From NCBI RefSeq assembly GCF_016863395.1, contig NZ_BOOU01000044.1, forward strand, positions 1 through 64,000: a DNA stretch of 64,000 nucleotides, read 5' to 3'. Under the pieces are notes generated by a model. The model saw only the letters and a program-made list of their open reading frames with translations, did not search any database and was not told the DNA's origin. Numbering within the stretch: position 1 is the stretch's first letter; every line of letters begins with the position of its first letter. The stretch comes from Sphaerisporangium rufum (GTDB lineage: Bacteria > Actinomycetota > Actinomycetes > Streptosporangiales > Streptosporangiaceae). Of this stretch, positions 1 through 64,000 are shown one piece after another. Made by a program: the position numbers and the translations under genes.

Positions 1-20
1 TCCCCGGGGACCGGGCCGCC

Positions 21-1877
21 GTGCAGGTCCCGCTGCGTCCCCGCGAGCCGGGAACACCGGTGCCGCCCTCGCCGGCCCAGGAACGCATCTGGTTCGTCGA
101 AGAGTTCCTCGGCGGCGAGCCCGCCGCCCACCTGGCCCTGACCCGCCGGCTGCGCGGGCCGCTGGACGTGGACGCGCTGACCGCGGCGCTGGCCAGGCTC
201 ACCGCCCGGCATGAGAGCCTGCGCACCCGGTACCAGGGCGAGAGCGGCCGGCCCCGGCCGGTGGTGGAGATCACCTGGACGCCGCGGCTCGACCGGCACG
301 ACCTCACCGGCCTGCCCACGGGCGCGGCCGAAGGCGAGGCGCGCCGGCTGGCCGGCGCCTGCGCCGACGAGCCGTTCGACCTGGCCGCCGCGCCACCGGT
401 CCGGGCGGCACTGATCCGGCTGGCCACCGAGGACCACGTGCTGTGCCTGGCAGTGCATCCGATCGCCGCCGACCACCGGTCGCTCGACATCCTGCTGGCG
501 GACCTGTCCGCGCTGTACGAACGGCGCGAGCTACCGGCGCCGCCGGTGCAGGCCGGTGACGTGGCGATCTGGCGGAGCCGGCGGGAGACCGCGGCCGCGG
601 CGGTGCTGGAGGACTGGTGCGGCCGGCTGGCCGGCGCCCCGGTACTGGACCTGCCGCTGGACCGCCCCCGCCCGGCGGTGGCGGCCCGCGCGCACGGGCG
701 GCACGAGCTGCGCCTGGCCGGCGCCGAGGCGCTGGAACGGCTGGGCGCCGCGGCCGGTGGCGGCCTGTCCACCGTGCTGCTCGCCGCCTACCAGATCCTG
801 CTGGCCCGGCACACCGGCCAGAGCGGATTCCTGGTGGGCCGCCCGGTCACCGGCCGCGAGCTGCCCGAGCTCCATGCGGTCGTGGGAAACCTCACCCGCC
901 ACCTGGTGCTGCGGGCCGACCTGTCCGGCGACCCGCCGTTCACCGAGCTGCTGGCCCGGACCCGGGCCGCCGAGGCGGAGTCGGCCGAGCACGCCGACAT
1001 CTCGGCCGAGCGGCTGGTCTCGGCGCTCGGTGTCGAGCGCGACCCGGCGCAGGAACCGCTCTTCCAGACGGTGCTGGCCCTGCCCGGCGAGCCCGCCCCG
1101 GTGCCGGCGACGTTCGGCGGGCCGGCGCACGAGGAGTTCGCGTCCCGCCCGCCGGAGGCGACCTACGACCTGGCCCTGATCGCCCGGCGCTCCGGCGATG
1201 TCCTCGTACTGGACTTCGACTTCGACGCCGCGCTGCTGGACGCGGCGACCGTCGAGCGGATCGCCGGGCGGTTCGCCGTACTGCTGGACCGGATCGCCGC
1301 CGGCCCCGGCCGCCGCGTCTCCGAACTGCCGTCGCACACTCCGGCCGACGAGGCGGAGATCGCCGGCTGGACCGGCGACGACCTGGTGCTCGACCCGTGG
1401 GGTGCCCCGGTCCCGCCCGGCGCGATCGGCGAGCTGCATGTGCCGGGCGAGGACGGCCGCCCGGCACCGACCGGGCTGCGAGCCCGCCGCCATCCCGGCG
1501 GGCGGGTGACGCGGCTCGGCCCGTTCGGGGCACAGCCCACCGTCGGCGTGCCGCGCGCCGGTGGCCGGCCCGGTCACCTGGCGCCGCGCAGCGACGCCGA
1601 GGCCCTGGTGGCCGACGTGTGGAGCGACCTGCTCGGCGTCACCCGGGTCGGCGCGCTGGACGACTTCTTCCATCTCGGCGGGCACTCGCTGCTCGCGGTA
1701 CGGGCCGCCGCGCGGCTGAAGGCCACCCTCGACGTCGAGGTGCCGATCCGCACCTTCTTCACCCACCGCACGGTGGAGCGGCTCGCGGCCGCGGTGGAGG
1801 AGCTGCTGCTGGCCGACCTGGAAGGCCTGTCCGATGAGGAGGCCATGCGCCTGCTCGACACCACGGAGGTGCCGTGA
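21..1877 (+). CDS. NRPS subunit: degenerate condensation domain, collapsed A domain, carrier domain
   Basis: Part of a nonribosomal peptide synthetase. Residues about 15-430 are a condensation domain (SPAQERIWF core motif near residue 18). The catalytic HHxxxDG motif reads HPIAADH at 146-152, so the second, catalytic His is Pro and the Gly is His; peptide-bond formation looks unlikely. Residues about 455-505 resemble only the A6-A8 stretch of an adenylation domain (DPWGAPVPPGAIGEL), and the rest of that domain is missing. A carrier domain follows with the phosphopantetheine Ser at about 556 in LGGHSLL. The frame is open to the left edge, so GTG 21 may be internal and the protein could begin upstream. 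It overlaps the next NRPS gene by four bases (GTGA), so the two are translationally coupled. A passive carrier or docking role is inference. Confidence 0.88.
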   Translation: MQVPLRPREPGTPVPPSPAQERIWFVEEFLGGEPAAHLALTRRLRGPLDVDALTAALARLTARHESLRTRYQGESGRPRPVVEITWTPRLDRHDLTGLPTGAAEGEARRLAGACADEPFDLAAAPPVRAALIRLATEDHVLCLAVHPIAADHRSLDILLADLSALYERRELPAPPVQAGDVAIWRSRRETAAAAVLEDWCGRLAGAPVLDLPLDRPRPAVAARAHGRHELRLAGAEALERLGAAAGGGLSTVLLAAYQILLARHTGQSGFLVGRPVTGRELPELHAVVGNLTRHLVLRADLSGDPPFTELLARTRAAEAESAEHADISAERLVSALGVERDPAQEPLFQTVLALPGEPAPVPATFGGPAHEEFASRPPEATYDLALIARRSGDVLVLDFDFDAALLDAATVERIAGRFAVLLDRIAAGPGRRVSELPSHTPADEAEIAGWTGDDLVLDPWGAPVPPGAIGELHVPGEDGRPAPTGLRARRHPGGRVTRLGPFGAQPTVGVPRAGGRPGHLAPRSDAEALVADVWSDLLGVTRVGALDDFFHLGGHSLLAVRAAARLKATLDVEVPIRTFFTHRTVERLAAAVEELLLADLEGLSDEEAMRLLDTTEVP

Positions 1878-4800
1878 CCAGCCTGTCCCCGGCCAAGCAG
1901 GCGCTGTTGGCCCAGCGGCTGCGCCGCCGCGGCGCGACCGCCACCATCACCCCGCGCCCGCCGGGCACCGAGCCGCCGCTGTCGCACGCCCAGGAGCGGC
2001 TGTGGTTCCTGGAGCAGTACCTGCCCGGCACCCCCGCCTACACCGTCTCGTGCACCGCGCGGGTGCGCGGCGATCTGGACGCCGAGGCGCTGCGCCGGGC
2101 CGTGCACGAGGTGACGGCCCGGCACGAGACCCTGCGCAGCCGGTTCGTCACCGCCGAGGACGGCACCCCCCGGGTGGTGATCGACCCCGAGCCGGGCACC
2201 GAATTCCGGGTGACCGAGGCCGCCTCCGCCGAAGCGGCACGCACCATGGTGTCCGCCGAGCTGACCCGGCCCTTCGACCTGGCGGCCGGCCCGCTGCTGC
2301 GGGTGCTGCTGGTCCGGCTGGACGACCGCGACCACGTGCTGCTGCTGGCCGCCCATCACGCGGTCACCGACGGGTGGAGCGGCGACGTCCTGCTGAACGA
2401 GCTGTTCGCGCTGCACGCCGCCGCCGGCGGCGGCGACCCCGCGCCGCCGCCCCCGCCGCCGGTGCAGTACGGCGACTACGCGATCTGGCAGCGGGCCCGG
2501 GCCGGCACCCCGGCGCACCGGGCGGACGTGGAGTACTGGCTGGACGAACTGGCCGGGGTTGCGCCGCTGGAGCTGCCCACCGACCTGCCGCGACCCGCCG
2601 AGCAGGGCTTCGCCGGCGCCGCCCACGGGTTCCGCCTGGAGCCGGATCTGGTGGCGGCGGCCGGGGCGCTGGCCGAGGCGCACGGCGCCACCCGGTACAT
2701 GGTGCTGCTGGCCGCCTTCCAGGCGCTGCTCGGCCGCTGGTCGGGCCAGGACGACTTCGCGGTCGGCACCCCGGTCAGCGGGCGCGGGCTGCCGGAGCTG
2801 GACGGGCTGGTCGGCATGTTCGTCAACACGCTCGCCATGCGGGCGCGCCTGTCGGGCGACCCGACCTTCGCCGAGCTGCTGGGCCGGGTGCGCGACACGG
2901 CGCTGTCGGCCTACTCCCACCAGGAACTGCCCTTCGACCAGCTGGTCAACGAGCTGAACGTCGAGCGGGACGTCAGCCGGTCGGCGGTGTTCCAGGTGAT
3001 GTTCGCGCTGCAGAACTACACCGCCCGCCCGGTCGACCCGCGCGGCCTTTCGGTGTCGTGGTTCGCCACCGACACCCACGTCAGCCGGTTCGACCTGAGC
3101 CTCTACCTGCACGAGGGCGCGGGCGGGCTGGACGGCACGCTGGTCTACAACACCGCGCTGTTCCGGCCGGACACCGTCGAGCGGATGGCGGCCGGCCTGA
3201 CCGCGCTGCTGCGCTCGGCGGTGGCCGCCCCGCACACCCGGCTGGCCGACCTGGAGGTGCTGTCGCCGGCCGAGCGGTCCCGGCTGCTGGAGCTGGGCGC
3301 CGCCCCGCCGCCGGCCCCGGCCGGGGCGCAGCTGCTGCACGAGCTGGTCGCCGCCCAGGCGGCCCGCACCCCCGACGCCCCGGCGGTCGCCTTCGCCGGG
3401 GCGACGCTGACCTACCGCGGGCTGGAGCACCAGGCCGGCCATCTGGCCCGCCGGCTGCGCGACCTCGGGGTCCGCCCCGGCGACCGGGTGGCGGTCTGCC
3501 TGGAGCAGTCCGCCGAGGTGGCGGTGGCCCTGCTCGGCGTGCTGCGGGCCGGCGCGGCATACGTGCCGCTGGACCCCGAGCAGCCCGCCGAGCGGATCGC
3601 CTACATGGTCCAGGACGCCGGGGTGCGCACCGTGGTGACCTCGGCGCCGGCCCGCGGGCCGCTGCCCGCCGGACTCACCGAGATCCTCATCGACGAGCAG
3701 CCGATGCCGGACGCCGAGCCCGAGCCGGTGGACGCCGGGATCGGCCCCGCGGACCTGGCCTACGTCATCTACACCTCCGGCACCACCGGCCGGCCCAAGG
3801 GCGTGGCGGTGCAGCACCGCGAGGTGGTCACCTACCTGGCCGGGGTCCGTGAGCGGTTCGCCGTCGAGCCGGGCGCCCGCTTCGCGCTGCTGCAGTCGCT
3901 GGCCTTCGACTTCGGCGTCACCGTCTTCTACCTGGCGCTGATGACCGGCGGCCGGCTGGAGCTGATCCCGTCGCGCACCTCGGCGCTGGAGCTGGCCGAG
4001 CACTTCGCCCGGGAGCCCGCCGACTACCTGAAGATCACTCCGTCGCACCTGGCCGCGCTGCTGGCCGAGGCCGCGCCGGCCGAGCTGCTGCCGCGCCGGC
4101 TGCTGATCCTGGGCGGCGAGGCCTCCGGCTGGGCGTGGGCCCGCGAGCTGGCCGCCCTCGGCCACTGCGCGGTGGTCAACCACTACGGCCCCACCGAGGC
4201 GACGGTCGGCATGACCACCTTCGCGGTCGACCCGGCCGAACCCGAGCAGGCGACGACGCTGCCGATCGGCCGCCCGCTGCCCGGCGCCCGCGTCCAGGTG
4301 CTGGACGCGCGGCTGCGCCCGGTGCCCGTCGGGGTGACCGGGGAGATCTACCTGGGCGGCGACCGGCTGGCCCGCGGCTACCTGGGCCGGCCCGCCCTCA
4401 CCGCCGAGCGGTTCCTGCCCGACCCGGCCGGCCCGCCCGGCGCCCGCATGTACCGCACCGGCGACCTCGGCCGGTGGCTGCCCGACGGCAGCCTGCAGTT
4501 CCTCGGCCGCCGCGACCTGCAGGTCAAGGTGCGCGGCTACCGGGTCGAGCTGGGCGAGGTGGAGTCGGTGCTGGCCGAGCACCCGGCCGTCGCCCAGGCG
4601 GTGGCCGAGCTGCGCGGCGACCGGCTGGTGGGCTACCTGCTGCCGGACGAGGCCGCTGGCCCGGAGCGGCCGCCCGCCGCCGAGGTGCGCGCCTGGCTGC
4701 GCGACCGGCTGCCCGACTACATGATCCCCGCCCGGTACGTGTGGCTGGACGAGCTGCCGCTGAAATCGCACGGCAAGGTCGACCGGGCCAGGCTCCCCGA

Positions 4801-7306
4801 CCCCGCCGACGACCAGGCCGCCGCCGGCGCCGCGTTCGTGCCGCCGGCCACCCCGGCCGAGGAGTCGGTCGCCGCCATCTGGGCCGAGGTGCTCGGCCTG
4901 GCCCAGGTGGGCGCGCTGGACGACTTCTTCGACCTCGGCGGTCACTCGCTGCTGGCCATGCAGGTGCTGACCCGGCTGCGCCGGCTGGCGCCGGACCGGC
5001 GGATCACCCTGATGGACCTGTTCAAGCGCACCACCGTGCGCGAGACCGCCGAACTGCTGACCGAAGGGGCGGACACCGGCGCCGGCGGGCTGCTGCACCG
5101 GCTCACCCCGCCGCGCGCGGCGGCCACCTCCCTGGTGTGCGCGCCCTACGGCGGCGGCAGCGCGGTGATCTACAAGCCGCTGGCCGACGCCCTGCCCGGC
5201 GGCTGGGCGCTGTATTCGATCGCGGTGCCCGGCCACGAGCTCGGCGAGGAGGCGGTGCCGCCGGAGGAGGTGGCCCGGCGCTGCGCCGAAGAGATCCTGG
5301 CGACCGTCCCGGGGTCGCTGGTGCTGTACGGGCACTGCGGGATCGGCGCCCTGATCGTCGCGGAGATCGCCCGGCTGGTGGAGGCCGCCGGCCGAACGGT
5401 CGAGGCCGTCTACCTGGGCGGGGTCTTCCCGTTCGCCCGGCCGGAGGGCCGGCTGACCCGGCTGCGGCACCGGCTGGACGACCTGCGCGGCGACCAGGCC
5501 CGGGTGAACGCGCTGACCGCCTCCGGGCTGGACGTCTCCGAGCTCACCCCCGAAGAGCTGACGCTGATCGTCCGCAACCGGCGCGAGGAGACCCGAGAGG
5601 CCGAGCGGTACTTCACCCGGCTGTTCGAGCGGCAGGCGTCGCGGCTGGCCGCACCGGTGATCACGGTCGCCGGGGAACGCGACCCGATTACGGAGTTCTA
5701 CCAGGAGCGGTACCGGGAGTGGCACGTGCTGTCCCCGGTCACCGCCTGCACGGTGCTGGACGAGGCCGCGCACTTCTTCGTGAAGTACCGCGCCGGGGAG
5801 CTGGCCGAGATCGTCACCCGCACCCACCGGGCGATCGCCGAGGGCCGCACCGCGCCGCTGGAGCGGGCCACCGGCGAGGAGACCTGGTGGCTGCAGGGCG
5901 TCTCCACCGCCCCCGACACCCCCGGCGGCGGCCCGGACGCGGTCACCGCCGAGGCGGCCGGGCCGCGGCCCAGCATGCGGCGGTTCTTCGGCGTCGCCGG
6001 CGGGCAGGCCCTGTCCATCATCGGTTCGGCGCTCACCGAGTTCGCCATCCCCATCTGGATCTACCTGACCACCGGGTCGCTGATCGACTTCGCGCTGTTC
6101 TCCGTGCTCGCCCTGGTGCCCGGCATGCTGGTCTCGCCGCTGGCCGGCACCATCATCGACCGCAACGACCGGCGCCGCGTCATGTTGCTCGGCGACGTCG
6201 GCGCCGGCGGCGCGCAGCTCACGCTGGGCCTGTTGCTGTGGACCGGCAACCTGCAGATCTGGCACATCTACCCGCTGCTGGGCTGCCTGTCGGTGGCGCT
6301 GGCCTTCCAGCGCATCGCCTACGGCTCGGCCATCCCGCAACTGGTGCCCAAACGCTTCCTCGGGCACGCCAACGGCGTGGTCGGCATGATCAACGGCGTG
6401 GCGCAGCTGATCGTCCCGCTGGCCGCGGCCGGGTTGATGGCGCTGATCGGCCTGGAGGGCATCCTGGTCATCGACGTGGTCAGCTACGCGATCGCCATCG
6501 GCAGCCTGCTGCTCATCCGCTTCCCGGCCACCATGGCGCTGCGCCGCCGCGAGTCGATGACGGCCGAGCTGATCAACGGCTTCCGCTACTCGTTCGGCAA
6601 CAAGGGCTTCCGCCGCATGGTCACCTTCTTCGCGGTGGTCAACCTGTTCATGGCCGCGCTGTTCATGATGATCTCGCCGCTGGTGCTGTCGTTCGCCACC
6701 CTCGGCGACGTCGGCCGGGTCTCGTTCTTCGGCGGGCTCGGCGTGTTCCTCGGCGGCATGACCATGGCGGTGTGGGGCGGGCCGCGGGAACGGCGCTTCC
6801 GCGGCCAGCTGATGTTCACCCTGACGCTCGGCCTGGCCGCGGTGGTCATCGGGTCGCGGGAGGACCTGGTGGTGATCACCGCCGGGGTGTTCGGCATGTT
6901 CCTGTCACTCACCCTGCTCAACGGCGTCTACACCACGATCGTCCAGGTGAAGATCCCGCAGCGCTACCACGGCCGGGTGTTCGCGCTGAACCAGCTGGTC
7001 GCCTTCTCCACCCTGCCGCTCGGCTACGCCGTGGTCGCCCCGCTGGGCACCGCCTGGCTGGAGCCGATGCTGATGCCCGGCGGCGCGCTGGCCGGCACCG
7101 TCGGCCAGGTGATCGGCACCGGCGCCGGCCGCGGGATCGGCCTGCTTTACGTGCTGCTGGGCACCGCCATCGCGCTGTGCGTGCTGGTGGCGCGCCGGCG
7201 CCGGGTGCTGTGGGACTTCGACGAGCTGGTGCCCGACGCGCTGCCCGACGACCTGATCGGATTCGAGACCCTGCGCAGCCGCGGGGCCCTGGCGAAGGAG
7301 AGCTGA
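1874..7306 (+). CDS. NRPS C-A-PCP-TE fused to an MFS exporter
   Basis: A 1810-residue terminal NRPS module fused to a transporter. The condensation domain (about 1-450) has an intact HHAVTDG at 161-167. The A domain (about 485-980) has [18 protein letters not shown] and the A10 Lys in SHGKVDR. By alignment to PheA I read the pocket code as DFTKIGHVGK, closest to published Asp/Asn codes; this is a hand reading. The carrier Ser is about 1025 in LGGHSLL. A thioesterase domain (about 1080-1330) has GHCGIG, with Cys1155 in place of the usual Ser, plus a candidate Asp in GERDPIT and His in EAAHFF. From about 1370 to 1790 it is a multi-pass MFS domain of the EntS/MFS_3 kind. No stop or start separates TE and MFS. 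The ATGA overlap with MbtH supports one operon. The likely role is last condensation, release and export of a small peptide. Confidence 0.93.
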
Positions 7307-7476
7307 TGAGCGACTACCAGGTCGTGATCAACGACGAGGAGCAGTATTCGGTGTGGCCGGTGGACCGGGACACCCCCGACGGCTGGCGGGCCACCGGGTT
7401 CCGCGGCGAGAAGGACGCCTGCCTGGCCCACATAGAGGAGGTCTGGACCGACATGCGCCCCCGCAGCGCCCGCTGA
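7306..7476 (+). CDS. MbtH-like protein
   Basis: A 56-residue MbtH family protein. These small chaperone-like proteins bind NRPS A domains and support their folding and adenylation. It carries the whole family signature: [10 protein letters not shown], then DGW, a Gly-rich turn, [14 protein letters not shown] and a short basic tail. The ATG overlaps the TGA of the NRPS-MFS gene (ATGA), so it is translated with it and most likely serves that A domain. It is the last gene of the NRPS operon, and a hairpin follows. Confidence 0.96.
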
Positions 7477-7504
7477 CCCCGCCCGGCCGGCCCGCCGCGG
7501 AGAC

Positions 7505-7558
7505 GGGACGGCGACCGGGGCCGCCGGTCCAGGTGCCCGGCCCTGTCGATGCCGTCCC
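7505..7558. terminator. Nested inverted repeats between convergent genes
   Basis: GGGACGGC (7505-7512) pairs with GCCGTCCC (7551-7558). Inside it, GACCGG (7513-7518) pairs with CCGGTC (7524-7529) across a 5-base loop. It lies between the MbtH stop and the stop of the leftward AhpD-like gene, so it could end transcription both ways. There is no U-tract, which is usual in actinomycetes. Confidence 0.5.
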
Positions 7559-7560
7559 TC

Positions 7561-8598
7561 CTATCCGCCCTGCCCGGCCCGCGCCGCCGAGGGGTCGCGG
7601 GCGCCCGCCAGGATGGCCGCCTCGGCCCGGCCCACCGCGATGCCGGCGCCGAAGGCGACCAGCCGGACCAACTCCGCGTCGGTACGGCCGGGACCGCGCC
7701 AGGCGGCCACCTCGGCGTCGGTGATCCGGTAGGGCGCCACCGCCGCCAGCAGCGCCAGCCGGGCCCCGGGCCGGTCGGCGGTGGACAACCCGGGCAGGGC
7801 CTCGGCCGGCCACCCGGCGCCCGGCGGTGGGTGCTGGCCGTCCCAGCCGGCGACCGCGCGCTCCACCGCCCGGCGGGCGGGCGGGCCGAGCAGGTCGCCA
7901 CCGGCGGCGGCCACCGCGCGCAGCGCGGCGTGCGCCCGGCCGGCCGGGGCGCCGCCGGCCCAGTCCGGCGCCGGCGCGGCGGGCGGCCCGTCCAGCAGCG
8001 GCAGGCTCTCGCCGGCCGGCAGCCGGCGCCGGACCGCGCCGGCCAGCGCCCGGCCGCCCGCCGCCCGCACCAGCCGGGACCGCTGCAGATTGCCCGGGAG
8101 CAGGTTGTCGGTGAGCAGCGCCGAGGCCATCCGGTTGATGAAGTGGAAGGCCAGGGCGGTACCGATGTGCTCGGCGGCGGTGCCCGGTTCGAACGGCGGC
8201 GCGGCGGCCCGGGCGGCGCGGGTGGACCGGGCCCAGGCCAGCAGCGCCGCCTGCCCGGGATCCTCGGGCGTGCCGCCGGCGGCGATCGTCTCGGCCGACC
8301 GGTGGTCACCGGTGGCGTGCAGCAGCGTGGTGTGCGCGTCGACGCAGAACGGGCAGCGGTTGGCCAGTGACACCCCGAGCGCGACGATCTCCCGGCCGGC
8401 CCGCGGCACCGGCCCGGCCAGCAGCGACTCGCGGACCGCCGCCCAGGCGGCCACGAGGACGTCCTCGTCCGGGGACAGCGTCATGAACACCGGCATGCGG
8501 GCCATCCCGAAGTCGGCGGCGATCTGCCGGTAGACGCCGGCCACCCGCCCGGCCGCGTCCCTGGGGTCCACCGGTCTCACGTACCGGAAGCGTGCCAT
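7561..8598 (-). CDS. Carboxymuconolactone decarboxylase / AhpD-like protein
   Basis: A 345-residue AhpD-like protein. The core motif CPFCVDAHTTLLH gives the redox pair Cys82/Cys85 and His89 (CxxCxxxH), typical of peroxidase-type CMD proteins. The C-terminal half is longer and Ala/Pro-rich; it has a second region reminiscent of the same fold, but I see no second CxxC. ATG 8598 is preceded by AGGAGAGACG, a good ribosome site. It converges on the NRPS operon and is not part of it. A role in peroxide or carbonyl stress is inferred from the family; the substrate is unknown. Confidence 0.85.
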   Translation of the reverse strand: MARFRYVRPVDPRDAAGRVAGVYRQIAADFGMARMPVFMTLSPDEDVLVAAWAAVRESLLAGPVPRAGREIVALGVSLANRCPFCVDAHTTLLHATGDHRSAETIAAGGTPEDPGQAALLAWARSTRAARAAAPPFEPGTAAEHIGTALAFHFINRMASALLTDNLLPGNLQRSRLVRAAGGRALAGAVRRRLPAGESLPLLDGPPAAPAPDWAGGAPAGRAHAALRAVAAAGGDLLGPPARRAVERAVAGWDGQHPPPGAGWPAEALPGLSTADRPGARLALLAAVAPYRITDAEVAAWRGPGRTDAELVRLVAFGAGIAVGRAEAAILAGARDPSAARAGQGG

Positions 8599-8808
8599 CG
8601 TCTCTCCTATTCTCCTTTGGGCACGCCGTCGGCCGCGCGCCCGCGGCCGATCGTCGCGCATCCGACGGCCACCGGTCGTCGTCCACGTGATGGCACCGGC
8701 GGCGCCTTGCGGGAGTGCCGGTGGACGGCGGCTACCCCGCCGGGAGTAGGCGCGGGATACGACCCGGCGAGGAGGACACCGCCCTGGCCGGCGTCCTAGG
8801 GTGCAACG

Positions 8809-10077
8809 GTGAACCTTGCGCGCCGGTGGTCCCCGGCGATGACCGACGGCGCCCTGGCCGTGGCGATCGCCGCGTTCCAGGAGATCGGGGCCGTGTCCTC
8901 GCCGGCCGACGTCGGCCTGGCCGATCACCTGGCCATCCTGGCGGGCTCGCTGGTACTGGCCGGCCGGCGGCGGGCCCCGCGGACGGTCCTGGCGGTGACG
9001 ACCGCGTGCATGCTGCTGTACACGGTGCGCGCGCAGCCGGGGCCGGCGGCCGCCTTCCCGGTGCTGATCGCCATGGCCACCGCCACCTTCGCCGGTCACC
9101 GAGTGCCCGCCGCGCTGGCCTCCGTCGCGTACCTGGGCGGCACGCTGGCCGCCGCCTACACCGCCGCCGGCGGCCGGCCCGACCCGCAGGTCGTGCAGGG
9201 CACGCCGCTGCTGCTCGGCTGGTTCGTCGCCGCCGGAGTGGCCGGCGCGATGGCCCGGCACCGGCAGGCCTACCTGGCGCAGGTCGAGCAGCGGGCGCTG
9301 GACGCCGAGCGCACCCGCGAGGAGGCGGCGCTGCGCCGGGCGGGGGAGGAGCGGCTGCGCATCGCCCGCGAGCTGCACGACTCGCTGACGCACAGCATCT
9401 CGATCATCAAGGTGCAGGCCGGGGTGGCGGTGCACCTGGCGCGCAAGCGCGGCGACGAGGTCCCGCCGGCGCTGCTGGCGATCCAGGAGGCGAGCGCGGC
9501 GGCGATGCGCGAGCTGCGCGAGACGCTGGAGGTGCTGCGCGACCCGCCCCCCGCCGACCCGGGCACCGCCGACCCGCCCGCCACCGGCTCGGACACCGCC
9601 GATCCGGGCGCCGCCGCCGGTGACGGCGGCGGACCGGGCGGCGCCCCGGCCACACCCGGCGGCGACGATCCGGCCGCCGGGCCGCCGGCCAGCGGGCTGC
9701 ACCGGCTGGAGGAGCTGGTGGGCCGGGCGCGCGCGGCGGGCCTGCCGGTGACGGTCACGGTCAGCGGCGAGCGCCGCCCGCTACCGGCGGCGGTGGACCG
9801 GGCCGCCTACCGCATCGTCCAGGAGTCGCTGACCAACGTGGCCCGGCACGCCGGCCCGGCGGCGGCCGACGTCCACCTCGGTTACGACCCCGAACGGCTG
9901 GTCGTCCAGGTCGACGACGACGGTGACGCCCGCCCGCAGGCACCGGTGGCCCCCGGCGTGGGCCTGTCCGGCATGCGCGAGCGGGTCACCGCGCTGGGCG
10001 GCCGGCTGGCGGCCGGGCCCCGGCCCGGCGGCGGATTCTCGGTGCGCGCCGAGCTGCCCGCGGGGGAGCGGCCGTGA
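8809..10077 (+). CDS. NarL-family sensor histidine kinase
   Basis: A 422-residue membrane sensor kinase. Several hydrophobic segments in residues about 10-155 form an N-terminal membrane sensor with no large extracellular domain. A HisKA_3 dimerisation domain follows with the phospho-acceptor His190 in RIARELHDSLTHS, then a long Ala/Pro/Gly/Asp-rich insert (about 245-300), then an HATPase domain (ESLTNVARHA N-box and GVGLSGMRERV). The start is GTG 8809; ATG 8839 in the same frame is possible. It overlaps the response regulator gene by GTGA, so the two are a coupled pair. The signal is unknown. It sits next to the NRPS genes, but control of that cluster is only a guess. Confidence 0.92.
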   Translation: MNLARRWSPAMTDGALAVAIAAFQEIGAVSSPADVGLADHLAILAGSLVLAGRRRAPRTVLAVTTACMLLYTVRAQPGPAAAFPVLIAMATATFAGHRVPAALASVAYLGGTLAAAYTAAGGRPDPQVVQGTPLLLGWFVAAGVAGAMARHRQAYLAQVEQRALDAERTREEAALRRAGEERLRIARELHDSLTHSISIIKVQAGVAVHLARKRGDEVPPALLAIQEASAAAMRELRETLEVLRDPPPADPGTADPPATGSDTADPGAAAGDGGGPGGAPATPGGDDPAAGPPASGLHRLEELVGRARAAGLPVTVTVSGERRPLPAAVDRAAYRIVQESLTNVARHAGPAAADVHLGYDPERLVVQVDDDGDARPQAPVAPGVGLSGMRERVTALGGRLAAGPRPGGGFSVRAELPAGERP

Positions 10078-10730
10078 TCCGGGTGCTGCTGGCCGACGAC
10101 CAGGCGCTGATCCGGGCCGGATTCCGCGCTCTGCTGGAGGCCGAGGACGACATGGCGGTGGTGGCCGAGGCCGCCGACGGGCGGCAGGCCGTCGAGCTGG
10201 CCCGCACGCACCGGCCGGACGTCGCGCTGGTCGACGTGCAGATGCCGGTGATGAACGGCATCGAGGCCACCCGCCGGATCGCCGCCGACCCCGAGCTGGC
10301 CGGGGTGCACGTGGTGATCCTCACCAACTACGGGCTGGACGAGTACGTCTACGACGCGCTGCGCGCGGGCGCGGGCGGGTTCCTGGTGAAGGACACCGAC
10401 CCGGCCGACATGCTGCAGGGCGTGCGGACCGCGGCGCGCGGCGACGCGCTGCTGTCCCCGTCGATCACCCGCCGGCTGATCGGCGAGTACCTGGCCCGCC
10501 GCCCGCGGCCGGCGGCGGACGCGCTGGCGGTGCTCACCAACCGCGAGCGCGAGGTGCTGGCCCTGGTGGCGCGCGGCATGTCCAACGACGAGATCGCCGC
10601 GCACATGGTGATCAGCCCGACCACGGCCAAGACCCACGTCAGCCGGGCGATGACCAAGCTGCACGCCCGCGACCGCGCCCAGCTCGTCGTGCTGGCCTAC
10701 GAGTCCGGCCTGGTCACCCCGCGCCCCTGA
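10074..10730 (+). CDS. NarL/LuxR-type response regulator
   Basis: A 218-residue two-component regulator. The receiver domain has the acidic DDQ triad near residue 8, phospho-acceptor Asp54 in ALVDVQMP and the conserved Lys in FLVKDTD. The C-terminal LuxR helix-turn-helix (about 150-210) contains LTNREREVLALVARGMSNDEIA and TAKTHVSR. GTG 10074 overlaps the kinase stop, and the ribosome site GGGGGAG lies inside the kinase 3' end. It is the cognate partner of the upstream kinase. A hairpin at its 3' end separates it from the leftward P450 gene. Confidence 0.95.
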   Translation: MIRVLLADDQALIRAGFRALLEAEDDMAVVAEAADGRQAVELARTHRPDVALVDVQMPVMNGIEATRRIAADPELAGVHVVILTNYGLDEYVYDALRAGAGGFLVKDTDPADMLQGVRTAARGDALLSPSITRRLIGEYLARRPRPAADALAVLTNREREVLALVARGMSNDEIAAHMVISPTTAKTHVSRAMTKLHARDRAQLVVLAYESGLVTPRP

Positions 10731-10768
10731 CCGCCCTGTCCAGAAGCGAGGGCCGCGGCCGGTCAGGG
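10725..10768. terminator. Inverted repeat between the response regulator and P450 genes
   Basis: CCCTGACCG (10725-10733, overlapping the response regulator stop) pairs perfectly with CGGTCAGGG (10760-10768). It sits between two convergent genes and is a plausible bidirectional terminator. The 26-base loop is longer than ideal. Confidence 0.5.
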
Positions 10769-10797
10769 TGCCGGCGTGACCGCCCGGCGGCCCGGGC

Positions 10798-12006
10798 TCA
10801 GGTGTCCCAGGTGACCGGGAGGCTCTTGACGCCGTGGATGTCGGCGGTCTCCGGGCGCAGCGGGACCTGGTCGGCCGGCACGGCCAGGCGCAGCGTGGGG
10901 AAGCGGGCGAACAGCGCGGGGAAGGCGACCCGCATCTCGACCCGGGCGAGCTGCTGGCCCAGGCACTGGTGGATGCCGTGGCCGAAGGCCAGGTGCCCGC
11001 CCTGCTGCCGGCCCAGGTCGAGGGTGTGCGGATCGGGGAAGCGGCCGGGGTCGCGGTTGGCGGTGCTGTAGGACAGGATCACCGTCGTACCGGTCTCGAT
11101 GGTGTGGCCGGCCAGCTCGACGTCCTCCAGCGCCGTCCGCAGGAACGTCTTGGCGACGCTCAGATGGCGCAACAGTTCCTCCACCGCCGGTTCGGCGAGT
11201 GCGGGGTCGGCGCGCAGCGCGGCGAGCTGCGCCGGGTGGCGCAGCAGGGCGAAGGTCCCGAGCGCCAGCATGTTGGCGGTGGTGTCGAAGCCGGCCGCCA
11301 GCAGGATGAATGCCATTCCCTGCAGCTCCTCGTCGGTGAGGTCGCCGTCGGTGAGGTCGCTGAGCACGTCGTCGGTCGGATCCGCCCGCTTGGCGGCCAC
11401 GAGTGCCGCGAGGTACCGCTGCACCTCGAGGTAGGCCGCGACCTGCTCCTCGTCGGTGGCCTCGCCGCCGAGTAGCAGGTCGATGTGCTCCTGGAACAGG
11501 CCCCGGTCGGCGTAGGGCACGCCGAGCAGCTCGCAGATCATGATGGCGGGGATGGGCTTGGCGAACGCGGTCACCAGATCCACCGGCGGACCGGCCTTCT
11601 GCATGGCGTCCAAGTGCTCGGCGGTGATCTGCTCGACGCGCTCGGTGAGTTGCCGCATCCGGCGGACGGTGAACTTGCCGACCAGCGGCTTGCGGTAGCG
11701 GCCGTGCCGCGGCTCGTCCATGAGAAGGAACTCGCCGGGCGGCGCCGGGGGGACCTCGATGTCGCCGTAGTCGATCAGCGGGTGGTGGCGCATGAGCTCC
11801 CTGCGCGAGCTGAACCGTGGGTCGGCCAGCACCGCGCGGACCAGGTCGTAGCCGGTGACCAGCCAGCCCTGGTGGCCGTCGGGGAAGAGGTAGCGGCTGA
11901 TCGGGCCGTGCTCGCGGGCCTCGAGCAGCTCCGCGGGCGGATCGAACGGACAGCCGGGCCGGCGCGCGGCGGGCATCGTGGTGACGGTGTACACGGATTC
12001 GGGCAT
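10798..12006 (-). CDS. Cytochrome P450
   Basis: A 402-residue bacterial class I P450. Visible family marks: I-helix AGFDTTANML with the oxygen-activating acid-Thr pair, the K-helix EELLR region, and the heme loop FGHGIHQCLGQQLAR with the thiolate Cys about 348. The N-terminus (PGCPFDPPAEL) is soluble, with no membrane anchor. ATG 12006 is chosen because AAGGAACG precedes it; upstream in-frame codons read low-complexity sequence. No ferredoxin or ferredoxin reductase lies beside it. It could oxidise a natural product made nearby, but about 3 kb and the two-component system separate it from the NRPS, so this is inference. Confidence 0.95.
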   Translation of the reverse strand: MPESVYTVTTMPAARRPGCPFDPPAELLEAREHGPISRYLFPDGHQGWLVTGYDLVRAVLADPRFSSRRELMRHHPLIDYGDIEVPPAPPGEFLLMDEPRHGRYRKPLVGKFTVRRMRQLTERVEQITAEHLDAMQKAGPPVDLVTAFAKPIPAIMICELLGVPYADRGLFQEHIDLLLGGEATDEEQVAAYLEVQRYLAALVAAKRADPTDDVLSDLTDGDLTDEELQGMAFILLAAGFDTTANMLALGTFALLRHPAQLAALRADPALAEPAVEELLRHLSVAKTFLRTALEDVELAGHTIETGTTVILSYSTANRDPGRFPDPHTLDLGRQQGGHLAFGHGIHQCLGQQLARVEMRVAFPALFARFPTLRLAVPADQVPLRPETADIHGVKSLPVTWDT

Positions 12007-12276
12007 GGTCGTTCCTTGTCTGACGCTGGAGGAAGCCGCTGGAGGAAGTGAAGTGGAGTTCGCGAGATGCGTCGCGCGGAACCGCGGCGTCCTGCAGCGG
12101 CGGGACGGCGGCCGGCGGGCGGCCGCGCGGGGAACCCCGGTGGAGGACATCGGGGTGGCAGGGGCATGGACGCCTGCCCGGGACGATGGGGGACGCGCGC
12201 CTGCTGATGGCGGCGGTTCGGGGAGTCGCGTCTCGGGGCCGGACCGGGCCAGGCCCGGCGGGGCCGCTCGGCGGGA

Positions 12277-13038
12277 CTAGGAGATCTTGCGGCGGTAGGT
12301 GTTCATGGCCAGGAAGTAGGCGATGACGAGGATGCCGGCGCACCAGGCCAGGGCGGTCCAGATGCCGTCGCCGGCCGGCTGCCCGGCGAACAGGGCGCGG
12401 ATGGTGTTGACGATGGCGGTGACCGGCTGGTTCTCGGCGAAGGCGCGCAGCCAGCCGGGCATGGTGCCGGTGGGCACGAACGCCGAACTGATGAACGGCA
12501 GGAAGATGAGCGGGTAGGAGAACGCGCTCGCGCCGTCCACGGTCTTGGCGGTGAGTCCGGGGATGACGGCGATCCACGTCAGCGCGAGGGTGAACAGGAC
12601 CAGGATCCCGGCGACCGCCAGCCATGCCGCCACCCCCGCCGCCGAACGGAAGCCCATGAGCAGCGCGACGATCACGACGACGGTGAGGGAGATGGCGTTG
12701 GCGACCAGCGAGGTCAGCACGTGCGCCCACAGCAGGGACGACCGCGCGGTGGGCATCGACTGGAATCTCGCGAAGATGCCGCTCTTCATGTCGGTGAACA
12801 GCCGGAAGGCGGTGTAGGCGATGCCGGAGGCGACCGTGATGAGCAGGATGCCGGGCAGCAGGTAGTTCACGTACGGGACCGATCCGGTGTCGATCGCGCC
12901 GCCGAACACGTAGACGAACAGCAGCATGAAGGCGATCGGCATGACGGCGGTCGTGATGATCGTGTCCAGGCTGCGGGTGATGTGGCGCAGGGACCGTCCC
13001 AGCAGGACGATGGTGTCGCCGAAGAAGTGTCTGTTCAA
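12277..13038 (-). CDS. ABC-2 type transporter permease (DrrB-like)
   Basis: A 253-residue integral membrane protein with about six hydrophobic segments, first at about 30-50. It ends in a short basic tail and has the ABC-2 pattern with FQSMPTARSSLLWAHV between segments two and three. This is the membrane half of a drug-type ABC exporter. It follows the ATPase gene by 10 bases. The start is TTG 13038 with AAAGGAACC upstream; I see no in-frame ATG or GTG that keeps the N-terminus. The gene ends about 270 bases before the P450 start, and that gap has no gene or clear signal that I can see. Confidence 0.92.
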   Translation of the reverse strand: MNRHFFGDTIVLLGRSLRHITRSLDTIITTAVMPIAFMLLFVYVFGGAIDTGSVPYVNYLLPGILLITVASGIAYTAFRLFTDMKSGIFARFQSMPTARSSLLWAHVLTSLVANAISLTVVVIVALLMGFRSAAGVAAWLAVAGILVLFTLALTWIAVIPGLTAKTVDGASAFSYPLIFLPFISSAFVPTGTMPGWLRAFAENQPVTAIVNTIRALFAGQPAGDGIWTALAWCAGILVIAYFLAMNTYRRKIS

Positions 13039-13048
13039 CGTGGTTCCT

Positions 13049-13846
13049 TTACCGGGGTAGCAGGGCGCGGGGTCCGCCGGGGTCGCCGTCCTTGCCGCCG
13101 GCGCCGACGAGCGAGAGGAAGACCTCTTCCAGGGTCGGCTGCTTCTCGACGTACTCGACCTTGGCCGGCGGGAGCAGCCGCTTCAGCTCGGCGAGGGTGC
13201 CGTCGACGATGATGCGGCCCTGGTGCAGGATGGCGATGCGGTCGGCGAGCTGTTCGGCCTCCTCCAGGTACTGCGTGGTGAGCAGCACGGTCGTGCCGTT
13301 GTCGGCGAGCGCCCGGACGGCCTGCCACACCTCGATGCGCGCCTGGGGGTCGAGCCCGGTGGTCGGCTCGTCGAGGAACACGACCGGGGGATCGCCGATC
13401 AGGCTCATCGCGATGTCCAGCCGGCGGCGCATGCCACCCGAGTACGTCGACACCCTGCGCGCGCCGGCGTCGGTCAGCGAGAAACGGCGAAGCAGGTCGT
13501 CGGCGATCGCGCCGGCGTCGTTCAGGTGCCGCAGCCGGGCGACCAGCACCAGGTTCTCCCGGCCGGTGAGGATCTCGTCGACCGCGGCGAACTGGCCGGT
13601 GAGGCTGATGGACTCCCGAACCTGCGCGGCCTGGGTGGCGACGTCGAAGCCGTTCACCCGGGCGGTGCCCGCGTCCGCCTTGAGCAGGGTGGACAGGATG
13701 TTCACCGCCGTGGTCTTGCCGGCCCCGTTGGAGCCGAGCAGCGCGAAGATGCTGCCCCGCGCCACCGCGAAGTCCACGCCGCGCAGCACGCGCAGCCTGT
13801 CGTACGACTTCTCCAGGCCCTGGACCTGGATGGCGTATGTCGTCAT
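13049..13846 (-). CDS. ABC transporter ATP-binding protein (DrrA-like)
   Basis: A 265-residue ATPase subunit. Walker A is GSNGAGKTT, the Q-loop lies in SLTGQFAAVDEIL, the signature is YSGGMRRRLDIAMSL, Walker B is VVFLDEPTTGLDP, and the H-loop is replaced by Q in LLTTQYLEEAEQLA, as is normal for the DrrA/daunorubicin-type group. At 265 residues it is shorter than typical DrrA because the C-terminal extension is reduced to a short Gly-rich tail. ATG 13846 follows GAAGGAAG. It pairs with the permease gene 10 bases downstream; the exported substrate is unknown. Confidence 0.95.
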   Translation of the reverse strand: MTTYAIQVQGLEKSYDRLRVLRGVDFAVARGSIFALLGSNGAGKTTAVNILSTLLKADAGTARVNGFDVATQAAQVRESISLTGQFAAVDEILTGRENLVLVARLRHLNDAGAIADDLLRRFSLTDAGARRVSTYSGGMRRRLDIAMSLIGDPPVVFLDEPTTGLDPQARIEVWQAVRALADNGTTVLLTTQYLEEAEQLADRIAILHQGRIIVDGTLAELKRLLPPAKVEYVEKQPTLEEVFLSLVGAGGKDGDPGGPRALLPR

Positions 13847-13877
13847 GTGCTTCTTCCTTCGTCGTGCTGTCGGAGGC

Positions 13878-14309
13878 TCACTCGCAGAACACCTTCACCG
13901 TGGAGGAGGGCTCGTCCAGGTCGATGTCGACCTCCTCGAGGTGTTCGACGAGCTCCTCGAGGTCCTGCGGCTTGAGCTGGGTAAGGTCGATCGGTACCCC
14001 CGACCGGCTGAGCGCGTCGTTGGCCCTGGTGAGCGCCTGCGGGGGGACGAGGGTCGCGAGCCGGACCCCGGCCCGCAGCAGCTGCAGCGGGACCCGGACG
14101 TTGATCCGGCCCGGCTCGCCGCCCACGGTGTCGTCCACCCAGGTCACCAGCACCCGCAGATATCGGGGCCGGGTTTTCGGGCCGGTCGCGCCCGCCGGCG
14201 GTGGTTCTGGCTGTGATCGTTCGAGGGCGGTGATCAGCCGCTCGGCCTCGTCCGCGGTGATCTTTCCTTCGGCCAGCATCTCCAGGATCTGCCGGCGTTG
14301 CTCGTTCAT
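13878..14309 (-). CDS. SHOCT-like domain protein
   Basis: A 143-residue soluble protein. The N-terminus RRQILEMLAEGKITADEAERLITAL is the SHOCT-like helical motif seen in YvlB/LiaX-type proteins. The rest contains alternating beta-like stretches (RYLRVLVTWVDD, RINVRVPLQLLRAGVRLATLVP) and an acidic C-terminus. No membrane segment or signal peptide is visible. It lies between the small membrane protein and the ABC exporter genes (gaps of 22 and 31 bases), as part of one leftward operon. ATG 14309 has GAGGAACC upstream. Similar trios in other bacteria belong to envelope-stress modules; that role here is inference. Confidence 0.72.
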   Translation of the reverse strand: MNEQRRQILEMLAEGKITADEAERLITALERSQPEPPPAGATGPKTRPRYLRVLVTWVDDTVGGEPGRINVRVPLQLLRAGVRLATLVPPQALTRANDALSRSGVPIDLTQLKPQDLEELVEHLEEVDIDLDEPSSTVKVFCE

Positions 14310-14331
14310 GGTCGGTTCCTCACCCTCTGAT

Positions 14332-14592
14332 TCATCTGACGCTGACCAGCAGGGCCGTCCGGCCCTCCACGTACTCGATCCGGGTGCCGGGCAGCGTCCA
14401 CAACAGCCGCCCCAGCGCGTACAGCGCCCTCACCGGGCGCACCTGGTAGAACAGGCAGGTGATCAGGCTGGCCGCCACGGCCGGCAGCAGCAGCGGGGAC
14501 AGCACCAGCAGCAGCGGCACGACCGGGATGTAGAGCCGCCGCACCCGGCCGTCGCGCCGGTGCCGTATCGTCACCAGCTGCGGGATCATCAC
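14332..14592 (-). CDS. Small membrane protein
   Basis: An 86-residue protein with a basic N-terminus (RHRRDGRVRR), then about 35 hydrophobic residues that could form one or two membrane segments (VVPLLLVLSPLLLPAVAASLITCLF), and a short soluble tail. I do not recognise a named family. It overlaps the DUF2089 gene upstream by ATGA and precedes the SHOCT-like gene, so it is cotranscribed with both. Its place in the DUF2089/SHOCT-like set suggests it is the membrane part of that module. Confidence 0.65.
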   Translation of the reverse strand: MMIPQLVTIRHRRDGRVRRLYIPVVPLLLVLSPLLLPAVAASLITCLFYQVRPVRALYALGRLLWTLPGTRIEYVEGRTALLVSVR

Positions 14593-14948
14593 GGGCCTTC
14601 GATCTCGGCCAGGGCCTGCTGGACGCTGATCTCCCCGCGCCGCAGCCGGTCGACGACGTCGGCGCCGCTCGGGGCCGGATCGGTCTCGACGAAGTCCAGC
14701 TGCCCGGCGATCCGGTTCAGCCGGGACTTGACCGTCGGATAGCTGACCCCGAAGATCCGCTCCATCTCCTTGATCGACCCGTGCGCCCGGACGAACGCGG
14801 CGACGAACACCTGGTCCTCCACGCTGAGCCGGGCCAGCTGCGGCGGCTCGAACCGGCCCTCGATCGCGATGTCGCTCCCGGTCAGCCGGACTCTTTCCAC
14901 CACGAACGGTCGCCCGCGCGTCAGGTCGGTCAGCTCCTGCCAGTCCAC
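14589..14948 (-). CDS. DUF2089 family protein
   Basis: A 119-residue protein matching the DUF2089 pattern: a short beta N-terminus (FVVERVRLTGSDIAIEGRFE), then a helix-turn-helix-like region (EDQVFVAAFVRAHGSIKEMERIFGVSYPTVKSRLNRI) and an acidic helical C-terminus (DRLRRGEISVQQALAEI) that looks SHOCT-like. It is probably a DNA-binding regulator. The start is GTG 14948 with GAGGGG upstream. It is the first gene of the leftward operon with the membrane protein, the SHOCT-like protein and the ABC exporter, so it may control that operon. The AT-rich leader at about 14980-15060 is the likely promoter region. Confidence 0.8.
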   Translation of the reverse strand: MDWQELTDLTRGRPFVVERVRLTGSDIAIEGRFEPPQLARLSVEDQVFVAAFVRAHGSIKEMERIFGVSYPTVKSRLNRIAGQLDFVETDPAPSGADVVDRLRRGEISVQQALAEIEGP

Positions 14949-15138
14949 CCGCGGCCCCTCACGCTCGACAGCATGCTCACAGTTCAGTTATAGCTCGATC
15001 TTCTCGACTGCGGCACATCTTTCTCAACTTTATTTATGTTGATCTTGATTTTCTTAAGAATGTCCGCTGAGGCAAGCTTGCCGGCGCTGCCGGCGGCGCG
15101 GGCCGTGGACTTCGCGTCGCCCGGGACGCCGCACCCGA

Positions 15139-15552
15139 TCAGCCGGCCTCGTCCTCGGTTCCCGGCGCCTCACCGGCGGCGCGCCGCACGGCGTCGGTGA
15201 AGCGCCTGCGCTCCCGGGCCCGATACCGCCCGGCCGGATAGTTGGCCATGAACGCCTCGACGAATTCCACCGGGTCCTCCCCGAAGACGTCGCGGACCGG
15301 CGTGCCGTCCGCCACGCTCCGCTCGACCAGATCGGCGAGATCCTCGTACATCGAGATCCACCCGGCACCGTCCATCGGGCCGAAGTGCATCAGGTACCGC
15401 TCCAGCGCCTCGACCGCCGTGCGCCAGTTCTCCGGAAGCCGCCGGACGCGCGCCTTGTACTCCCGGTAGCGCCGCTTGTCGTCCAGCGATCCGGTGATCA
15501 CTTCTAGGTACCGCAGGTAGCGGCCCTTCTCCTCGTTCGACTCGGTGGCCAT
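15139..15552 (-). CDS. DUF1048 domain protein
   Basis: A 137-residue soluble, mostly helical protein of the DUF1048 family. It has many charged residues (KRRYREYKARVRRLP) and the conserved FGPMDGAGWISMYEDLADLVE stretch. These proteins are nearly always encoded next to a PadR regulator, as here: the gap to the PadR stop is two bases. ATG 15552 is close to the PadR stop and depends on coupling. The function is not established; a partner or effector-sensing role with PadR is inference. Confidence 0.85.
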   Translation of the reverse strand: MATESNEEKGRYLRYLEVITGSLDDKRRYREYKARVRRLPENWRTAVEALERYLMHFGPMDGAGWISMYEDLADLVERSVADGTPVRDVFGEDPVEFVEAFMANYPAGRYRARERRRFTDAVRRAAGEAPGTEDEAG

Positions 15553-15554
15553 GT

Positions 15555-15884
15555 CTACTTTCCTCCCTTGCGGAGCTGCTCGAGCCTTTCGGCGAGGAAG
15601 CTCCAGGTCGTCCAGAACTCTTCGAGGTACTCCCGCCCCTGGGCGTTGAGCGAGTACACCTTGCGCGGCGGGCCCTTCTCGGACGGGACCTTCGCCACGT
15701 CGACCAGGCCGCGTTGCTCGACTCGCACCAGCAGGGCGTAGATGGTGCCCTCGGCGATGTCGGAGAAGCCCTGGTCGCGCAGCCACGCGGTGATCTCGTA
15801 GCCGTACGCGGGCCGGCCGGCCAGGATCGCCAGGACGATGCCCTCCAGCGTTCCCTTGAGCATCTCCGTCGCCTGCTTGCCCAT
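15555..15884 (-). CDS. PadR family transcriptional regulator
   Basis: A 109-residue winged-helix repressor. It shows the PadR core LKGTLEGIVLAILAGRPAYGYEI, the recognition region DIAEGTIYALLVRVEQRGLV and the wing GPPRKVYSLNAQGREYL. It is the first gene of a two-gene leftward operon with DUF1048. GGGAAGGGGGGG lies just upstream of ATG 15884 as the ribosome site. Two tandem repeats upstream are the obvious operator. It may control itself and the nearby ABC exporter operon. Confidence 0.93.
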   Translation of the reverse strand: MGKQATEMLKGTLEGIVLAILAGRPAYGYEITAWLRDQGFSDIAEGTIYALLVRVEQRGLVDVAKVPSEKGPPRKVYSLNAQGREYLEEFWTTWSFLAERLEQLRKGGK

Positions 15885-15913
15885 GGACCCCCCCTTCCCG
15901 CTACTCGGTGTCG

Positions 15914-15959
15914 CTGACTACCGGTACAAAGTAACACTGACTACCGGTACCTAGCAACA
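15914..15959. promoter_or_regulatory. Tandem 23-bp PadR operator candidate
   Basis: CTGACTACCGGTAC occurs at 15914-15927 and again at 15937-15950, each followed by a similar tail ending in AACA, giving two head-to-tail 23-base units. Each contains the palindrome TACCGGTA. It lies 30-75 bases upstream of the PadR start, where an autorepressor would bind. The rest of the 305-base gene-free stretch 15885-16189 holds no gene or repeat that I can support. Confidence 0.6.
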
Positions 15960-16189
15960 CCGAATACTCGAGGCGTGAACCTGAACCGCGGGCGGATGGA
16001 GACCGGTGACCGGGGAGCGGTTGCCCGGGGACGAGTCCCGCGCAGGGCTTTCGAGGAGGCGGGCCTGGACGCGCCGAGGTGACTGATGCTCGACTTGGCC
16101 GTCGCGGCCATGGCGGGAAAAATGATGACCGAACGCGCTACCGCGGCGTGCGGGGCTCTGCGGTCGCGGGCCTCACGCCGGGCAGCGCG

Positions 16190-16879
16190 TCAACCCCGGT
16201 CCTGCCGGCGCACCATCTCGGTGATCCAGATGGGTGCGTACGGGGAGGTGCAGTTCGGGGGAGTGGGGTAGTCCTTGAGCACCTGCAGGCGCTCGCCGAT
16301 GGCGATGGCACGGGCGCGGTGCTCGGCGTGGTCGATGCCGATCTGCGCCAGGCAGCCGTTCATCGCCCACTGCAGGCGATCGGGTGCGGCCTTCATCTCG
16401 GCCTCGATGACGTCGAGCAGCCCGGCAAGGTCGAGGCCGGCGGGCTTCTTCGCCACCCGATCGGTGGTCAGCGCCCAGCCGGCACTCGCGACCACCGGAT
16501 CCGGATCGGCCGACCAGATCAACCGCAGCTCTTCGGCGTGCGGACTCTTCTTCACCACGTAGTTCACCAGCCAGTCGTGCACCTTGGGGGTGCGCGCCTG
16601 GCGCAGCATGGCGTCCAGCTCGGCATCCCCGAACGCCTTCGGGCGGCAGATGAGCAGCGCCAGCAGCCGTGCCGCGGTGTCGCCCGTCTCCCAGAGCCGG
16701 CCGGCGAGTTCCTGCTGGGTCTTCAGCCGCTTGGCGAGGGCACGCAGTCTGCCGAGGTTCACGCCGTGGTCGTCACCGTGTCGCTCGTTCACCCCGCGTG
16801 CCCTCGGGTCCTCGAGCGCGGCCAGTTCGGCCATCACCTCGGCCACCGTCACGTCCTCGACCGGCGTCGCCTCGGTCAT
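16190..16879 (-). CDS. DNA alkylation repair protein (AlkD-like HEAT repeat)
   Basis: A 229-residue helical protein resembling AlkC/AlkD HEAT-like glycosylases, which remove alkylated bases without base flipping. Visible family features are the KRLKTQQELAGRLWETGDTAARLLALLI region and the aromatic/Asp patch PKVHDWLVNYVVKKSPHAEELRLIWSADPDPVVASAGW. ATG 16879 follows AGGAGGCGGAG, an excellent ribosome site. It stands alone, 57 bases before the end of the SRPBCC gene. I see no SOS or Ada-type box. Confidence 0.82.
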   Translation of the reverse strand: MTEATPVEDVTVAEVMAELAALEDPRARGVNERHGDDHGVNLGRLRALAKRLKTQQELAGRLWETGDTAARLLALLICRPKAFGDAELDAMLRQARTPKVHDWLVNYVVKKSPHAEELRLIWSADPDPVVASAGWALTTDRVAKKPAGLDLAGLLDVIEAEMKAAPDRLQWAMNGCLAQIGIDHAEHRARAIAIGERLQVLKDYPTPPNCTSPYAPIWITEMVRRQDRG

Positions 16880-16936
16880 CTCCGCCTCCTGTCCGTCACC
16901 GCGAGCACCAGCCTACGGAAAGGCCGCCGGCATGGT

Positions 16937-17584
16937 TCAGCCGCCGGTTCCCGGGGCGAAGAACTGCGTCGCGAAGGCGACCGCCGCGGCGATCTCTTCG
17001 TCGCCGGTGCCCCAGGCCTGCTGGATCGCCCGGCCCCACGCCTGGCTGCTGCCGGCCGCGAACTCCTTGACCCCGGGCGCGTTCTGCCAGGTCGCCGGAT
17101 CGAGGTCCTCGCCGCGCAGGTGCAGGTCCAGCCCGAGCAGCGCGAGATCCCAGCCGGTGCCGATCCCGATCGTGCCGCCGGGACCGTGGGCTTTCACCAT
17201 CTCGTCGACGAACGCGGCGGGGGAGGCGTGCTCCAGCTCGAAGAGCGTGCCACCATCGTCGCTCTTGGCCAGCCGTACCTCGACCTCGGTGGCCATGCCC
17301 TCCCCGTAGGTCCAGGTCACCTTGAGCAGGTGCGGCTCCTCACAGCGCAGGATCTCCCCGCCGGCGTTGCCTTCGAGCTGGAAGGTGCCGCCGAGCCGCA
17401 GGTCGCCGCTGACCGGTGCCAGCCACCGGCCGATCCGGTCCGGTTCGGTGCACGCGCTCCACACCTCTTCGATGGCGTGGTCGTAGGTGCGGCGCAGCAG
17501 CAACGAGCGCCCCGGTCCCGCGGCGACCGGCTGCTCGCCGATCTCTCGGTGCGCGGCGTTGACCTGGTTGATGACGTCTATCAC
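16937..17584 (-). CDS. SRPBCC (AHSA1-type) domain protein
   Basis: A 215-residue START/Bet v1-like hydrophobic-pocket protein. The N-terminal AHSA1 domain shows LLLRRTYDHAIEEVWSACTEPDRIGRWLAPV, GGTFQLEGNAGGEIL and LKVTWTYG. The C-terminal part (GWDLALLGLDLHLRGEDLD and on) is a longer helical tail common in actinomycete members. The GTG start overlaps the stop of the ArsR gene (GTGA), so the pair is a coupled operon; ArsR-SRPBCC pairs are common. The ligand or enzyme activity is unknown. Confidence 0.88.
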   Translation of the reverse strand: MIDVINQVNAAHREIGEQPVAAGPGRSLLLRRTYDHAIEEVWSACTEPDRIGRWLAPVSGDLRLGGTFQLEGNAGGEILRCEEPHLLKVTWTYGEGMATEVEVRLAKSDDGGTLFELEHASPAAFVDEMVKAHGPGGTIGIGTGWDLALLGLDLHLRGEDLDPATWQNAPGVKEFAAGSSQAWGRAIQQAWGTGDEEIAAAVAFATQFFAPGTGG

Positions 17585-17967
17585 GTTTCTTCCTCACTCT
17601 CGATGGATGGCGGGTCGTCCGACGCCTGATCTGCGGGCCGTTCGTGGCGGTCGCGCCGGCCGCGCCGGAGTTCGGTGCCCAGCGCGTCCAGGTGCTGGTT
17701 CCAGAACCGTCTGAAGTTCTCCAGCCAGATGTCGACCTCCCGCAGCGGCTCGGCGTCGACCGCGTAAAGGCGGCGGGTGCCCTCGGCCCGGACGGTCGCG
17801 AACCCCGACTCCCGCAGCACGCGCAGGTGCTGCGACACGGCGGGCTGGGAGATGCCGAACTCGCGCTGGACGACGGCCCCCAGCGCGCCGGCCGGCTGCT
17901 CGCCCGCCGCGAGCAGCTCCAATATCCGCCGGCGAACCGGATCACCGAGTACGTCGAACGCGTGCAC
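17581..17967 (-). CDS. ArsR family transcriptional regulator
   Basis: A 128-residue winged-helix repressor. The N-terminus FDVLGDPVRRRILELLAAGEQPAGAL and the recognition helix GISQPAVSQHLRVLRESGFATVRAEG are typical of ArsR proteins paired with SRPBCC domains. The usual metal Cys box is absent, so it likely senses something else. The C-terminus is a charged disordered tail. GTG 17967 is the only start allowed, because an in-frame TGA lies 18 bases upstream. There is no ribosome site, and promoter spacing suggests a leaderless transcript. Confidence 0.92.
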   Translation of the reverse strand: MHAFDVLGDPVRRRILELLAAGEQPAGALGAVVQREFGISQPAVSQHLRVLRESGFATVRAEGTRRLYAVDAEPLREVDIWLENFRRFWNQHLDALGTELRRGRRDRHERPADQASDDPPSIESEEET

Positions 17968-17973
17968 CTCGTC

Positions 17974-18003
17974 ATAGTTTCAAAGAGCACTTATATAAGT
18001 CAA
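17974..18003 (-). promoter_or_regulatory. Leaderless promoter and palindromic operator of the ArsR-SRPBCC operon
   Basis: On the minus strand, TTGACT (18003-17998) and AACTAT (17979-17974) are separated by 18 bases, and the -10 ends six bases before GTG 17967, which fits a leaderless start. The perfect palindrome ACTTATATAAGT (17989-18000) overlaps the -35. It is the natural ArsR autorepression site. Confidence 0.65.
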
Positions 18004-18011
18004 GTCTTATT

Positions 18012-18040
18012 GAGTGGGGCCGGTGGTTCCGGCCCCACTC
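18012..18040 (-). terminator. Strong hairpin after the sigma/anti-sigma operon
   Basis: GAGTGGGGCCGG (18012-18023) pairs perfectly with CCGGCCCCACTC (18029-18040) over a 5-base loop: a 12-bp GC-rich stem just past the stop of the leftward gene ending at 18050. No U-tract follows. It probably separates that operon from the ArsR promoter. Confidence 0.7.
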
Positions 18041-18049
18041 TTCCGGGGT

Positions 18050-18910
18050 TCAGAAGCCGGGTGGCGGGGTCGCGCCGTCCCCCGGGGCGACGCGCAAGGT
18101 GATCACGCCGTCGTTGTAGGTCTCGGCCGCCGTCACCTGCCAGCCGGGATCGATGCGGGACGCGGGCACATCCTGCTCGGTGCGGATCCCCACCTCCCCG
18201 TTCCGGATCGGCCAGTCCAGCCCGTAAGCCACCTTCAGGTGGTGCTCGCGCACGACCTCGACCGCCTCGGCGACCGAACGTCCCCGCAGCCGGATCCCGG
18301 CCAGCGCCTCACCCGGCCAGCCGGCGTCGGCCGGATAGGCGTACCTCTCGCCCGGCCTGGCCGGGCGGCCCAGCCGGAACTCCGCGGGCCCTTCGATGTC
18401 GGCGGTGACCCGGAAGGCCGTCAGGCACCCTTCGACCCGCACGCGACAGTCGCCGGTAGTGGATCCCATGACGGCGTCCGGGTCGGTCTTGTCGAAGCCG
18501 ACGACGGGCTCGCGTTGCCGCGGTGAGACGGGAATCAGCCCGACGGTGAGGTTGTCCAGCCCGACCTTCCGGAAGGCCTTCTCCAGCTCCGCGGGATCAA
18601 GGTCGCCGTCGGTGATGTAGAAGACGAACGAGTCACCGTCGCGGTCGATGGTCACCGCCTGGCTCGCGTACACCTGCTCGGCCCCCGAGAAGAAGGAGGG
18701 CACGACGACGAAGCCGCCGGCCAGCACCGAAGCGGCGGCCAGGCCGAGCAGCGCCCGACGCGGGGAGGGCAGGACCCGCCGGCGGGCCGGCACCCGCTCC
18801 AGCCGGACGACCTCCGCCAGCAGCTCATCCGCCCCCGCGCTGGAGGCCCGGCCGGCCAGGTCGGTGTCCAGCACCCGGGCCCGGTTCTTCAGGATCTGGT
18901 CGTTGATCAT
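18050..18910 (-). CDS. Membrane-anchored partner of ECF sigma factor (putative anti-sigma)
   Basis: A 286-residue protein with a cytoplasmic N-terminus (about 1-50, charged, DELLAEVVRLERV), one membrane segment (about 52-75, ALLGLAAASVLAGGFVVVP) and an extracytoplasmic C-terminus of about 210 residues with two Cys (GDCRVRVEGCL) that could form a disulfide. The ATGA overlap with the upstream ECF sigma gene argues that it is the cognate membrane partner. It lacks a recognisable ZAS HxxxCxxC motif, so an anti-sigma role is inferred from topology and position. A strong hairpin follows. Confidence 0.75.
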   Translation of the reverse strand: MINDQILKNRARVLDTDLAGRASSAGADELLAEVVRLERVPARRRVLPSPRRALLGLAAASVLAGGFVVVPSFFSGAEQVYASQAVTIDRDGDSFVFYITDGDLDPAELEKAFRKVGLDNLTVGLIPVSPRQREPVVGFDKTDPDAVMGSTTGDCRVRVEGCLTAFRVTADIEGPAEFRLGRPARPGERYAYPADAGWPGEALAGIRLRGRSVAEAVEVVREHHLKVAYGLDWPIRNGEVGIRTEQDVPASRIDPGWQVTAAETYNDGVITLRVAPGDGATPPPGF

Positions 18911-19458
18911 CGGGACTCCTTCTCGGTGAGCGGCCGCGCGTCGAGGCGGGGCATGGTCGGGCGGGTCTTCTCCAGCGCCCTGGCGAAGCGCCTGCGCGCC
19001 CGGTGCAGGCGAACCCGGGCGGCGTTGCGCGAGCAGCCCAGCACCACGGCGATCTCCCCCGGGTCGAGCTCCTCCCAGACCGCCAGGGTCAGCAGCTCGC
19101 GATCGGCGTCGGAGAGCAGATCCAGGGCCGCACCCACCCGGTCGTTCGCGGCCGGAGCAGCGGACGCGGCGTACAGGGCCTCGGCCTCGGAGGTGAGTTC
19201 CGCGTGCCGGGTGGCCCGGCGCCGCTCACCCCGGTGGTGGTTGGCCAGGACCCGCCGGGCCACCCCGTACAGCCAGAACCTGGCGGCCTCCCCGCCGGGC
19301 AACTCCGCGATCCGCCGCCAGGCGACCACGTAGGTCTCGGCCACCACATCGGCCGCGTCCTCCGGCGAGGAACATCGCCGCATGGCGTAACCGAGGATCC
19401 GCTCGTACGTCTGCCGGTACACGGTCTCGAACCGGTGCCGGTCATCTGACTCATCCAC
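18907..19458 (-). CDS. ECF-type RNA polymerase sigma factor
   Basis: A 183-residue group 4 sigma factor. Region 2 is FETVYRQTYERILGYAMRRCSSPEDAADVVAETYVVAWRR, with the WLYGVARRVLANHHR end of region 2.4. Region 4 is DRELLTLAVWEELDPGEIAVVLGCSRNAARVRLHRARRRF. Start GTG 19458 follows GGGGATGG. It is coupled to the downstream membrane protein gene by ATGA. The promoter lies in the 289-base gap 19459-19747, which otherwise holds no gene that I can see. Confidence 0.94.
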   Translation of the reverse strand: MDESDDRHRFETVYRQTYERILGYAMRRCSSPEDAADVVAETYVVAWRRIAELPGGEAARFWLYGVARRVLANHHRGERRRATRHAELTSEAEALYAASAAPAANDRVGAALDLLSDADRELLTLAVWEELDPGEIAVVLGCSRNAARVRLHRARRRFARALEKTRPTMPRLDARPLTEKESR

Positions 19459-19747
19459 GCGCCATCCCCATCGGACCTCCGTAGTTTTGCGCTTCGCTCA
19501 CTACGTGTCCGCGGGAAACGCCAGAATTTCACCGCCCGCGCGCCGGCCGACCCGCTCGCGGCCGGACGGCACCCGCCATCTCGGGCAGCGTCCAAATGAT
19601 CTTACTGTGGTATTAGGATTCAGCCATAACCGCGAAAGACACCGTCACCGTAGGCGCCTATTCACCGTGCACCGGTCGGCACGGGTAGGCGCTGACCGCG
19701 CTCACCAGGTCCGCGATCGCGAACCGGCGCGGACAATGGCGGAATTC

Positions 19748-20554
19748 TCAGCCTCGAGGACCGAAGGCCGTCATCAGGATGTGGACGAGAATGAGGATGA
19801 CGATCCACACCATGGCGCGCCGGGTCGGTGGGGGGCCGCTGCGCAGCAGCGAGATGCCCATCGGGATGAAGGCGACGCACAGGCCGCCGACGGCGATGAA
19901 GGACTGCGGGATCTCGGTGCCCTTGAGCGTCCCGAGGGCCAGGGCCGACATCAGCCCGAGTGCGATGGCGCGGCCCAGCCCCAGGGCACCGGAGCGGTAG
20001 GCGCCGATGGCGAGCACCACCCAGCCGAAGAACGCCGGCGCGGACATGGTCTTGAACGGATGCCAGAGCGTGTCCCGCCACGCCGTGTAATAGGCGTCGA
20101 TGCCGTGGAGCATCGCCGGCAGGCCGAGGCTGTCGGTCAGGTGGAAGGCCAGGTGATCCGTGCCGAACTGGAAGACCCGGGTGAAAAGTCCCACCATGAC
20201 CAGGCAGCCACCCCACAGTCCCCACAATGGACTGGTGGCGGTGATCCGCTGCGCCAGCGTCAGGACCGCCGGCCACAACAGCACGAACCCGGCGGCGAAG
20301 CAGGTGTAGGCGGCGGTGATGAGAGCGGGATGCCGGCTGTACGCGGCGAGCTGGTACGGGACGAAGAAGTAGAACTGCGAGCGCAGGATGGTCCCGGTCA
20401 TGATCAGCAGGGGACCGGCGATCAGCGAGACGCCGCCCACCCAGCGTCCGGGAAACGGGTAGGGGTGGTCCCGGACGGCCGCGGCGTTGGCCGCGCGCCG
20501 ATCCGTGGTGGCCTGCCGCCACCGCGTCACCCGTCCGCGAAGATCGATGGTCAT
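19748..20554 (-). CDS. Multi-pass membrane protein of unknown function
   Basis: A 268-residue integral membrane protein with about seven hydrophobic segments (for example GGVSLIAGPLLIMTGTIL, ALITAAYTCFAAGFVLLWPAVL and AMVWIVILILVHILMTAF). The N-terminus is cytoplasmic and basic. I do not recognise a named family. ATG 20554 is chosen because GGGAAAG precedes it and the upstream in-frame sequence is low complexity. It is divergent from the two-component genes that start about 200 bases away, so it may be a target of that system; this is inference. Confidence 0.75.
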   Translation of the reverse strand: MTIDLRGRVTRWRQATTDRRAANAAAVRDHPYPFPGRWVGGVSLIAGPLLIMTGTILRSQFYFFVPYQLAAYSRHPALITAAYTCFAAGFVLLWPAVLTLAQRITATSPLWGLWGGCLVMVGLFTRVFQFGTDHLAFHLTDSLGLPAMLHGIDAYYTAWRDTLWHPFKTMSAPAFFGWVVLAIGAYRSGALGLGRAIALGLMSALALGTLKGTEIPQSFIAVGGLCVAFIPMGISLLRSGPPPTRRAMVWIVILILVHILMTAFGPRG

Positions 20555-20757
20555 GGTCTTTCCCGTCCTGTCGGTTCCGGCCGCCCGGTGGGTTCGCCGG
20601 GCACATCGGTATGGTGGCGGCCGGCAGGGGGCGGGCGCGTCTGGCCCGGGTCGCATCCCGGTGCCGGCCGCCGGCGGGGTGCTACGACCCTGGACCGGGT
20701 CGGATGTCCGACCGTGGGCAGATGCCAGGGAACCGCCGGGACGATAGCGTCCGGTAC

Positions 20758-21960
20758 ATGGAACGGGCGGGACGGCGCTTCGCCAGACGAGACGTCGCCG
20801 ATGCGGTGGCCGCGGTCGTGCTGGCGTTGTTCATCGGTTACGCCGTCGTGGATCCACCTGGGGCTTCGTCGTGGTGGCCGGACTGGGCGGCCTGGCCGGT
20901 GGGTGCGATCGTCGGCCTGCCGGTCGCGGTTCGCCGCCGCCGGCCGCGGGCCATGCTCGCCCTCGCGTGTGCCACCGCCGGGCTGGCGACCGTGGCCGGT
21001 GCCGTCGCGGCGGGCGCGATCTGGATGTCGTTCCTCCCGGCCGCGCTCGTGCTCTACCTGGTGGCCGCCACCACCTCGGCGGCATGGTCGGTGGCGGGGC
21101 TGGCCGGATGCGCGTCCACCGCGGTGATCGCGGTGCTGATCTTCTACCGACAGATCTTTCCGCGTCTCGTCCCCGCCGCCCATCCCAGCGAGCTGCCAAC
21201 GGCCTGGCCCATCGAGATCGGGGTGATCTGCGTGCTGCTGGCCGCCGGATGGACCGTCGGGACCGCCGTCCGCTGGAAGCGCGGCACCACCGATCGTCTG
21301 GTCCGTCACCTCGCCGAGTCGGCGGTGGCCGACGAGCGCAGGCGTATCGCCCGCGAACTGCATGACGTCATCGGGCACAGCATGAGCCTGATCGCCGTGA
21401 AGGCCACCGTGGCCAACCACGTCGCCGAGGCCCGGCCGCAGGAGGCGCGCGCCGCGCTGGCCGTCATCGAGCAGACCAGCCGCAGCACGCTCACCGAGAT
21501 CCATCGGGTGCTCGACCTGCTGCGCTCCGACGGCGACTCCCACCAGCCTCCGGCACCCATGCCCGGTACGGCGGACCTGCCCGAGTTGGCCGTCCACGCC
21601 CGCTCGGCCGGCGTGGAGGTGGATCTGGCCGTCCGCGAGGAGGCCGCGCTCCCGCCCGCGGTCGCGATGTCGGTGTACCGGATCGTGCAGCAGGCGCTGA
21701 CCAACGTGGTCACGCACGCGGCGCGCACCCGCTGCTCGGTCACCGTGGACATCGACGAGCGGGAGGCGGTGATCGAGGTCGTCGACGACGGCCCGCGCCA
21801 CGGCCGGCAGTCGCGTATCCGCCGGGGCGGCCACGGCCTGGTCGGCATGCGCGAGCGGGTCAGGATGTACGGCGGCACCTTCCACGCGGGCCGCCGGCCC
21901 GAAGGCGGTTTTCGCGTGTCGGCCCGGCTGCCGTACGAACCGGACGGCGGCGGCGCGTGA
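20758..21960 (+). CDS. NarL-family sensor histidine kinase
   Basis: A 400-residue sensor kinase. Hydrophobic segments in about residues 12-175 form an N-terminal membrane sensor. A HisKA_3 domain follows with phospho-acceptor His202 in RIARELHDVIGHSMSLI, and an HATPase domain with QQALTNVVTHA and GHGLVGMRERVRMYGG. ATG 20758 is preferred: TAGCGT lies seven bases upstream, as in a leaderless -10. ATG 20704 in the same frame is the alternative. The GTGA overlap with the regulator gene marks a coupled pair. It is divergent from the membrane protein gene. Confidence 0.9.
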   Translation: MERAGRRFARRDVADAVAAVVLALFIGYAVVDPPGASSWWPDWAAWPVGAIVGLPVAVRRRRPRAMLALACATAGLATVAGAVAAGAIWMSFLPAALVLYLVAATTSAAWSVAGLAGCASTAVIAVLIFYRQIFPRLVPAAHPSELPTAWPIEIGVICVLLAAGWTVGTAVRWKRGTTDRLVRHLAESAVADERRRIARELHDVIGHSMSLIAVKATVANHVAEARPQEARAALAVIEQTSRSTLTEIHRVLDLLRSDGDSHQPPAPMPGTADLPELAVHARSAGVEVDLAVREEAALPPAVAMSVYRIVQQALTNVVTHAARTRCSVTVDIDEREAVIEVVDDGPRHGRQSRIRRGGHGLVGMRERVRMYGGTFHAGRRPEGGFRVSARLPYEPDGGGA

Positions 21961-22661
21961 CTCCGGACACCGCTTCGCACCCCCAGCCTTCGCCTGTCCG
22001 GGTGCTGATCGCCGAGGACCAGGCACTGGTCCGCGAGAGCCTCAAGGTGCTCATCGACACCACGCCGGGAATGGCCACCGTCGGCGAGGCCGGCACCGGC
22101 GCCGAGGCGGTGCTCCTGGCCCGCCGTCACCGGCCCGACGTCGTCCTGATGGACGTGCGCATGCCCGATATGGACGGCATCGAGGCGACCCGGCGCATCT
22201 GCGGCGCCCCGGACGGTGCCGGTGTCCGGGTGCTGATCCTCACGACGTTCGACCTGGACGAGTATGTGTACGCGTCGCTGCGCGCCGGAGCGAGCGGGTT
22301 CCTGCTCAAGAGCTCCTCCGCGGCCGAGCTGCTGGCCGCCGTCCAGATCGTGGCCGCCGGCCAATCGCTGCTCGCGCCCACCGTGACCCGCCGGCTCATC
22401 ACCCGGTTCCTGCAGGAGGCGCAGCCCGCCCCGATCGTGCGCGATCTGAACGGCATCACCCTGCGCGAGCGCGAGGTGCTCACCCTCGTCGGCGAGGGGA
22501 TGTCCAACGCCGAGATCGCCGGGCACCTCCACCTGACCGTCGGCACGGTCAAAACCCATATCGGCCGTCTCCTGGCCAAACTGCCGGCGCGGGACCGGGC
22601 CCAGCTCGTCATCGCCGCCTACGAAGCCGGACTCGTCACCGTCCCCGACGACCACCGCTGA
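21957..22661 (+). CDS. NarL/LuxR-type response regulator
   Basis: A 234-residue response regulator. The receiver domain has the AEDQ acidic pocket, phospho-acceptor Asp66 in VVLMDVRMPDMDGIEATRR and Lys in FLLKSSS. The LuxR DNA-binding domain has ITLREREVLTLVGEGMSNAEIAGHLHLTVGTVKTHIGRLL. GTG 21957 overlaps the kinase stop. It is followed by a small hairpin and, 245 bases on, by the DHA2 exporter gene, which it might control. Confidence 0.95.
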   Translation: MTPDTASHPQPSPVRVLIAEDQALVRESLKVLIDTTPGMATVGEAGTGAEAVLLARRHRPDVVLMDVRMPDMDGIEATRRICGAPDGAGVRVLILTTFDLDEYVYASLRAGASGFLLKSSSAAELLAAVQIVAAGQSLLAPTVTRRLITRFLQEAQPAPIVRDLNGITLREREVLTLVGEGMSNAEIAGHLHLTVGTVKTHIGRLLAKLPARDRAQLVIAAYEAGLVTVPDDHR

Positions 22662-22688
22662 CCCGCCCGTCCCACCTGTGGGTCTGCA

Positions 22689-22704
22689 CCCGCCGACACG
22701 CGGG
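22689..22704 (+). terminator. Short hairpin after the response regulator gene
   Basis: CCCGC (22689-22693) pairs with GCGGG (22700-22704) over a 6-base loop, about 28 bases past the stop. The stem is short and there is no U-tract, so this is only a candidate. The rest of 22662-22906 is a relatively AT-rich leader of the exporter gene. Confidence 0.3.
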
Positions 22705-22906
22705 CTCCAGAATAGTCATTTCGACCACTGGACAAATGCCGCTCGCCATGGCCACGCTCCGGCGACGATGGAGATATGTATCTCATTGCCCAGGCCGCCA
22801 TTTTGTGGCCCCCCTATCACTAGTCCGCTGACCTGGGACGTGATGTCTCGGAAGCGGTTTTTCCGGGTTTTCCGGCGCTCATGGCAGGCCATTAGGGTGC
22901 ACATTC

Positions 22907-24361
22907 ATGGAATCGACCGGGATTCGCGGGAAATCGTTGCTCGCACTGACCTGCGCAGGCCAGTTCATGGTGCTGCTCGACAATACGATCGTCGGTGCCG
23001 CGCTGCCCGACATGCAGCAGCGGCTGCATACCGGGCTGACCGGCCTGCAGTGGATCGTCGACGCCTACGTGCTGCTGGTGGCGATGCTGCTGCTGCCGGG
23101 CGGCGTCTTCGCCGACCGGTTCGGCCGCCGGCGGGTGTTCCTGGCCGGGGTGGTGGTGTTCACGGCCGCGTCGGTGGTGTGCGCACTCGCGTCCTCGATG
23201 GGCTGGCTGGTCGCCGGGCGGGTGCTGCAGGGCGTCGGGGCCGCGGCGCTGAGCCCCGCCTCGCTGGCGCTGCTCGCCGCCGCCTATCCCGCCCCGAAGG
23301 ATCGGGTCCGGGCGATCGGGCTCTGGGCCGGGTTCAGCGGCATCGGCCTGGCCGCCGGACCGCTGGCGGGCGGGATCCTGGTGGAATCCTTTGGCTGGCC
23401 CGCCATCTTCCTGGTCAACGTGCCCATCGGGGCGGTCCTGCTGCCGGCCGGGCTGCGGGTGCTGCGCGAGTCCCGTAACCCGGGCGCACCGCCGATCGAC
23501 GTCCCCGGCACGCTCCTGTCCGTCGCGGGGGTGGGTGCGGTGACCTACGGCCTGATCGAGGGCGGTTCCCGGGGCTGGACCTCGCCGGTGATCATGGGTG
23601 CCTTCGCCGCCGGGCTGGTGCTGCTGGCCGCGTTCGTCGTGGTCGAGGGGCGTTCGTCGGCGCCGATGCTGCCGCTGCGGCTGTTCCGCCGGCGGCTGTT
23701 CACGGTGTCCAACACCGCGATGGTCGTGGTCGGGTTCGCGCTGATGGGGTCGACGTTCTTCTTCTCGCAGTTCTTCGTCCACGTCCAGGGCACCTCGATC
23801 CTGGTCGCCGGGTTGCGGACCCTGCCCACGACGCTGGCCATGGTGCTCGTCAGCCCGTACGCGGGCCGGCTCGCCGCCCGGTACGGCTTCCGCGCCATCG
23901 CCGGCGCCGGCCTGGCCCTGGCCGGGCTGGGGTTGCTGGCCCTGGGCCTGGTGCACGCCGATACCGGCTACGGCAACGTGTGGTGGCGGCTGGCGGTCGT
24001 CGGCATCGGGTTCGCGCTCACCATCTCGCCGCTGACCGGGGCCGCCATCCAGGCGGTCGGCCCGCAGGAGGGCGGCCTGGCCTCGGGCGTCAGCAGCACC
24101 ACCCGGCAGATCGGCGCGGTGCTCGGCGTGGCGGTGCTCGGGGCGATCGTCCAGTCGCGGCAGTCCGGCGGCGGCTCCTTCGAATCCGGTCTCGACAGCG
24201 CCTTCCTCGCCGCGGGTGCCGTGACGCTGGCCTGCGCCGCGTTCGCCGGCCTGGGGCTGACCGCGGCCCGGACGGCGGCGGACGTCCAAGCCGGACGGTC
24301 AGCAGGCCGAGCAGCCGGCGAGCCGCCGTTGAAGGTTCCTCCCGGCCGGCCCACGACCTGA
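22907..24361 (+). CDS. MFS drug exporter, DHA2 family
   Basis: A 484-residue proton-driven exporter with about 14 predicted membrane segments. It has the DHA2 motif-C-like stretch GFSGIGLAAGPLAGG, motif A (GGVFADRFGRRRVF) between segments 2 and 3, and an early acidic residue in MVLLDNTIVGAALP. The C-terminus is a short Pro/Arg-rich tail. ATG 22907 has AGGGTG upstream. It converges on the DUF397 gene, 16 bases away. The substrate is unknown; family members export dyes, antiseptics and natural products. Confidence 0.95.
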   Translation: MESTGIRGKSLLALTCAGQFMVLLDNTIVGAALPDMQQRLHTGLTGLQWIVDAYVLLVAMLLLPGGVFADRFGRRRVFLAGVVVFTAASVVCALASSMGWLVAGRVLQGVGAAALSPASLALLAAAYPAPKDRVRAIGLWAGFSGIGLAAGPLAGGILVESFGWPAIFLVNVPIGAVLLPAGLRVLRESRNPGAPPIDVPGTLLSVAGVGAVTYGLIEGGSRGWTSPVIMGAFAAGLVLLAAFVVVEGRSSAPMLPLRLFRRRLFTVSNTAMVVVGFALMGSTFFFSQFFVHVQGTSILVAGLRTLPTTLAMVLVSPYAGRLAARYGFRAIAGAGLALAGLGLLALGLVHADTGYGNVWWRLAVVGIGFALTISPLTGAAIQAVGPQEGGLASGVSSTTRQIGAVLGVAVLGAIVQSRQSGGGSFESGLDSAFLAAGAVTLACAAFAGLGLTAARTAADVQAGRSAGRAAGEPPLKVPPGRPTT

Positions 24362-24377
24362 GCCGCCCGGCCCCGCC

Positions 24378-24602
24378 TCAGAAGTCGAACTCGCCGGCGC
24401 GGACGCCGGCCAGGAAGGCCTCCCACTCACCGCGCGTGTAGACGATGACCTCCGCGTCCGGGCGCCGGCTGTGCCGCACGGCCACCCGCCCGGACCCGTC
24501 CCCCAACGGACCCGCCTCGACGCACTCACCGCCACCGTTGGCGCTCGCGGTGCTGACATGCCAGACGGGAACGCTCGCGATCTCTTCGGGAGTGGCCTGC
24601 AC
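24378..24602 (-). CDS. DUF397 protein
   Basis: A 74-residue protein of the actinomycete DUF397 family, with the pattern WHVSTASANGGGECVEAGPL, VAVRHSRRPDAEVIVYTRGEWEAFLAGVRAGEFDF. It is encoded after an HTH-DUF5753 regulator, the standard pairing in streptomycete-type developmental or antibiotic regulation modules. GTG 24602 is chosen because GGAGG lies four bases upstream. A TTG at 24620 overlapping the HTH stop is an alternative that adds six residues. It probably modulates its HTH partner. Confidence 0.88.
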   Translation of the reverse strand: MQATPEEIASVPVWHVSTASANGGGECVEAGPLGDGSGRVAVRHSRRPDAEVIVYTRGEWEAFLAGVRAGEFDF

Positions 24603-24616
24603 GACGCCTCCAACGG

Positions 24617-25471
24617 TCAAATAGTCTGCTCTGCCGCATTTCTAATGAACGCGACGGACTCGTCTGGCGCAAGGGCGGTTTCGTCGAGACTCGCGTACGC
24701 ATGTGCGAAACCTGCCGCCTCGTCTCCTTCTACGTAGAGAGCACCGGCTCGCGTCTCGATGTAGGCCACATCGGGATACGGGTCGGGCATGTCGAAGATT
24801 GTGAACGGGCCTTCAGGGCTCGCGCCGACGCCCGCGCGAAAAGGCAGGACTCGGATGCTGATCGTGGAGCATTGCGCCAGGTCGACGAGATGCCCGAGTT
24901 GGTCGCGGAGAACTTCCGGACCGCCCACGGCACGATAGAACACCGCCTCATCGAGAATGACGGACAGACGCAACGGGCAGTCGCCGCTCAGCACTCGCTG
25001 CCGATGCAGCCGGAACTCGGCCCAGCGGGCGATGCGTTCCTTGGGCTTGTGCGGGTCGGCCGCCCCGATCACCGCTTCGGCGTACCGGCGGGTCTGGAGA
25101 AGCCCTGGCACGACCATGGCGTCGTAGGAGCGCAGTCTCTGCGCACGGGACTCCAGCCACGCGTGGTCGATGATGCGACCGGTGAAGACGTCCGAATAGC
25201 CGTCCCACCAGTTCTTCTGCCAGATGTCGCGACTGAGACGTTCGAGACCATCCCGCAGGCGGGCGTCGCTCACTCCGTAGAGGTTCAGCAACGTGAGGAC
25301 GTCAGGGACCCGCATGGGCGTAATGCCCTGTTCCATTCGGCTGAGAGACGATGGGTCGCGCTGGATGTAATCTCCGGCGTCTTTCAACGTGAGTTTCGCT
25401 GATTCACGAAGTTCGCGGAGTTGTTTGCCCAGCCACTGGGCGCGAAGCGTCGACCCTTTCCGGACGGCCAT
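24617..25471 (-). CDS. XRE-family HTH regulator with DUF5753 domain
   Basis: A 284-residue regulator. The N-terminal XRE helix-turn-helix is LGKQLRELRESAKLTLKDAGDYIQRDPSSLSRMEQG. Residues about 95-280 are a DUF5753 sensor domain with AMVVPGLLQTRRYAEAVI, ISIRVLPF and the EGPFTIFDMPDPYPDVAYIET stretch. It is followed within about 15 bases by its usual DUF397 partner. ATG 25471 follows GGGTGAGG; GTG 25480 is possible. Upstream, 25472-25687 is AT-richer and serves the divergent small gene too. Homologues act in development and secondary metabolism; the target here is unknown. Confidence 0.92.
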   Translation of the reverse strand: MAVRKGSTLRAQWLGKQLRELRESAKLTLKDAGDYIQRDPSSLSRMEQGITPMRVPDVLTLLNLYGVSDARLRDGLERLSRDIWQKNWWDGYSDVFTGRIIDHAWLESRAQRLRSYDAMVVPGLLQTRRYAEAVIGAADPHKPKERIARWAEFRLHRQRVLSGDCPLRLSVILDEAVFYRAVGGPEVLRDQLGHLVDLAQCSTISIRVLPFRAGVGASPEGPFTIFDMPDPYPDVAYIETRAGALYVEGDEAAGFAHAYASLDETALAPDESVAFIRNAAEQTI

Positions 25472-25687
25472 GCACCTCACCCTTTACGCAAAACGGACAT
25501 ATCTTAATGAATTGCATGTCATCAATTTCTTGCCCGCCCAATCTTGCATAGTTTCCGGTTCGCCGACATGCTTTCCGTGATACTCCGACTACAGAGCGCA
25601 TGGAAGTCGACATGACAGGCCTGGGTGAGGCGTGCTTGCGGCAGCTGTGCCCGTTCCGGCCGGATCGCCGGAGAAAGGGAGGATTCA

Positions 25688-25987
25688 GTGGATGAGTGGC
25701 CCGATTCCAGCGTGCCGGCTGTCGATCACGGTGGTGGTAACAGCGAGGCGAAAGCGCCCCGGGTGGGGCTGGATGGCGGGGTGCGGCTGTTCGCGCTGCT
25801 GCGGGAGGCCGACGAGGAGTACGGTGACGAGGGAGGCGTGGAGTTCTACGGGATCCGGCTGCCGGACGGCACGGCGGCGACGATCACGACGGGCGGGCGG
25901 CCGCACGGGTGCTGGACGAGCTGCGAGCGGCCCGCCGACCGGCTCGGGCTGAGCCTGGTCTGGCTCGGCTCCGGACCCGGCGCCTGA
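25688..25987 (+). CDS. Small acidic protein of unknown function
   Basis: A 99-residue soluble protein, acidic in its first half (MDEWPDS, LREADEEYGDEGG), with YGIRLPDGTAATITTGGRP and CWTSCERPADRLGLSLVWL. No membrane segment. GTG 25688 is fixed by a strong GGGAGGATTCA ribosome site. It is divergent from the HTH-DUF5753/DUF397 pair, and small proteins of this kind often lie beside such pairs. I do not recognise a named family. Confidence 0.7.
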   Translation: MDEWPDSSVPAVDHGGGNSEAKAPRVGLDGGVRLFALLREADEEYGDEGGVEFYGIRLPDGTAATITTGGRPHGCWTSCERPADRLGLSLVWLGSGPGA

Positions 25988-25994
25988 CGGCGGC

Positions 25995-26029
25995 CGATCA
26001 CGGCCGGGCCCGCACCCCGGCCGCGATCG
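25995..26029. terminator. Long hairpin between convergent genes
   Basis: CGGCCGGG (26001-26008) pairs with CCCGGCCG (26016-26023) over a 7-base loop. After one A/C mismatch the stem extends by CGATC/GATCG on both sides (25995-25999 and 26025-26029). It lies between the stops at 25987 and 26094 and can serve both strands. Confidence 0.65.
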
Positions 26030-26093
26030 CAGGACATGCGGGCGCCGGCGCAACCCCCGCACGACACGAAGCGATCGCCGAGGAATCCGCCGG

Positions 26094-27398
26094 TCAGCGA
26101 GCCGGCTGCTCGTAGACGTCGGGGATGTCGTCGTGGTCGGCGTCCAGGGTCTCCAGCTCGTGGATGCGGCGGTAGGCGGCCGAGCGCAGCCGCAGCACGA
26201 CCGCGGCGAGCAGCGCGGCGGCCACCGAGCCGGCCAGTACTGCCACCTTGACCAGGTCGTCCTGCGCGCTGCCCTCGCCGAAGGCGAGCCGGCCGATGAG
26301 CAGCGAGACGGTGAAGCCGATGCCGGCCAGGATCGACAGGCCGAGCATGTCGATCCAGGCCAGGTCGTCGTCCAGCCGGGCCCGGGTGAACCGGGCGACC
26401 AGCCAGGTGGCGGCCAGGATGCCGACCGGCTTGCCGATGAGCAGCCCGGCCATGATGCCCATCGCGAGCGGGTCGGTCAGCGCCGTGCCGAGACCGGCGA
26501 GCCCGCCCACGGTCACCCCGGCCGACAGGAAGGCGAAGATCGGGACCGCGACGGCGGCGGAGATCGGCCGGAACCGGTGCTCGAAGTGCTCGGCCAGCCC
26601 CGGGCCGGCCTCGGGGCCGCCCCCCTTGCGGCTGCGGATCACCGGCACGGTCAGCGCCAGCAGCACGCCCGCCACCGTGGCGTGCACGCCCGAGGCATGT
26701 ACCAGCGCCCAGGTGACGAACGCGAGCGGCAGCAGCAGCCACCACGAGCGCACCCGCCGCTGGACCAGCACCCCGAAGGCGGCCAGCGGGACCAGCGCGG
26801 CCAGCAGCGGCAGGAACGACAGCTCGGCGGTGTAGAAGACGGCGATGATGGCGATGGCGATCAGGTCGTCCACCACCGCCAGGGTGAGCAGGAAGGTGCG
26901 CAGCGCCGCGGGCAGGAAGCGGCCGACCACCGCCAGCACCGCCAGGGCGAAGGCGATGTCGGTGGCGGTGGGGATGGCCCAGCCGCGCGCCGCGCCGCCG
27001 CCGGCCACCGCCACGTATAGCAGCGCGGGCACCAGCACCCCGCCGAACGCCGCGGCCACCGGCACCGCCGCCCGCCGCGGGTCGCGCAGATCGCCGGCGA
27101 CGAACTCGCGCTTGAGTTCCAGCCCGGCCACGAAGAAGAAGACGGCCAGCAGCCCGTCGGCGGCCCAGGTGGCCAGGTCCAGGTCCAGGTGCAGCGCGGC
27201 CGGGCCGAGCCGCAGCGCGCGCAGATCCTCGTATCCGGCCGACCATGGCGAGTTCGCCCACGCCAGCGCCGCGACGGCGGCGGCCAGCAACAGCATCCCG
27301 CCGATGGTCTCCTTGCGCAGGATGTCGGCGATCCGCCGCGCCTCCGGCCAGGTTCCGCGGTCGAGCAGGCGGTAAGGACGTGAGGTGGTGCCGGGCAT
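26094..27398 (-). CDS. nhaA: Na+/H+ antiporter NhaA
   Basis: A 434-residue antiporter that exchanges internal Na+ for external protons. About 11-12 membrane segments are visible. Family marks: [22 protein letters not shown] at the N-terminus, [32 protein letters not shown] and the ion-binding Asp pair in [18 protein letters not shown]; the C-terminal [15 protein letters not shown] is also conserved. A charged tail ([21 protein letters not shown]) follows. ATG 27398 has GGAG upstream. It stands as a single leftward gene. Confidence 0.97.
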
Positions 27399-27515
27399 GT
27401 GGCTCCGCTCGTGCGCAGGGACGGGTCGCGTGCTCGCCGACCAGACTTCCCGGCACACCACTGGTAATTGTACCTTTAGCCACCGGATGTCGGGTTCACC
27501 GGAGGTGGCGGAGCG

Positions 27516-28100
27516 TCAGACGTGCTCCATGACGATCACGGCGATGGTGTCCGGCTCCAGGGCGCGGAAGATGTGCGGCACGTCGCCGGGGTAGGCGATG
27601 TAGTCGCCGGTCCCGAGCTCGACCGGGGCGTCCGCCGGGCCGACCAGCGCCCGGCCGCCGCCGAGCATGACGTGCTCGCCGGTGCCCGGCATGTGCGGCG
27701 CCGAGACACGTGGCTCGCCCGGTTGGGCGGTGATCCGGTAGATGTCGCGGCGGGCGTGCGGCGGGCAGGAGGCCAGCAGGGTGGCGGCGTACTCGGCCTG
27801 CTCGGAGTAGGTGACCGGCCCTTCGCCGGCCCGGATCACCCGCACCTGGGTCCGCGGCGGGTCCACCAGCCGGCTCAGCGGTACGTCCAGGCCGACCGCC
27901 AGCGCCCACAGCGTCTCCACGCTGGGGTTGCCCGAGCCGGACTCGAGCTGGGACAGGGTGGACTTGGCGACGCCGGCCCGGCGGGCCAGCTCGGTCAGCG
28001 ACATCCCGGCGTGCTCGCGCTCGCGGCGGATGGACGCCGAGATCGACGCGATCAGCCCGTCCGGCCGCCGGTCGGCCGGCCCCGGTGACCCGTTCCCCAC
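27516..28100 (-). CDS. XRE-family regulator with cupin domain
   Basis: A 194-residue regulator. The N-terminal helix-turn-helix is IRREREHAGMSLTELARRAGVAKSTLSQLESGSGNPSVETLWALA, and a C-terminal cupin is visible in GTGEHVMLGGGRALVGPADAPVELGTGDYIAYPGDVPHIFRAL, with the cupin His residues present. It is divergent from azlCD, and such regulators usually repress the neighbouring amino-acid exporter until an effector binds the cupin. GTG 28100 follows GGAGCGAACAG. Two matching inverted repeats between the genes are its likely operators. Confidence 0.92.
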   Translation of the reverse strand: MGNGSPGPADRRPDGLIASISASIRREREHAGMSLTELARRAGVAKSTLSQLESGSGNPSVETLWALAVGLDVPLSRLVDPPRTQVRVIRAGEGPVTYSEQAEYAATLLASCPPHARRDIYRITAQPGEPRVSAPHMPGTGEHVMLGGGRALVGPADAPVELGTGDYIAYPGDVPHIFRALEPDTIAVIVMEHV

Positions 28101-28122
28101 CTGTTCGCTCCAGACTACGGAT

Positions 28123-28188
28123 TGTTCGGCTTGACGAACATTGACCTGTGCGTTCATTCTAATGGACATGTATTCGTTCTGGCGAACA
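28123..28188. promoter_or_regulatory. Paired operators and leaderless promoter of azlC
   Basis: TGTTCG-N6-CGAACA (28123-28140) is a perfect inverted repeat. TATTCG-N6-CGAACA (28171-28188) has the same spacing and nearly the same arms, 48 bases on. A half site TGTTCG is at 28102. Between them, TTGACG (28131) and CATTCT (28155) are 18 bases apart, and the -10 ends seven bases before ATG 28168, fitting a leaderless azlC transcript that repressor would block from both sides. Confidence 0.65.
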
Positions 28189-28920
28189 CTCGATCGGGCC
28201 ACCCTGCGCGACATCGGCCTGGTCTGCGTGGCCGACGCGCTGGTCGGCGCCGCGTTCGGGGCGATCGCCGTCTCCGGCGGGCTGCCGCTGTGGGTTCCCA
28301 TGGCCATGTCCCTGCTGGTCTTCGCGGGCGGCGCCCAGTTCGCCGCGGTCGCGGTCACGCTGGCCGGCGGCGGCGCGGTGGCCGCGGTGACGGCGGCGCT
28401 GGTGCTCAACGCCCGCCTGCTGCCGTTCGGCTTCGCGGTCGCCGACGTGCTCGGCCGCGGCCGCGCGGCCCGGCTGGCCGGGGCCCACGTCATCACCGAC
28501 GAGTCCGTCGCGTTCGTGCTGCGCCAGCCCGATCAGCGCCGCCGCCGCGCGGCGTTCTGGGTGAGCGGCGTCGGCCTGTTCGCCGTGTGGAACCTCGCCG
28601 TCGCGCTCGGCGCCCTGGCCGGCCAGGGCATCGGCGACACCGATGCCCTGGGCCTGGACGCGGCCTTCCCCGCCGTGCTGCTGGCCCTGGTCGTGCCGGC
28701 GCTGAAGGACCGCCGCACCCGGACCGCGGCGCTGTCGGGGGCGGCCGTCGCCGTCGCCGCCACCCCGTTCCTGCCCGCCGGCCTGCCGGTGCTGCTCGCG
28801 CTCGCCGGCCTGCCCTTCGCGGCCCGCCGCCGGCCGGCGACCGGCGCAGACGGCTCAACACACTCGGACGGGCCCGACGCCGCGGCATCGCGGACCGGCC
28901 GCGAGGGGGAGGACGGCTGA
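28168..28920 (+). CDS. azlC: AzlC family branched-chain amino acid exporter, large subunit
   Basis: A 250-residue membrane protein with about five to seven segments. AzlC features: ADALVGAAFGAIAVSGGLPLWVPMAMSLLVFAGGAQFAAVA, NARLLPFGFAVADVLGR and HVITDESVAFVL. It pairs with AzlD to export branched-chain amino acids or analogues. The C-terminal 40 residues are a hydrophilic tail not typical of the family core. ATG 28168 is chosen on promoter spacing; ATG 28162 is six bases upstream. It overlaps azlD by ATGA, and the XRE-cupin gene is divergent. Confidence 0.93.
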   Translation: MYSFWRTLDRATLRDIGLVCVADALVGAAFGAIAVSGGLPLWVPMAMSLLVFAGGAQFAAVAVTLAGGGAVAAVTAALVLNARLLPFGFAVADVLGRGRAARLAGAHVITDESVAFVLRQPDQRRRRAAFWVSGVGLFAVWNLAVALGALAGQGIGDTDALGLDAAFPAVLLALVVPALKDRRTRTAALSGAAVAVAATPFLPAGLPVLLALAGLPFAARRRPATGADGSTHSDGPDAAASRTGREGEDG

Positions 28921-29228
28921 TGTCCCTGCTCGCCATCGTCGTCCTGGCGGCCGGAACCTACGCCTTCCGGATCGCCGGCCCGCTGCTGCGCGACCGGATC
29001 CGGCTCCCCGAGCGGCTGGAGCGGCTGCTGTCGATCGCCGCAGTCGTCCTGCTGGTCGCGCTGGTGGTCACAAGCGCCCTCACCGAGGGCGGCGGGTTCG
29101 CCGGGTGGGCCCGGCCGGCCGGCGTGCTGGTCGCCGCCGTCCTGGCACTGCGCCGGGCGCCGTTCCCGGTGATCGTGGTGGCCGCGGCCGCCACCACGGC
29201 CCTGCTCCGCCTGGCCGGCCTGCCCTGA
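28920..29228 (+). CDS. azlD: AzlD family branched-chain amino acid exporter, small subunit
   Basis: A 102-residue membrane protein with three to four segments. AzlD pattern: [46 protein letters not shown], then [23 protein letters not shown]. It is the usual partner of AzlC, and the ATGA overlap with azlC means coupled translation. Confidence 0.94.
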
Positions 29229-29331
29229 TCTCGACGCCGGACCGGTCACGGGGATTAGGCCGCCCATTGCCGGCGCGGGTAATCTCGGCCCGTCCACCGG
29301 CCGCAATCCCGTCTCCCAGGAGAGCGTCACA

Positions 29332-30144
29332 GTGCCCGCTTCCACCGAACGCGCACGGCTGAGCGCCGACTGCGGCGACTGCTTCGCGCTGTGCTGCGTG
29401 GCGCCCGCGTTCGCGGCCTCCGCCGACTTCGCGGTCGCCAAGCCCGCCGGGTCGCCCTGCGCCAACCTGCGGCCGGACTTCCGGTGCGGCATCCACACCC
29501 GGCTGCGCGCCGCGGGCTTCAAGGGGTGCACGGTCTACGACTGCTTCGGCGCCGGGCAGCAGGTGTCCCGGCACACCTTCGCCGGCCGGGACTGGCGCGC
29601 GTACCCCGAGGTCGCCGCGGACATGTTCGCGGTGTTCCCGGTCATGCGGGACCTGCACGAGCTGCTGTGGTACCTGACCGAGGCGCTGGAACTGCCGGCC
29701 GCCCGGCCGGTGCACCGCGAGCTGCGCGCCGCCCGGGACGAGGTGGACGCGCTGACCGGGCGTCCCGCCGCCGAGCTGCTCGCCCTGGACGTGAGCGCAC
29801 TGCGCGTCCGGGCCAACCCGCTGCTGCTGCGCGCCAGCGAGCTGGCCCGCACGAGCGTGCGCCGCCGGGGACGGGACCACCGGGGCGCCGACCTGGCCGG
29901 TGCCCGGCTGGCCGGCGCGGACCTGCGCGGCGCGAGCCTGCGCGGCGCCTGCCTGATCGGCGCGGACCTGCGCCGTGCCGACCTGCGTTCGGCCGACCTC
30001 ACCGGCGCCGACCTGCGCGACGCCGACGTCCGCGGCGCCGACCTCACCGGCGCCCTGTTCTTGCTGCGCTCCCAGCTGGACGCCGCCCGCGGCGACGCCA
30101 CCACCGTGCTTCCCCCGTCCCACACCCGGCCCGCCCACTGGTAG
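29332..30144 (+). CDS. Cys-cluster protein with C-terminal pentapeptide repeats
   Basis: A 270-residue soluble protein. The N-terminus has a clustered Cys array: CxxC at 14/17, CC at 21-22, then four more Cys in [20 protein letters not shown]. This CxxC...CC...C...C pattern recalls YkgJ/UPF0153 putative metal-binding domains. A helical middle follows. Residues about 185-245 are tandem pentapeptides of A(D/N)LxG type ([19 protein letters not shown]), which should fold as a short right-handed beta helix. GTG 29332 has CAGGAGAG upstream. Neither metal binding nor partner is shown by the sequence. Confidence 0.85.
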
Positions 30145-30232
30145 GGCACCGCACGCCGGCGTAGAAGGCGGCCGGCTTCCCGGCGTCGGGACAGTTGACG
30201 GCGACCGAACTGAGAATGATCGAGTCGGACAT
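30145..30232 (-). pseudogene. Truncated VOC/glyoxalase-family gene, 5' remnant
   Basis: From ATG 30232, with AAAGGACG upstream, the translation begins MSDSIILSSVAVNCPDAG then KPAAFYAG. This is the beta-alpha start of a VOC-family domain (glyoxalase/bleomycin-resistance fold). After about 26 residues homology stops and the frame runs antisense through the pentapeptide-repeat gene. The ribosome site and start are intact, but the rest of the gene is gone. VOC genes commonly neighbour the sigma/YCII pair that lies just upstream on this strand. Confidence 0.6.
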
Positions 30233-30301
30233 GGCGTCCTTTCCACGGGCGTCACCGGATGCGGGTCGAGGTTGCGCGGGTGGTGTGCCGGGGATCGGGC
30301 C

Positions 30302-31546
30302 TCACCCGGGATCTGCCGGCGGCGGTGCCGCCTTGGCGTTGAGGTACCGCTGCTCGGGAATGCTGGTGGCCAGCCGGGCGGCGAGGGCGTAGGCGGCCCG
30401 GGCCTCCCGGTCGCGGCCGGCCATCACCAGCAGGTGGCCGCGCACGGCGTGCAACCGGTGGTGCCGGCGCAGCGGCCCCTCCGGCACCAAGGGGTCGAGC
30501 ATGGCGAGTCCCGCGGCCGGGCCGTCGACCATGGCGACGGCGACGGCGTGGTTGAGCGTGACCACCGGGCTGGGCGCGAGGTCGTGGAGCATGCCGTACA
30601 GGACCTTGATCTGCGGCCAGTCGGTGTCGGGCGCGCTGGCGGCCTCGGCGTGCACGGCGGCGATCGCGGCCTGCAACTGGAAGGGACCCACCGGCCCGGC
30701 CGGCAGCGCGCGCTCGACCAGCCCGATGCCCTCGGCGATGGCCTGCCGGTCCCACAGCGCGCGGTCCTGCTCGGCCAGCGGCACCAGCGTTCCCTCGGGG
30801 CCGGTGCGGGCGGCGCGCCGGGCGTCGGTGAGCAGCATGAGCGCCAGCAGTCCGGCCACCTCGCCCTCCGCGGGCAGGCAGGCGTGCAACCGGCGGGTCA
30901 GCCGGATCGCCTCCACGGCCAGCGAGGTGTCGCACAGCCCCGCCCCGGCCGTACTGGTGTGCCCCTCGGTGAACACCAGATACAGCACGTGGGCCACCGC
31001 CCCGATCCGGCCGGGCAGTTGCTCGGTGGCCGGGACGCCGAACCGGGCCCCGCTCTCCCGCAGCCTCGCCTTGGCCCGGCTGATCCGCTGCGCCATCGTG
31101 GCCTCGGGCACCAGGAAGGCCCGGGCGATCCGGGCGGTGCTCAACCCCGCGACGGCCCGCAGCGTCAGCGCCACCTGCGAGGGCGCGGGGAGCGCCGGGT
31201 GGCAGCACAGCAGCAGAAGCGTCAGCGAGTCGTCATGCCCGCCTCGTGGGGCGGCGTCCGGGGCGGGGACGAGCAGCTCGCCGGGCGGGGTGCGCCGGGC
31301 GACCAGCAGCTCCCGGCCGGCGCGGGCCCGCTCGCTGCGCCACCGGTCGGTCAGCCGCCGCGAGGCCACGGTGATCAGCCAGCCCTTGGGGTTGTCCGGC
31401 ACCCCGTCGGCGGGCCACTGCCGGGCGGCGGCCAGCAGCGCCTCCTGGACGGCGTCCTCGGCGGCGTCGAAGTCGCCGTGGCCCCGGACGAGGGCAGCCA
31501 GCACGTCCGGGGCGCACTCGCGCCACACCCGTTCCAGGTCGGTCAC
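30302..31546 (-). CDS. ECF42-like RNA polymerase sigma factor with C-terminal helical extension
   Basis: A 414-residue sigma factor of the SigJ/ECF42-like type. Region 2 is in residues 1-75 (FDAAEDAVQEALLAAARQWPADGVPDNPKGWLITVASRRLTDRWRSE). Region 4 includes LTLRAVAGLSTARIARAFLVPEATMAQRISRAKARLR. The remaining 230 residues are a TPR-like helical extension with YLVFTEGHTST, LTRRLHACLPAEGEVAGLLALMLL and LNHAVAVAMVDGPAAGLAML. It overlaps the YCII gene by GTGA. This pair is the known ECF42-DGPF arrangement; the extension takes the place of a separate anti-sigma factor. Confidence 0.93.
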   Translation of the reverse strand: MTDLERVWRECAPDVLAALVRGHGDFDAAEDAVQEALLAAARQWPADGVPDNPKGWLITVASRRLTDRWRSERARAGRELLVARRTPPGELLVPAPDAAPRGGHDDSLTLLLLCCHPALPAPSQVALTLRAVAGLSTARIARAFLVPEATMAQRISRAKARLRESGARFGVPATEQLPGRIGAVAHVLYLVFTEGHTSTAGAGLCDTSLAVEAIRLTRRLHACLPAEGEVAGLLALMLLTDARRAARTGPEGTLVPLAEQDRALWDRQAIAEGIGLVERALPAGPVGPFQLQAAIAAVHAEAASAPDTDWPQIKVLYGMLHDLAPSPVVTLNHAVAVAMVDGPAAGLAMLDPLVPEGPLRRHHRLHAVRGHLLVMAGRDREARAAYALAARLATSIPEQRYLNAKAAPPPADPG

Positions 31547-31935
31547 CGATCATCTCCGCCGGGCCACATCGCCGGGCGGAGTTCGATCGCACCTCCCGGC
31601 TGGGCGAACTGGGCGGCGATCTCCTCGGCGCGCTCGCGGGAGGCGCAGTCGATGAGGAAGAACCCGGCCAGGTGCTCCTTGGCCTCCGCGTAGGGACCCT
31701 CGGTGGCCAGATGGCCCTGCGGGCTCCACCGGTACAGGGTGGCCGACGACGGATCGGCCAGCGCCTCGGCGGACACCAGCTCCCCGGAGTCGGAGATCTC
31801 GCTCAGCAGCGCCTCGAACCGCCGGTCCATCTCCTGGTGGTGCTCGGCCGGCAGCGCCCGGCCCTCCGGGGTGTAATGCGACGTCGGGTGCCCCCAGGGG
31901 TCGGGGTTGGCGTGGATGAGGATCACATATTTCAT
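31543..31935 (-). CDS. YCII/DGPF-domain protein
   Basis: A 130-residue YCII-related protein. It shows MKYVILIHANPDPW at the N-terminus, the central GELVSAEALADPSSATLYRW and the family signature DGPF-like EGPYAEAKEHLAGFFLIDCASRERAEEIAAQF. ATG 31935 follows AAGGAGATCG. It is translationally coupled to the ECF42-like sigma gene, its standard partner. YCII members may be small enzymes; a signalling role with the sigma factor is inferred from context. Confidence 0.92.
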   Translation of the reverse strand: MKYVILIHANPDPWGHPTSHYTPEGRALPAEHHQEMDRRFEALLSEISDSGELVSAEALADPSSATLYRWSPQGHLATEGPYAEAKEHLAGFFLIDCASRERAEEIAAQFAQPGGAIELRPAMWPGGDDR

Positions 31936-32179
31936 CGGACGATCTCCTTCTCGCTCCGCCGGGCGCCTGCGGTCGCGCCCTTTCATCGGAGACGTCGGAG
32001 CCGGCCGGGCGCTCTCGACACCGGGCGGCGAGGAGAGCCTACGGCGCCCGAGCCGTCGCCGGGAGCGATGCTACGGTCTGCTCGGGGCGGGAGATCGGCA
32101 GGCCACCGCCTGTTCCGGCGGTATAGGCGAGGGTTGCCCGGTGGTCACGCGTCCCGGCCGATCGAGGGGGAGGAGTCCG

Positions 32180-32575
32180 GTGGACCTGGCAGAGCTGGGC
32201 GCGGCGTTCGCCGCGTTCTGGACCGAACGGCACCTGTGCACGCTGGCCACCGCCCGCGACGGCGCGGCGCCGCACGCGGTGCCGGTCGGCGCCACGCTGG
32301 ACGTGGCCGGCGGCGTCGCCCGGGTGATCACCTCGGGCACCTCGCACAAGGCCCGGCTGGTGGCGGCGGCCGGCCCGGCCGGGGCACCGGTGGCGCTGTG
32401 CCAGGTGGACGGCCGCCGCTGGTCGACCCTGGAGGGCCGCGCGGTGGTGCGCGCCGAGCCGGAGCAGGTGGCCGACGCCGAGCGCCGCTACGCCGCCCGC
32501 TATCGGCAGCCCCGGCCGAACCCCGCCCGGGTGGTGCTGGAGATCCGCGTCACCCGGGTCCTCGGCAACGTCTGA
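32180..32575 (+). CDS. Pyridoxamine 5'-phosphate oxidase-like (FDOR) flavoprotein
   Basis: A 131-residue split-barrel flavin/deazaflavin-binding protein. Features are FWTERHLCTLATARDGAAPHAVPVG at the N-terminus, ITSGTSHKARLVAAA, WSTLEGRAVV and YRQPRPNPARVVLEIRVTRV at the end. The arrangement resembles F420-dependent FDOR-B enzymes, but the cofactor cannot be decided by eye. GTG 32180 follows GGGGGAGGAG. It stands alone; the 244 bases before it hold no gene that I can support. Confidence 0.82.
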   Translation: MDLAELGAAFAAFWTERHLCTLATARDGAAPHAVPVGATLDVAGGVARVITSGTSHKARLVAAAGPAGAPVALCQVDGRRWSTLEGRAVVRAEPEQVADAERRYAARYRQPRPNPARVVLEIRVTRVLGNV

Positions 32576-32682
32576 CAGTGCGGGTTCGACCCGGCGTCCG
32601 ACCGGCCGCCGGCCGCGACGCGATTCGCCGGCCCTGACCACCTGGCCCCCACCGGACTCCGACCGGCCGGTGACCGACCTGC

Positions 32683-34152
32683 TCACCGGCGATCGCGGCG
32701 AGGGGCGGGGGCAGGCCCGCCGTCCCCGTCCGCCGGCCGGGGCGCCGCCCGGTGGTGCCTCAGCGTGACGGCGGTGACGGGCAGGGCGGCGGCGTACAGG
32801 GCCGCGCCGGCCAGCAGCGCGGTGGTGTACCCGGTGGTGACCGAGGCCGGCGCGCCCATGTCGGCGGTGGCCGCGGCGGCGACCGCGGTGAGCACGGCCA
32901 GGCCGAGCGCCCCACCGATCTGCTGGCTGGTGTTGACCAGGCCGGAGGCCGCCCCGGTGTCACCCGGCGCGACGCCCCGCACGCCGGCGGTCACGGTGGT
33001 GACGAAGGTGAGACCGAGGCCGATCCCGGCGGTGAGCTGCCCCGGGAGCAGTACCACGGCATAAGGCGTGGCGGGAGTGAGCATGGCCAGCCAGAGCATG
33101 CCCGCCACGGCGAGCACCAGCCCGGTGAGGGTGACGGCGCGCTCGCTCAGCCGGGCCAGCAGCCGCGGGCCGGCGGCGCCCGAGCCCAGGCCGATGCCGA
33201 GTGCGAACGGCAGGTAGGCCACCCCGGTGACCAGCGGCCCGTACCCGCGCACGCCCTGCATGTAGAGGGTCAGGAAGTAGAACGTGGCGAACATCCCGGC
33301 CCCGGTGAGGAACATGATCAGGTTGGCGCCCGCCCGGCCGCGGTCACGCAGCACGCCGCGGGGGAGCATCGGCGCCCGGGCGTGCCGCTGGAGGAGCAGG
33401 AAGGCCGCCAGCAGTGCCACGGCGGTGGCCAGCGATCCGATGGCGATGGGTGCGGTCCAGCCGGCCACCGTGGCCCGGTTGATGCCGAACACGAGCGAGC
33501 CCAGGCCGAGGGTGGCGGTCAGCGCGCCGGGCAGGTCGGCGCCGCCCCCGTCGCGCCCGCCCTCGGGCAGGACGGCGGTGCCGGCCAGCACCAGGGCGGC
33601 GAGGGGAATGTTCACGAAGAACACCCACCTCCAGTCCAGGTACTGGGTGAGCGTCCCGCCGAGCAGCAGCCCGGCCACCGAGCCGAGCCCGCCCATCGCG
33701 CCGTACACGCCGAGCGCCCGGGTGCGGGCCGGCCCGGCGGGGAAGGCGGCGGCGAGCAGGGACAACGCGGTGGGCGCGGCCACCGCGGCGCCGGCGCCCT
33801 GCAGGGCCCGGGCGGCGACCAGGACCGGGCCGGTGGTGGCCAGGCCACCGAGCAGGGAGGCCGCGGTGAACAGCACCAGGCCCGCCCGGAACATCCGGCG
33901 CCGGCCGTACAGGTCGCCGGCCCGGCCGCCGGCGAGCAGCAGGCCGCCGAAGGTCAGGGCGTAGGCGGTGAGCACCCAGTTGAGGTCGGCCGGGGGGATG
34001 GCCAGCGCCGACCGGATCGCGGGCAGCGCCACGTTGATGATGGTGCCGTCCAGGACCAGCACGAGCTGGGCGGCGGCGATGACCAGGAGCGCCAGGCCGG
34101 CACGCGCCGGCGCGGCCGCCGGGGCGGGCAACGTGCCGGGAGGTGTCATCAT
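32683..34152 (-). CDS. MFS drug exporter, DHA2 family
   Basis: A 489-residue exporter with about 14 membrane segments. Family marks: VLVLDGTIINVALPAIRSAL at segment 1, GGRAGDLYGRRRMFRAGL (motif A), GAMGGLGSVAGLLLGGTLTQYLDWRWVFFVNIPLA (motif C region) and a hydrophilic C-terminal tail. ATG 34152 overlaps the stop of the hemerythrin gene (ATGA). The two genes form a leftward operon that starts opposite the double-MarR gene, so the exporter is probably induced by a MarR ligand. Confidence 0.94.
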   Translation of the reverse strand: MMTPPGTLPAPAAAPARAGLALLVIAAAQLVLVLDGTIINVALPAIRSALAIPPADLNWVLTAYALTFGGLLLAGGRAGDLYGRRRMFRAGLVLFTAASLLGGLATTGPVLVAARALQGAGAAVAAPTALSLLAAAFPAGPARTRALGVYGAMGGLGSVAGLLLGGTLTQYLDWRWVFFVNIPLAALVLAGTAVLPEGGRDGGGADLPGALTATLGLGSLVFGINRATVAGWTAPIAIGSLATAVALLAAFLLLQRHARAPMLPRGVLRDRGRAGANLIMFLTGAGMFATFYFLTLYMQGVRGYGPLVTGVAYLPFALGIGLGSGAAGPRLLARLSERAVTLTGLVLAVAGMLWLAMLTPATPYAVVLLPGQLTAGIGLGLTFVTTVTAGVRGVAPGDTGAASGLVNTSQQIGGALGLAVLTAVAAAATADMGAPASVTTGYTTALLAGAALYAAALPVTAVTLRHHRAAPRPADGDGGPAPAPRRDRR

Positions 34153-34790
34153 CAGGCGTCCTTTCCGGCGTACAGGTCCAGCGCCGCGTAGGCGTCGCGC
34201 CATTCGGCCTGGTAGGCGGCGCGCGCCGGGGCGGGGACCCGGGAGAGGACGCGGTCGGCGGCCGGGTCGCCGGCGCCGTCCAGCAGCCAGGGCAGGTATC
34301 GGGGCACGTCATCGCCGATCCGCTCGCGGTGCGCCGCGGAGAAGCCGGCCCAGTCCTGCTCGGTCAGAGTGGCGGCGATGAGCGGCAGCCCGTCGGCCTC
34401 CTCGTGCCGCAGGTGGGCGCGCAGTTCGACGCCGAGCGCGTCGATGAGGTCGCCGAGGCGCCCGGCCGGCGCGGCGGGGCCGGCCAGTTCGGCGTCGATC
34501 GCGCTCACCAGGGAGTCGACGGCGGCGTGCTCGTGCTCCAGGGCGGCCAGCAGGGCCAGCTCGTCAGGACGGCCGGCCAGCCGGGCGGCGGTCGCCGGCC
34601 ACAGCGCGGTGTCCTCGGCGGTGTGGTGGGCGTGCAGGTAGGTGGTGAACAGCCGCCAGCCGGCCGCGGTGCGCAGCACCTGGCGAGGGTCGTCCCCGGC
34701 GCGAGCGGCGACCCGGGCGAGCCGGTCCAGCTCGCGGCGTAGCGCGTCGTGGACGGCGATCATCATCGTGGTGTCGAGGGGTTCGGGCAT
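34152..34790 (-). CDS. Hemerythrin-like domain protein
   Basis: A 212-residue helical protein with a hemerythrin HHE cation-binding domain: H26 in IAVHDALRRELDRL, LHAHHTAEDTALWP, LEHEHAAVDSLV and LRAHLRHEEADGLPLI supply the His and Glu ligands for a diiron site. A C-terminal region of about 60 residues follows. ATG 34790 has GGAGGAAAG upstream. It is the first gene of the operon with the DHA2 exporter. Family members sense or bind O2, NO or iron; the role here is unknown. Confidence 0.88.
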   Translation of the reverse strand: MPEPLDTTMMIAVHDALRRELDRLARVAARAGDDPRQVLRTAAGWRLFTTYLHAHHTAEDTALWPATAARLAGRPDELALLAALEHEHAAVDSLVSAIDAELAGPAAPAGRLGDLIDALGVELRAHLRHEEADGLPLIAATLTEQDWAGFSAAHRERIGDDVPRYLPWLLDGAGDPAADRVLSRVPAPARAAYQAEWRDAYAALDLYAGKDA

Positions 34791-34805
34791 GTCTTTCCTC
34801 CTGTC

Positions 34806-34855
34806 AACGTCAATGACGTTAACCATCGACTTGCTTAACCGTCAACTTGCTAAAC
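34806..34855. promoter_or_regulatory. MarR-box array between the hemerythrin-MFS operon and the double-MarR gene
   Basis: AACGTCA-A-TGACGTT (34806-34820) is a perfect palindrome just upstream of the hemerythrin gene. Next to it ACTTGCTTAAC (34829-34839) and ACTTGCTAAAC (34845-34855) repeat in tandem at 16-base spacing. On the minus strand TTGACG (34845-34840) with GTTAAC (34823-34818) could be the promoter. This AT-rich island in GC-rich DNA is the natural binding region of the divergent MarR protein. Confidence 0.55.
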
Positions 34856-35046
34856 TAATTTCTGGTCCGGCACGTCCGGGCCCGTCGCCGCCGGCTCCGG
34901 CACCGCCCGCTCCCCGGCGGCGGACCGAGGAGCCTGCTCGACGTCCGGCACGCTCACCCGGCACCGCCCCGGGCCGCGGGCCGGGCCGCCAGGTCGGGCC
35001 GGCCCGCGGGCCGGGCCGGAGTAGGCTGCCGGTCGGAGGTGGGGAC

Positions 35047-36051
35047 GTGGCGGAGCGGACACTCGCGGCGGCGGTGCGGCGGTCCACCGGCGGCCTGCTG
35101 CGCCAGGTATACGCGCGCCTCACCGCGGAGGCGCTGCGCGAGGACGCACGGGCCCGCGACTTCGTGGTGCTGGACACCCTGGCCGACCAGGACGCCGACT
35201 CCCAGCACGAGCTGGCCGAACGCCTCGGCATCAACCGCACGATCATGGTGCGGCTGGTCGACCGCCTGGAGGAGGCGGGCCAGGTGACTCGCACCCGCAA
35301 CCCCACCGACCGGCGCTCCTACACGCTGTCGATCACCGAGGCCGGCCGGCGGGCCCGGGAGGACATGCGCGGCGCGGTGGCCGAGCGCGACACCCGGCTC
35401 ACCGCGGCGCTGACGCCCGCCGAGCGGCGGCGGCTGAACGAGCTGCTCGGCGCCCTGCTGCCCGAGCCCGAGCCGGCCCGCACCACCTCCCACCTCATCG
35501 CCCAGGCCCACTACCGGCTGCGGCGCGCCGGCGACGCCCTGCTGGCCGGCACCGGGCTGCGCTCGCGGCACTTCAAGTCGCTGGCGGTGCTGGAGGAGCT
35601 GGCGCCCTGCCCCCAGCAGCGGCTGGCCCGCGAGCTGGCGGTCACCGAGCCGGCCGCCGCCCAGATCGTCGACGAGCTGGTCCGCCTCGAGCTGGTCACC
35701 CGCGGCCGCGACCCCCACGACCGCCGCCGCTACGCGCTACAGCTCACCGAGACCGGCCGCCAGAGCGTGACGGCCGCCCGGCGGGCCGCCGAGGAACTGC
35801 AGGCGACGGTGTCACACGCGCTCGGCGCCGGCGGCGACCGCGAGCTGCGCGCCCTGCTCGCCCGGCTGTTGCCCGCCGTCCCCGGCCAGACGGCCGGCGA
35901 CGCGACGGACCCGGCAGGCCCGGCGGACCCGGCAGGCCCGGCGGACCCGGCAGGCCCGGCGGACCCGGCGGACCCAGCGGACCTGGCGGACCTGGTGGAA
36001 CCGGCGCCGTCCGCCGCGGCACCCGCCCGGCCCGCAAAGGGGCGCCGGTGA
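35047..36051 (+). CDS. Tandem double-MarR regulator
   Basis: A 334-residue protein with two MarR winged-helix domains in one chain. Domain 1 (about 1-140) has HELAERLGINRTIMVRLVDRLEEAGQVTRTRNPTDRRSYTLSITEAG. Domain 2 (about 150-285) has RLARELAVTEPAAAQIVDELVRLELVTRGRDPHDRRRYALQLTETG. Ordinary MarR proteins are about 150 residues and work as homodimers, so this looks like an intramolecular dimer. A repetitive Asp-Pro-Ala tail follows (about 288-318). GTG 35047 follows GGAGGTGGGGAC. It is coupled to the DUF1232 gene by GTGA and divergent from the hemerythrin-MFS operon. Confidence 0.88.
   Translation: MAERTLAAAVRRSTGGLLRQVYARLTAEALREDARARDFVVLDTLADQDADSQHELAERLGINRTIMVRLVDRLEEAGQVTRTRNPTDRRSYTLSITEAGRRAREDMRGAVAERDTRLTAALTPAERRRLNELLGALLPEPEPARTTSHLIAQAHYRLRRAGDALLAGTGLRSRHFKSLAVLEELAPCPQQRLARELAVTEPAAAQIVDELVRLELVTRGRDPHDRRRYALQLTETGRQSVTAARRAAEELQATVSHALGAGGDRELRALLARLLPAVPGQTAGDATDPAGPADPAGPADPAGPADPADPADLADLVEPAPSAAAPARPAKGRR
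35908..35970 (+). repeat. 18-bp in-frame tandem repeat
   Basis: GACCCGGCAGGCCCGGCG occurs three times exactly (35908, 35926, 35944), followed by decaying 9-base units to about 35997. It encodes DPAGPA repeats in the C-terminal tail of the double-MarR protein. Copy number probably varies between strains. Confidence 0.9.
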
Positions 36052-36473
36052 CCGGCCGGTGGGGCTGGGACCTGCTGATCGGTCTCGCGGCCGGCCTGCT
36101 GGTGGCCTGGCTCGCCCTGGCCGGCGCCCTGGTGGTCCTGCGCCCGCGCGGCGGCCTGCTGCGCGAGGCGCTGCGATTGCTGCCGGACGTGCTGCGCCTG
36201 GTGCGCCGCCTGGCCGCCGACCCCGCGCTGCCGCGCGGGGTGCGCGTCCGGCTCGCGCTGCTGCTCGCCTACCTCGCCTTCCCGCTGGACCTGGTGCCCG
36301 ACTTCATCCCGGTGCTCGGCTACGCCGACGACGCCATCATCGTCACCGCCGTGCTGCGCTCGGTCGTGCGCCGGGCCGGGCCGCAGGTGGTGCGCCGGCA
36401 CTGGCCGGGCACCGACGAGGGCTTGGTCGTCTTGACCCGGCTCACCGGCCTGGACAGGCCGACCGGCACCTGA
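36048..36473 (+). CDS. DUF1232 (YkvA-like) membrane protein
   Basis: A 141-residue protein with an N-terminal membrane segment (about 8-30, LLIGLAAGLLVAWLALAGALVVL) and the DUF1232 motif LLLAYLAFPLDLVPDFIPVLGYADDAIIVTAVL at about 70-105. The C-terminus is basic. GTG 36048 overlaps the double-MarR stop, so the two are cotranscribed. The function of this family is not established. Confidence 0.87.
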   Translation: MTGRWGWDLLIGLAAGLLVAWLALAGALVVLRPRGGLLREALRLLPDVLRLVRRLAADPALPRGVRVRLALLLAYLAFPLDLVPDFIPVLGYADDAIIVTAVLRSVVRRAGPQVVRRHWPGTDEGLVVLTRLTGLDRPTGT

Positions 36474-36605
36474 CCGGTCATCGCAGCGGACCGTCCGCCC
36501 GGCCGCCGGCCTCGACGGGCCGCCCCGGTACCGGCCGCCGCGGCCGGCGCCTCCCGGGCGCCGGCCGGTCAAGCCGGTCGACCGGCGCCGGGTACGGCCG
36601 CCGGG

Positions 36606-37391
36606 TCAGCACGGGTCCGGCATGCCGGGCCCGCGGGCCTCGGGGTCCAGGCCCAGGGCGGCCCGGCCGCCGTCCACCGGGATCACCGCGCCGGTGACGA
36701 AGGCGGCCTGCTCCGACAGCAGGTGGGCGATCACGCCGGCGACCTCCTCGGGGGTGCCCGGCCGGCCGAGCGGGTGCAGCAGCCGCATCTGCCGCTCGAT
36801 CCGGCCGGCCTCGGCGCGGGAGCGTCCGGCCAGCAGCGCCTCGTACCGCTCGGTGCGGATGGAGCCGAGCGCGACGGCGTTGACCCGGATGCCCGCCGGG
36901 CCGTGCTCGACGGCCAGTGCCCGGGTCAGCCCCTCCACCGCGGCCTTGGCGGTGGCGTAGGCGAGGGCGCCGGGAACCGGGCGGGCGGCCTGGTGGGAGG
37001 AGACGTTGACGATCGCGCCGGGCGTGCCGGCGGTGCGGAAGGCGCCGGCCGCGGCGGCGCAGCCGGCCAGCACCGGCGCCAGGTTGGCGGTGATCGCGGC
37101 CAGCACCGGTTCGGGGCCCTGCTCCAGTGGCGGGTCGTCGAACACGGCGGCGTTGTTGACCCAGCCGGCCGGCGTGCCGAGGCCGGCGGCGGTGGCGGCG
37201 GCCCGCTCGGCGGTCTCGCGGGCACCGGCGTCGCCGAGCACCGCGACCGCGCCCGCGGCCGTGGCCCGCCCGGCCGCGTCCCGGTCCCGCTCGATGACGA
37301 CGACCCGGTCACCGCGGGCCAGCAGGTGCCGCGCCACCGCCAGGCCGATGCCGCCACCGCCACCGGTGACCACGTGAACCTGCACCGACAT
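36606..37391 (-). CDS. Short-chain dehydrogenase/reductase
   Basis: A 261-residue SDR oxidoreductase. The Rossmann motif is [13 protein letters not shown] near residue 8. The NNAA motif reads WVNNAAVF. Catalytic Ser is in IVNVSSHQ, and Tyr/Lys are in [13 protein letters not shown] (YxxxK). The C-terminal [16 protein letters not shown] is standard for classical SDRs. ATG 37391 is the start. It is divergent from the LacI gene, with an operator between, so it is probably a LacI target involved in sugar or polyol oxidation; the substrate is unknown. Confidence 0.93.
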
Positions 37392-37407
37392 CGCCTGCCC
37401 CCATCTG

Positions 37408-37435
37408 TCGAACTGATTTCTTCGAACCAGTTCGA
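37408..37435. promoter_or_regulatory. LacI operator between SDR and LacI genes
   Basis: TCGAACCAGTTCGA (37422-37435) is a perfect palindrome with a 2-base centre, and another TCGAAC half site lies at 37408-37413. The larger inverted repeat TCGAACTG / CAGTTCGA spans 37408-37435. It sits in the short divergent gap, close to the SDR start, as expected for repression of both genes. Confidence 0.65.
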
Positions 37436-37494
37436 TACGCTAGCCTCCACCATCGGGACGGCGCAACGCCGCCGGCCGGAAGGAGACCGCGACG

Positions 37495-38490
37495 ATGGCC
37501 CAGGTGACGATCCGCGACGTCGCGGCCGCGGCCGGGGTCAGCGTCTCCACCGTCTCGCTGAGCCTGAACGCCCCGCACCGGGTCGCGGCCGCCACCCGCG
37601 AGCGGGTGATCGCCGCCGCCGACACCCTCGGGTTCGTTCCCAAGGCCGAGGCGGTCGCGCGGGCCCGCCGCGGGGTGGGCCGCGTCGGCGCGGTGGGCCC
37701 GTTCACCACCTATCCGGCGGCGGCCGCCCGGCTCGGCGGCGTGCTGCGCGCGGCGCCCCGCCACGGGCTGGAGGTGGTGGTGTTCGACCAGCCGTCGGCC
37801 GCCCGCACCCCCGCCCCGCTACTGGCCTCGCTCCCCAGATCCGGCCGCCTGGACGGCCTGCTGATCGTCAGCCAGCCGCTGGACGAGCCGGTGGTCGCCC
37901 GCCTGATCGAGCTGGACCTGCCGGCCGTGCTGGTGGACATGCGGCACCCCGGGCTCGGCTCGGTGCGCACCGACGACACCGCCGGCGGCCGGCGGGCGGC
38001 CGCGCACCTGCTCGAGCGCGGCCACCGGCGGGTGGCGTTCCTCGGCGAGTCCCAGCGCTCGCACGCCTACGTCTCACCCGCCGAGCGGCGCCTGGCCGGG
38101 TTCGCCGCCGCGTTCGCCGAGGCCGGCCACCCGGTCGACGACGCCCGGCGGGCCGCCACCGTGCGCGACCCGGCCGCCGCGGCCGCCGCCGCGCGCGAGC
38201 TGCTCACCGCACCCGGCCGTCCCACCGCCGTGTTCGCCTCCGACGACCTGCTGGCGGCCGCCGTGCTGGCGGCCGCGCGGCAGCTGGGGCTCGCCGTCCC
38301 GGGCGAGCTGGCGGTGGTGGGGTACGACGACGGCGAGCTGGCCGCGGTCCTGGAGCTGACCACCGTTCGCCAGCCGCTGGCCGAGACCGGCGAGCTGGCC
38401 CTGGAACGGCTGCACCGGCGGATGCGCCACGCCGAACCCGCCGCCGACATCGTCCTGGACTGCACCCTGGTGCCCCGCGCCACCACCTGA
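37495..38490 (+). CDS. LacI family transcriptional regulator
   Basis: A 331-residue LacI-type repressor. The N-terminal helix-turn-helix and hinge read VTIRDVAAAAGVSVSTVSLSLNAPHRVAAATRERVIAAADTLGFVPKAEA. The rest is a periplasmic-binding-protein-like effector domain with GRLDGLLIVSQPLDEPVVARL, VRTDDTAGGRRAAAHLLERGHRRVAFLGE and VFASDDLLAAAVLAAARQLG. ATG 37495 has AAGGAGACCG upstream. It is divergent from the SDR gene and converges on the RIO kinase gene 13 bases away. Confidence 0.94.
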   Translation: MAQVTIRDVAAAAGVSVSTVSLSLNAPHRVAAATRERVIAAADTLGFVPKAEAVARARRGVGRVGAVGPFTTYPAAAARLGGVLRAAPRHGLEVVVFDQPSAARTPAPLLASLPRSGRLDGLLIVSQPLDEPVVARLIELDLPAVLVDMRHPGLGSVRTDDTAGGRRAAAHLLERGHRRVAFLGESQRSHAYVSPAERRLAGFAAAFAEAGHPVDDARRAATVRDPAAAAAAARELLTAPGRPTAVFASDDLLAAAVLAAARQLGLAVPGELAVVGYDDGELAAVLELTTVRQPLAETGELALERLHRRMRHAEPAADIVLDCTLVPRATT

Positions 38491-38503
38491 CCACCGCTCC
38501 CGC

Positions 38504-39430
38504 TCAGAACACCATCGCCAGCAGGTCGGCGAACAGTTCCTGCTCGTCGATCTCCAGGCCGCGGCCGGTGAACCAGGTGGCCATGTTGTGGCAGTCGCGC
38601 AGCAGGAAGTCCATGCCCTTGGGGTTGCCGATGATGTCGACGACCTGCGGCAGGTCGATCATCACGATCCGCTCGGCCTGCGCCAGGACGTTGTACGGCG
38701 AAAGGTCGCCGTGCGCCAGCCCCGCGCGGGCCAGCTCGCGCATGCCGTCGCGGAGTTGCTCGAAGTACACGCCGAGCAGTTCCCTGGACGGCCGGACCTG
38801 GGCGAGCCGGGGCGCGGCGCCCCCCTCGCCGTCATCGATGAACTCCATCAGCAGTTCGGTGCCGTCGACCTGCACGGGATAGGGCACCGGGACGCCGGCC
38901 GTCCACAGCCGGTTGAGGGCGTCCCATTCGGCGTAGGCCCACTGACCTGCCGCGACGCTGCGGCCGTGCGCGGTCTTCTTGGCCATCGCCCGGCTGTCGC
39001 GGCTGTTGCGGGTCCGGCGGCCCTCGACGTAGGAGGTGCTGCGGTGGAAGGACCGGTGCTCCTCGGTGCGGTACCGCTTGGCGGCCAGCAGCGAGGACTT
39101 CGCCGGATTGTCACCGATGGCCTCGACGGCCCGTTCCAGCAGGAAGACGTTGGCCTCCTTGCCGGTCTTGAGGATGCCGAGCTCGGTGTCGATCGCGGCC
39201 TGGTCGGTGACGACCCACCCGGGACGTGGTTCCGGGCCGCGAGAGCCGCGCTCGACGTCCAGCCAGGTGGACCACCGCTGGCCCGGCCCCAGCTCCTCAT
39301 CGACCGAATGGAAGGTGAAGCCGAAGGATCCGGCCGGGTCCGGCCGGGACCGGTCACCGGCGGATTCGCCGGGGCGGGCGGAGTCGAGGTCGGCGTGGAC
39401 GTCAGAGAGTTCGTAGTACTCGGAAGACAA
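38504..39430 (-). CDS. RIO-type serine kinase
   Basis: A 308-residue protein of the bacterial RIO1-like kinase group. The flexible P-loop is ILKTGKEANVFLLERA, followed by the Lys in LAAKRYR. The RIO-type loop is LAHGDLSPYNVLAQ with catalytic Asp and Asn, and the metal-binding Asp is in IVMIDLPQVVD. The N-terminus is acidic and disordered. TTG 39430 is preferred because AGGAG lies eight bases upstream; ATG 39472 in the same frame lacks a ribosome site. RIO1 acts in ribosome maturation in eukaryotes and archaea; the bacterial role is unclear. Confidence 0.87.
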   Translation of the reverse strand: MSSEYYELSDVHADLDSARPGESAGDRSRPDPAGSFGFTFHSVDEELGPGQRWSTWLDVERGSRGPEPRPGWVVTDQAAIDTELGILKTGKEANVFLLERAVEAIGDNPAKSSLLAAKRYRTEEHRSFHRSTSYVEGRRTRNSRDSRAMAKKTAHGRSVAAGQWAYAEWDALNRLWTAGVPVPYPVQVDGTELLMEFIDDGEGGAAPRLAQVRPSRELLGVYFEQLRDGMRELARAGLAHGDLSPYNVLAQAERIVMIDLPQVVDIIGNPKGMDFLLRDCHNMATWFTGRGLEIDEQELFADLLAMVF

Positions 39431-39731
39431 CGGGTGTGCTCCTGAACAGAGAGGTGGGACAGATGCGGACATGCCGCAGCACAGTGATGGCCATCCGTCA
39501 GCCCTCCTTAGTCCAGGCAGCGCTCTCCGCCGCTCGATCGCCCCAGCATGCCCCGCCTGTCGCGGCCCCGCAACGCATTTACCGGCGTCCACGCGGCCGG
39601 ACCGCCGCTCCCGCGTGGCCGCGGCGTTCCGGCACCGGACGACCGTGGACCCCTACCGCCGGCCGGCGGCCCGACGGCCGGCGAAGGGACCACGCGGCGG
39701 ACATCAAGAATCCACCCTCAGCTCCGACCAC

Positions 39732-39764
39732 CTTTGCGGACGCCCGCCCCGGGCGTCCGCAAAG
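39732..39764 (+). promoter_or_regulatory. Perfect 15-bp hairpin just before the RibD/DHFR-like gene
   Basis: CTTTGCGGACGCCCG (39732-39746) pairs without mismatch with CGGGCGTCCGCAAAG (39750-39764) over a 3-base loop. It ends five bases before the ribosome site of ATG 39779. It could be an attenuator, an mRNA-stabilising structure or a palindromic operator. The remainder of the 348-base gap 39431-39778 has no gene that I can support and must hold the promoters of both divergent genes. Confidence 0.75.
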
Positions 39765-39778
39765 TGTCAGGAGGGCGC

Positions 39779-40423
39779 ATGTCGCAGTTGTTGAGGGTGC
39801 AGTGCTTCACGGTGTCGCGGGACGGGTTCGGCGCGGGGGAGGGGCAGAGCCTTGCGCGGCCGTTCGGCCACGTCGACCCCGCCGACCTCGTGTCCTGGGC
39901 GGGTGACACCGCGAGCTGGGTGAACCGCACCGAACCCGGCGGCACCCGCGGCCTGGACGACCACCTGACCCGCGACTACCCCCGCGGCATCGGCGCCGAG
40001 ATCATGGGACGCAACAAGTTCGGCCCGCAGCGCGGCCCGTGGGCCGACCACGAGTGGCAGGGCTGGTGGGGGGACACCCCGCCGTTCCACACGCCGGTCT
40101 TCGTGCTCACCCACCATCCCCGGCCGTCCTTCACCCTGGCCGACACCACGTTCCATTTCCTCACCGCCACCCCGGCCGAGGCGCTGGCCCGCGCCCGGCA
40201 GGCCGCCGGCGGGCAGGACGTGCGCCTGGGCGGCGGGGTGGCCACCATCCGCGCGTTCCTCGATGCGGATCTGGTCGACACCCTGCACATCGCCATCGCG
40301 CCGATCGACCTCGGCCGGGGCGAGCGGCTGTGGAGGGATCCCCGCGAGTTGACCGACCGCTTCCACCTGGAGGCGGTGCCGAGCCCCAGCGGCGTCACCC
40401 ACCTGCTGTTCTGGAGGCGGTGA
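39779..40423 (+). CDS. RibD C-terminal / dihydrofolate reductase-like protein
   Basis: A 214-residue reductase-fold protein of the RibD_C/DHFR-like family. It shows LRVQCFTVSRDGFGAGEGQS at the N-terminus, EIMGRNKFGPQRGPW, TPVFVLTHHPRPSF, DVRLGGGVATIRAFLDADLVDTLHIAIAPIDLGRGERLW and THLLFWRR at the end. It probably binds NADPH; the substrate is unknown. ATG 39779 follows CAGGAGGGCGC. A large hairpin lies immediately upstream, and a broken SigJ-like sigma gene converges on it, a type of neighbour that often accompanies these reductases. Confidence 0.92.
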   Translation: MSQLLRVQCFTVSRDGFGAGEGQSLARPFGHVDPADLVSWAGDTASWVNRTEPGGTRGLDDHLTRDYPRGIGAEIMGRNKFGPQRGPWADHEWQGWWGDTPPFHTPVFVLTHHPRPSFTLADTTFHFLTATPAEALARARQAAGGQDVRLGGGVATIRAFLDADLVDTLHIAIAPIDLGRGERLWRDPRELTDRFHLEAVPSPSGVTHLLFWRR

Positions 40424-40439
40424 CCCCACCCGGGTGGCC

Positions 40440-40785
40440 GGGCTCACCGATTCCCGGAGCCGGGCGGCGCGGCGGGCCGTGCGAAGGCGCGGAACTCCCG
40501 CGGATCCTGGAACACCACGGTGCGGGGCACTCCCCGCGGGTGACGGTGAGCACCTGCAGGGTGTGCAGCACGTGCCCGCCGCCCGGCGCTGGGCGGTACG
40601 CGGCCAGCGCCGGCCGGGTGTTGGCCGGCACGGGCACCATCCGCCACCCGGTACCGCGCATCCCCCTGACCCGGGCGATGAACCGGCCGTAGAGCTCTTG
40701 GCCGCGGTACCACAGCGGGACGGGCGGCATCTCCAGCACCGCGTCCTCGGGCAGCAGGGCGACCAGCCCGCCGGCCCGCGGCCAT
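40440..40785 (-). pseudogene. Frameshifted C-terminal remnant of a SigJ-like sigma factor
   Basis: On the minus strand from about 40785, one frame reads GGLVALLPEDAVLEMPPVPL, then WYRGQELYGRFIARVRGM and LHTLQVLTVTRG. A second frame continues with PRTVVFQDPREFRAFARP. Together they match the SnoaL-like C-terminal domain of SigJ-type (TIGR02960-like) sigma factors. The frames join at about 40528-40540, in a G-rich run. Regions 2 and 4 are absent, and upstream sequence is unrelated. With the remaining bases to 40975 this fills a 552-base stretch without an intact gene. A 35-codon frame at 40872-40979 is too weak to call. Confidence 0.7.
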
Positions 40786-40975
40786 ATCCGGGATATATGG
40801 CGGCAAGGCTGTCGCGGTGCGCGTCCGCGCCGCTAGCCTTCCCCCAGACCTTCCCGGTCGCAGGGGGGACGATGACTGAGGGCAGGACGATGGGCGGGCG
40901 GGCCGGCAGGCGCTTACGGGTGAGGAACTTGCCCCGCCGGGTGGGCGCGCCCCGGGCGGCCGGCGGGAGGCGCGG

Positions 40976-42154
40976 GTGAGCGACCGGCCGGAGCCGGAGG
41001 GCAGGCGCCGCCGTATCTGGCCGGGTGCGGGGAAGAACGCGAACAAGGAGCAGGACCCGGAACAGGGCGTCGGGCCGGCCATTTCGGAACCGGTCGACAC
41101 CGAACCGGTCGACACCGAACCGGTCACTTCGGAGCCGGTCACTTCGGAGCCGGGATCGGCGGCACGCGTACCGGCACCGGACCGGGCGCCCGCCACACCG
41201 GCGGCCGACCGGCTCCAGGGGTTGCGGCTGTTGGGCCTGGTCACCGCCGTGGTGCTGGCCGTCGTCGTCGCGACGTGGACGGTGTGGGTGAGCGGGCCGC
41301 CGACCGAGGCCGACCTGCGCGAGGAGGCCGGCCTGGTGGGCAAGAAGGAACTGCTCGTCGGCGTCAAGGATGACACCCCCGGGGTGAGCCTGCGCGACCC
41401 GACGACCGGCCGGTTCACCGGGTTCGACGTCGAGATCGCCTACATGATCGCCTCTGACCTGGGCTTCACCCCCGGCCAGGTGCGGTTCCTGTCCATCGAG
41501 ACCGAGGACCGCGAGCGCATGCAGGCCCGCGAGTTCGACGGGCGGTTCGTCACGGTCGACCTGGTGGTGGCCACCTTCAGCATCACCAAGGAACGCCTGG
41601 AGAACCCGGGGGTCACCTTCTCGGCCCCCTACCTTGAGAACGAGCAGACGGTGGTGACCCGTCGCCGCCACGACCCCGTCACCGCCCTGGGAGATCTGCG
41701 CGGCAGGAAGGTGTGCACCCTCGGCACCTCCACCTCCGAGACCGCGGTGGGCCGGGCGGGGGCGCTGGTCACCGGCAAGAACCAGATCAGCGACTGCATC
41801 AAGGGGCTGAAGGAGGGGCATTACGACGCGGTGTCCACCGACGCCACCATCCTCGCCGGGTTCGTGGCCGCCGCGCCCGGCGAGCTGCGCGCCCACGACA
41901 TCGGCCTGACGCTCCCGGAGAAGTGGGCCGTCAACACCGGCACCAACAAGGCGCTGCGCACCCTGGTCGACCTGTCGCTGTACCGGTCCTACGCCGACCC
42001 CGGCGACCGGCGGTGGGAGGAGGCCTTCGCCCGGTACCTCGCCCCCGCGCAGAAGGCCAACGAGCGGCAGCAGGTCGCCGTCGGCGAGCAGCCCCGGGTG
42101 GCCGAGCCGCAGGTGCGCCGGTGGCCCTGGGAGCGGGGCGTCCCGCGCCGATGA
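40976..42154 (+). CDS. Membrane-anchored solute-binding protein (PBP family 3-like)
   Basis: A 392-residue protein. Residues 1-80 are cytoplasmic and disordered with EPVDT/EPVTS repeats; about 82-102 is a membrane segment (LLGLVTAVVLAVVVATWTVWV). The rest is a periplasmic-binding domain of the amino-acid type: LLVGVKDDTPGVSLRDPTTGRFTGFDVEIAYMIASDLG, then DLVVATFSITKERLENPGVTFSAPYLENEQTVV and LRGRKVCTLGTSTSE. It has no lipobox. GTG 40976 is the start. It is coupled by ATGA to a multi-pass membrane protein, with no ABC ATPase or permease nearby, so a sensing role is as likely as transport. Confidence 0.88.
   Translation: MSDRPEPEGRRRRIWPGAGKNANKEQDPEQGVGPAISEPVDTEPVDTEPVTSEPVTSEPGSAARVPAPDRAPATPAADRLQGLRLLGLVTAVVLAVVVATWTVWVSGPPTEADLREEAGLVGKKELLVGVKDDTPGVSLRDPTTGRFTGFDVEIAYMIASDLGFTPGQVRFLSIETEDRERMQAREFDGRFVTVDLVVATFSITKERLENPGVTFSAPYLENEQTVVTRRRHDPVTALGDLRGRKVCTLGTSTSETAVGRAGALVTGKNQISDCIKGLKEGHYDAVSTDATILAGFVAAAPGELRAHDIGLTLPEKWAVNTGTNKALRTLVDLSLYRSYADPGDRRWEEAFARYLAPAQKANERQQVAVGEQPRVAEPQVRRWPWERGVPRR
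41087..41146 (+). repeat. 15-bp in-frame tandem repeat
   Basis: Four 15-base units begin GAACCGGTC or GAGCCGGTC, at 41087, 41102, 41117 and 41132. The first two end GACACC and the last two ACTTCG, giving EPVDT twice and EPVTS twice in the cytoplasmic tail of the binding protein. Confidence 0.9.
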
Positions 42155-43227
42155 CGCCTCGCCGGCCACCGGCCCTGCGCCCGCGTCGCGACCGGGCCGC
42201 GCCGGACAACCAGCAGTGGCTGCTCGGGATGCTGCCGGCGTTCCCGCTGGTGCTGCTGGTGCTGCGCCTTTGGTACGCCGGCCGGCAGGACACCCAGACC
42301 CTGCTGCTGCTGGTGCAGTACGTCAGCCCGCTCGGCATGCTCAGTTCCATCCTCATCATCGCGGTCTGGATCGTCCCCGCCGTCGTGCTGACCGTCCGGG
42401 CGCTCGGCGGGCTGTACCAGGTCAGCGCCGGCACCAAGTCATGGCTGGTGGGGCTGGCCGACCGGGTGCCGGACTGGGTGGTGGTCGCGGCCGCGTTCGC
42501 GGGGCTGCTGGGCTGGCAACTGCGGTTCCTGCCCGCCCTGCTGATGATGGTGCTGGCGGTCGCCGGGCTTTCGGTGCGCGACCGGTTCCCCGACCAGGTC
42601 GTCGCGGTGCGGATGGCCTGCGTCGTGGTCCCGGCGGTGGTGGGCGCCATCGCCTACGTGGCGCTGGCGCCGGCCATCGTGGACGCGGTCCGCGAAGGAG
42701 AGCCGGTCACCCTGGCGCTGCTGGCCGTGCCGCCGGGTCTGGCCCTGCTGCTGACCGGGCCGATCCCCCGCGCGCAGGCGTGGCTGTTCACCCACGGCAT
42801 CGCGATGGCGGTGGCCGTCCTGCTGCCGATCATGGTGGGCGCGGTGTTCCTGCGGGTGCCGGTCCTGCCGCTGGTGGCCGTCGAGGTCGCGGTGGACCGG
42901 GACGGCACGGCCCCGGCCGGCGCGGCACCGGCACCGGCGCGGTCCGGCGAGGTCGAGGTGGTGGTGGGCAACGAGATCGCGGTGGACGACCGGATGTCGA
43001 CGATGCTGGACCGGGAGGGCACCGTCCGCTTCATCCCCAACACCGCGCTGATCTCCAAGATCCTGTGCCCGGAGCCGGGGGAGGTGCCGCGCAGCCGGGT
43101 CGACCTGCTCGGCTGGTACGTCGAGCAGAGCATGGTCTCCTGGCTGGCCCCCGACAGCCGCGGCCTCTACGACGACCCCCGCTGCCAGGGCCGCCCCCGC
43201 CACCGCGCCGCCTCGCCCGGCCCGTGA
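42151..43227 (+). CDS. Multi-pass membrane protein of unknown function
   Basis: A 358-residue protein with about seven hydrophobic segments in residues 20-245 (for example LGMLPAFPLVLLVLRLWY, GMLSSILIIAVWIVPAVVLTV and AWLFTHGIAMAVAVLLPIMVGAVFL), followed by a soluble C-terminal domain of about 110 residues with VEVVVGNEIAVDDRMSTMLDREG. I do not recognise the family. ATG 42151 overlaps the stop of the binding-protein gene, so the two should act together. The C-terminal domain could be cytoplasmic or extracellular depending on the number of segments. Confidence 0.8.
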   Translation: MTPRRPPALRPRRDRAAPDNQQWLLGMLPAFPLVLLVLRLWYAGRQDTQTLLLLVQYVSPLGMLSSILIIAVWIVPAVVLTVRALGGLYQVSAGTKSWLVGLADRVPDWVVVAAAFAGLLGWQLRFLPALLMMVLAVAGLSVRDRFPDQVVAVRMACVVVPAVVGAIAYVALAPAIVDAVREGEPVTLALLAVPPGLALLLTGPIPRAQAWLFTHGIAMAVAVLLPIMVGAVFLRVPVLPLVAVEVAVDRDGTAPAGAAPAPARSGEVEVVVGNEIAVDDRMSTMLDREGTVRFIPNTALISKILCPEPGEVPRSRVDLLGWYVEQSMVSWLAPDSRGLYDDPRCQGRPRHRAASPGP

Positions 43228-43247
43228 CGCGCCGGCCCGGCCGTCAC
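43224..43247 (+). terminator. Hairpin overlapping the stop of the membrane protein gene
   Basis: GTGACGCGCC (43224-43233) pairs with GGCCGTCAC (43239-43247) with one bulged C and a 5-base loop. The TGA stop lies inside the 5' arm. It is placed to end the two-gene transcript. The 217 bases after it carry the leader of the SnoaL-like gene and nothing else that I can see. Confidence 0.5.
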
Positions 43248-43464
43248 CGCCGCCGGCAGCCCGGTGCGTGATATCGAAGCCACCCGCGCGCGGACACGAC
43301 CTCCGGCAGCCGGGGCCCGGGCCCGTACCGCGGTGCGTGCTCCCCGCCTTGGCCGGCCGGCGTCCGGGCGCATCGCCGGCGATCGCCTTTTCCTTCCTCG
43401 GCATGTCGAGAACCCTCCATCGGCGACGACCAGTGGACGATCGACACCGAACCAGGGAGGCACC

Positions 43465-43845
43465 ATGTCCACTGCGGGCTCCGTCAACAAGCGGACCGTC
43501 GAGCGGTACATCGAGGGGTTCAACCGGTCCGACCACGAGCAGATCCTGGCGTGCCTGACCGACGACATCGAGTGGACCGTGTTCGGCCACTTCCGGATCA
43601 CCGGCAAGGAGGCCTACGACGCCAACATCGAAGGCCCCGACCCGGTCGGCGTTCCCCCGGAGGTCACGATCACCCGGATCGTCGAGGAGAACGACGTCGT
43701 CATGGCGGAGATGACCCTGCGCGCGCTCCAGAAGGACGGCACCGTGATGCGCGCCGCGATGGCAGAGGTGTTCGTGATGCGCGACGGCCTGATCCGCGAG
43801 CGCCGGGCGTACGTGGTGCCGCTGGCCGAGAACGACCACAAGTGA
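43465..43845 (+). CDS. SnoaL-like / NTF2-fold protein
   Basis: A 126-residue cone-fold protein: NKRTVERYIEGFNRSDHEQILACLTDDIEWTVFGHFRITGKEAYDANIE, then a beta-rich half VTITRIVEENDVVMAEMTLRALQKDGTVMRAAMAEVFVMRDGLIRERRAYVVPL. Members are small hydrolases, isomerases or unknown binding proteins, and no catalytic set is obvious. ATG 43465 follows GGGAGGCACC. It is a single gene that converges on the monooxygenase. Confidence 0.88.
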   Translation: MSTAGSVNKRTVERYIEGFNRSDHEQILACLTDDIEWTVFGHFRITGKEAYDANIEGPDPVGVPPEVTITRIVEENDVVMAEMTLRALQKDGTVMRAAMAEVFVMRDGLIRERRAYVVPLAENDHK

Positions 43846-43904
43846 CCGACCCGGGTACCTTGCGGGCGGACCGCCCCGCACCGCCGCCCCGGTCCAGCCG
43901 CCGC

Positions 43905-43962
43905 GAGCCGGCCCAGGGACGGGGGCTCGACGGTCCTTGCCTCGCCCGGTGCCGGCCGGCTC
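43905..43962. terminator. Inverted repeat between convergent genes
   Basis: GAGCCGGCC (43905-43913) pairs with GGCCGGCTC (43954-43962), 40 bases apart. A second, imperfect hairpin lies at 43861-43880 (TGCGGGCGG / CCGCCCCGCA). Both are between the stops at 43845 and 44004. Confidence 0.4.
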
Positions 43963-44003
43963 GCCCAAGGCCTACCCGAGGCCGCCGCACGCGATCATCG
44001 TCC

Positions 44004-45224
44004 CTATCGTGAGGTCAGGCCGGGCCCCGTGGCGCCGCGGCGATCGCCGGCGGCGGCGAGTTCGGTGACCAGGGCGGTGGACTTGCCGGTCAGGGCGCCG
44101 GCGACCAGGCGGTCCACGCCCGGCAGGGCCGACAGCCGCAGCGCCGCGCGGCGCACCCCGAGCCGCAGCGGGGTGTCGGGCAGGAACCAGTTCACCCCCG
44201 AGCGGGCCGCGCGCTGCTTGTCCGCCACCACCGGACGCCACAGCCGTTCGTAGTCGGCCAGCGCCGCCTCGACCGGGCCGCCGCGGGCCAGTCGGTCGGC
44301 CAGCACGTAGGCGCCGGCGACGGCGAGCGAGGCGCCCTGGCCGGCCAGCAGCGACACCGCCCCGCAGGCGTCCCCGGCCAGGGTGACCCGCCCGCTGCTC
44401 CAGGCCGGCGGCTCGACCTGGGCCACCTGGTCGTAGTACAGCCGCTCGCCCGGCGGGCAGGCCGCCAGCGCGCGGGGGACGACCCAGCCGAGCCCGGCGT
44501 AGGCGGCGAGCAGCGCCGCGCGCGGGTCGGCGGGCAGCGCCGGGTCGGCGGCGCGGTGCACGGCGAACGCCGCGACCCGCCCATCGCGCAGGCCGTAGAA
44601 GCCCATCTGACGGCCGGCGGTGTCGGTCAGCGAAAAGGTGCCGGCGACCTCGGCATGCACGGCGGCGTCGTCGAACACGAAGGCGGCGGTGTGGAAACCG
44701 AGATATCGCAGATGGCGCCGCTCATCGCCGAAGACCAGGGCGCGGACGGCCGAGTGGATCCCGTCCGCGCCCACCAGCAGGTCGGCCTCGACCTGCTCGC
44801 CGCCCTTCAGGGTGGCGCGCACGCCGCCGGCGTGCTGCTCGAGCGCGGTCACCGCCGCGCCGAAGCGCAGCTCGACCGTGTCCGGCAGGCGTTCGCGCAG
44901 GGCCAGCTCCAGGTCGGGCCGCATGATGCTGACCAGCCGGCCGCCCAGCGCGCCGGCGAACCGCCCGAAGTCCAGCCCGGCCCGCCGCCGTCCCGCCGCG
45001 TCGCGGTAGGCCAGCTCCTGTACCTGGTAGCCGAGCTCGTGCAGCCGCGGGAGCAGGCCGGTGGCGCGCGCGGCGTCGTATCCGGGGCCGAAAAAGTCGA
45101 TCATGTAGCCCTGGGGGCGGGGGCCCGGCGCCCGCTCGGCGACGGTCACCTGCCAGCCGATGGCGTCCAGCCGCTCGGCCAGGGCGAGCCCGGCGATGCC
45201 CGCCCCGCAGATCAGTGCCTTCAT
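44004..45224 (-). CDS. FAD-dependent monooxygenase
   Basis: A 406-residue flavoprotein monooxygenase of the PHBH-like group. The N-terminal dinucleotide fold is ALICGAGIAGLALAERLDAIGWQVTVAER. The DG motif appears as LLVGADGIHSAVRALVFG, and the FAD-ribityl motif as RVTLAGDACGAVSLLAGQGASLAVAGAYVLADRL (GD...P replaced by GDACG). ATG 45224 overlaps the TetR gene stop (ATGA), so it is coupled to its regulator. Such TetR-monooxygenase pairs often inactivate or tailor aromatic compounds such as rifamycins or tetracyclines; the substrate here is unknown. Confidence 0.93.
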   Translation of the reverse strand: MKALICGAGIAGLALAERLDAIGWQVTVAERAPGPRPQGYMIDFFGPGYDAARATGLLPRLHELGYQVQELAYRDAAGRRRAGLDFGRFAGALGGRLVSIMRPDLELALRERLPDTVELRFGAAVTALEQHAGGVRATLKGGEQVEADLLVGADGIHSAVRALVFGDERRHLRYLGFHTAAFVFDDAAVHAEVAGTFSLTDTAGRQMGFYGLRDGRVAAFAVHRAADPALPADPRAALLAAYAGLGWVVPRALAACPPGERLYYDQVAQVEPPAWSSGRVTLAGDACGAVSLLAGQGASLAVAGAYVLADRLARGGPVEAALADYERLWRPVVADKQRAARSGVNWFLPDTPLRLGVRRAALRLSALPGVDRLVAGALTGKSTALVTELAAAGDRRGATGPGLTSR

Positions 45225-45835
45225 CCTCGTCCACCTGCTCTCGAATCGGTCTGCGGCGCCGAGCCGGTCCTGCCGGCACCCTGGAGCATCGCGCGCAGCA
45301 CGGGCGCGACGTTCGCGGCGGTCAGGTCCGGGTCCAGTGCCCGGTGCAGCATCACGCCGTCGACGGCGGCGGTCAGCGTCGCGGCCGCCCGGTGCGGCGC
45401 GGCCACCCCGAACTCGGCGAGCCGGGCGGCGATCTCGGCGCGGGCGGCGCCGGTGACCTCGGCCAGGGCCGCGCGCAGGACGGGGTCGCGGGTGGCGGCC
45501 AGGTAGGTCTCGGTGAACAGCAGGGAGACCGGGTCGGTACCGCTGAAGCCGTCCAGGGCGGCCAGCAGCAGATCGACCAGCTCGCCGGGGCCGCGGGCCC
45601 GGCGCAGCGCCGGCCCGGCGTCGGCGGCCACCGCGCGGATCACGCCGAGCGCGGCCTCGCCGAGCAGGGCCTGCACTGAGCCGAAGTGGTAGTGCACCAG
45701 CCCGGCGGCGACCCCGGCCCGCTCGGCGGCCATCCGGGTGCTGACCGCCGTCCAGCCCCGCTCGGCGATGAGCTCGGCGGCGGCACGCAGCAGCCGCTGG
45801 CGCACCTGTCTTCCCCGCTCCGCCGTCGTCGCCAT
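45221..45835 (-). CDS. TetR family transcriptional regulator
   Basis: A 204-residue repressor. The helix-turn-helix is RQRLLRAAAELIAERGWTAVSTRMAAERAGVAAGLVHYHFGSVQALLGEAAL. The C-terminal ligand domain is helical ([52 protein letters not shown]). ATG 45835 has AGGAGAGCGG upstream. It overlaps the monooxygenase gene and probably represses both until a ligand binds. A large palindrome lies about 40 bases upstream. Confidence 0.95.
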   Translation of the reverse strand: MATTAERGRQVRQRLLRAAAELIAERGWTAVSTRMAAERAGVAAGLVHYHFGSVQALLGEAALGVIRAVAADAGPALRRARGPGELVDLLLAALDGFSGTDPVSLLFTETYLAATRDPVLRAALAEVTGAARAEIAARLAEFGVAAPHRAAATLTAAVDGVMLHRALDPDLTAANVAPVLRAMLQGAGRTGSAPQTDSRAGGRG

Positions 45836-45875
45836 CCGCTCTCCTGACCGGTCGGGATGTCTGCCGGGCAACCGA

Positions 45876-45906
45876 GTTGGGCGACCGCCTTGGTCGACTG
45901 CCCAAC
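45876..45906. promoter_or_regulatory. TetR operator candidate
   Basis: GTTGGGC (45876-45882) and GCCCAAC (45900-45906) form the outer arms. Inside, CGACC (45882-45886) pairs with GGTCG (45892-45896) over a 5-base centre. The nested symmetry in front of the TetR gene is typical of an operator that binds two dimers. It lies 40 bases upstream of TetR and about 215 bases before the carboxylase start, so it could influence both directions. Confidence 0.6.
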
Positions 45907-46121
45907 TACACGGTACACCCGGCCGGAGCGTGCCGGCGCCGGCAGGGCGGCTCGGTGGCGGCTCGGCGGCGGCTTGGCCGGTTTCCACAACTGAAGCCAC
46001 CAAGCGTGCGCTGGCGCCGACATGGCGTCGCGGTCTTAGAGGCGAAAGGGTGGACAATGCCGTGGGGGCGACCATGTCCCGCGCGCGCAGAGGTCGGTCC
46101 ATCGGAAAGGGGCTTGGTCGG

Positions 46122-51593
<5,472 letters not shown>

Positions 51594-51610
51594 GCCCGCC
51601 CGGGGCGGTG

Positions 51611-52351
51611 CTAGGCGGCCCGGCGGTGGCCGGCGGGCAGGGAGAGCAGCAGGTCGGCCAGCGGCAGGCGGGTGCGGGGGGCGCGCTCGCGTTCGGCGAG
51701 CGGCGCGGGCAGGTCGGCGCGGGGGTCGTGCCGGCCGACGGCGAGGATCACCAGCGGGGCCAGCGTGTCCGGCAGGCCGAGGACGCGGCGGGTGGCGGCG
51801 GCGTCGAATCCGCCCATCTGGTGCACGCTCAGCCCGTCGTGCCCGGCCTGCAGGGTGAGGGCGGCGACCGCCTGACCGGCGTCGTAGTGCGCCCAGGGCA
51901 GCGACCTGCCCTGGGCGTCGGTGGTGCGCGCGGCGACCAGCACCAGCGCGCCGGCGGTGTGCGCCCAGGACCGGTTGCCCGGGGCCAGCGCGGCGAGCAG
52001 CTCGGCGAAGGCCGGTTCGCCGCGGCGGGCGACGGCGAAGCGCCAGGGCTGGCTGTTGACGGCCGAGGGCGCCCAGCGGGCGGCCTCCAGCAGCGCCAGC
52101 AGGGCGTGGTCGTCCAGCTCGTGCGCCGGGTCGAAGCCGCGCGGGCTCCAGCGGCCGGCCAGCAGCGGGTGCACCGGGACGGCGGTGTCGGCGGCCTTGG
52201 CGTGCGGGGCCGGGGCCGCAGGACCGGCCAGGCCGCCGGCGGCGGTGCCGGCCGGGGCGGTGCCGGCGGCCGCGGTGTCGCCGAGAGGGCCGCGCCTGGT
52301 GCGGGGCGTGCCGGTGGTGGGGTGCGTGGTGTCGGTGCGCTGGGCGGTCAT
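51611..52351 (-). CDS. Nitroreductase family protein
   Basis: A 246-residue FMN-dependent nitroreductase-like oxidoreductase. The core begins at about 58: PLLAGRWSPRGFDPAHELDDHALLALLEAARWAPSAVNSQPWRFAVARRG, with the FMN-binding R/S/W-x-PS-N-QPW pattern. Later come AGHDGLSVHQMGGFD and VILAVGRHD. The first 50 residues are Thr/Ala/Gly-rich and look disordered, so a start further in is possible. It lies 48 bases after the pirin gene on the same strand, and the two are probably cotranscribed and controlled by the divergent MarR gene. Confidence 0.9.
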   Translation of the reverse strand: MTAQRTDTTHPTTGTPRTRRGPLGDTAAAGTAPAGTAAGGLAGPAAPAPHAKAADTAVPVHPLLAGRWSPRGFDPAHELDDHALLALLEAARWAPSAVNSQPWRFAVARRGEPAFAELLAALAPGNRSWAHTAGALVLVAARTTDAQGRSLPWAHYDAGQAVAALTLQAGHDGLSVHQMGGFDAAATRRVLGLPDTLAPLVILAVGRHDPRADLPAPLAERERAPRTRLPLADLLLSLPAGHRRAA

Positions 52352-52399
52352 GGCGGATCCCCGGGTCGCGGGTGGGCGGGTGAAAGGCGGGCGAGGCGG

Positions 52400-53170
52400 T
52401 CAGGCGGCCAGGGTGGCGTGCATCTCCCAGACCAGGATCTCGGCGGGCTCGGTGGCGGTGACCCGCTGGCCGCCGGTGGCGGTGAAGCGCACCGCGTCCC
52501 CGGTGGCGAGCGGCCCGGCGCCTTCCAGCTCGACCGCGCCCCGCGCCACGAACAGGTGCAGGAAGGGCGCTTCGGGCAGCTGCACGCCGCGGCCGGGCTC
52601 CAGCCGGGCGGCGTGCAGCGCGGCGTAGCGGTTGCGGATCCGGATGGCGGCCTCGCCGGCGTGGGCCGGCATGCCGGAGGCCACGGGGACCAGCCCGCCG
52701 GACAGCAGCTCGCCGTCGATCTCCAGCTGCTCGTAGCCGGGAGTGACGCCGCTCTCGTCCGGAACCACCCACATTTGGACAAAATGCACCGGGTCGCGGT
52801 GGGCGTCGCCGCCATCCAGCCGCCAGGAGTCGTTCTTCTCCGAGTGCAGGATGCCGGTGCCGGCGCTCATCCGCTGGGCCAGGCCCGGGTAGATCACGCC
52901 GTTGTGCCCGGTGGAGTCCTGGTGGACCAGCGAGCCGCGCAGCACCCAGGTGACGATCTCCATGTCCCGGTGCGGGTGGGTGTCGAACCCGTCGCCGGCC
53001 GCCACGACGTCGTCATTGTTCACCAGCAGCAGGCCGTGGTGGGTGTTGGCCGGGTCGTGGTGGTGGCCGAAGGAGAAGGAGTGCTTGCTGTCCAGCCAGG
53101 CGATGCGGGTGGCGAAGCGGTCGGCGGCGCGGCGGACGTCCACCCGGGGAGCCGGGGCGGTTCGGATCAT
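52400..53170 (-). CDS. Pirin family protein
   Basis: A 256-residue bicupin of the pirin family. The metal site is visible in GDGFDTHPHRDMEIVTWVLRGSLVHQDSTGHNG (His, His, His, Glu). Other marks are FGHHHDPANTHHGLLLVNNDDVV and GTGILHSEKNDS. Pirins can act as quercetinases or redox-linked regulators. ATG 53170 is preferred over ATG 53176: AGGAG lies eight bases before the former but only two before the latter. It is divergent from a MarR gene with two matching operator sites between them, and followed by a nitroreductase. Confidence 0.94.
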   Translation of the reverse strand: MIRTAPAPRVDVRRAADRFATRIAWLDSKHSFSFGHHHDPANTHHGLLLVNNDDVVAAGDGFDTHPHRDMEIVTWVLRGSLVHQDSTGHNGVIYPGLAQRMSAGTGILHSEKNDSWRLDGGDAHRDPVHFVQMWVVPDESGVTPGYEQLEIDGELLSGGLVPVASGMPAHAGEAAIRIRNRYAALHAARLEPGRGVQLPEAPFLHLFVARGAVELEGAGPLATGDAVRFTATGGQRVTATEPAEILVWEMHATLAA

Positions 53171-53190
53171 GATCATCGCTCCTCGTTCAC

Positions 53191-53257
53191 ATGATGTGTC
53201 ATGTACCGCGTGAAAGGCGGGCGGCCGGCCGTTTATTCCATCTCCATGACACATCAT
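53191..53257. promoter_or_regulatory. Pair of inverted 12-bp MarR sites
   Basis: ATGATGTGTCAT (53191-53202) and its exact reverse complement ATGACACATCAT (53246-53257) flank the divergent promoter region, 43 bases apart. Each is itself partly symmetric. One lies 21 bases before the pirin start and the other 22 bases before the MarR start, so one repressor could close both promoters. Confidence 0.7.
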
Positions 53258-53278
53258 CTATGGAGGTAGGATGGCGCC

Positions 53279-53809
53279 ATGACCGAGCCCCGATGGCTGG
53301 CGGCCGACGAGCAGCGCGCCTGGCGTGCCTTCCTGCTGATGCACTCCCGGCTGGCCGCGCGGCTCAACCGGCAACTACAGGCCGCCTGCGGCCTGTCGCT
53401 GGCCGACTACGAGGTGCTGGTCCACCTGTCGGAGGCCGCCGGCGGCCGGGCGCGCCCGCACGAGCTGCAGCGCGCGCTGGATTGGGAGCAGAGCCGGCTG
53501 TCCCACCAGCTCGCCCGGATGCGGCAGCGCGGCCTGGTGACCCGCGAGCGCTGTGGCGAGGACCGGCGCGGGGCGCACGTGCTGCTCACCGACGCCGGAC
53601 GCCAGGCGATCACCACCGCCGCCCCCGGCCACGTCGAGACGGTGCGCCGGCTGTTCTTCGACCCGCTCACCGAAGACCAGGTCGCCGCGCTGCACACCCT
53701 GGCCGGCCAGGTGCTCGCCCGGCTGGACGACGACGGCGCCCCGGGCGACCCTGAGGCCCCCCGCGACGAGGCCCCCCGCGACGCCGGCGGGTCCGGGCGG
53801 CGCCCGTGA
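53279..53809 (+). CDS. MarR family transcriptional regulator
   Basis: A 176-residue MarR repressor. It has LMHSRLAARLNRQLQAACGLSLADYEVLVHLSEAAGGRARPHELQRALDWEQSRLSHQLARMRQRGLVTRERCGEDRRGAHVLLTDAGRQAI, the full winged helix. The C-terminal 25 residues are an Asp/Arg/Pro-rich tail. A lone Cys in the wing (RERCGED) could be a redox switch, which would suit quinone-related neighbours. ATG 53279 follows TGGAGGTAGG. It is divergent from pirin-nitroreductase and followed by the WrbA gene. Confidence 0.93.
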   Translation: MTEPRWLAADEQRAWRAFLLMHSRLAARLNRQLQAACGLSLADYEVLVHLSEAAGGRARPHELQRALDWEQSRLSHQLARMRQRGLVTRERCGEDRRGAHVLLTDAGRQAITTAAPGHVETVRRLFFDPLTEDQVAALHTLAGQVLARLDDDGAPGDPEAPRDEAPRDAGGSGRRP

Positions 53810-53984
53810 CGGGGACGGCGAGCAGGCCGGCCGGGATGGCGGCGATGGGCGGGCGTGTTCCGGGCGGGCCTGCCGGCACCGGTGGCCGGGCGGCGCCGGG
53901 GGTTTACCCCTTCGCCCAGCGAGTACATGCCGGTGGACATAAATCACGACAGAACCCCCAATCGGGGGGCTGGGAGCCGTCCGC

Positions 53985-54596
53985 ATGAGCAACGTCAAGC
54001 TGGCCATCATCTACTACTCCTCCACCGGCACCGTGCACGCGATGGCCGAGCGGCTGGCCCAGACCGGCGAGAAGGCCGGCGCGCAGGTGCGCGTGCGCCG
54101 GGTCGCCGAGCTGGCCCCCGCCGAGGCCATCGAAGCCAACGAGGACTGGCGCCGGCACGCCGAACAGACCAAGGACATCCCGGTCGCCACCCCCGACGAC
54201 CTGGTGTGGGCCGACGCGGTGCTGTTCGGCACCCCCACCCGGTACGGCAACGTCGCCAGCCAGCTCAAGCAGTACCTCGACACCCTGGGCCCGCAGTGGC
54301 AGCAGGGCCTGCTCGCCGACAAGGTCTACGCCGGCTTCACCGCCACCATGACCGCGCACGGCGGCCAGGAGTCCACCCTGCTGGCGCTGTACAACACCGT
54401 CCACCACTTCGGTGGCATCCTGGTCGCCCCCGGCTACACCGATCCGCTCAAGTTCGCCGACGGCAACCCCTACGGCGTCTCGCATGTCACCGGCGGCTCC
54501 AACTCCGATCCGCTGACCGAGGTGCAGTTCGCGGCCCTGGACCACCTGGCCGGCCGGGTGGTCCACGTCGCCGGCCGGCTGGCCGGCGACCGCTGA
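53985..54596 (+). CDS. wrbA: WrbA-type NAD(P)H:quinone oxidoreductase
   Basis: A 203-residue flavodoxin-fold quinone reductase. The FMN phosphate loop is IIYYSSTGTVHAMAERLA near residue 9. Further marks are FGTPTRYGNVASQLKQYLDTLGPQW, AGFTATMTAHGGQESTLL and the WrbA C-terminal HVTGGSNSDPLTEVQFAALDHLAGRV. It catalyses two-electron reduction of quinones. It lies 175 bases after the MarR gene; with nitroreductase and pirin it forms a likely quinone/electrophile defence group. A hairpin follows its stop. Confidence 0.95.
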   Translation: MSNVKLAIIYYSSTGTVHAMAERLAQTGEKAGAQVRVRRVAELAPAEAIEANEDWRRHAEQTKDIPVATPDDLVWADAVLFGTPTRYGNVASQLKQYLDTLGPQWQQGLLADKVYAGFTATMTAHGGQESTLLALYNTVHHFGGILVAPGYTDPLKFADGNPYGVSHVTGGSNSDPLTEVQFAALDHLAGRVVHVAGRLAGDR

Positions 54597-54607
54597 ACCG
54601 CCCGTCT

Positions 54608-54632
54608 GCCGCCCGCCTGCTCGCCGGGCGGC
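54608..54632. terminator. Hairpin between convergent genes
   Basis: GCCGCCCG (54608-54615) pairs perfectly with CGGGCGGC (54625-54632) over a 9-base loop, in the 43-base gap between the WrbA stop and the stop of the leftward secreted-protein gene. It is well placed as a bidirectional terminator. Confidence 0.65.
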
Positions 54633-54639
54633 CGTGCGC

Positions 54640-56820
54640 TCACCGGCGCGCGCACCGGCCCGGCCGGTGTACCGCGCACCCGCCGCCGGGCGGTTGCGGC
54701 ACCGGCCCGGGGACCACGGCCGCCGAGGCGGCCGACCGCGGGCCGGCGCCGGAGTCGTTCAGCGCGGTGACGGTGAAGGTGTAGGGCACACCCGCGTCCA
54801 GGCCGGTCACCGTGACGCCGGTGAGGTCCCCGGAAAGATGCCAGGGGCGCTGCATGACGCCCAGCCGGAACGGCGTCACCACGTACCCGGTGACCGGGCC
54901 GGCCGGCGCGACCCAGGTCAGGGTGGCGGCACGCTCGGCCGCGACGGCCGAGACGGCCCGCGGCGCGCCCGGCGGCGCCACCGCCTGGTAGGTGTAGGCG
55001 GCCGAACCGGCGGCGCCCAGGGTGACCACGGTGATCTGCACCGGGCCGGCCGCGCCGGGCGGCATCGCCGCGATGACCACCTGGCCGGAGGCGTCCTGGG
55101 TGAAGCAGCCGGCCGCCGGCCCGGCCGGGCAACGCGGCAGCGCCACCGCGGTGCCGGCCTGTTGCTGCTCGGGGGTGCCGACGCGCACCACGGTGGCCCC
55201 GGCCAGCCCGCTGCCGGCGATGACCACCTGCCCGCCGCCGGCCGGCGGGCCGGCGGCCGGGGTGGCCGACAGCCCGGAGGGCGGCGCCGGCGGCACGCCC
55301 AGCGGGGTGAGGGTGGCCACGGCCGGGACGGCGTCATCGGAGTAGGCGACGACCACCGACCCGGTGCGGATGTCGTCAGGGGTCACCGCCAGCGCGCCGG
55401 CCCGGCCGCGGCCGGCGGTCACCGTGGCGCTGACGGTGAGCGGCGGCAACGGCCGCCCGGCGGGGAACGGGGTCTGGGCGTTGGTACAGCTGATCCGGCC
55501 CGCGGCGGGGGGCCGGCACTCCCACCCCTCGCCGGCGGCGGCGATGGGCACCACCCCGGCGGGCGGCGTCTCCACCACGGTGACCGGCCGGGTCTCGCTC
55601 ACCCCGGCGGCGACCGAGGGGCGCACCAGGTAGGTGACGGGGGCGCCGGGCGCCAGGGTCGCCGGGGCGTAGGCGGTCTGTGCCACGCCCAGGACCGGTA
55701 CGTCGGTGAAGCCGGTGACGGTGACGTCGTCGATCTCGTGCACGTCGGTTGCGGCGCCGGTACTGGCCACCCAGCCGAAGGCGAGCTGCCGCGGGGTGCC
55801 CTCGGCGGTGAGCCACCCCGGCGGATAGAGCCCGGCGGGCACGGTGGGCAACGGGCCGCCCACCGTGTACTGCACGCCGCCCAGGTCGGTGAACACCACC
55901 GAGAACGACCGGGCCGGCACCACCGCTCCGGTGCCGGAAGTGTGCGCCGTACCGGTGGGGTTGATCAGCACCTGCACCGGGACCCGCGAGTCGGCCCGGG
56001 TGGGGCCTTCCAGGTTGAGCGGCGGCGACTCCAGGTTGACCGCCGAACTCGCCAGCCCGCAGTATCCGGTGGTGCCGTCACCGGGGCCGCGCACGACCAC
56101 CTGCCCCGGCATGCGCCGGCCGATGAACGGCGGGTCGGCGCAGTCGCGTCCCTGCGGCCAGGAGGCGCTGAAGCTCCCGTAGACGTCCAGGCCGACGCCC
56201 AGGTAGGCATGCGACAAGCCCGGTAGGTCTACCGGGCCGGCAGGCGGGTGGCCGGCCTGAGCCATCGAGTAGCCCAAGCCGCCGCCGGACTGGCCGAGCG
56301 TGCCGGGCGGGCGGGGGTCGGCGGGGTCCACCGCGGCCAGCACGAAGGCGATGCCGTCGGCCCCGGTCCCACCGTACTGGTAGGTGTTGAACCGGACGTC
56401 CAGGCCTTGGGGGGCCGGCACGCTGGTGGCGGCGAAGACCCCGCCGGTGAGGTAGTCGCCGGTGCCGGTGAGCCGCAGCGCGCCCGCGCCGGGCGGGTCG
56501 GCGGCGTCGGCACAGCTGTGCAGGCCCGGTCCAGCGCCGCCGGTGGCCGTCAGGCAGGCGGCGTTGGTGGTCGCGGGCCCGGACGGCAGGGCGGGCAGCA
56601 CGACGGGGTAGGCCGGGTCGGGGACGTTGCCGTGGAAGCCCTGCGCGAACAGCACGTTCCCCTGGGCGAGGGCCGCCGGCGGGGCGATCAGCTGCAGGGC
56701 CGCCGCCGCGGCCGTCACGGCGGCCGTCACCACGGCCACCGCCGGCGCGGCCACCGAGCCGGCCGCGTGCCGGCGGCGGTGCCACGGCCACCGCACCGTT
56801 GTCGTCCGCTCACCGCTCAT
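54640..56820 (-). CDS. Secreted lectin-like protein with DUF11, IPT/TIG and FN3 domains
   Basis: A 726-residue exported protein. A basic N-terminus and hydrophobic stretch (about 20-52, ending PPAALAQ) form a signal peptide. Residues about 55-370 resemble a bacterial L-type lectin: FNTYQYGGTGADGIAFVLAAVDP, GGGLGYSMA, LGVGLDVYGSFS, then FSVVFTDLGGVQYTV. Next come a DUF11-like beta domain (about 380-490), an IPT/TIG domain (about 505-600, GQVVIAGSGLAGATVVRVG) and an FN3 domain (about 605-700, TYTV-type GVPYTFTVTALNDSG). The end, rich in Pro and Arg, has no LPXTG or membrane anchor. ATG 56820 follows GGAAAGG. It probably binds glycans outside the cell. Confidence 0.83.
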   Translation of the reverse strand: MSGERTTTVRWPWHRRRHAAGSVAAPAVAVVTAAVTAAAAALQLIAPPAALAQGNVLFAQGFHGNVPDPAYPVVLPALPSGPATTNAACLTATGGAGPGLHSCADAADPPGAGALRLTGTGDYLTGGVFAATSVPAPQGLDVRFNTYQYGGTGADGIAFVLAAVDPADPRPPGTLGQSGGGLGYSMAQAGHPPAGPVDLPGLSHAYLGVGLDVYGSFSASWPQGRDCADPPFIGRRMPGQVVVRGPGDGTTGYCGLASSAVNLESPPLNLEGPTRADSRVPVQVLINPTGTAHTSGTGAVVPARSFSVVFTDLGGVQYTVGGPLPTVPAGLYPPGWLTAEGTPRQLAFGWVASTGAATDVHEIDDVTVTGFTDVPVLGVAQTAYAPATLAPGAPVTYLVRPSVAAGVSETRPVTVVETPPAGVVPIAAAGEGWECRPPAAGRISCTNAQTPFPAGRPLPPLTVSATVTAGRGRAGALAVTPDDIRTGSVVVAYSDDAVPAVATLTPLGVPPAPPSGLSATPAAGPPAGGGQVVIAGSGLAGATVVRVGTPEQQQAGTAVALPRCPAGPAAGCFTQDASGQVVIAAMPPGAAGPVQITVVTLGAAGSAAYTYQAVAPPGAPRAVSAVAAERAATLTWVAPAGPVTGYVVTPFRLGVMQRPWHLSGDLTGVTVTGLDAGVPYTFTVTALNDSGAGPRSAASAAVVPGPVPQPPGGGCAVHRPGRCARR

Positions 56821-57203
56821 GTCCGCGCCTTTCCCTCACGCCTGCCCCGGGTCGACGGGGAACCGGCGGGCATGCCGGGAATCGGGACCGAGTCCGGGCG
56901 TGCGCCGCATGCGTCGATGATCGGCGTATGACCGGGGACGCCCCGGGACGACCGGGCCGTGCCTTACCGAAACCTGGCCGTACCGGGAACCGCTCCGGCC
57001 GCGCGGACGGCGCGAAGGTGTCCGGCCCGTCAGCCCCTGTCAGCCTCGTCAGGCCGGTCCGGCCTGGTCGATCGGATCCGCCCGGCCGGGCGCGCCGCCG
57101 GGTCTTGTGGTACTGGCCGGCCCGGGCGCCTATGGTGCCCGGCCGGCCCGCCGGAACGGGCCGGGCGGGGCGCCGGGGAGCGGCCCGGCGGGTGCGGGGC
57201 GGG
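56821..57203. other. 383-base gene-free stretch
   Basis: Between two leftward genes. It should hold the end of the serine hydrolase transcript and the promoter of the lectin-like gene. It is rich in short CCGG-type repeats that can pair in many ways, but I see no single convincing hairpin, operator or small gene. Confidence 0.5.
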
Positions 57204-58562
57204 TCAGCCGGCCGTCCAGCCGGACTCGGCGACCCCGCCGGGGACCGGCGCGGCCGGGTCGTAGGGGGTGCGGGTGAACACGAAGGTGGCCAGGTCCAGG
57301 TGGCTCGGCGTGCCGTCGGCATGCCTCACCACCCGCAGGGTCTCCCCGGCGTAGTAGCCCGACAGCCCGCGCCAGGTGCCGTCGGGCCGGGCGACGAACC
57401 GGGAGGACCGGCCCGCGCCGCCCACCGGGCCCAGCGACAGGTCACGGCCGGGCAGCAGGCGCAGCAGGTAGGCGGCCGGCCCCCAGTACCACGGGCCGGT
57501 CAGCTCCAGCAGGTCGGGGTCGGCGGGCGAGGGCGTCCAGGCCGGCGGGATGACCGGCTCCAGGGTGTCCAGGATGTCCAGCAGGTCGGTGGCCAGGCTC
57601 GGGCGCAGCCCGGAGGTGGCGTTGGCCAGCAGCACCACGCCCGTCCCGTCAGCCGGGTCGGCCCATATCAGCGACAGGAAGCCCGGCATGGAACCCCCGT
57701 GCCCGGCCAGCCGCCGGCCGTGGTGGCGCATCAGCTGCAGCCCGGTGCCGTAACCCACCGACCAGGCGTCGCCGTCGTCGACGGTGACCGGCTCGCGCAT
57801 CTCGGCCAGCGTCGCGCCGGCCAGCACCCGCTCGTCGCCCTGGCACAGGAACGCCGCCCAGCGCGCCAGGTCGGCCGGGGTGGACCACAGCTGCCCGGCC
57901 GGCGCCATCGCGGCGGCGTCGTGCTCGGGCTCTTCCAGCAGCACGTCGGCCCACGGATGCACCGCGTACCCGCGCGCGTGCGGCTCGCGCGGCCGGGCGG
58001 TGGTGTCGGACATGCCGAGCGGGGCCAGGATCTCCTCGCGTACCGCCTGCTCCCAGCCGGTGCGCCGGTGCCGGGCCACCAGCTCGCCGAGCAGCGCGAA
58101 GCCGAGGTTGGAGTAGTGGAAGCGCCGGCCGGGCCGGAACCGGCCGGTGCCTTCGTCCAGCGCGGCGGCCAGGTCGTCCATCGACGCGCCGGGCGTGCGC
58201 TCCCACCAGGGGCCGGGTGGCTCGGCGGTGAGGCCGGCGGTGTGCGACATCAGCTGCCCGAGCGTCACCTCGCCGACCGGGGTGCCGCCGAGGTGCTTGT
58301 CCAGCGGGTCGGCGAGATCGAGCAGGCCCTCGTCGCGCAGCCGCATCACCATCACCCCGATCAGGGTCTTGGTGATCGATCCGATGCGGTACTGGGTGTC
58401 GGTGCCGGGCTCGGCGCCGCCGACCCGGCCGCGGCCGCCGAACCACACCGGGCGCCCCGCCCGCAGCACCATCGCCGCCAGTGACGGCATCCGCGTCTCG
58501 ACCTGTTCCACGGCCAGCCGGCGCAGCAGCGCCCGCCCGGTGCCCGAACCAACCGCCGCCAT
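57204..58562 (-). CDS. Serine hydrolase (class C beta-lactamase / DD-peptidase fold)
   Basis: A 452-residue penicillin-binding-protein-like hydrolase. The nucleophile motif SxxK is SITK at 62-65 (IGSITKTLIGVMVMRL), the Tyr motif is YSN in FHYSNLGFALLGELVARH, and a HGG motif follows in LAGHGGSMPGF in place of KTG. A C-terminal domain of about 110 residues resembles the extra beta domain of such hydrolases. There is no signal peptide, so it is probably cytoplasmic. ATG 58562 follows a GGAGAGGCGAG purine run. The family includes esterases, DD-peptidases and beta-lactamases; the substrate cannot be told. Confidence 0.92.
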   Translation of the reverse strand: MAAVGSGTGRALLRRLAVEQVETRMPSLAAMVLRAGRPVWFGGRGRVGGAEPGTDTQYRIGSITKTLIGVMVMRLRDEGLLDLADPLDKHLGGTPVGEVTLGQLMSHTAGLTAEPPGPWWERTPGASMDDLAAALDEGTGRFRPGRRFHYSNLGFALLGELVARHRRTGWEQAVREEILAPLGMSDTTARPREPHARGYAVHPWADVLLEEPEHDAAAMAPAGQLWSTPADLARWAAFLCQGDERVLAGATLAEMREPVTVDDGDAWSVGYGTGLQLMRHHGRRLAGHGGSMPGFLSLIWADPADGTGVVLLANATSGLRPSLATDLLDILDTLEPVIPPAWTPSPADPDLLELTGPWYWGPAAYLLRLLPGRDLSLGPVGGAGRSSRFVARPDGTWRGLSGYYAGETLRVVRHADGTPSHLDLATFVFTRTPYDPAAPVPGGVAESGWTAG

Positions 58563-58956
58563 ACCTGTCTCGCCTCTCCCGCCGCCTGATCCGGCAGCCA
58601 CCCTAACGCCTCGATCACCACCTTCGCCGCCGCCGGCGACCCCCAGGCTGCCGGCGCACGTCACCTGCTTGGCGAGCCCCAAAACCCCCATATTTTCCAT
58701 AACGTGTCGACCGATAACGGCTCCCGGCCGGTGACCGGCCGGACAAGGGCCACGGTGGCGTTCGATCGGATGACCCGAAAATGGGCATATCGCGAACTAG
58801 TCCCCGATATCGGCATATTCACTATAAAGTGATCCTTTAGTGTGCAACGGGGATTCGGGCGGTGCCATGTCACCGCCGCACGTACGCATGGGCGGCATGG
58901 TCCCGCCCTTCAATTCACACCCTCGCTCGCGGGTGGTCTCATACGGGGAGACAAAC
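58563..58956 (+). promoter_or_regulatory. 394-base divergent leader with AT-rich palindrome
   Basis: This gap serves the leftward serine hydrolase and the rightward secreted NucA/NucB protein. At 58819-58832 TCACT-ATAA-AGTGA is a perfect short palindrome in unusually AT-rich sequence, about 125 bases before the GTG 58957 start. It may be a promoter or operator. No small gene is convincing here. Confidence 0.4.
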
Positions 58957-61398
58957 GTGCGGAAAAGAGCGCGGGCCGCGGTCGTTGCGGCCATTTCGAT
59001 GTTCGGGACACTGCTGATCCCAGGCGTGGCGCAGGCCGCGCCACGGACTCCACCGCCGAACCCGGTGATCGCCGCCAAGGCCGCCACTACCGGGCCGGCT
59101 CCGAGCGGCCGGCGGGTCATGGGCGTGATGCCGGAGAACTATGCGTTCAGTGAACCGGATCTGGCGGCGGGCCTGCGCGCCGCCGAAGCGGCGAACGAAC
59201 GTGCGCGGCTGCCCGACCCGACACGGCAGGCATTGCGGGAGGCGCGCGAGTCGGGAAACAGGTCCTACTTCGACCCGCCGGAATTCAGCGTGCTGCGGGA
59301 ACGCTTCACGCCGCCGGCGACTCCGGACTCGAGTTTCGTGATCGAGTGCCATGGCCAGTCCGCATCGGGCTCCCAGTACGGCTGGGTGAAGAATCGGATC
59401 GAATGGTGCGTCAATGCGGTGGCCGTTGACATTCAGTACGACTCGAGAGGCGCCCGGACCGGTTCCATGATCATGACCTATCAGATGATCGGATACGGCC
59501 GGGACGACGGCACGCGCAACGTCGCCTTGTACGCCCGCCCCACCAGCGTGTCGTTCAGCGGAATCTACACACCGGCGACGATCATCTCGATGACCGTCGA
59601 CTGCTCCCTCGGCGCCGCCGGGTGTAGCGGCGGCGGGGCGCACCGGGCCACGATGGCCCAGCTGCTGACGATGGTCGGCAACACAGACGACTGGTTCCGG
59701 TGGAACGTCAGCTCCGACGAGGCGTTCTCCACACTCGCCGACAAGATGTCGCAGCACTGGTTCGACCAGCATGTGGTCTTCTGGGACGGCAAGAGCAAGA
59801 AGCTCGGCGACTTCGGGTTCCGCTGCGACTCGGCCGACTACTTCAACGCCCGGCCGAAGGCGTGCGTGTTCAGCGCCGTGCTCCCCCACCTGCAGTACTC
59901 CATACTCGACCGGGACGGCAACGACACCAACCAGCGCGCGGTCGCCGAGCACATTCGACAGGCACAGGATGATCCCAACAGCACCGTTCCGGTGAAGCCG
60001 GACGGCGACAAGGACATCCCTGGGAAATATACGGGCCTGCTCGACGACCGATACCTCACCCGGATCGTCACGGATACGACGACGGGCAGCACCTACAGCG
60101 ATAACCGCGCCGAAGTGGGGCGGGCGTGCGCGAAGATCACACCGCCGGCCGGGATGGAAAGACCGGAGTGCGACGAGTATCCATTCGCCAGCACCTTGCA
60201 AGGGGCATCGAGTCCGCGATGGGACTTCTCCGTCAAATACGTGCCCGGGACACAGAACTCGTCGGCCGGTAACCTGTTACGCCGGTTCTACGATGACGAC
60301 CGGATTCTGTACCAGCAGGATCCGTTCTATGTCGAGATCAGGGACCGGGACGGCGGCCCGGTCAGCGGCCCGCCCTCGGTGGGAACGCTGGACGAGGTGC
60401 AGGGCTTCGAAGGTGAACCGATCGAGTTACTGGCGTCGGTGACCGGGAACCCATCGTCGTTGCAGTGGAGCATCGCTCCCGAACCCGGCTCGGACACCGA
60501 CCCGGGCACCGATTGCCAGTTCAGCAAGGAGACGATCGCGGCCCCCACCGTCACCTGTGACGACAATGGCACTTTCATCGCCACGGTCACCGTGGACGAC
60601 GGTGTTCATCCCGCGGTCACCGGCCGGACCCGGGTACGGGTGCTCAACCGCCCGCCGTCGGTGCGGTTCGTCACGCCGAAGGACTGGCAGGTCTTCCGCG
60701 TCGGCCAGCCGATCGTCTTCGACGCGCCCATCACCGACGCCGCCAACGACACCCACCAGTGCCAGTACGGCTGGGACGCCGGCGACGCCTGGGACGAACC
60801 GTTCGCCGCCGCCGGCCGCAACTGCGGGACGACCCGCAGCTACGAGCACGCCGGCATGTACAGCATCGAGCTGGTGGTCACCGACGACGACGGCGGGCAG
60901 GGCTTCGCCAAGGTCATGATCGTCGTCTATGACCCCGAGGCAGGTTCGGCCAACATCGACGGCTCGACCACCACTCCGGCCGGGTCGCTGACCTCCCAGC
61001 CCGCCGCCACAGGTCAAAGCTGGCTGCACTTCACCGGCGCCTACACCTCGGCGACCCGGCCGAGCGGGCAGAACAAGGTGTGGGTGGACGGCACCACGTT
61101 CCGCTTCGAAGGCACCGGCATGGACTGGCTGGTCGTCACACCCGACGGCAAGGTGGCCGCGCTCGGTAGCGGGACGATCGGCGGGCAGGCCGGATACACC
61201 TGGATCACCTACGGCTGGGACGCCTGCCCGGGTGACGGCGGCTGCCAGAACATACCGAACGACCGGATCCGGATGGTGGTCCTGAACAGCGCCACAGGGG
61301 CGACCGTCTACGACAACGCCCCGAGCGACGGCAACTGGGACGTCGATTCGATCTTCCCGCGCGACATGACATCGGGTGGGGTGCAGATCCATCGCTGA
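58957..61398 (+). CDS. Secreted NucA/NucB-type nuclease-like protein with PKD domains
   Basis: An 813-residue exported protein. GTG 58957 is fixed by GGGGAG seven bases upstream; the signal peptide RKRARAAVVAAISMFGTLLIPGVAQAA ends near residue 30. Residues about 380-460 match the DNase_NucA_NucB domain: RPECDEYPFAS at about 403-413 with C405, D406, E407, then KYVPGTQNSSAGNLLRRFYDDDRILYQQDPFYVEI. The preceding 350 residues are Cys-containing and not recognised. After the nuclease come two Ig/PKD-like domains (about 465-670) and a C-terminal beta-rich domain. The catalytic DE pair is present, so nuclease activity is likely but unproved. A very strong terminator follows. Confidence 0.84.
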   Translation: MRKRARAAVVAAISMFGTLLIPGVAQAAPRTPPPNPVIAAKAATTGPAPSGRRVMGVMPENYAFSEPDLAAGLRAAEAANERARLPDPTRQALREARESGNRSYFDPPEFSVLRERFTPPATPDSSFVIECHGQSASGSQYGWVKNRIEWCVNAVAVDIQYDSRGARTGSMIMTYQMIGYGRDDGTRNVALYARPTSVSFSGIYTPATIISMTVDCSLGAAGCSGGGAHRATMAQLLTMVGNTDDWFRWNVSSDEAFSTLADKMSQHWFDQHVVFWDGKSKKLGDFGFRCDSADYFNARPKACVFSAVLPHLQYSILDRDGNDTNQRAVAEHIRQAQDDPNSTVPVKPDGDKDIPGKYTGLLDDRYLTRIVTDTTTGSTYSDNRAEVGRACAKITPPAGMERPECDEYPFASTLQGASSPRWDFSVKYVPGTQNSSAGNLLRRFYDDDRILYQQDPFYVEIRDRDGGPVSGPPSVGTLDEVQGFEGEPIELLASVTGNPSSLQWSIAPEPGSDTDPGTDCQFSKETIAAPTVTCDDNGTFIATVTVDDGVHPAVTGRTRVRVLNRPPSVRFVTPKDWQVFRVGQPIVFDAPITDAANDTHQCQYGWDAGDAWDEPFAAAGRNCGTTRSYEHAGMYSIELVVTDDDGGQGFAKVMIVVYDPEAGSANIDGSTTTPAGSLTSQPAATGQSWLHFTGAYTSATRPSGQNKVWVDGTTFRFEGTGMDWLVVTPDGKVAALGSGTIGGQAGYTWITYGWDACPGDGGCQNIPNDRIRMVVLNSATGATVYDNAPSDGNWDVDSIFPRDMTSGGVQIHR

Positions 61399-61406
61399 GG
61401 GTGAGA

Positions 61407-61456
61407 CGCCGATGGCCGGATCCGTCGCGGATCCGTCGCGGACCCGGCCATCGGCG
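61407..61456 (+). terminator. 13-bp perfect terminator stem with repeated loop
   Basis: CGCCGATGGCCGG (61407-61419) pairs perfectly with CCGGCCATCGGCG (61444-61456), nine bases after the stop. The loop contains GGATCCGTCGC twice in tandem (61418-61439). The rest of the 340-base gap to 61738 holds a smaller palindrome, CGAGCG-N5-CGCTCG (61652-61668), in the leader of the helicase gene. Confidence 0.75.
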
Positions 61457-61738
61457 GCACCGCGGGCCGCTGGCCCCGCATCTCGCCACGGCGTGCGGGA
61501 CCGGCGGCCCGAGCACGACGCAGCGAGTCGCCCCTTTCGCCCGACGGGCGAACGACACCGGCTCTTGACGAGGTCCTGGACGACGCCGGTGAACACCCGC
61601 GCCGGTGACGCGCGGGACCGCCGATATGCCCGGCCCGAGCGCGCCGGGCATCGAGCGGTGATCGCTCGGGGAGAAGCGCTCAGGGAGAAGGCCGGCTGCT
61701 CTAACCTTGGCGAAAGCGTTGGGGGAGAGGGGCATCGC

Positions 61739-63952
61739 GTGTCGACCGGATCGGATCGCCCCCCAGGTGTGAGCCTCAACGCGGTCCTGGAGCGCATCAC
61801 CTTCGCCAGCGAGGAGACCGGGTACACCATCGCCCGGGTGGCGGTGGAGCGCGGCGGCGCCGACCTGGTGACCGCCGTCGGGCCGCTGCTGGGCGCGCAG
61901 GTGGGCGAGAGCCTGCGCCTGACCGGCCGGTGGACCTCCCACCCGCGCTACGGCCGACAGTTCGAGGTGTGGTCCTACACCACGGTGCTGCCGGCCACCG
62001 TGCAGGGCATCCAGCGCTATCTGGGGTCGGGGCTGATCAAGGGCATCGGCCCGAAGATGGCCGAGCGGATCGTCGACCACTTCGGCCTGGACACCCTGGA
62101 GGTGATCGAGAAGGAACCCGGCCGGCTGGTGGAGGTGCCGGGCCTTGGCCCCAAGCGCACCAAGATGATCGCGGCCGCCTGGGAGGAACAGAAGATCATC
62201 AAAGAGGTGATGATCTTCCTGCAGGGGGTCGGGGTGTCCACCTCGATCGCGGTGCGCATCTTCAAGCAGTACGGCGACACCTCCATCACCGTGGTGCGCA
62301 CCGAGCCCTACCGGCTGGCCGACGACGTGTGGGGCATCGGGTTCAAGACCGCCGACACCATCGCCCAGGCGGTGGGCATCCCGCACGACAGCCCCGAGCG
62401 GATCAAGGCCGGCCTGCGCTACACCCTGTCGCAGGCCGCCGACGCCGGCCACTGCTACCTGCCGGCCCCCAACCTGGTCACCGAGGCGGTGAAGATCCTC
62501 GGAGTGGAGTCCGAGCAGGTCACCGCGTGCCTGGCCGAGCTGGCCGCCGCCGAGGGGGTGGTGGCCGAGGACGTCCCGGCCGAGCAGGGCGAGGTTCCGG
62601 CGGTCTACCTGCCGCCCTTCCACCGCGCCGAGCAGTCGCTGGCCGGGACGCTGCGCCGCCTGCTGGCCGGCGGGCACGACCGGCTGGCCGCCTTCACCGG
62701 CGTCGACTGGCCGGCGGCGCTGAGCTGGCTGCGCGGCCGCACCGGCGCCGACCTGGCGCCCGAGCAGTCGCAGGCGGTGCGGCTGGCGCTCACCAGCAAG
62801 GTGGCGGTGCTGACCGGCGGTCCGGGCTGCGGCAAGAGCTTCACCGTGCGCTCGATCGTCGAGCTGGCGCGGGCCAAGAAGGCCAAGGTGGTGCTGGCCG
62901 CCCCCACCGGCCGGGCCGCCAAGCGGCTGGCCGAGCTCACCGGGCACGAGGCCACCACCGTGCACCGGCTGCTGCAGCTGCGCCCGGGCGGCGATCCCAC
63001 CTTCGACCGCGACAATCCGCTGGACGCCGACCTGCTGGTGGTCGACGAGGCCTCCATGCTGGACCTGCTGCTGGCCAACAAGCTGGCCAAGTCGGTGCCG
63101 CCCGGCGCGCACGTGCTGTTCGTCGGGGATGTCGACCAGCTCCCCTCGGTGGGGGCGGGGGAGGTGCTGCGCGACCTGCTGGCCGCCGAGCAGATCCCCC
63201 GGGTACGGCTCACCCAGATCTTCCGCCAGGCCGGGCAGTCGGGGGTGGTGGTCAACGCCCACCGCATCAACGCCGGCCGCCACCCGCTGCTTGCGGGCAT
63301 GGACGACTTCTTCCTGTTCCCCTGCGAGGAACCCGAGGAGATCGCCGCGCTCACCGTGGACGTGGTGGCCCGGCGCATCCCCCGCCGCTTCGGGATGGAC
63401 CCGCGCCGCGACGTTCAGGTGCTGGCGCCGATGCACCGCGGCGCGGCCGGCGCCGGCAACCTCAACACCGAGCTGCAGCAGACCCTCACCCCCTCCCGCG
63501 AGGGGATGCCCGAGCGGCGCTACGGCGGCCGCGTCTTCCGGATCGGCGACAAGGTCACCCAGCTGCGCAACAACTACGACAAGGGCGCCGCCGGAGTGTT
63601 CAACGGGACGGTCGGCGTGGTGGTCGACCTGCGGCCCGAGGACGGCCGGCTCACCGTGCGCACCGACGAGGACGAGGACGTCGACTACGCGTTCGACGAG
63701 CTGGACGAGCTGGCCCACGCCTACGCGGTGTCCATCCACCGCTCCCAGGGCAGCGAGTACCCGGCCGTGGTCGTCCCGCTGGCCACCAGCGCCTGGACGA
63801 TGCTGCAGCGCAACCTGCTCTACACCGCGGTGACCAGGGCCAAGAAACTGGTGGTGCTGGTGGGTTCGCGGCGCGCGCTGGCCCAGGCGGTGCGCACCCG
63901 CGGCGCCGGCCGCCGGCATACCGGGCTCACCCACCGCCTGCGCCAGGACTGA
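61739..63952 (+). CDS. recD2: RecD2-type ATP-dependent DNA helicase
   Basis: A 737-residue SF1B 5'-3' helicase. The N-terminal RecD2 domain has ERITFASEETGYTIARV and two helix-hairpin-helix stretches (GLIKGIGPKMAERIVDHFG, VPGLGPKRTKMIAAAW). Motif I is VLTGGPGCGKSFTVRSI, motif Ia VLAAPTGRAAKRLAEL, motif II LLVVDEASMLD, motif III HVLFVGDVDQLPSVG, motif IV RLTQIFRQA, motif V/VI TVGVVVD and VSIHRSQGSEYPAVVVPL, ending with LYTAVTRAKKLVVLVG. GTG 61739 follows GGGGGAGAGGGG. Unlike RecD of RecBCD, RecD2 works without RecB/C, and none is here. It acts in replication fork or mismatch maintenance. Confidence 0.96.
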   Translation: MSTGSDRPPGVSLNAVLERITFASEETGYTIARVAVERGGADLVTAVGPLLGAQVGESLRLTGRWTSHPRYGRQFEVWSYTTVLPATVQGIQRYLGSGLIKGIGPKMAERIVDHFGLDTLEVIEKEPGRLVEVPGLGPKRTKMIAAAWEEQKIIKEVMIFLQGVGVSTSIAVRIFKQYGDTSITVVRTEPYRLADDVWGIGFKTADTIAQAVGIPHDSPERIKAGLRYTLSQAADAGHCYLPAPNLVTEAVKILGVESEQVTACLAELAAAEGVVAEDVPAEQGEVPAVYLPPFHRAEQSLAGTLRRLLAGGHDRLAAFTGVDWPAALSWLRGRTGADLAPEQSQAVRLALTSKVAVLTGGPGCGKSFTVRSIVELARAKKAKVVLAAPTGRAAKRLAELTGHEATTVHRLLQLRPGGDPTFDRDNPLDADLLVVDEASMLDLLLANKLAKSVPPGAHVLFVGDVDQLPSVGAGEVLRDLLAAEQIPRVRLTQIFRQAGQSGVVVNAHRINAGRHPLLAGMDDFFLFPCEEPEEIAALTVDVVARRIPRRFGMDPRRDVQVLAPMHRGAAGAGNLNTELQQTLTPSREGMPERRYGGRVFRIGDKVTQLRNNYDKGAAGVFNGTVGVVVDLRPEDGRLTVRTDEDEDVDYAFDELDELAHAYAVSIHRSQGSEYPAVVVPLATSAWTMLQRNLLYTAVTRAKKLVVLVGSRRALAQAVRTRGAGRRHTGLTHRLRQD

Positions 63953-63969
63953 CGGGGCCGCCCTCCCCT

Positions 63970-63992
63970 CGCCGCGCTCACCGTGCGCGGCG
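63970..63992 (+). terminator. Hairpin after recD2
   Basis: CGCCGCGC (63970-63977) pairs perfectly with GCGCGGCG (63985-63992) over a 7-base loop, 18 bases past the stop. It is the likely end of the recD2 transcript. Confidence 0.6.
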
Positions 63993-64000
63993 CGAGACCG

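Follow-up and report, generated by a model that had tools for sequence, protein, structure and literature searches.

On the evidence of its sequence, the frame at 1874-7306 on the forward strand is a true terminal module, belonging to a small NRPS assembly line, that is read on into a 12-helix MFS transporter. The window analysed here is the whole 64,000-nucleotide stretch of Sphaerisporangium rufum contig NZ_BOOU01000044.1. We consider it likely that the protein is a membrane-tethered module that would both release and export its own peptide. The features on which this reading draws are the following.

3-1877, forward strand: 3′ part of the NRPS gene that comes before the fusion, truncated by the contig start, with a degenerate condensation-like domain and a PCP (sequence; 63% identity to its counterpart in the relative L012)
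1865-1869, forward strand: GGAGG, a ribosome-binding-like sequence before GTG 1874 (sequence)
1874-7306, forward strand: C-A-PCP-TE-MFS fusion gene, 1810 aa (translation and Pfam)
1973-3289, forward strand: condensation domain with intact HHAVTDG (Pfam; alignment of 84 sequences)
3350-4777, forward strand: adenylation domain and C-terminal subdomain, code DFTKIGHVGK, Asp/OH-Asp-like (Pfam, alignment)
4865-5059, forward strand: peptidyl carrier protein, GGHSL (Pfam, alignment)
5129-5815, forward strand: ObiF1-like thioesterase with the triad Cys1155/Asp1270/His1300 (Pfam, alignments, PDB and fold search)
5336-5338, forward strand: codon of the TE nucleophile Cys1155, in GHCGIG (alignment)
5882-5905, forward strand: TWWLQGVS motif after the TE, with W1338 kept in all 84 sequences (alignment; beta strand in the structure model)
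5918-5956, forward strand: stretch of the TE-MFS linker that is modelled with low confidence and is probably flexible (structure model residues 278-290, pLDDT under 50)
5978-7303, forward strand: MFS transporter with 12 predicted helices, an N-terminus placed in the cytosol by the positive-inside rule and motif A GxxxDRxxRR (Pfam, hydropathy, structure model)
7306-7476, forward strand: MbtH-like protein gene, with a 1-bp overlap with the stop of the fusion gene (sequence)

The frame is open throughout, and Pfam finds Condensation (residues 34-472), AMP-binding (493-837), AMP-binding C-terminal (895-968), PP-binding (998-1062), Thioesterase (1086-1314) and MFS_1 (1375-1711) domains, all above the curated cut-offs. 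The claim of the initial annotation, that a C-A-PCP-TE order passes into an MFS transporter with no stop in between, is thus borne out. The protein has what marks an NRPS termination module, namely a C domain with HHxxxDG, an A domain, a PCP with GGHSL and a C-terminal TE, and its catalytic motifs are intact by Pfam and by the alignment of 84 sequences, in all of which the H, H, D and G of the condensation motif are kept. The fusion gene begins with the GTG at 1874, in overlap with the stop codon that ends the NRPS gene before it. Since the GC composition by codon position (0.76/0.50/0.98) gives the sense frame strongly coding third positions, the antisense ORF at 1574-6367 is most likely a high-GC mirror frame.

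The upstream condensation-like domain reads HPIAADH instead of HHxxxDG, and there is no A domain before the PCP. A deletion artefact was considered for the missing A domain and rejected, as the fragment resembles the end of L012:558-6842, a complete gene with two Gly-like A domains that likewise ends in a degenerate C and a PCP. On searching the other contigs of the same genome for the lost part of the upstream gene, we found only less similar modules beyond the window's own genes.

The initial annotation had also proposed that the TE-MFS junction be sought in other genomes, with the caution that a sequencing error might hide a stop at residues 1340-1370. The order is kept in one frame in all 80 loci retrieved, which are the best 80 of 270 relatives in the species-genome collection, so that weaker or split relatives are under-represented. 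The TE-MFS linker ranges from 27 to 101 aa over the 84 sequences, and its 45 distinct lengths are all in frame. A hidden stop or a frame error is therefore very unlikely. The three stops that were followed up are gene-end stops only. That an assembly or sequencing artefact joined two genes could be imagined, since the genome is a draft and the window begins where its contig begins. The junction lies 5.9 kb inside the contig, however, and is the same in the 80 other loci; this explanation is refuted by these relatives and its probability is negligible. Met1368, present in 75 of the 84 sequences, is one possible internal start from which the MFS part could be made separately. A Shine-Dalgarno-like sequence precedes it in 5 of the 75 cases, against 150 of 2459 for other internal Met codons, i.e. 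not above background. As the two frequencies are alike, nothing suggests a separately initiated transporter, and this candidate was rejected.

The fused arrangement is widespread. Three plasmid-borne relatives have the same order in one frame. Among 100 genomes of near relatives 21 match, the window's own included, each with at least one in-frame match of TE and MFS, and in the class sample of 394 genomes 20 besides the window's own have both in one frame. It may be noted that these searches scored 10 (near relatives), 2 (class sample) or 3 candidates per genome and so undercount paralogues. Some genomes have several paralogues of the fusion. The fusion is found across Streptosporangiaceae, Streptomycetaceae, Pseudonocardiaceae and Micromonosporaceae, and conservation over four actinomycete families argues that the physical linkage of TE and MFS is under selection. 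That so many relatives keep it suggests that the product would be handed to export where it is made. In one relative the MFS is followed by a phosphotransferase domain, in two others by a methyltransferase. In a literature search worded for such proteins no NRPS-MFS fusion was described among the matches listed, all of them open papers.

The C-terminal part shows 12 hydropathy peaks, and the positive-inside pattern puts its N-terminus inside. Pfam MFS_1 scores 63.9 bits (cut-off 33.4) and MdfA comes at ranks 2 and 3 in the fold search. With motif A, these features are those of the 12-helix MFS drug:proton antiporter type. The 25 of 118 NCBIfam families listed include a single transporter, TIGR00900 (H+ antiporter protein), and its cut-off was not reached (174.4 against 319.6 bits). 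The membrane tether of the last assembly step, as initially proposed, follows from the sequence and the predicted topology, which would place the TE on the cytosolic side, close to the membrane. In a midpoint-rooted tree of 62 MFS domains (36 of the 80 loci, the window, the three plasmid-borne relatives, 18 further loci that contribute 19 rows, two cyanobacterial rows and one row from genome G507), one branch (100/99) parts 48 fused from 14 standalone rows, the two cyanobacterial ones among the latter. A smaller tree parts 45 fused from 11 standalone rows at 99/98. Because a single branch separates the two kinds, no re-split of the fused group into two genes is seen within the 62-row sample. 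The standalone MFS in G507 scores 369 bits. Of 10 loci fetched with a standalone MFS, 5 have an NRPS domain adjoining it on the same strand (L130, L131, L144, L147, L149). L140 has one on the opposite strand only, L139 shows only a weak NRPS match nearby, and in L141, L142 and L143 none was found within the 4 to 4.5 kb fetched. On two cyanobacterial plasmids (Trichormus and Nostoc) an NRPS gene stands directly before that of the MFS, separated from it by 14 and 1 bases. As standalone relatives neighbour NRPS genes, the MFS group would consist of peptide exporters by association.

It could be argued that the MFS does no more than anchor the protein in the membrane or act as a general pump for self-resistance, and that the fusion gives co-expression and stoichiometry with no local hand-over. 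This reading agrees with a linker that is variable in length and partly of low confidence (about 13 residues in the structure model). The linker is also the fastest-changing part, with pN between the window and L012 of 0.226 for the linker, 0.099 for the TE and 0.059 for the MFS, and together with the low model confidence this gives no indication of a specific channel from TE to pump. The anchor-or-pump reading agrees as well with the only moderate match of the TE and MFS trees, whose distances correlate at 0.45 for the 38 core rows and 0.88 for all 45 rows, and which share the nearest neighbour in 27 of the 45 rows. TE and MFS domains were thus probably exchanged at times within the core family, which counts against tight substrate matching. 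Against an anchor or a general pump, co-expression by itself would call for no fusion, as MbtH, split NRPS genes and unfused NRPS-MFS neighbours are found in the same gene order as separate genes, and in the trees the fused group sampled shows no return to separate genes. We regard the anchor or pump as possible but rather improbable.

The TE resembles the ObiF/SulM cysteine kind in its Cys nucleophile and in having the triad Asp at the RifR-like position and none at the EntF position. The cysteine and the kinship to ObiF1, like the size and the variants of the family, go beyond the initial annotation. The nucleophile is Cys in 81 of the 84 sequences and Ser in 3, D1270 is invariant, and residue 1183, aligned to ObiF G1173 at the EntF-type Asp position, is Gly in 65 and Ala in 19. 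ObiF1 is the best PDB match (E 9.9e-35; next best 9.1e-20) and the best match in the fold search, where the SulM TE has rank 4. A cysteine TE of the same kind occurs with no MFS in L145. The Ser nucleophile coincides with a DTED code in 3 of 3 sequences, but these form one clade and hence one event at most, so a link between the two was rejected.

Terminal A codes were read at positions which we take to follow GrsA numbering. They are Asp/OH-Asp-like in 64, Ser-like in 11, Cys-like in 6 and DTED in 3 of the 84 sequences, with the Ser-, Cys- and Gly-like assignments presumed in part; the code of L088 differs between two alignments (DVWHISLVDK and DVWHCGLVDK). Hence 81 of 84, by these partly presumed assignments, specify residues that carry or are open to a beta-heteroatom. 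Among the printed codes compared, the nearest to that of the window is DLTKVGHVGK for L-erythro-OH-Asp. The window's terminal code alone does not supply the beta-hydroxyl needed for an ObiF-like ring closure. A TauD hydroxylase was considered as a fixed partner; counted genome-wide at any distance from NRPS loci, TauD has 1 to 8 matches in each of the 22 genomes searched. A PhyH gene is present at L012 and no further one was found among 849 neighbour genes, which with a one-sequence query is a weak test.

By analogy with ObiF1, release may give a reactive ring. A more elaborate version, in which the ObiF-like TE turns the last residue into a strained ring (a beta-lactone on OH-Asp or Ser, a beta-thiolactone on Cys), the attached MFS takes the ring before it acylates the cell's own proteins, and in the one relative that has it the phosphotransferase protects the producer or caps the product, is offered tentatively and appears doubtful. 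We give slightly better than even chances to an ordinary hydrolytic or macrocyclising TE that happens to use Cys, with a linear or macrocyclic product and a fusion that serves export only. The window's Asp-like code, which need not bring a beta-hydroxyl, the TauD matches counted at any distance and the solitary PhyH speak for it, as does the uncharacterised AB3403, which also has a cysteine nucleophile according to PMC11298585. It has to contend with the closest solved relative being a beta-lactone former, to which the Cys, Asp and His align and whose Gly at the EntF-type position is matched by Gly or Ala, and with the predominance of Asp-, Ser- and Cys-like codes.

For the release-and-export module, we propose that the upstream gene would deliver a short peptidyl chain, to which the fusion module would add one residue according to its Asp- or OH-Asp-like code. 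The cysteine TE would then release the peptide, while the MFS domain would keep the module at the cytoplasmic side of the membrane and export the released product. As the fusion would keep TE and exporter at 1:1 and close together, the product could leave at its birthplace before it reacts, degrades or harms the cell. That the attached MFS carries its own chain's peptide and that the hand-over is local are both inferred, and direct passage from TE to MFS would be compatible with the fusion.

Whether a natural-product synthase passes its product on to an exporter is an old question that has so far been approached through contacts between separate proteins, and a covalent chain of the two across actinomycete families makes it directly testable. 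Also, the cysteine TE together with Ser-, Cys- or Asp-like terminal codes marks a large group of clusters in which reactive-ring peptides can be sought, a group with no description among the literature matches listed (open papers only).

Among known systems, the enterobactin synthetase EntF is served by a separate MFS exporter, EntS. EntF thus shares the C-A-PCP-TE terminal module and the MFS exporter with the fusion, except that the two are separate proteins, and the fusion scores 452.9 bits against the NCBIfam EntF equivalog cut-off of 2400. On the Trichormus and Nostoc plasmids the related MFS gene directly follows the NRPS gene, but as two genes, and no counterpart of the window's TE was found at the C-termini of these NRPS proteins. 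ObiF1 (obafluorin NRPS, PDB 6N8E) is like the fusion in having C-A-PCP-TE in one chain, a Cys nucleophile, the RifR-like triad Asp position and an extra domain beyond the TE. This last domain is MbtH-like in ObiF1 and a transporter in the fusion, where MbtH is the next gene; beta-lactone formation is established for ObiF and only surmised for the fusion TE. The SulM TE (sulfazecin, PDB 8W2C) shares the fold and the Cys nucleophile, with the motif Gln-Cys-Asn as opposed to His-Cys-Gly, and the words 'transporter' and 'MFS' are absent from the text of its paper (PMC11298585). In fungi, PMC10700112 gives an apparent gene fusion of the NIS siderophore synthetase Armcep1_13598 with a C2-domain/MRP-like transporter gene, a fungal gene model of an NRPS-independent synthetase and so, unlike our fusion, not NRPS, TE or MFS. 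Contacts between a large biosynthetic enzyme and its membrane transporter are given in the reports on cereulide CesAB-CesCD (PMC7527721) and PDIM PpsE-MmpL7 (PMC1238737), where ABC and RND transporters are met in trans, whereas here an MFS transporter is joined covalently.

The fusion gene of the window is read from a single open frame:

1874-7306, plus strand: C-A-PCP-TE-MFS fusion gene, open frame of 1810 codons

Pfam gives Condensation, AMP-binding, PP-binding, Thioesterase and MFS_1 in this order in the protein, each exceeding its cut-off, and the third-position GC of 0.98 in frame 1874-7306 identifies the plus strand and this frame as coding. For the antisense frame of 1597 aa, high GC is the most likely origin, the same third-position value favouring the plus frame. 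The gene starts with GTG, preceded by GGAGG and overlapping the stop of the preceding gene, and its own stop overlaps by 1 base the start of an MbtH-like gene. The preceding NRPS gene is truncated at its 5′ side because the window is the start of contig 44. It may be noted that 3-1877 of the window and 558-6842 of L012, the locus of its nearest relative, contain a degenerate condensation-like domain (HPIxAD) before a PCP without an A domain of its own; it possibly serves as an interface or accessory domain. Close to the NRPS genes is a cytochrome P450 on the minus strand (10798-12150), possibly a tailoring enzyme; a histidine kinase and a response regulator adjoin the cluster (8809-10730), and a second histidine kinase is present further on (20611-21960). 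The window also has a single-chain acyl-CoA carboxylase-like protein of 1951 aa (45738-51593) with biotin carboxylase, biotin carrier and carboxyltransferase domains.

The initial annotation had claimed that the thioesterase chain runs without a stop into an MFS transporter, which is borne out by the 1810 open codons and by the terminal TE and MFS lying in one open frame in 80 of 80 relatives (the best 80 of 270 obtained by a pattern search with one genome per species). The junction, which it had proposed to follow across genomes, is equally open in the three plasmid loci retrieved (two Embleya, one Streptomyces clavuligerus). One-piece matches over 98% of the protein were found by tblastn in two Embleya and three S. 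clavuligerus plasmid records, and the three loci retrieved are 47-62% identical to the window in the individual domains and 36-44% identical across the linker. The linear plasmid of S. clavuligerus also has a large polyketide-synthase-like frame, recognised by eye in translation, roughly 8 kb downstream of the fusion gene (L010:28343-35209). The best 80 of 270 relatives are mostly Streptosporangiaceae, with Streptomyces, Kitasatospora, Peterkaempfera, Pseudonocardia, Kibdelosporangium and Micromonospora also present. Over the 84 sequences made up of the window, the three plasmid loci and the best 80 of 270, the TE-MFS linker takes 45 distinct lengths of 27-101 residues and is in frame in all 84. 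Three stops, when followed up, were ends of genes, and L153, which gave a short hit, is a copy with an internal deletion. Among near relatives 21 of 100 genomes match (own included, E ≤1e-30), all of them having one or more hits that join TE and MFS in frame. The class sample gives 32 matching genomes out of 394 (own included, E ≤1e-40), 20 of them besides our own joining TE and MFS in frame; the remaining ones have MFS-only or TE-only hits or, in genome G241, the two halves at contig ends. Only 3 of 296 genomes match in the phylum sample (E ≤1e-60), namely our own and two with a standalone MFS, and no fusion outside the actinomycete class was seen there. The fusion thus occurs widely within part of the actinomycetes, and the sequences found agree with the initial annotation's mention of fused NRPS/MFS entries in actinomycete databases.

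An NRPS domain adjoins the standalone MFS relatives on the same strand in 5 of 10 loci (L130, L131, L144, L147, L149); it is on the opposite strand in L140, its hit is weak in L139, and none was found within short stretches around the genes of L141, L142 and L143. On two cyanobacterial plasmids the MFS gene lies 3′ of the NRPS gene with gaps of 14 and 1 bases. A first tree, built on 56 MFS domains, split 11 standalone from 45 fused rows by one branch (99/98). As the cyanobacterial MFS scores equalled those of more distant fused MFS, the tree was repeated with two cyanobacterial rows, one row from genome G507 and three plasmid rows added (midpoint root), and one branch (100/99) again split 48 fused from 14 standalone rows. 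We take this as a single fusion event within the sample without later separation, its probable direction depending on the midpoint root. The correlation between TE and MFS distances is 0.88 for 45 rows and 0.45 for the 38 core rows among them, with a shared nearest neighbour in 27 of 45 rows; such moderate agreement would count against tight matching of the two domains.

In the same 84 sequences (including the best 80 of 270) the H, H, D and G of HHxxxDG in the C domain, GGHSL of the PCP and the Asp and His of the TE triad are kept without exception. Cys serves as TE nucleophile in 81 sequences and Ser in the other 3, and the EntF-type Asp position holds Gly (65) or Ala (19). Against PDB, the TE profile matches ObiF1, the obafluorin NRPS, best (9.9e-35), followed by a thioesterase (9.1e-20) and RifR (about 1e-13), and the window TE alone again places ObiF1 first (7.3e-26). 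Cys1155, Asp1270 and His1300 of the window align with the ObiF1 triad reported by Kreitler et al. as Cys1146, Asp1254 and His1284, with a chain numbering offset of 20 (PMC6668435). L145 shows that a cysteine TE can also occur without an MFS. The TE and MFS were modelled together (59 sequences, pLDDT 81.2, pTM 0.75), and the best fold match to the model was ObiF1, with the transporter MdfA second and third and the SulM TE fourth. A TWWLQGVS segment behind the TE has an invariant Trp and forms a strand in the model; in the linker pLDDT falls below 50 only at model residues 278-290. The MFS shows 12 hydrophobic peaks with a regular positive-inside pattern, from which its N-terminus is predicted to be cytosolic, as a cytosolic TE requires.

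In one relative (L164:3103-9906, genome G035) the C-A-PCP-TE-MFS chain runs on in frame to a phosphotransferase domain of the APH type (108.2 bits vs 23.2; 2267 aa in total), possibly joining self-protection or capping to synthesis, release and export; this form is a single case, G035 being the only genome of its genus. In two genomes of one genus (L160:4012-7053, G241; L162:4389-8192, G307) the MFS is fused to a C-terminal methyltransferase domain.

Ten-residue A codes were read at the positions of the GrsA numbering. Read in this way, the terminal A code is DFTK[IVL]GHVGK in 64 of the 84 sequences (best 80 of 270 included), the others being Ser-like (11), Cys-like (6) and DTED-type (3); the three DTED-type cases are exactly those with a Ser-nucleophile TE and form one clade. 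The nearest relative (L012, MFS 91% identical) has an upstream gene of A-PCP-C-A-C*-PCP order, C* being a degenerate condensation domain, and its two A domains have Gly-like codes. The three DFTK codes had no match in the open-access full-text literature searched; DLTKVGHVGK is tabulated for L-erythro-OH-Asp in one source (PMC10391617) and for Asp and Asn in another (PMC12283262). Genes for 2-oxoacid dehydrogenase subunits adjoin the fusion in this set of 84 (best 80 of 270 included) as E1 alpha-like (24), E2-like (22) and E1 beta-like (11), and loci with neighbouring E1 and E2 genes include L020 and L021. Close to the L012 fusion are genes for a glycosyltransferase, for E1 subunits and for a PhyH oxygenase; Trichormus likewise has a gene of the phytanoyl-CoA dioxygenase family ahead of an NRPS-MFS gene pair (L168:1781-2605). 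The product is likely a short peptide, possibly acylated and glycosylated.

The sequences show a conserved single chain with intact motifs, a cysteine TE and a predicted cytosolic N-terminus of the MFS. The protein would probably sit in the membrane, and its MFS probably exports the peptide made by its own chain. Local hand-over of the product from TE to MFS, as the initial annotation had envisaged, is more tentative, and so is an ObiF1-like ring-forming release by the TE. Strained-ring release, if true, would explain a pump tied to this TE type; for the Asp-like group this reading depends on a putative beta-hydroxyl. Among the matches listed from open-access full-text literature on NRPS-transporter and NRPS-MFS fusions, cysteine TEs, A codes and MmpL7-PpsE, none describes an NRPS-MFS fusion. 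The nearest case there is a fungal gene for an NRPS-independent siderophore synthetase, described as an apparent fusion with the gene of an MRP-like transporter (PMC10700112), and coupling of synthase and transporter in trans is described for PpsE-MmpL7 (PMC1238737) and for cereulide synthetase (PMC7527721).
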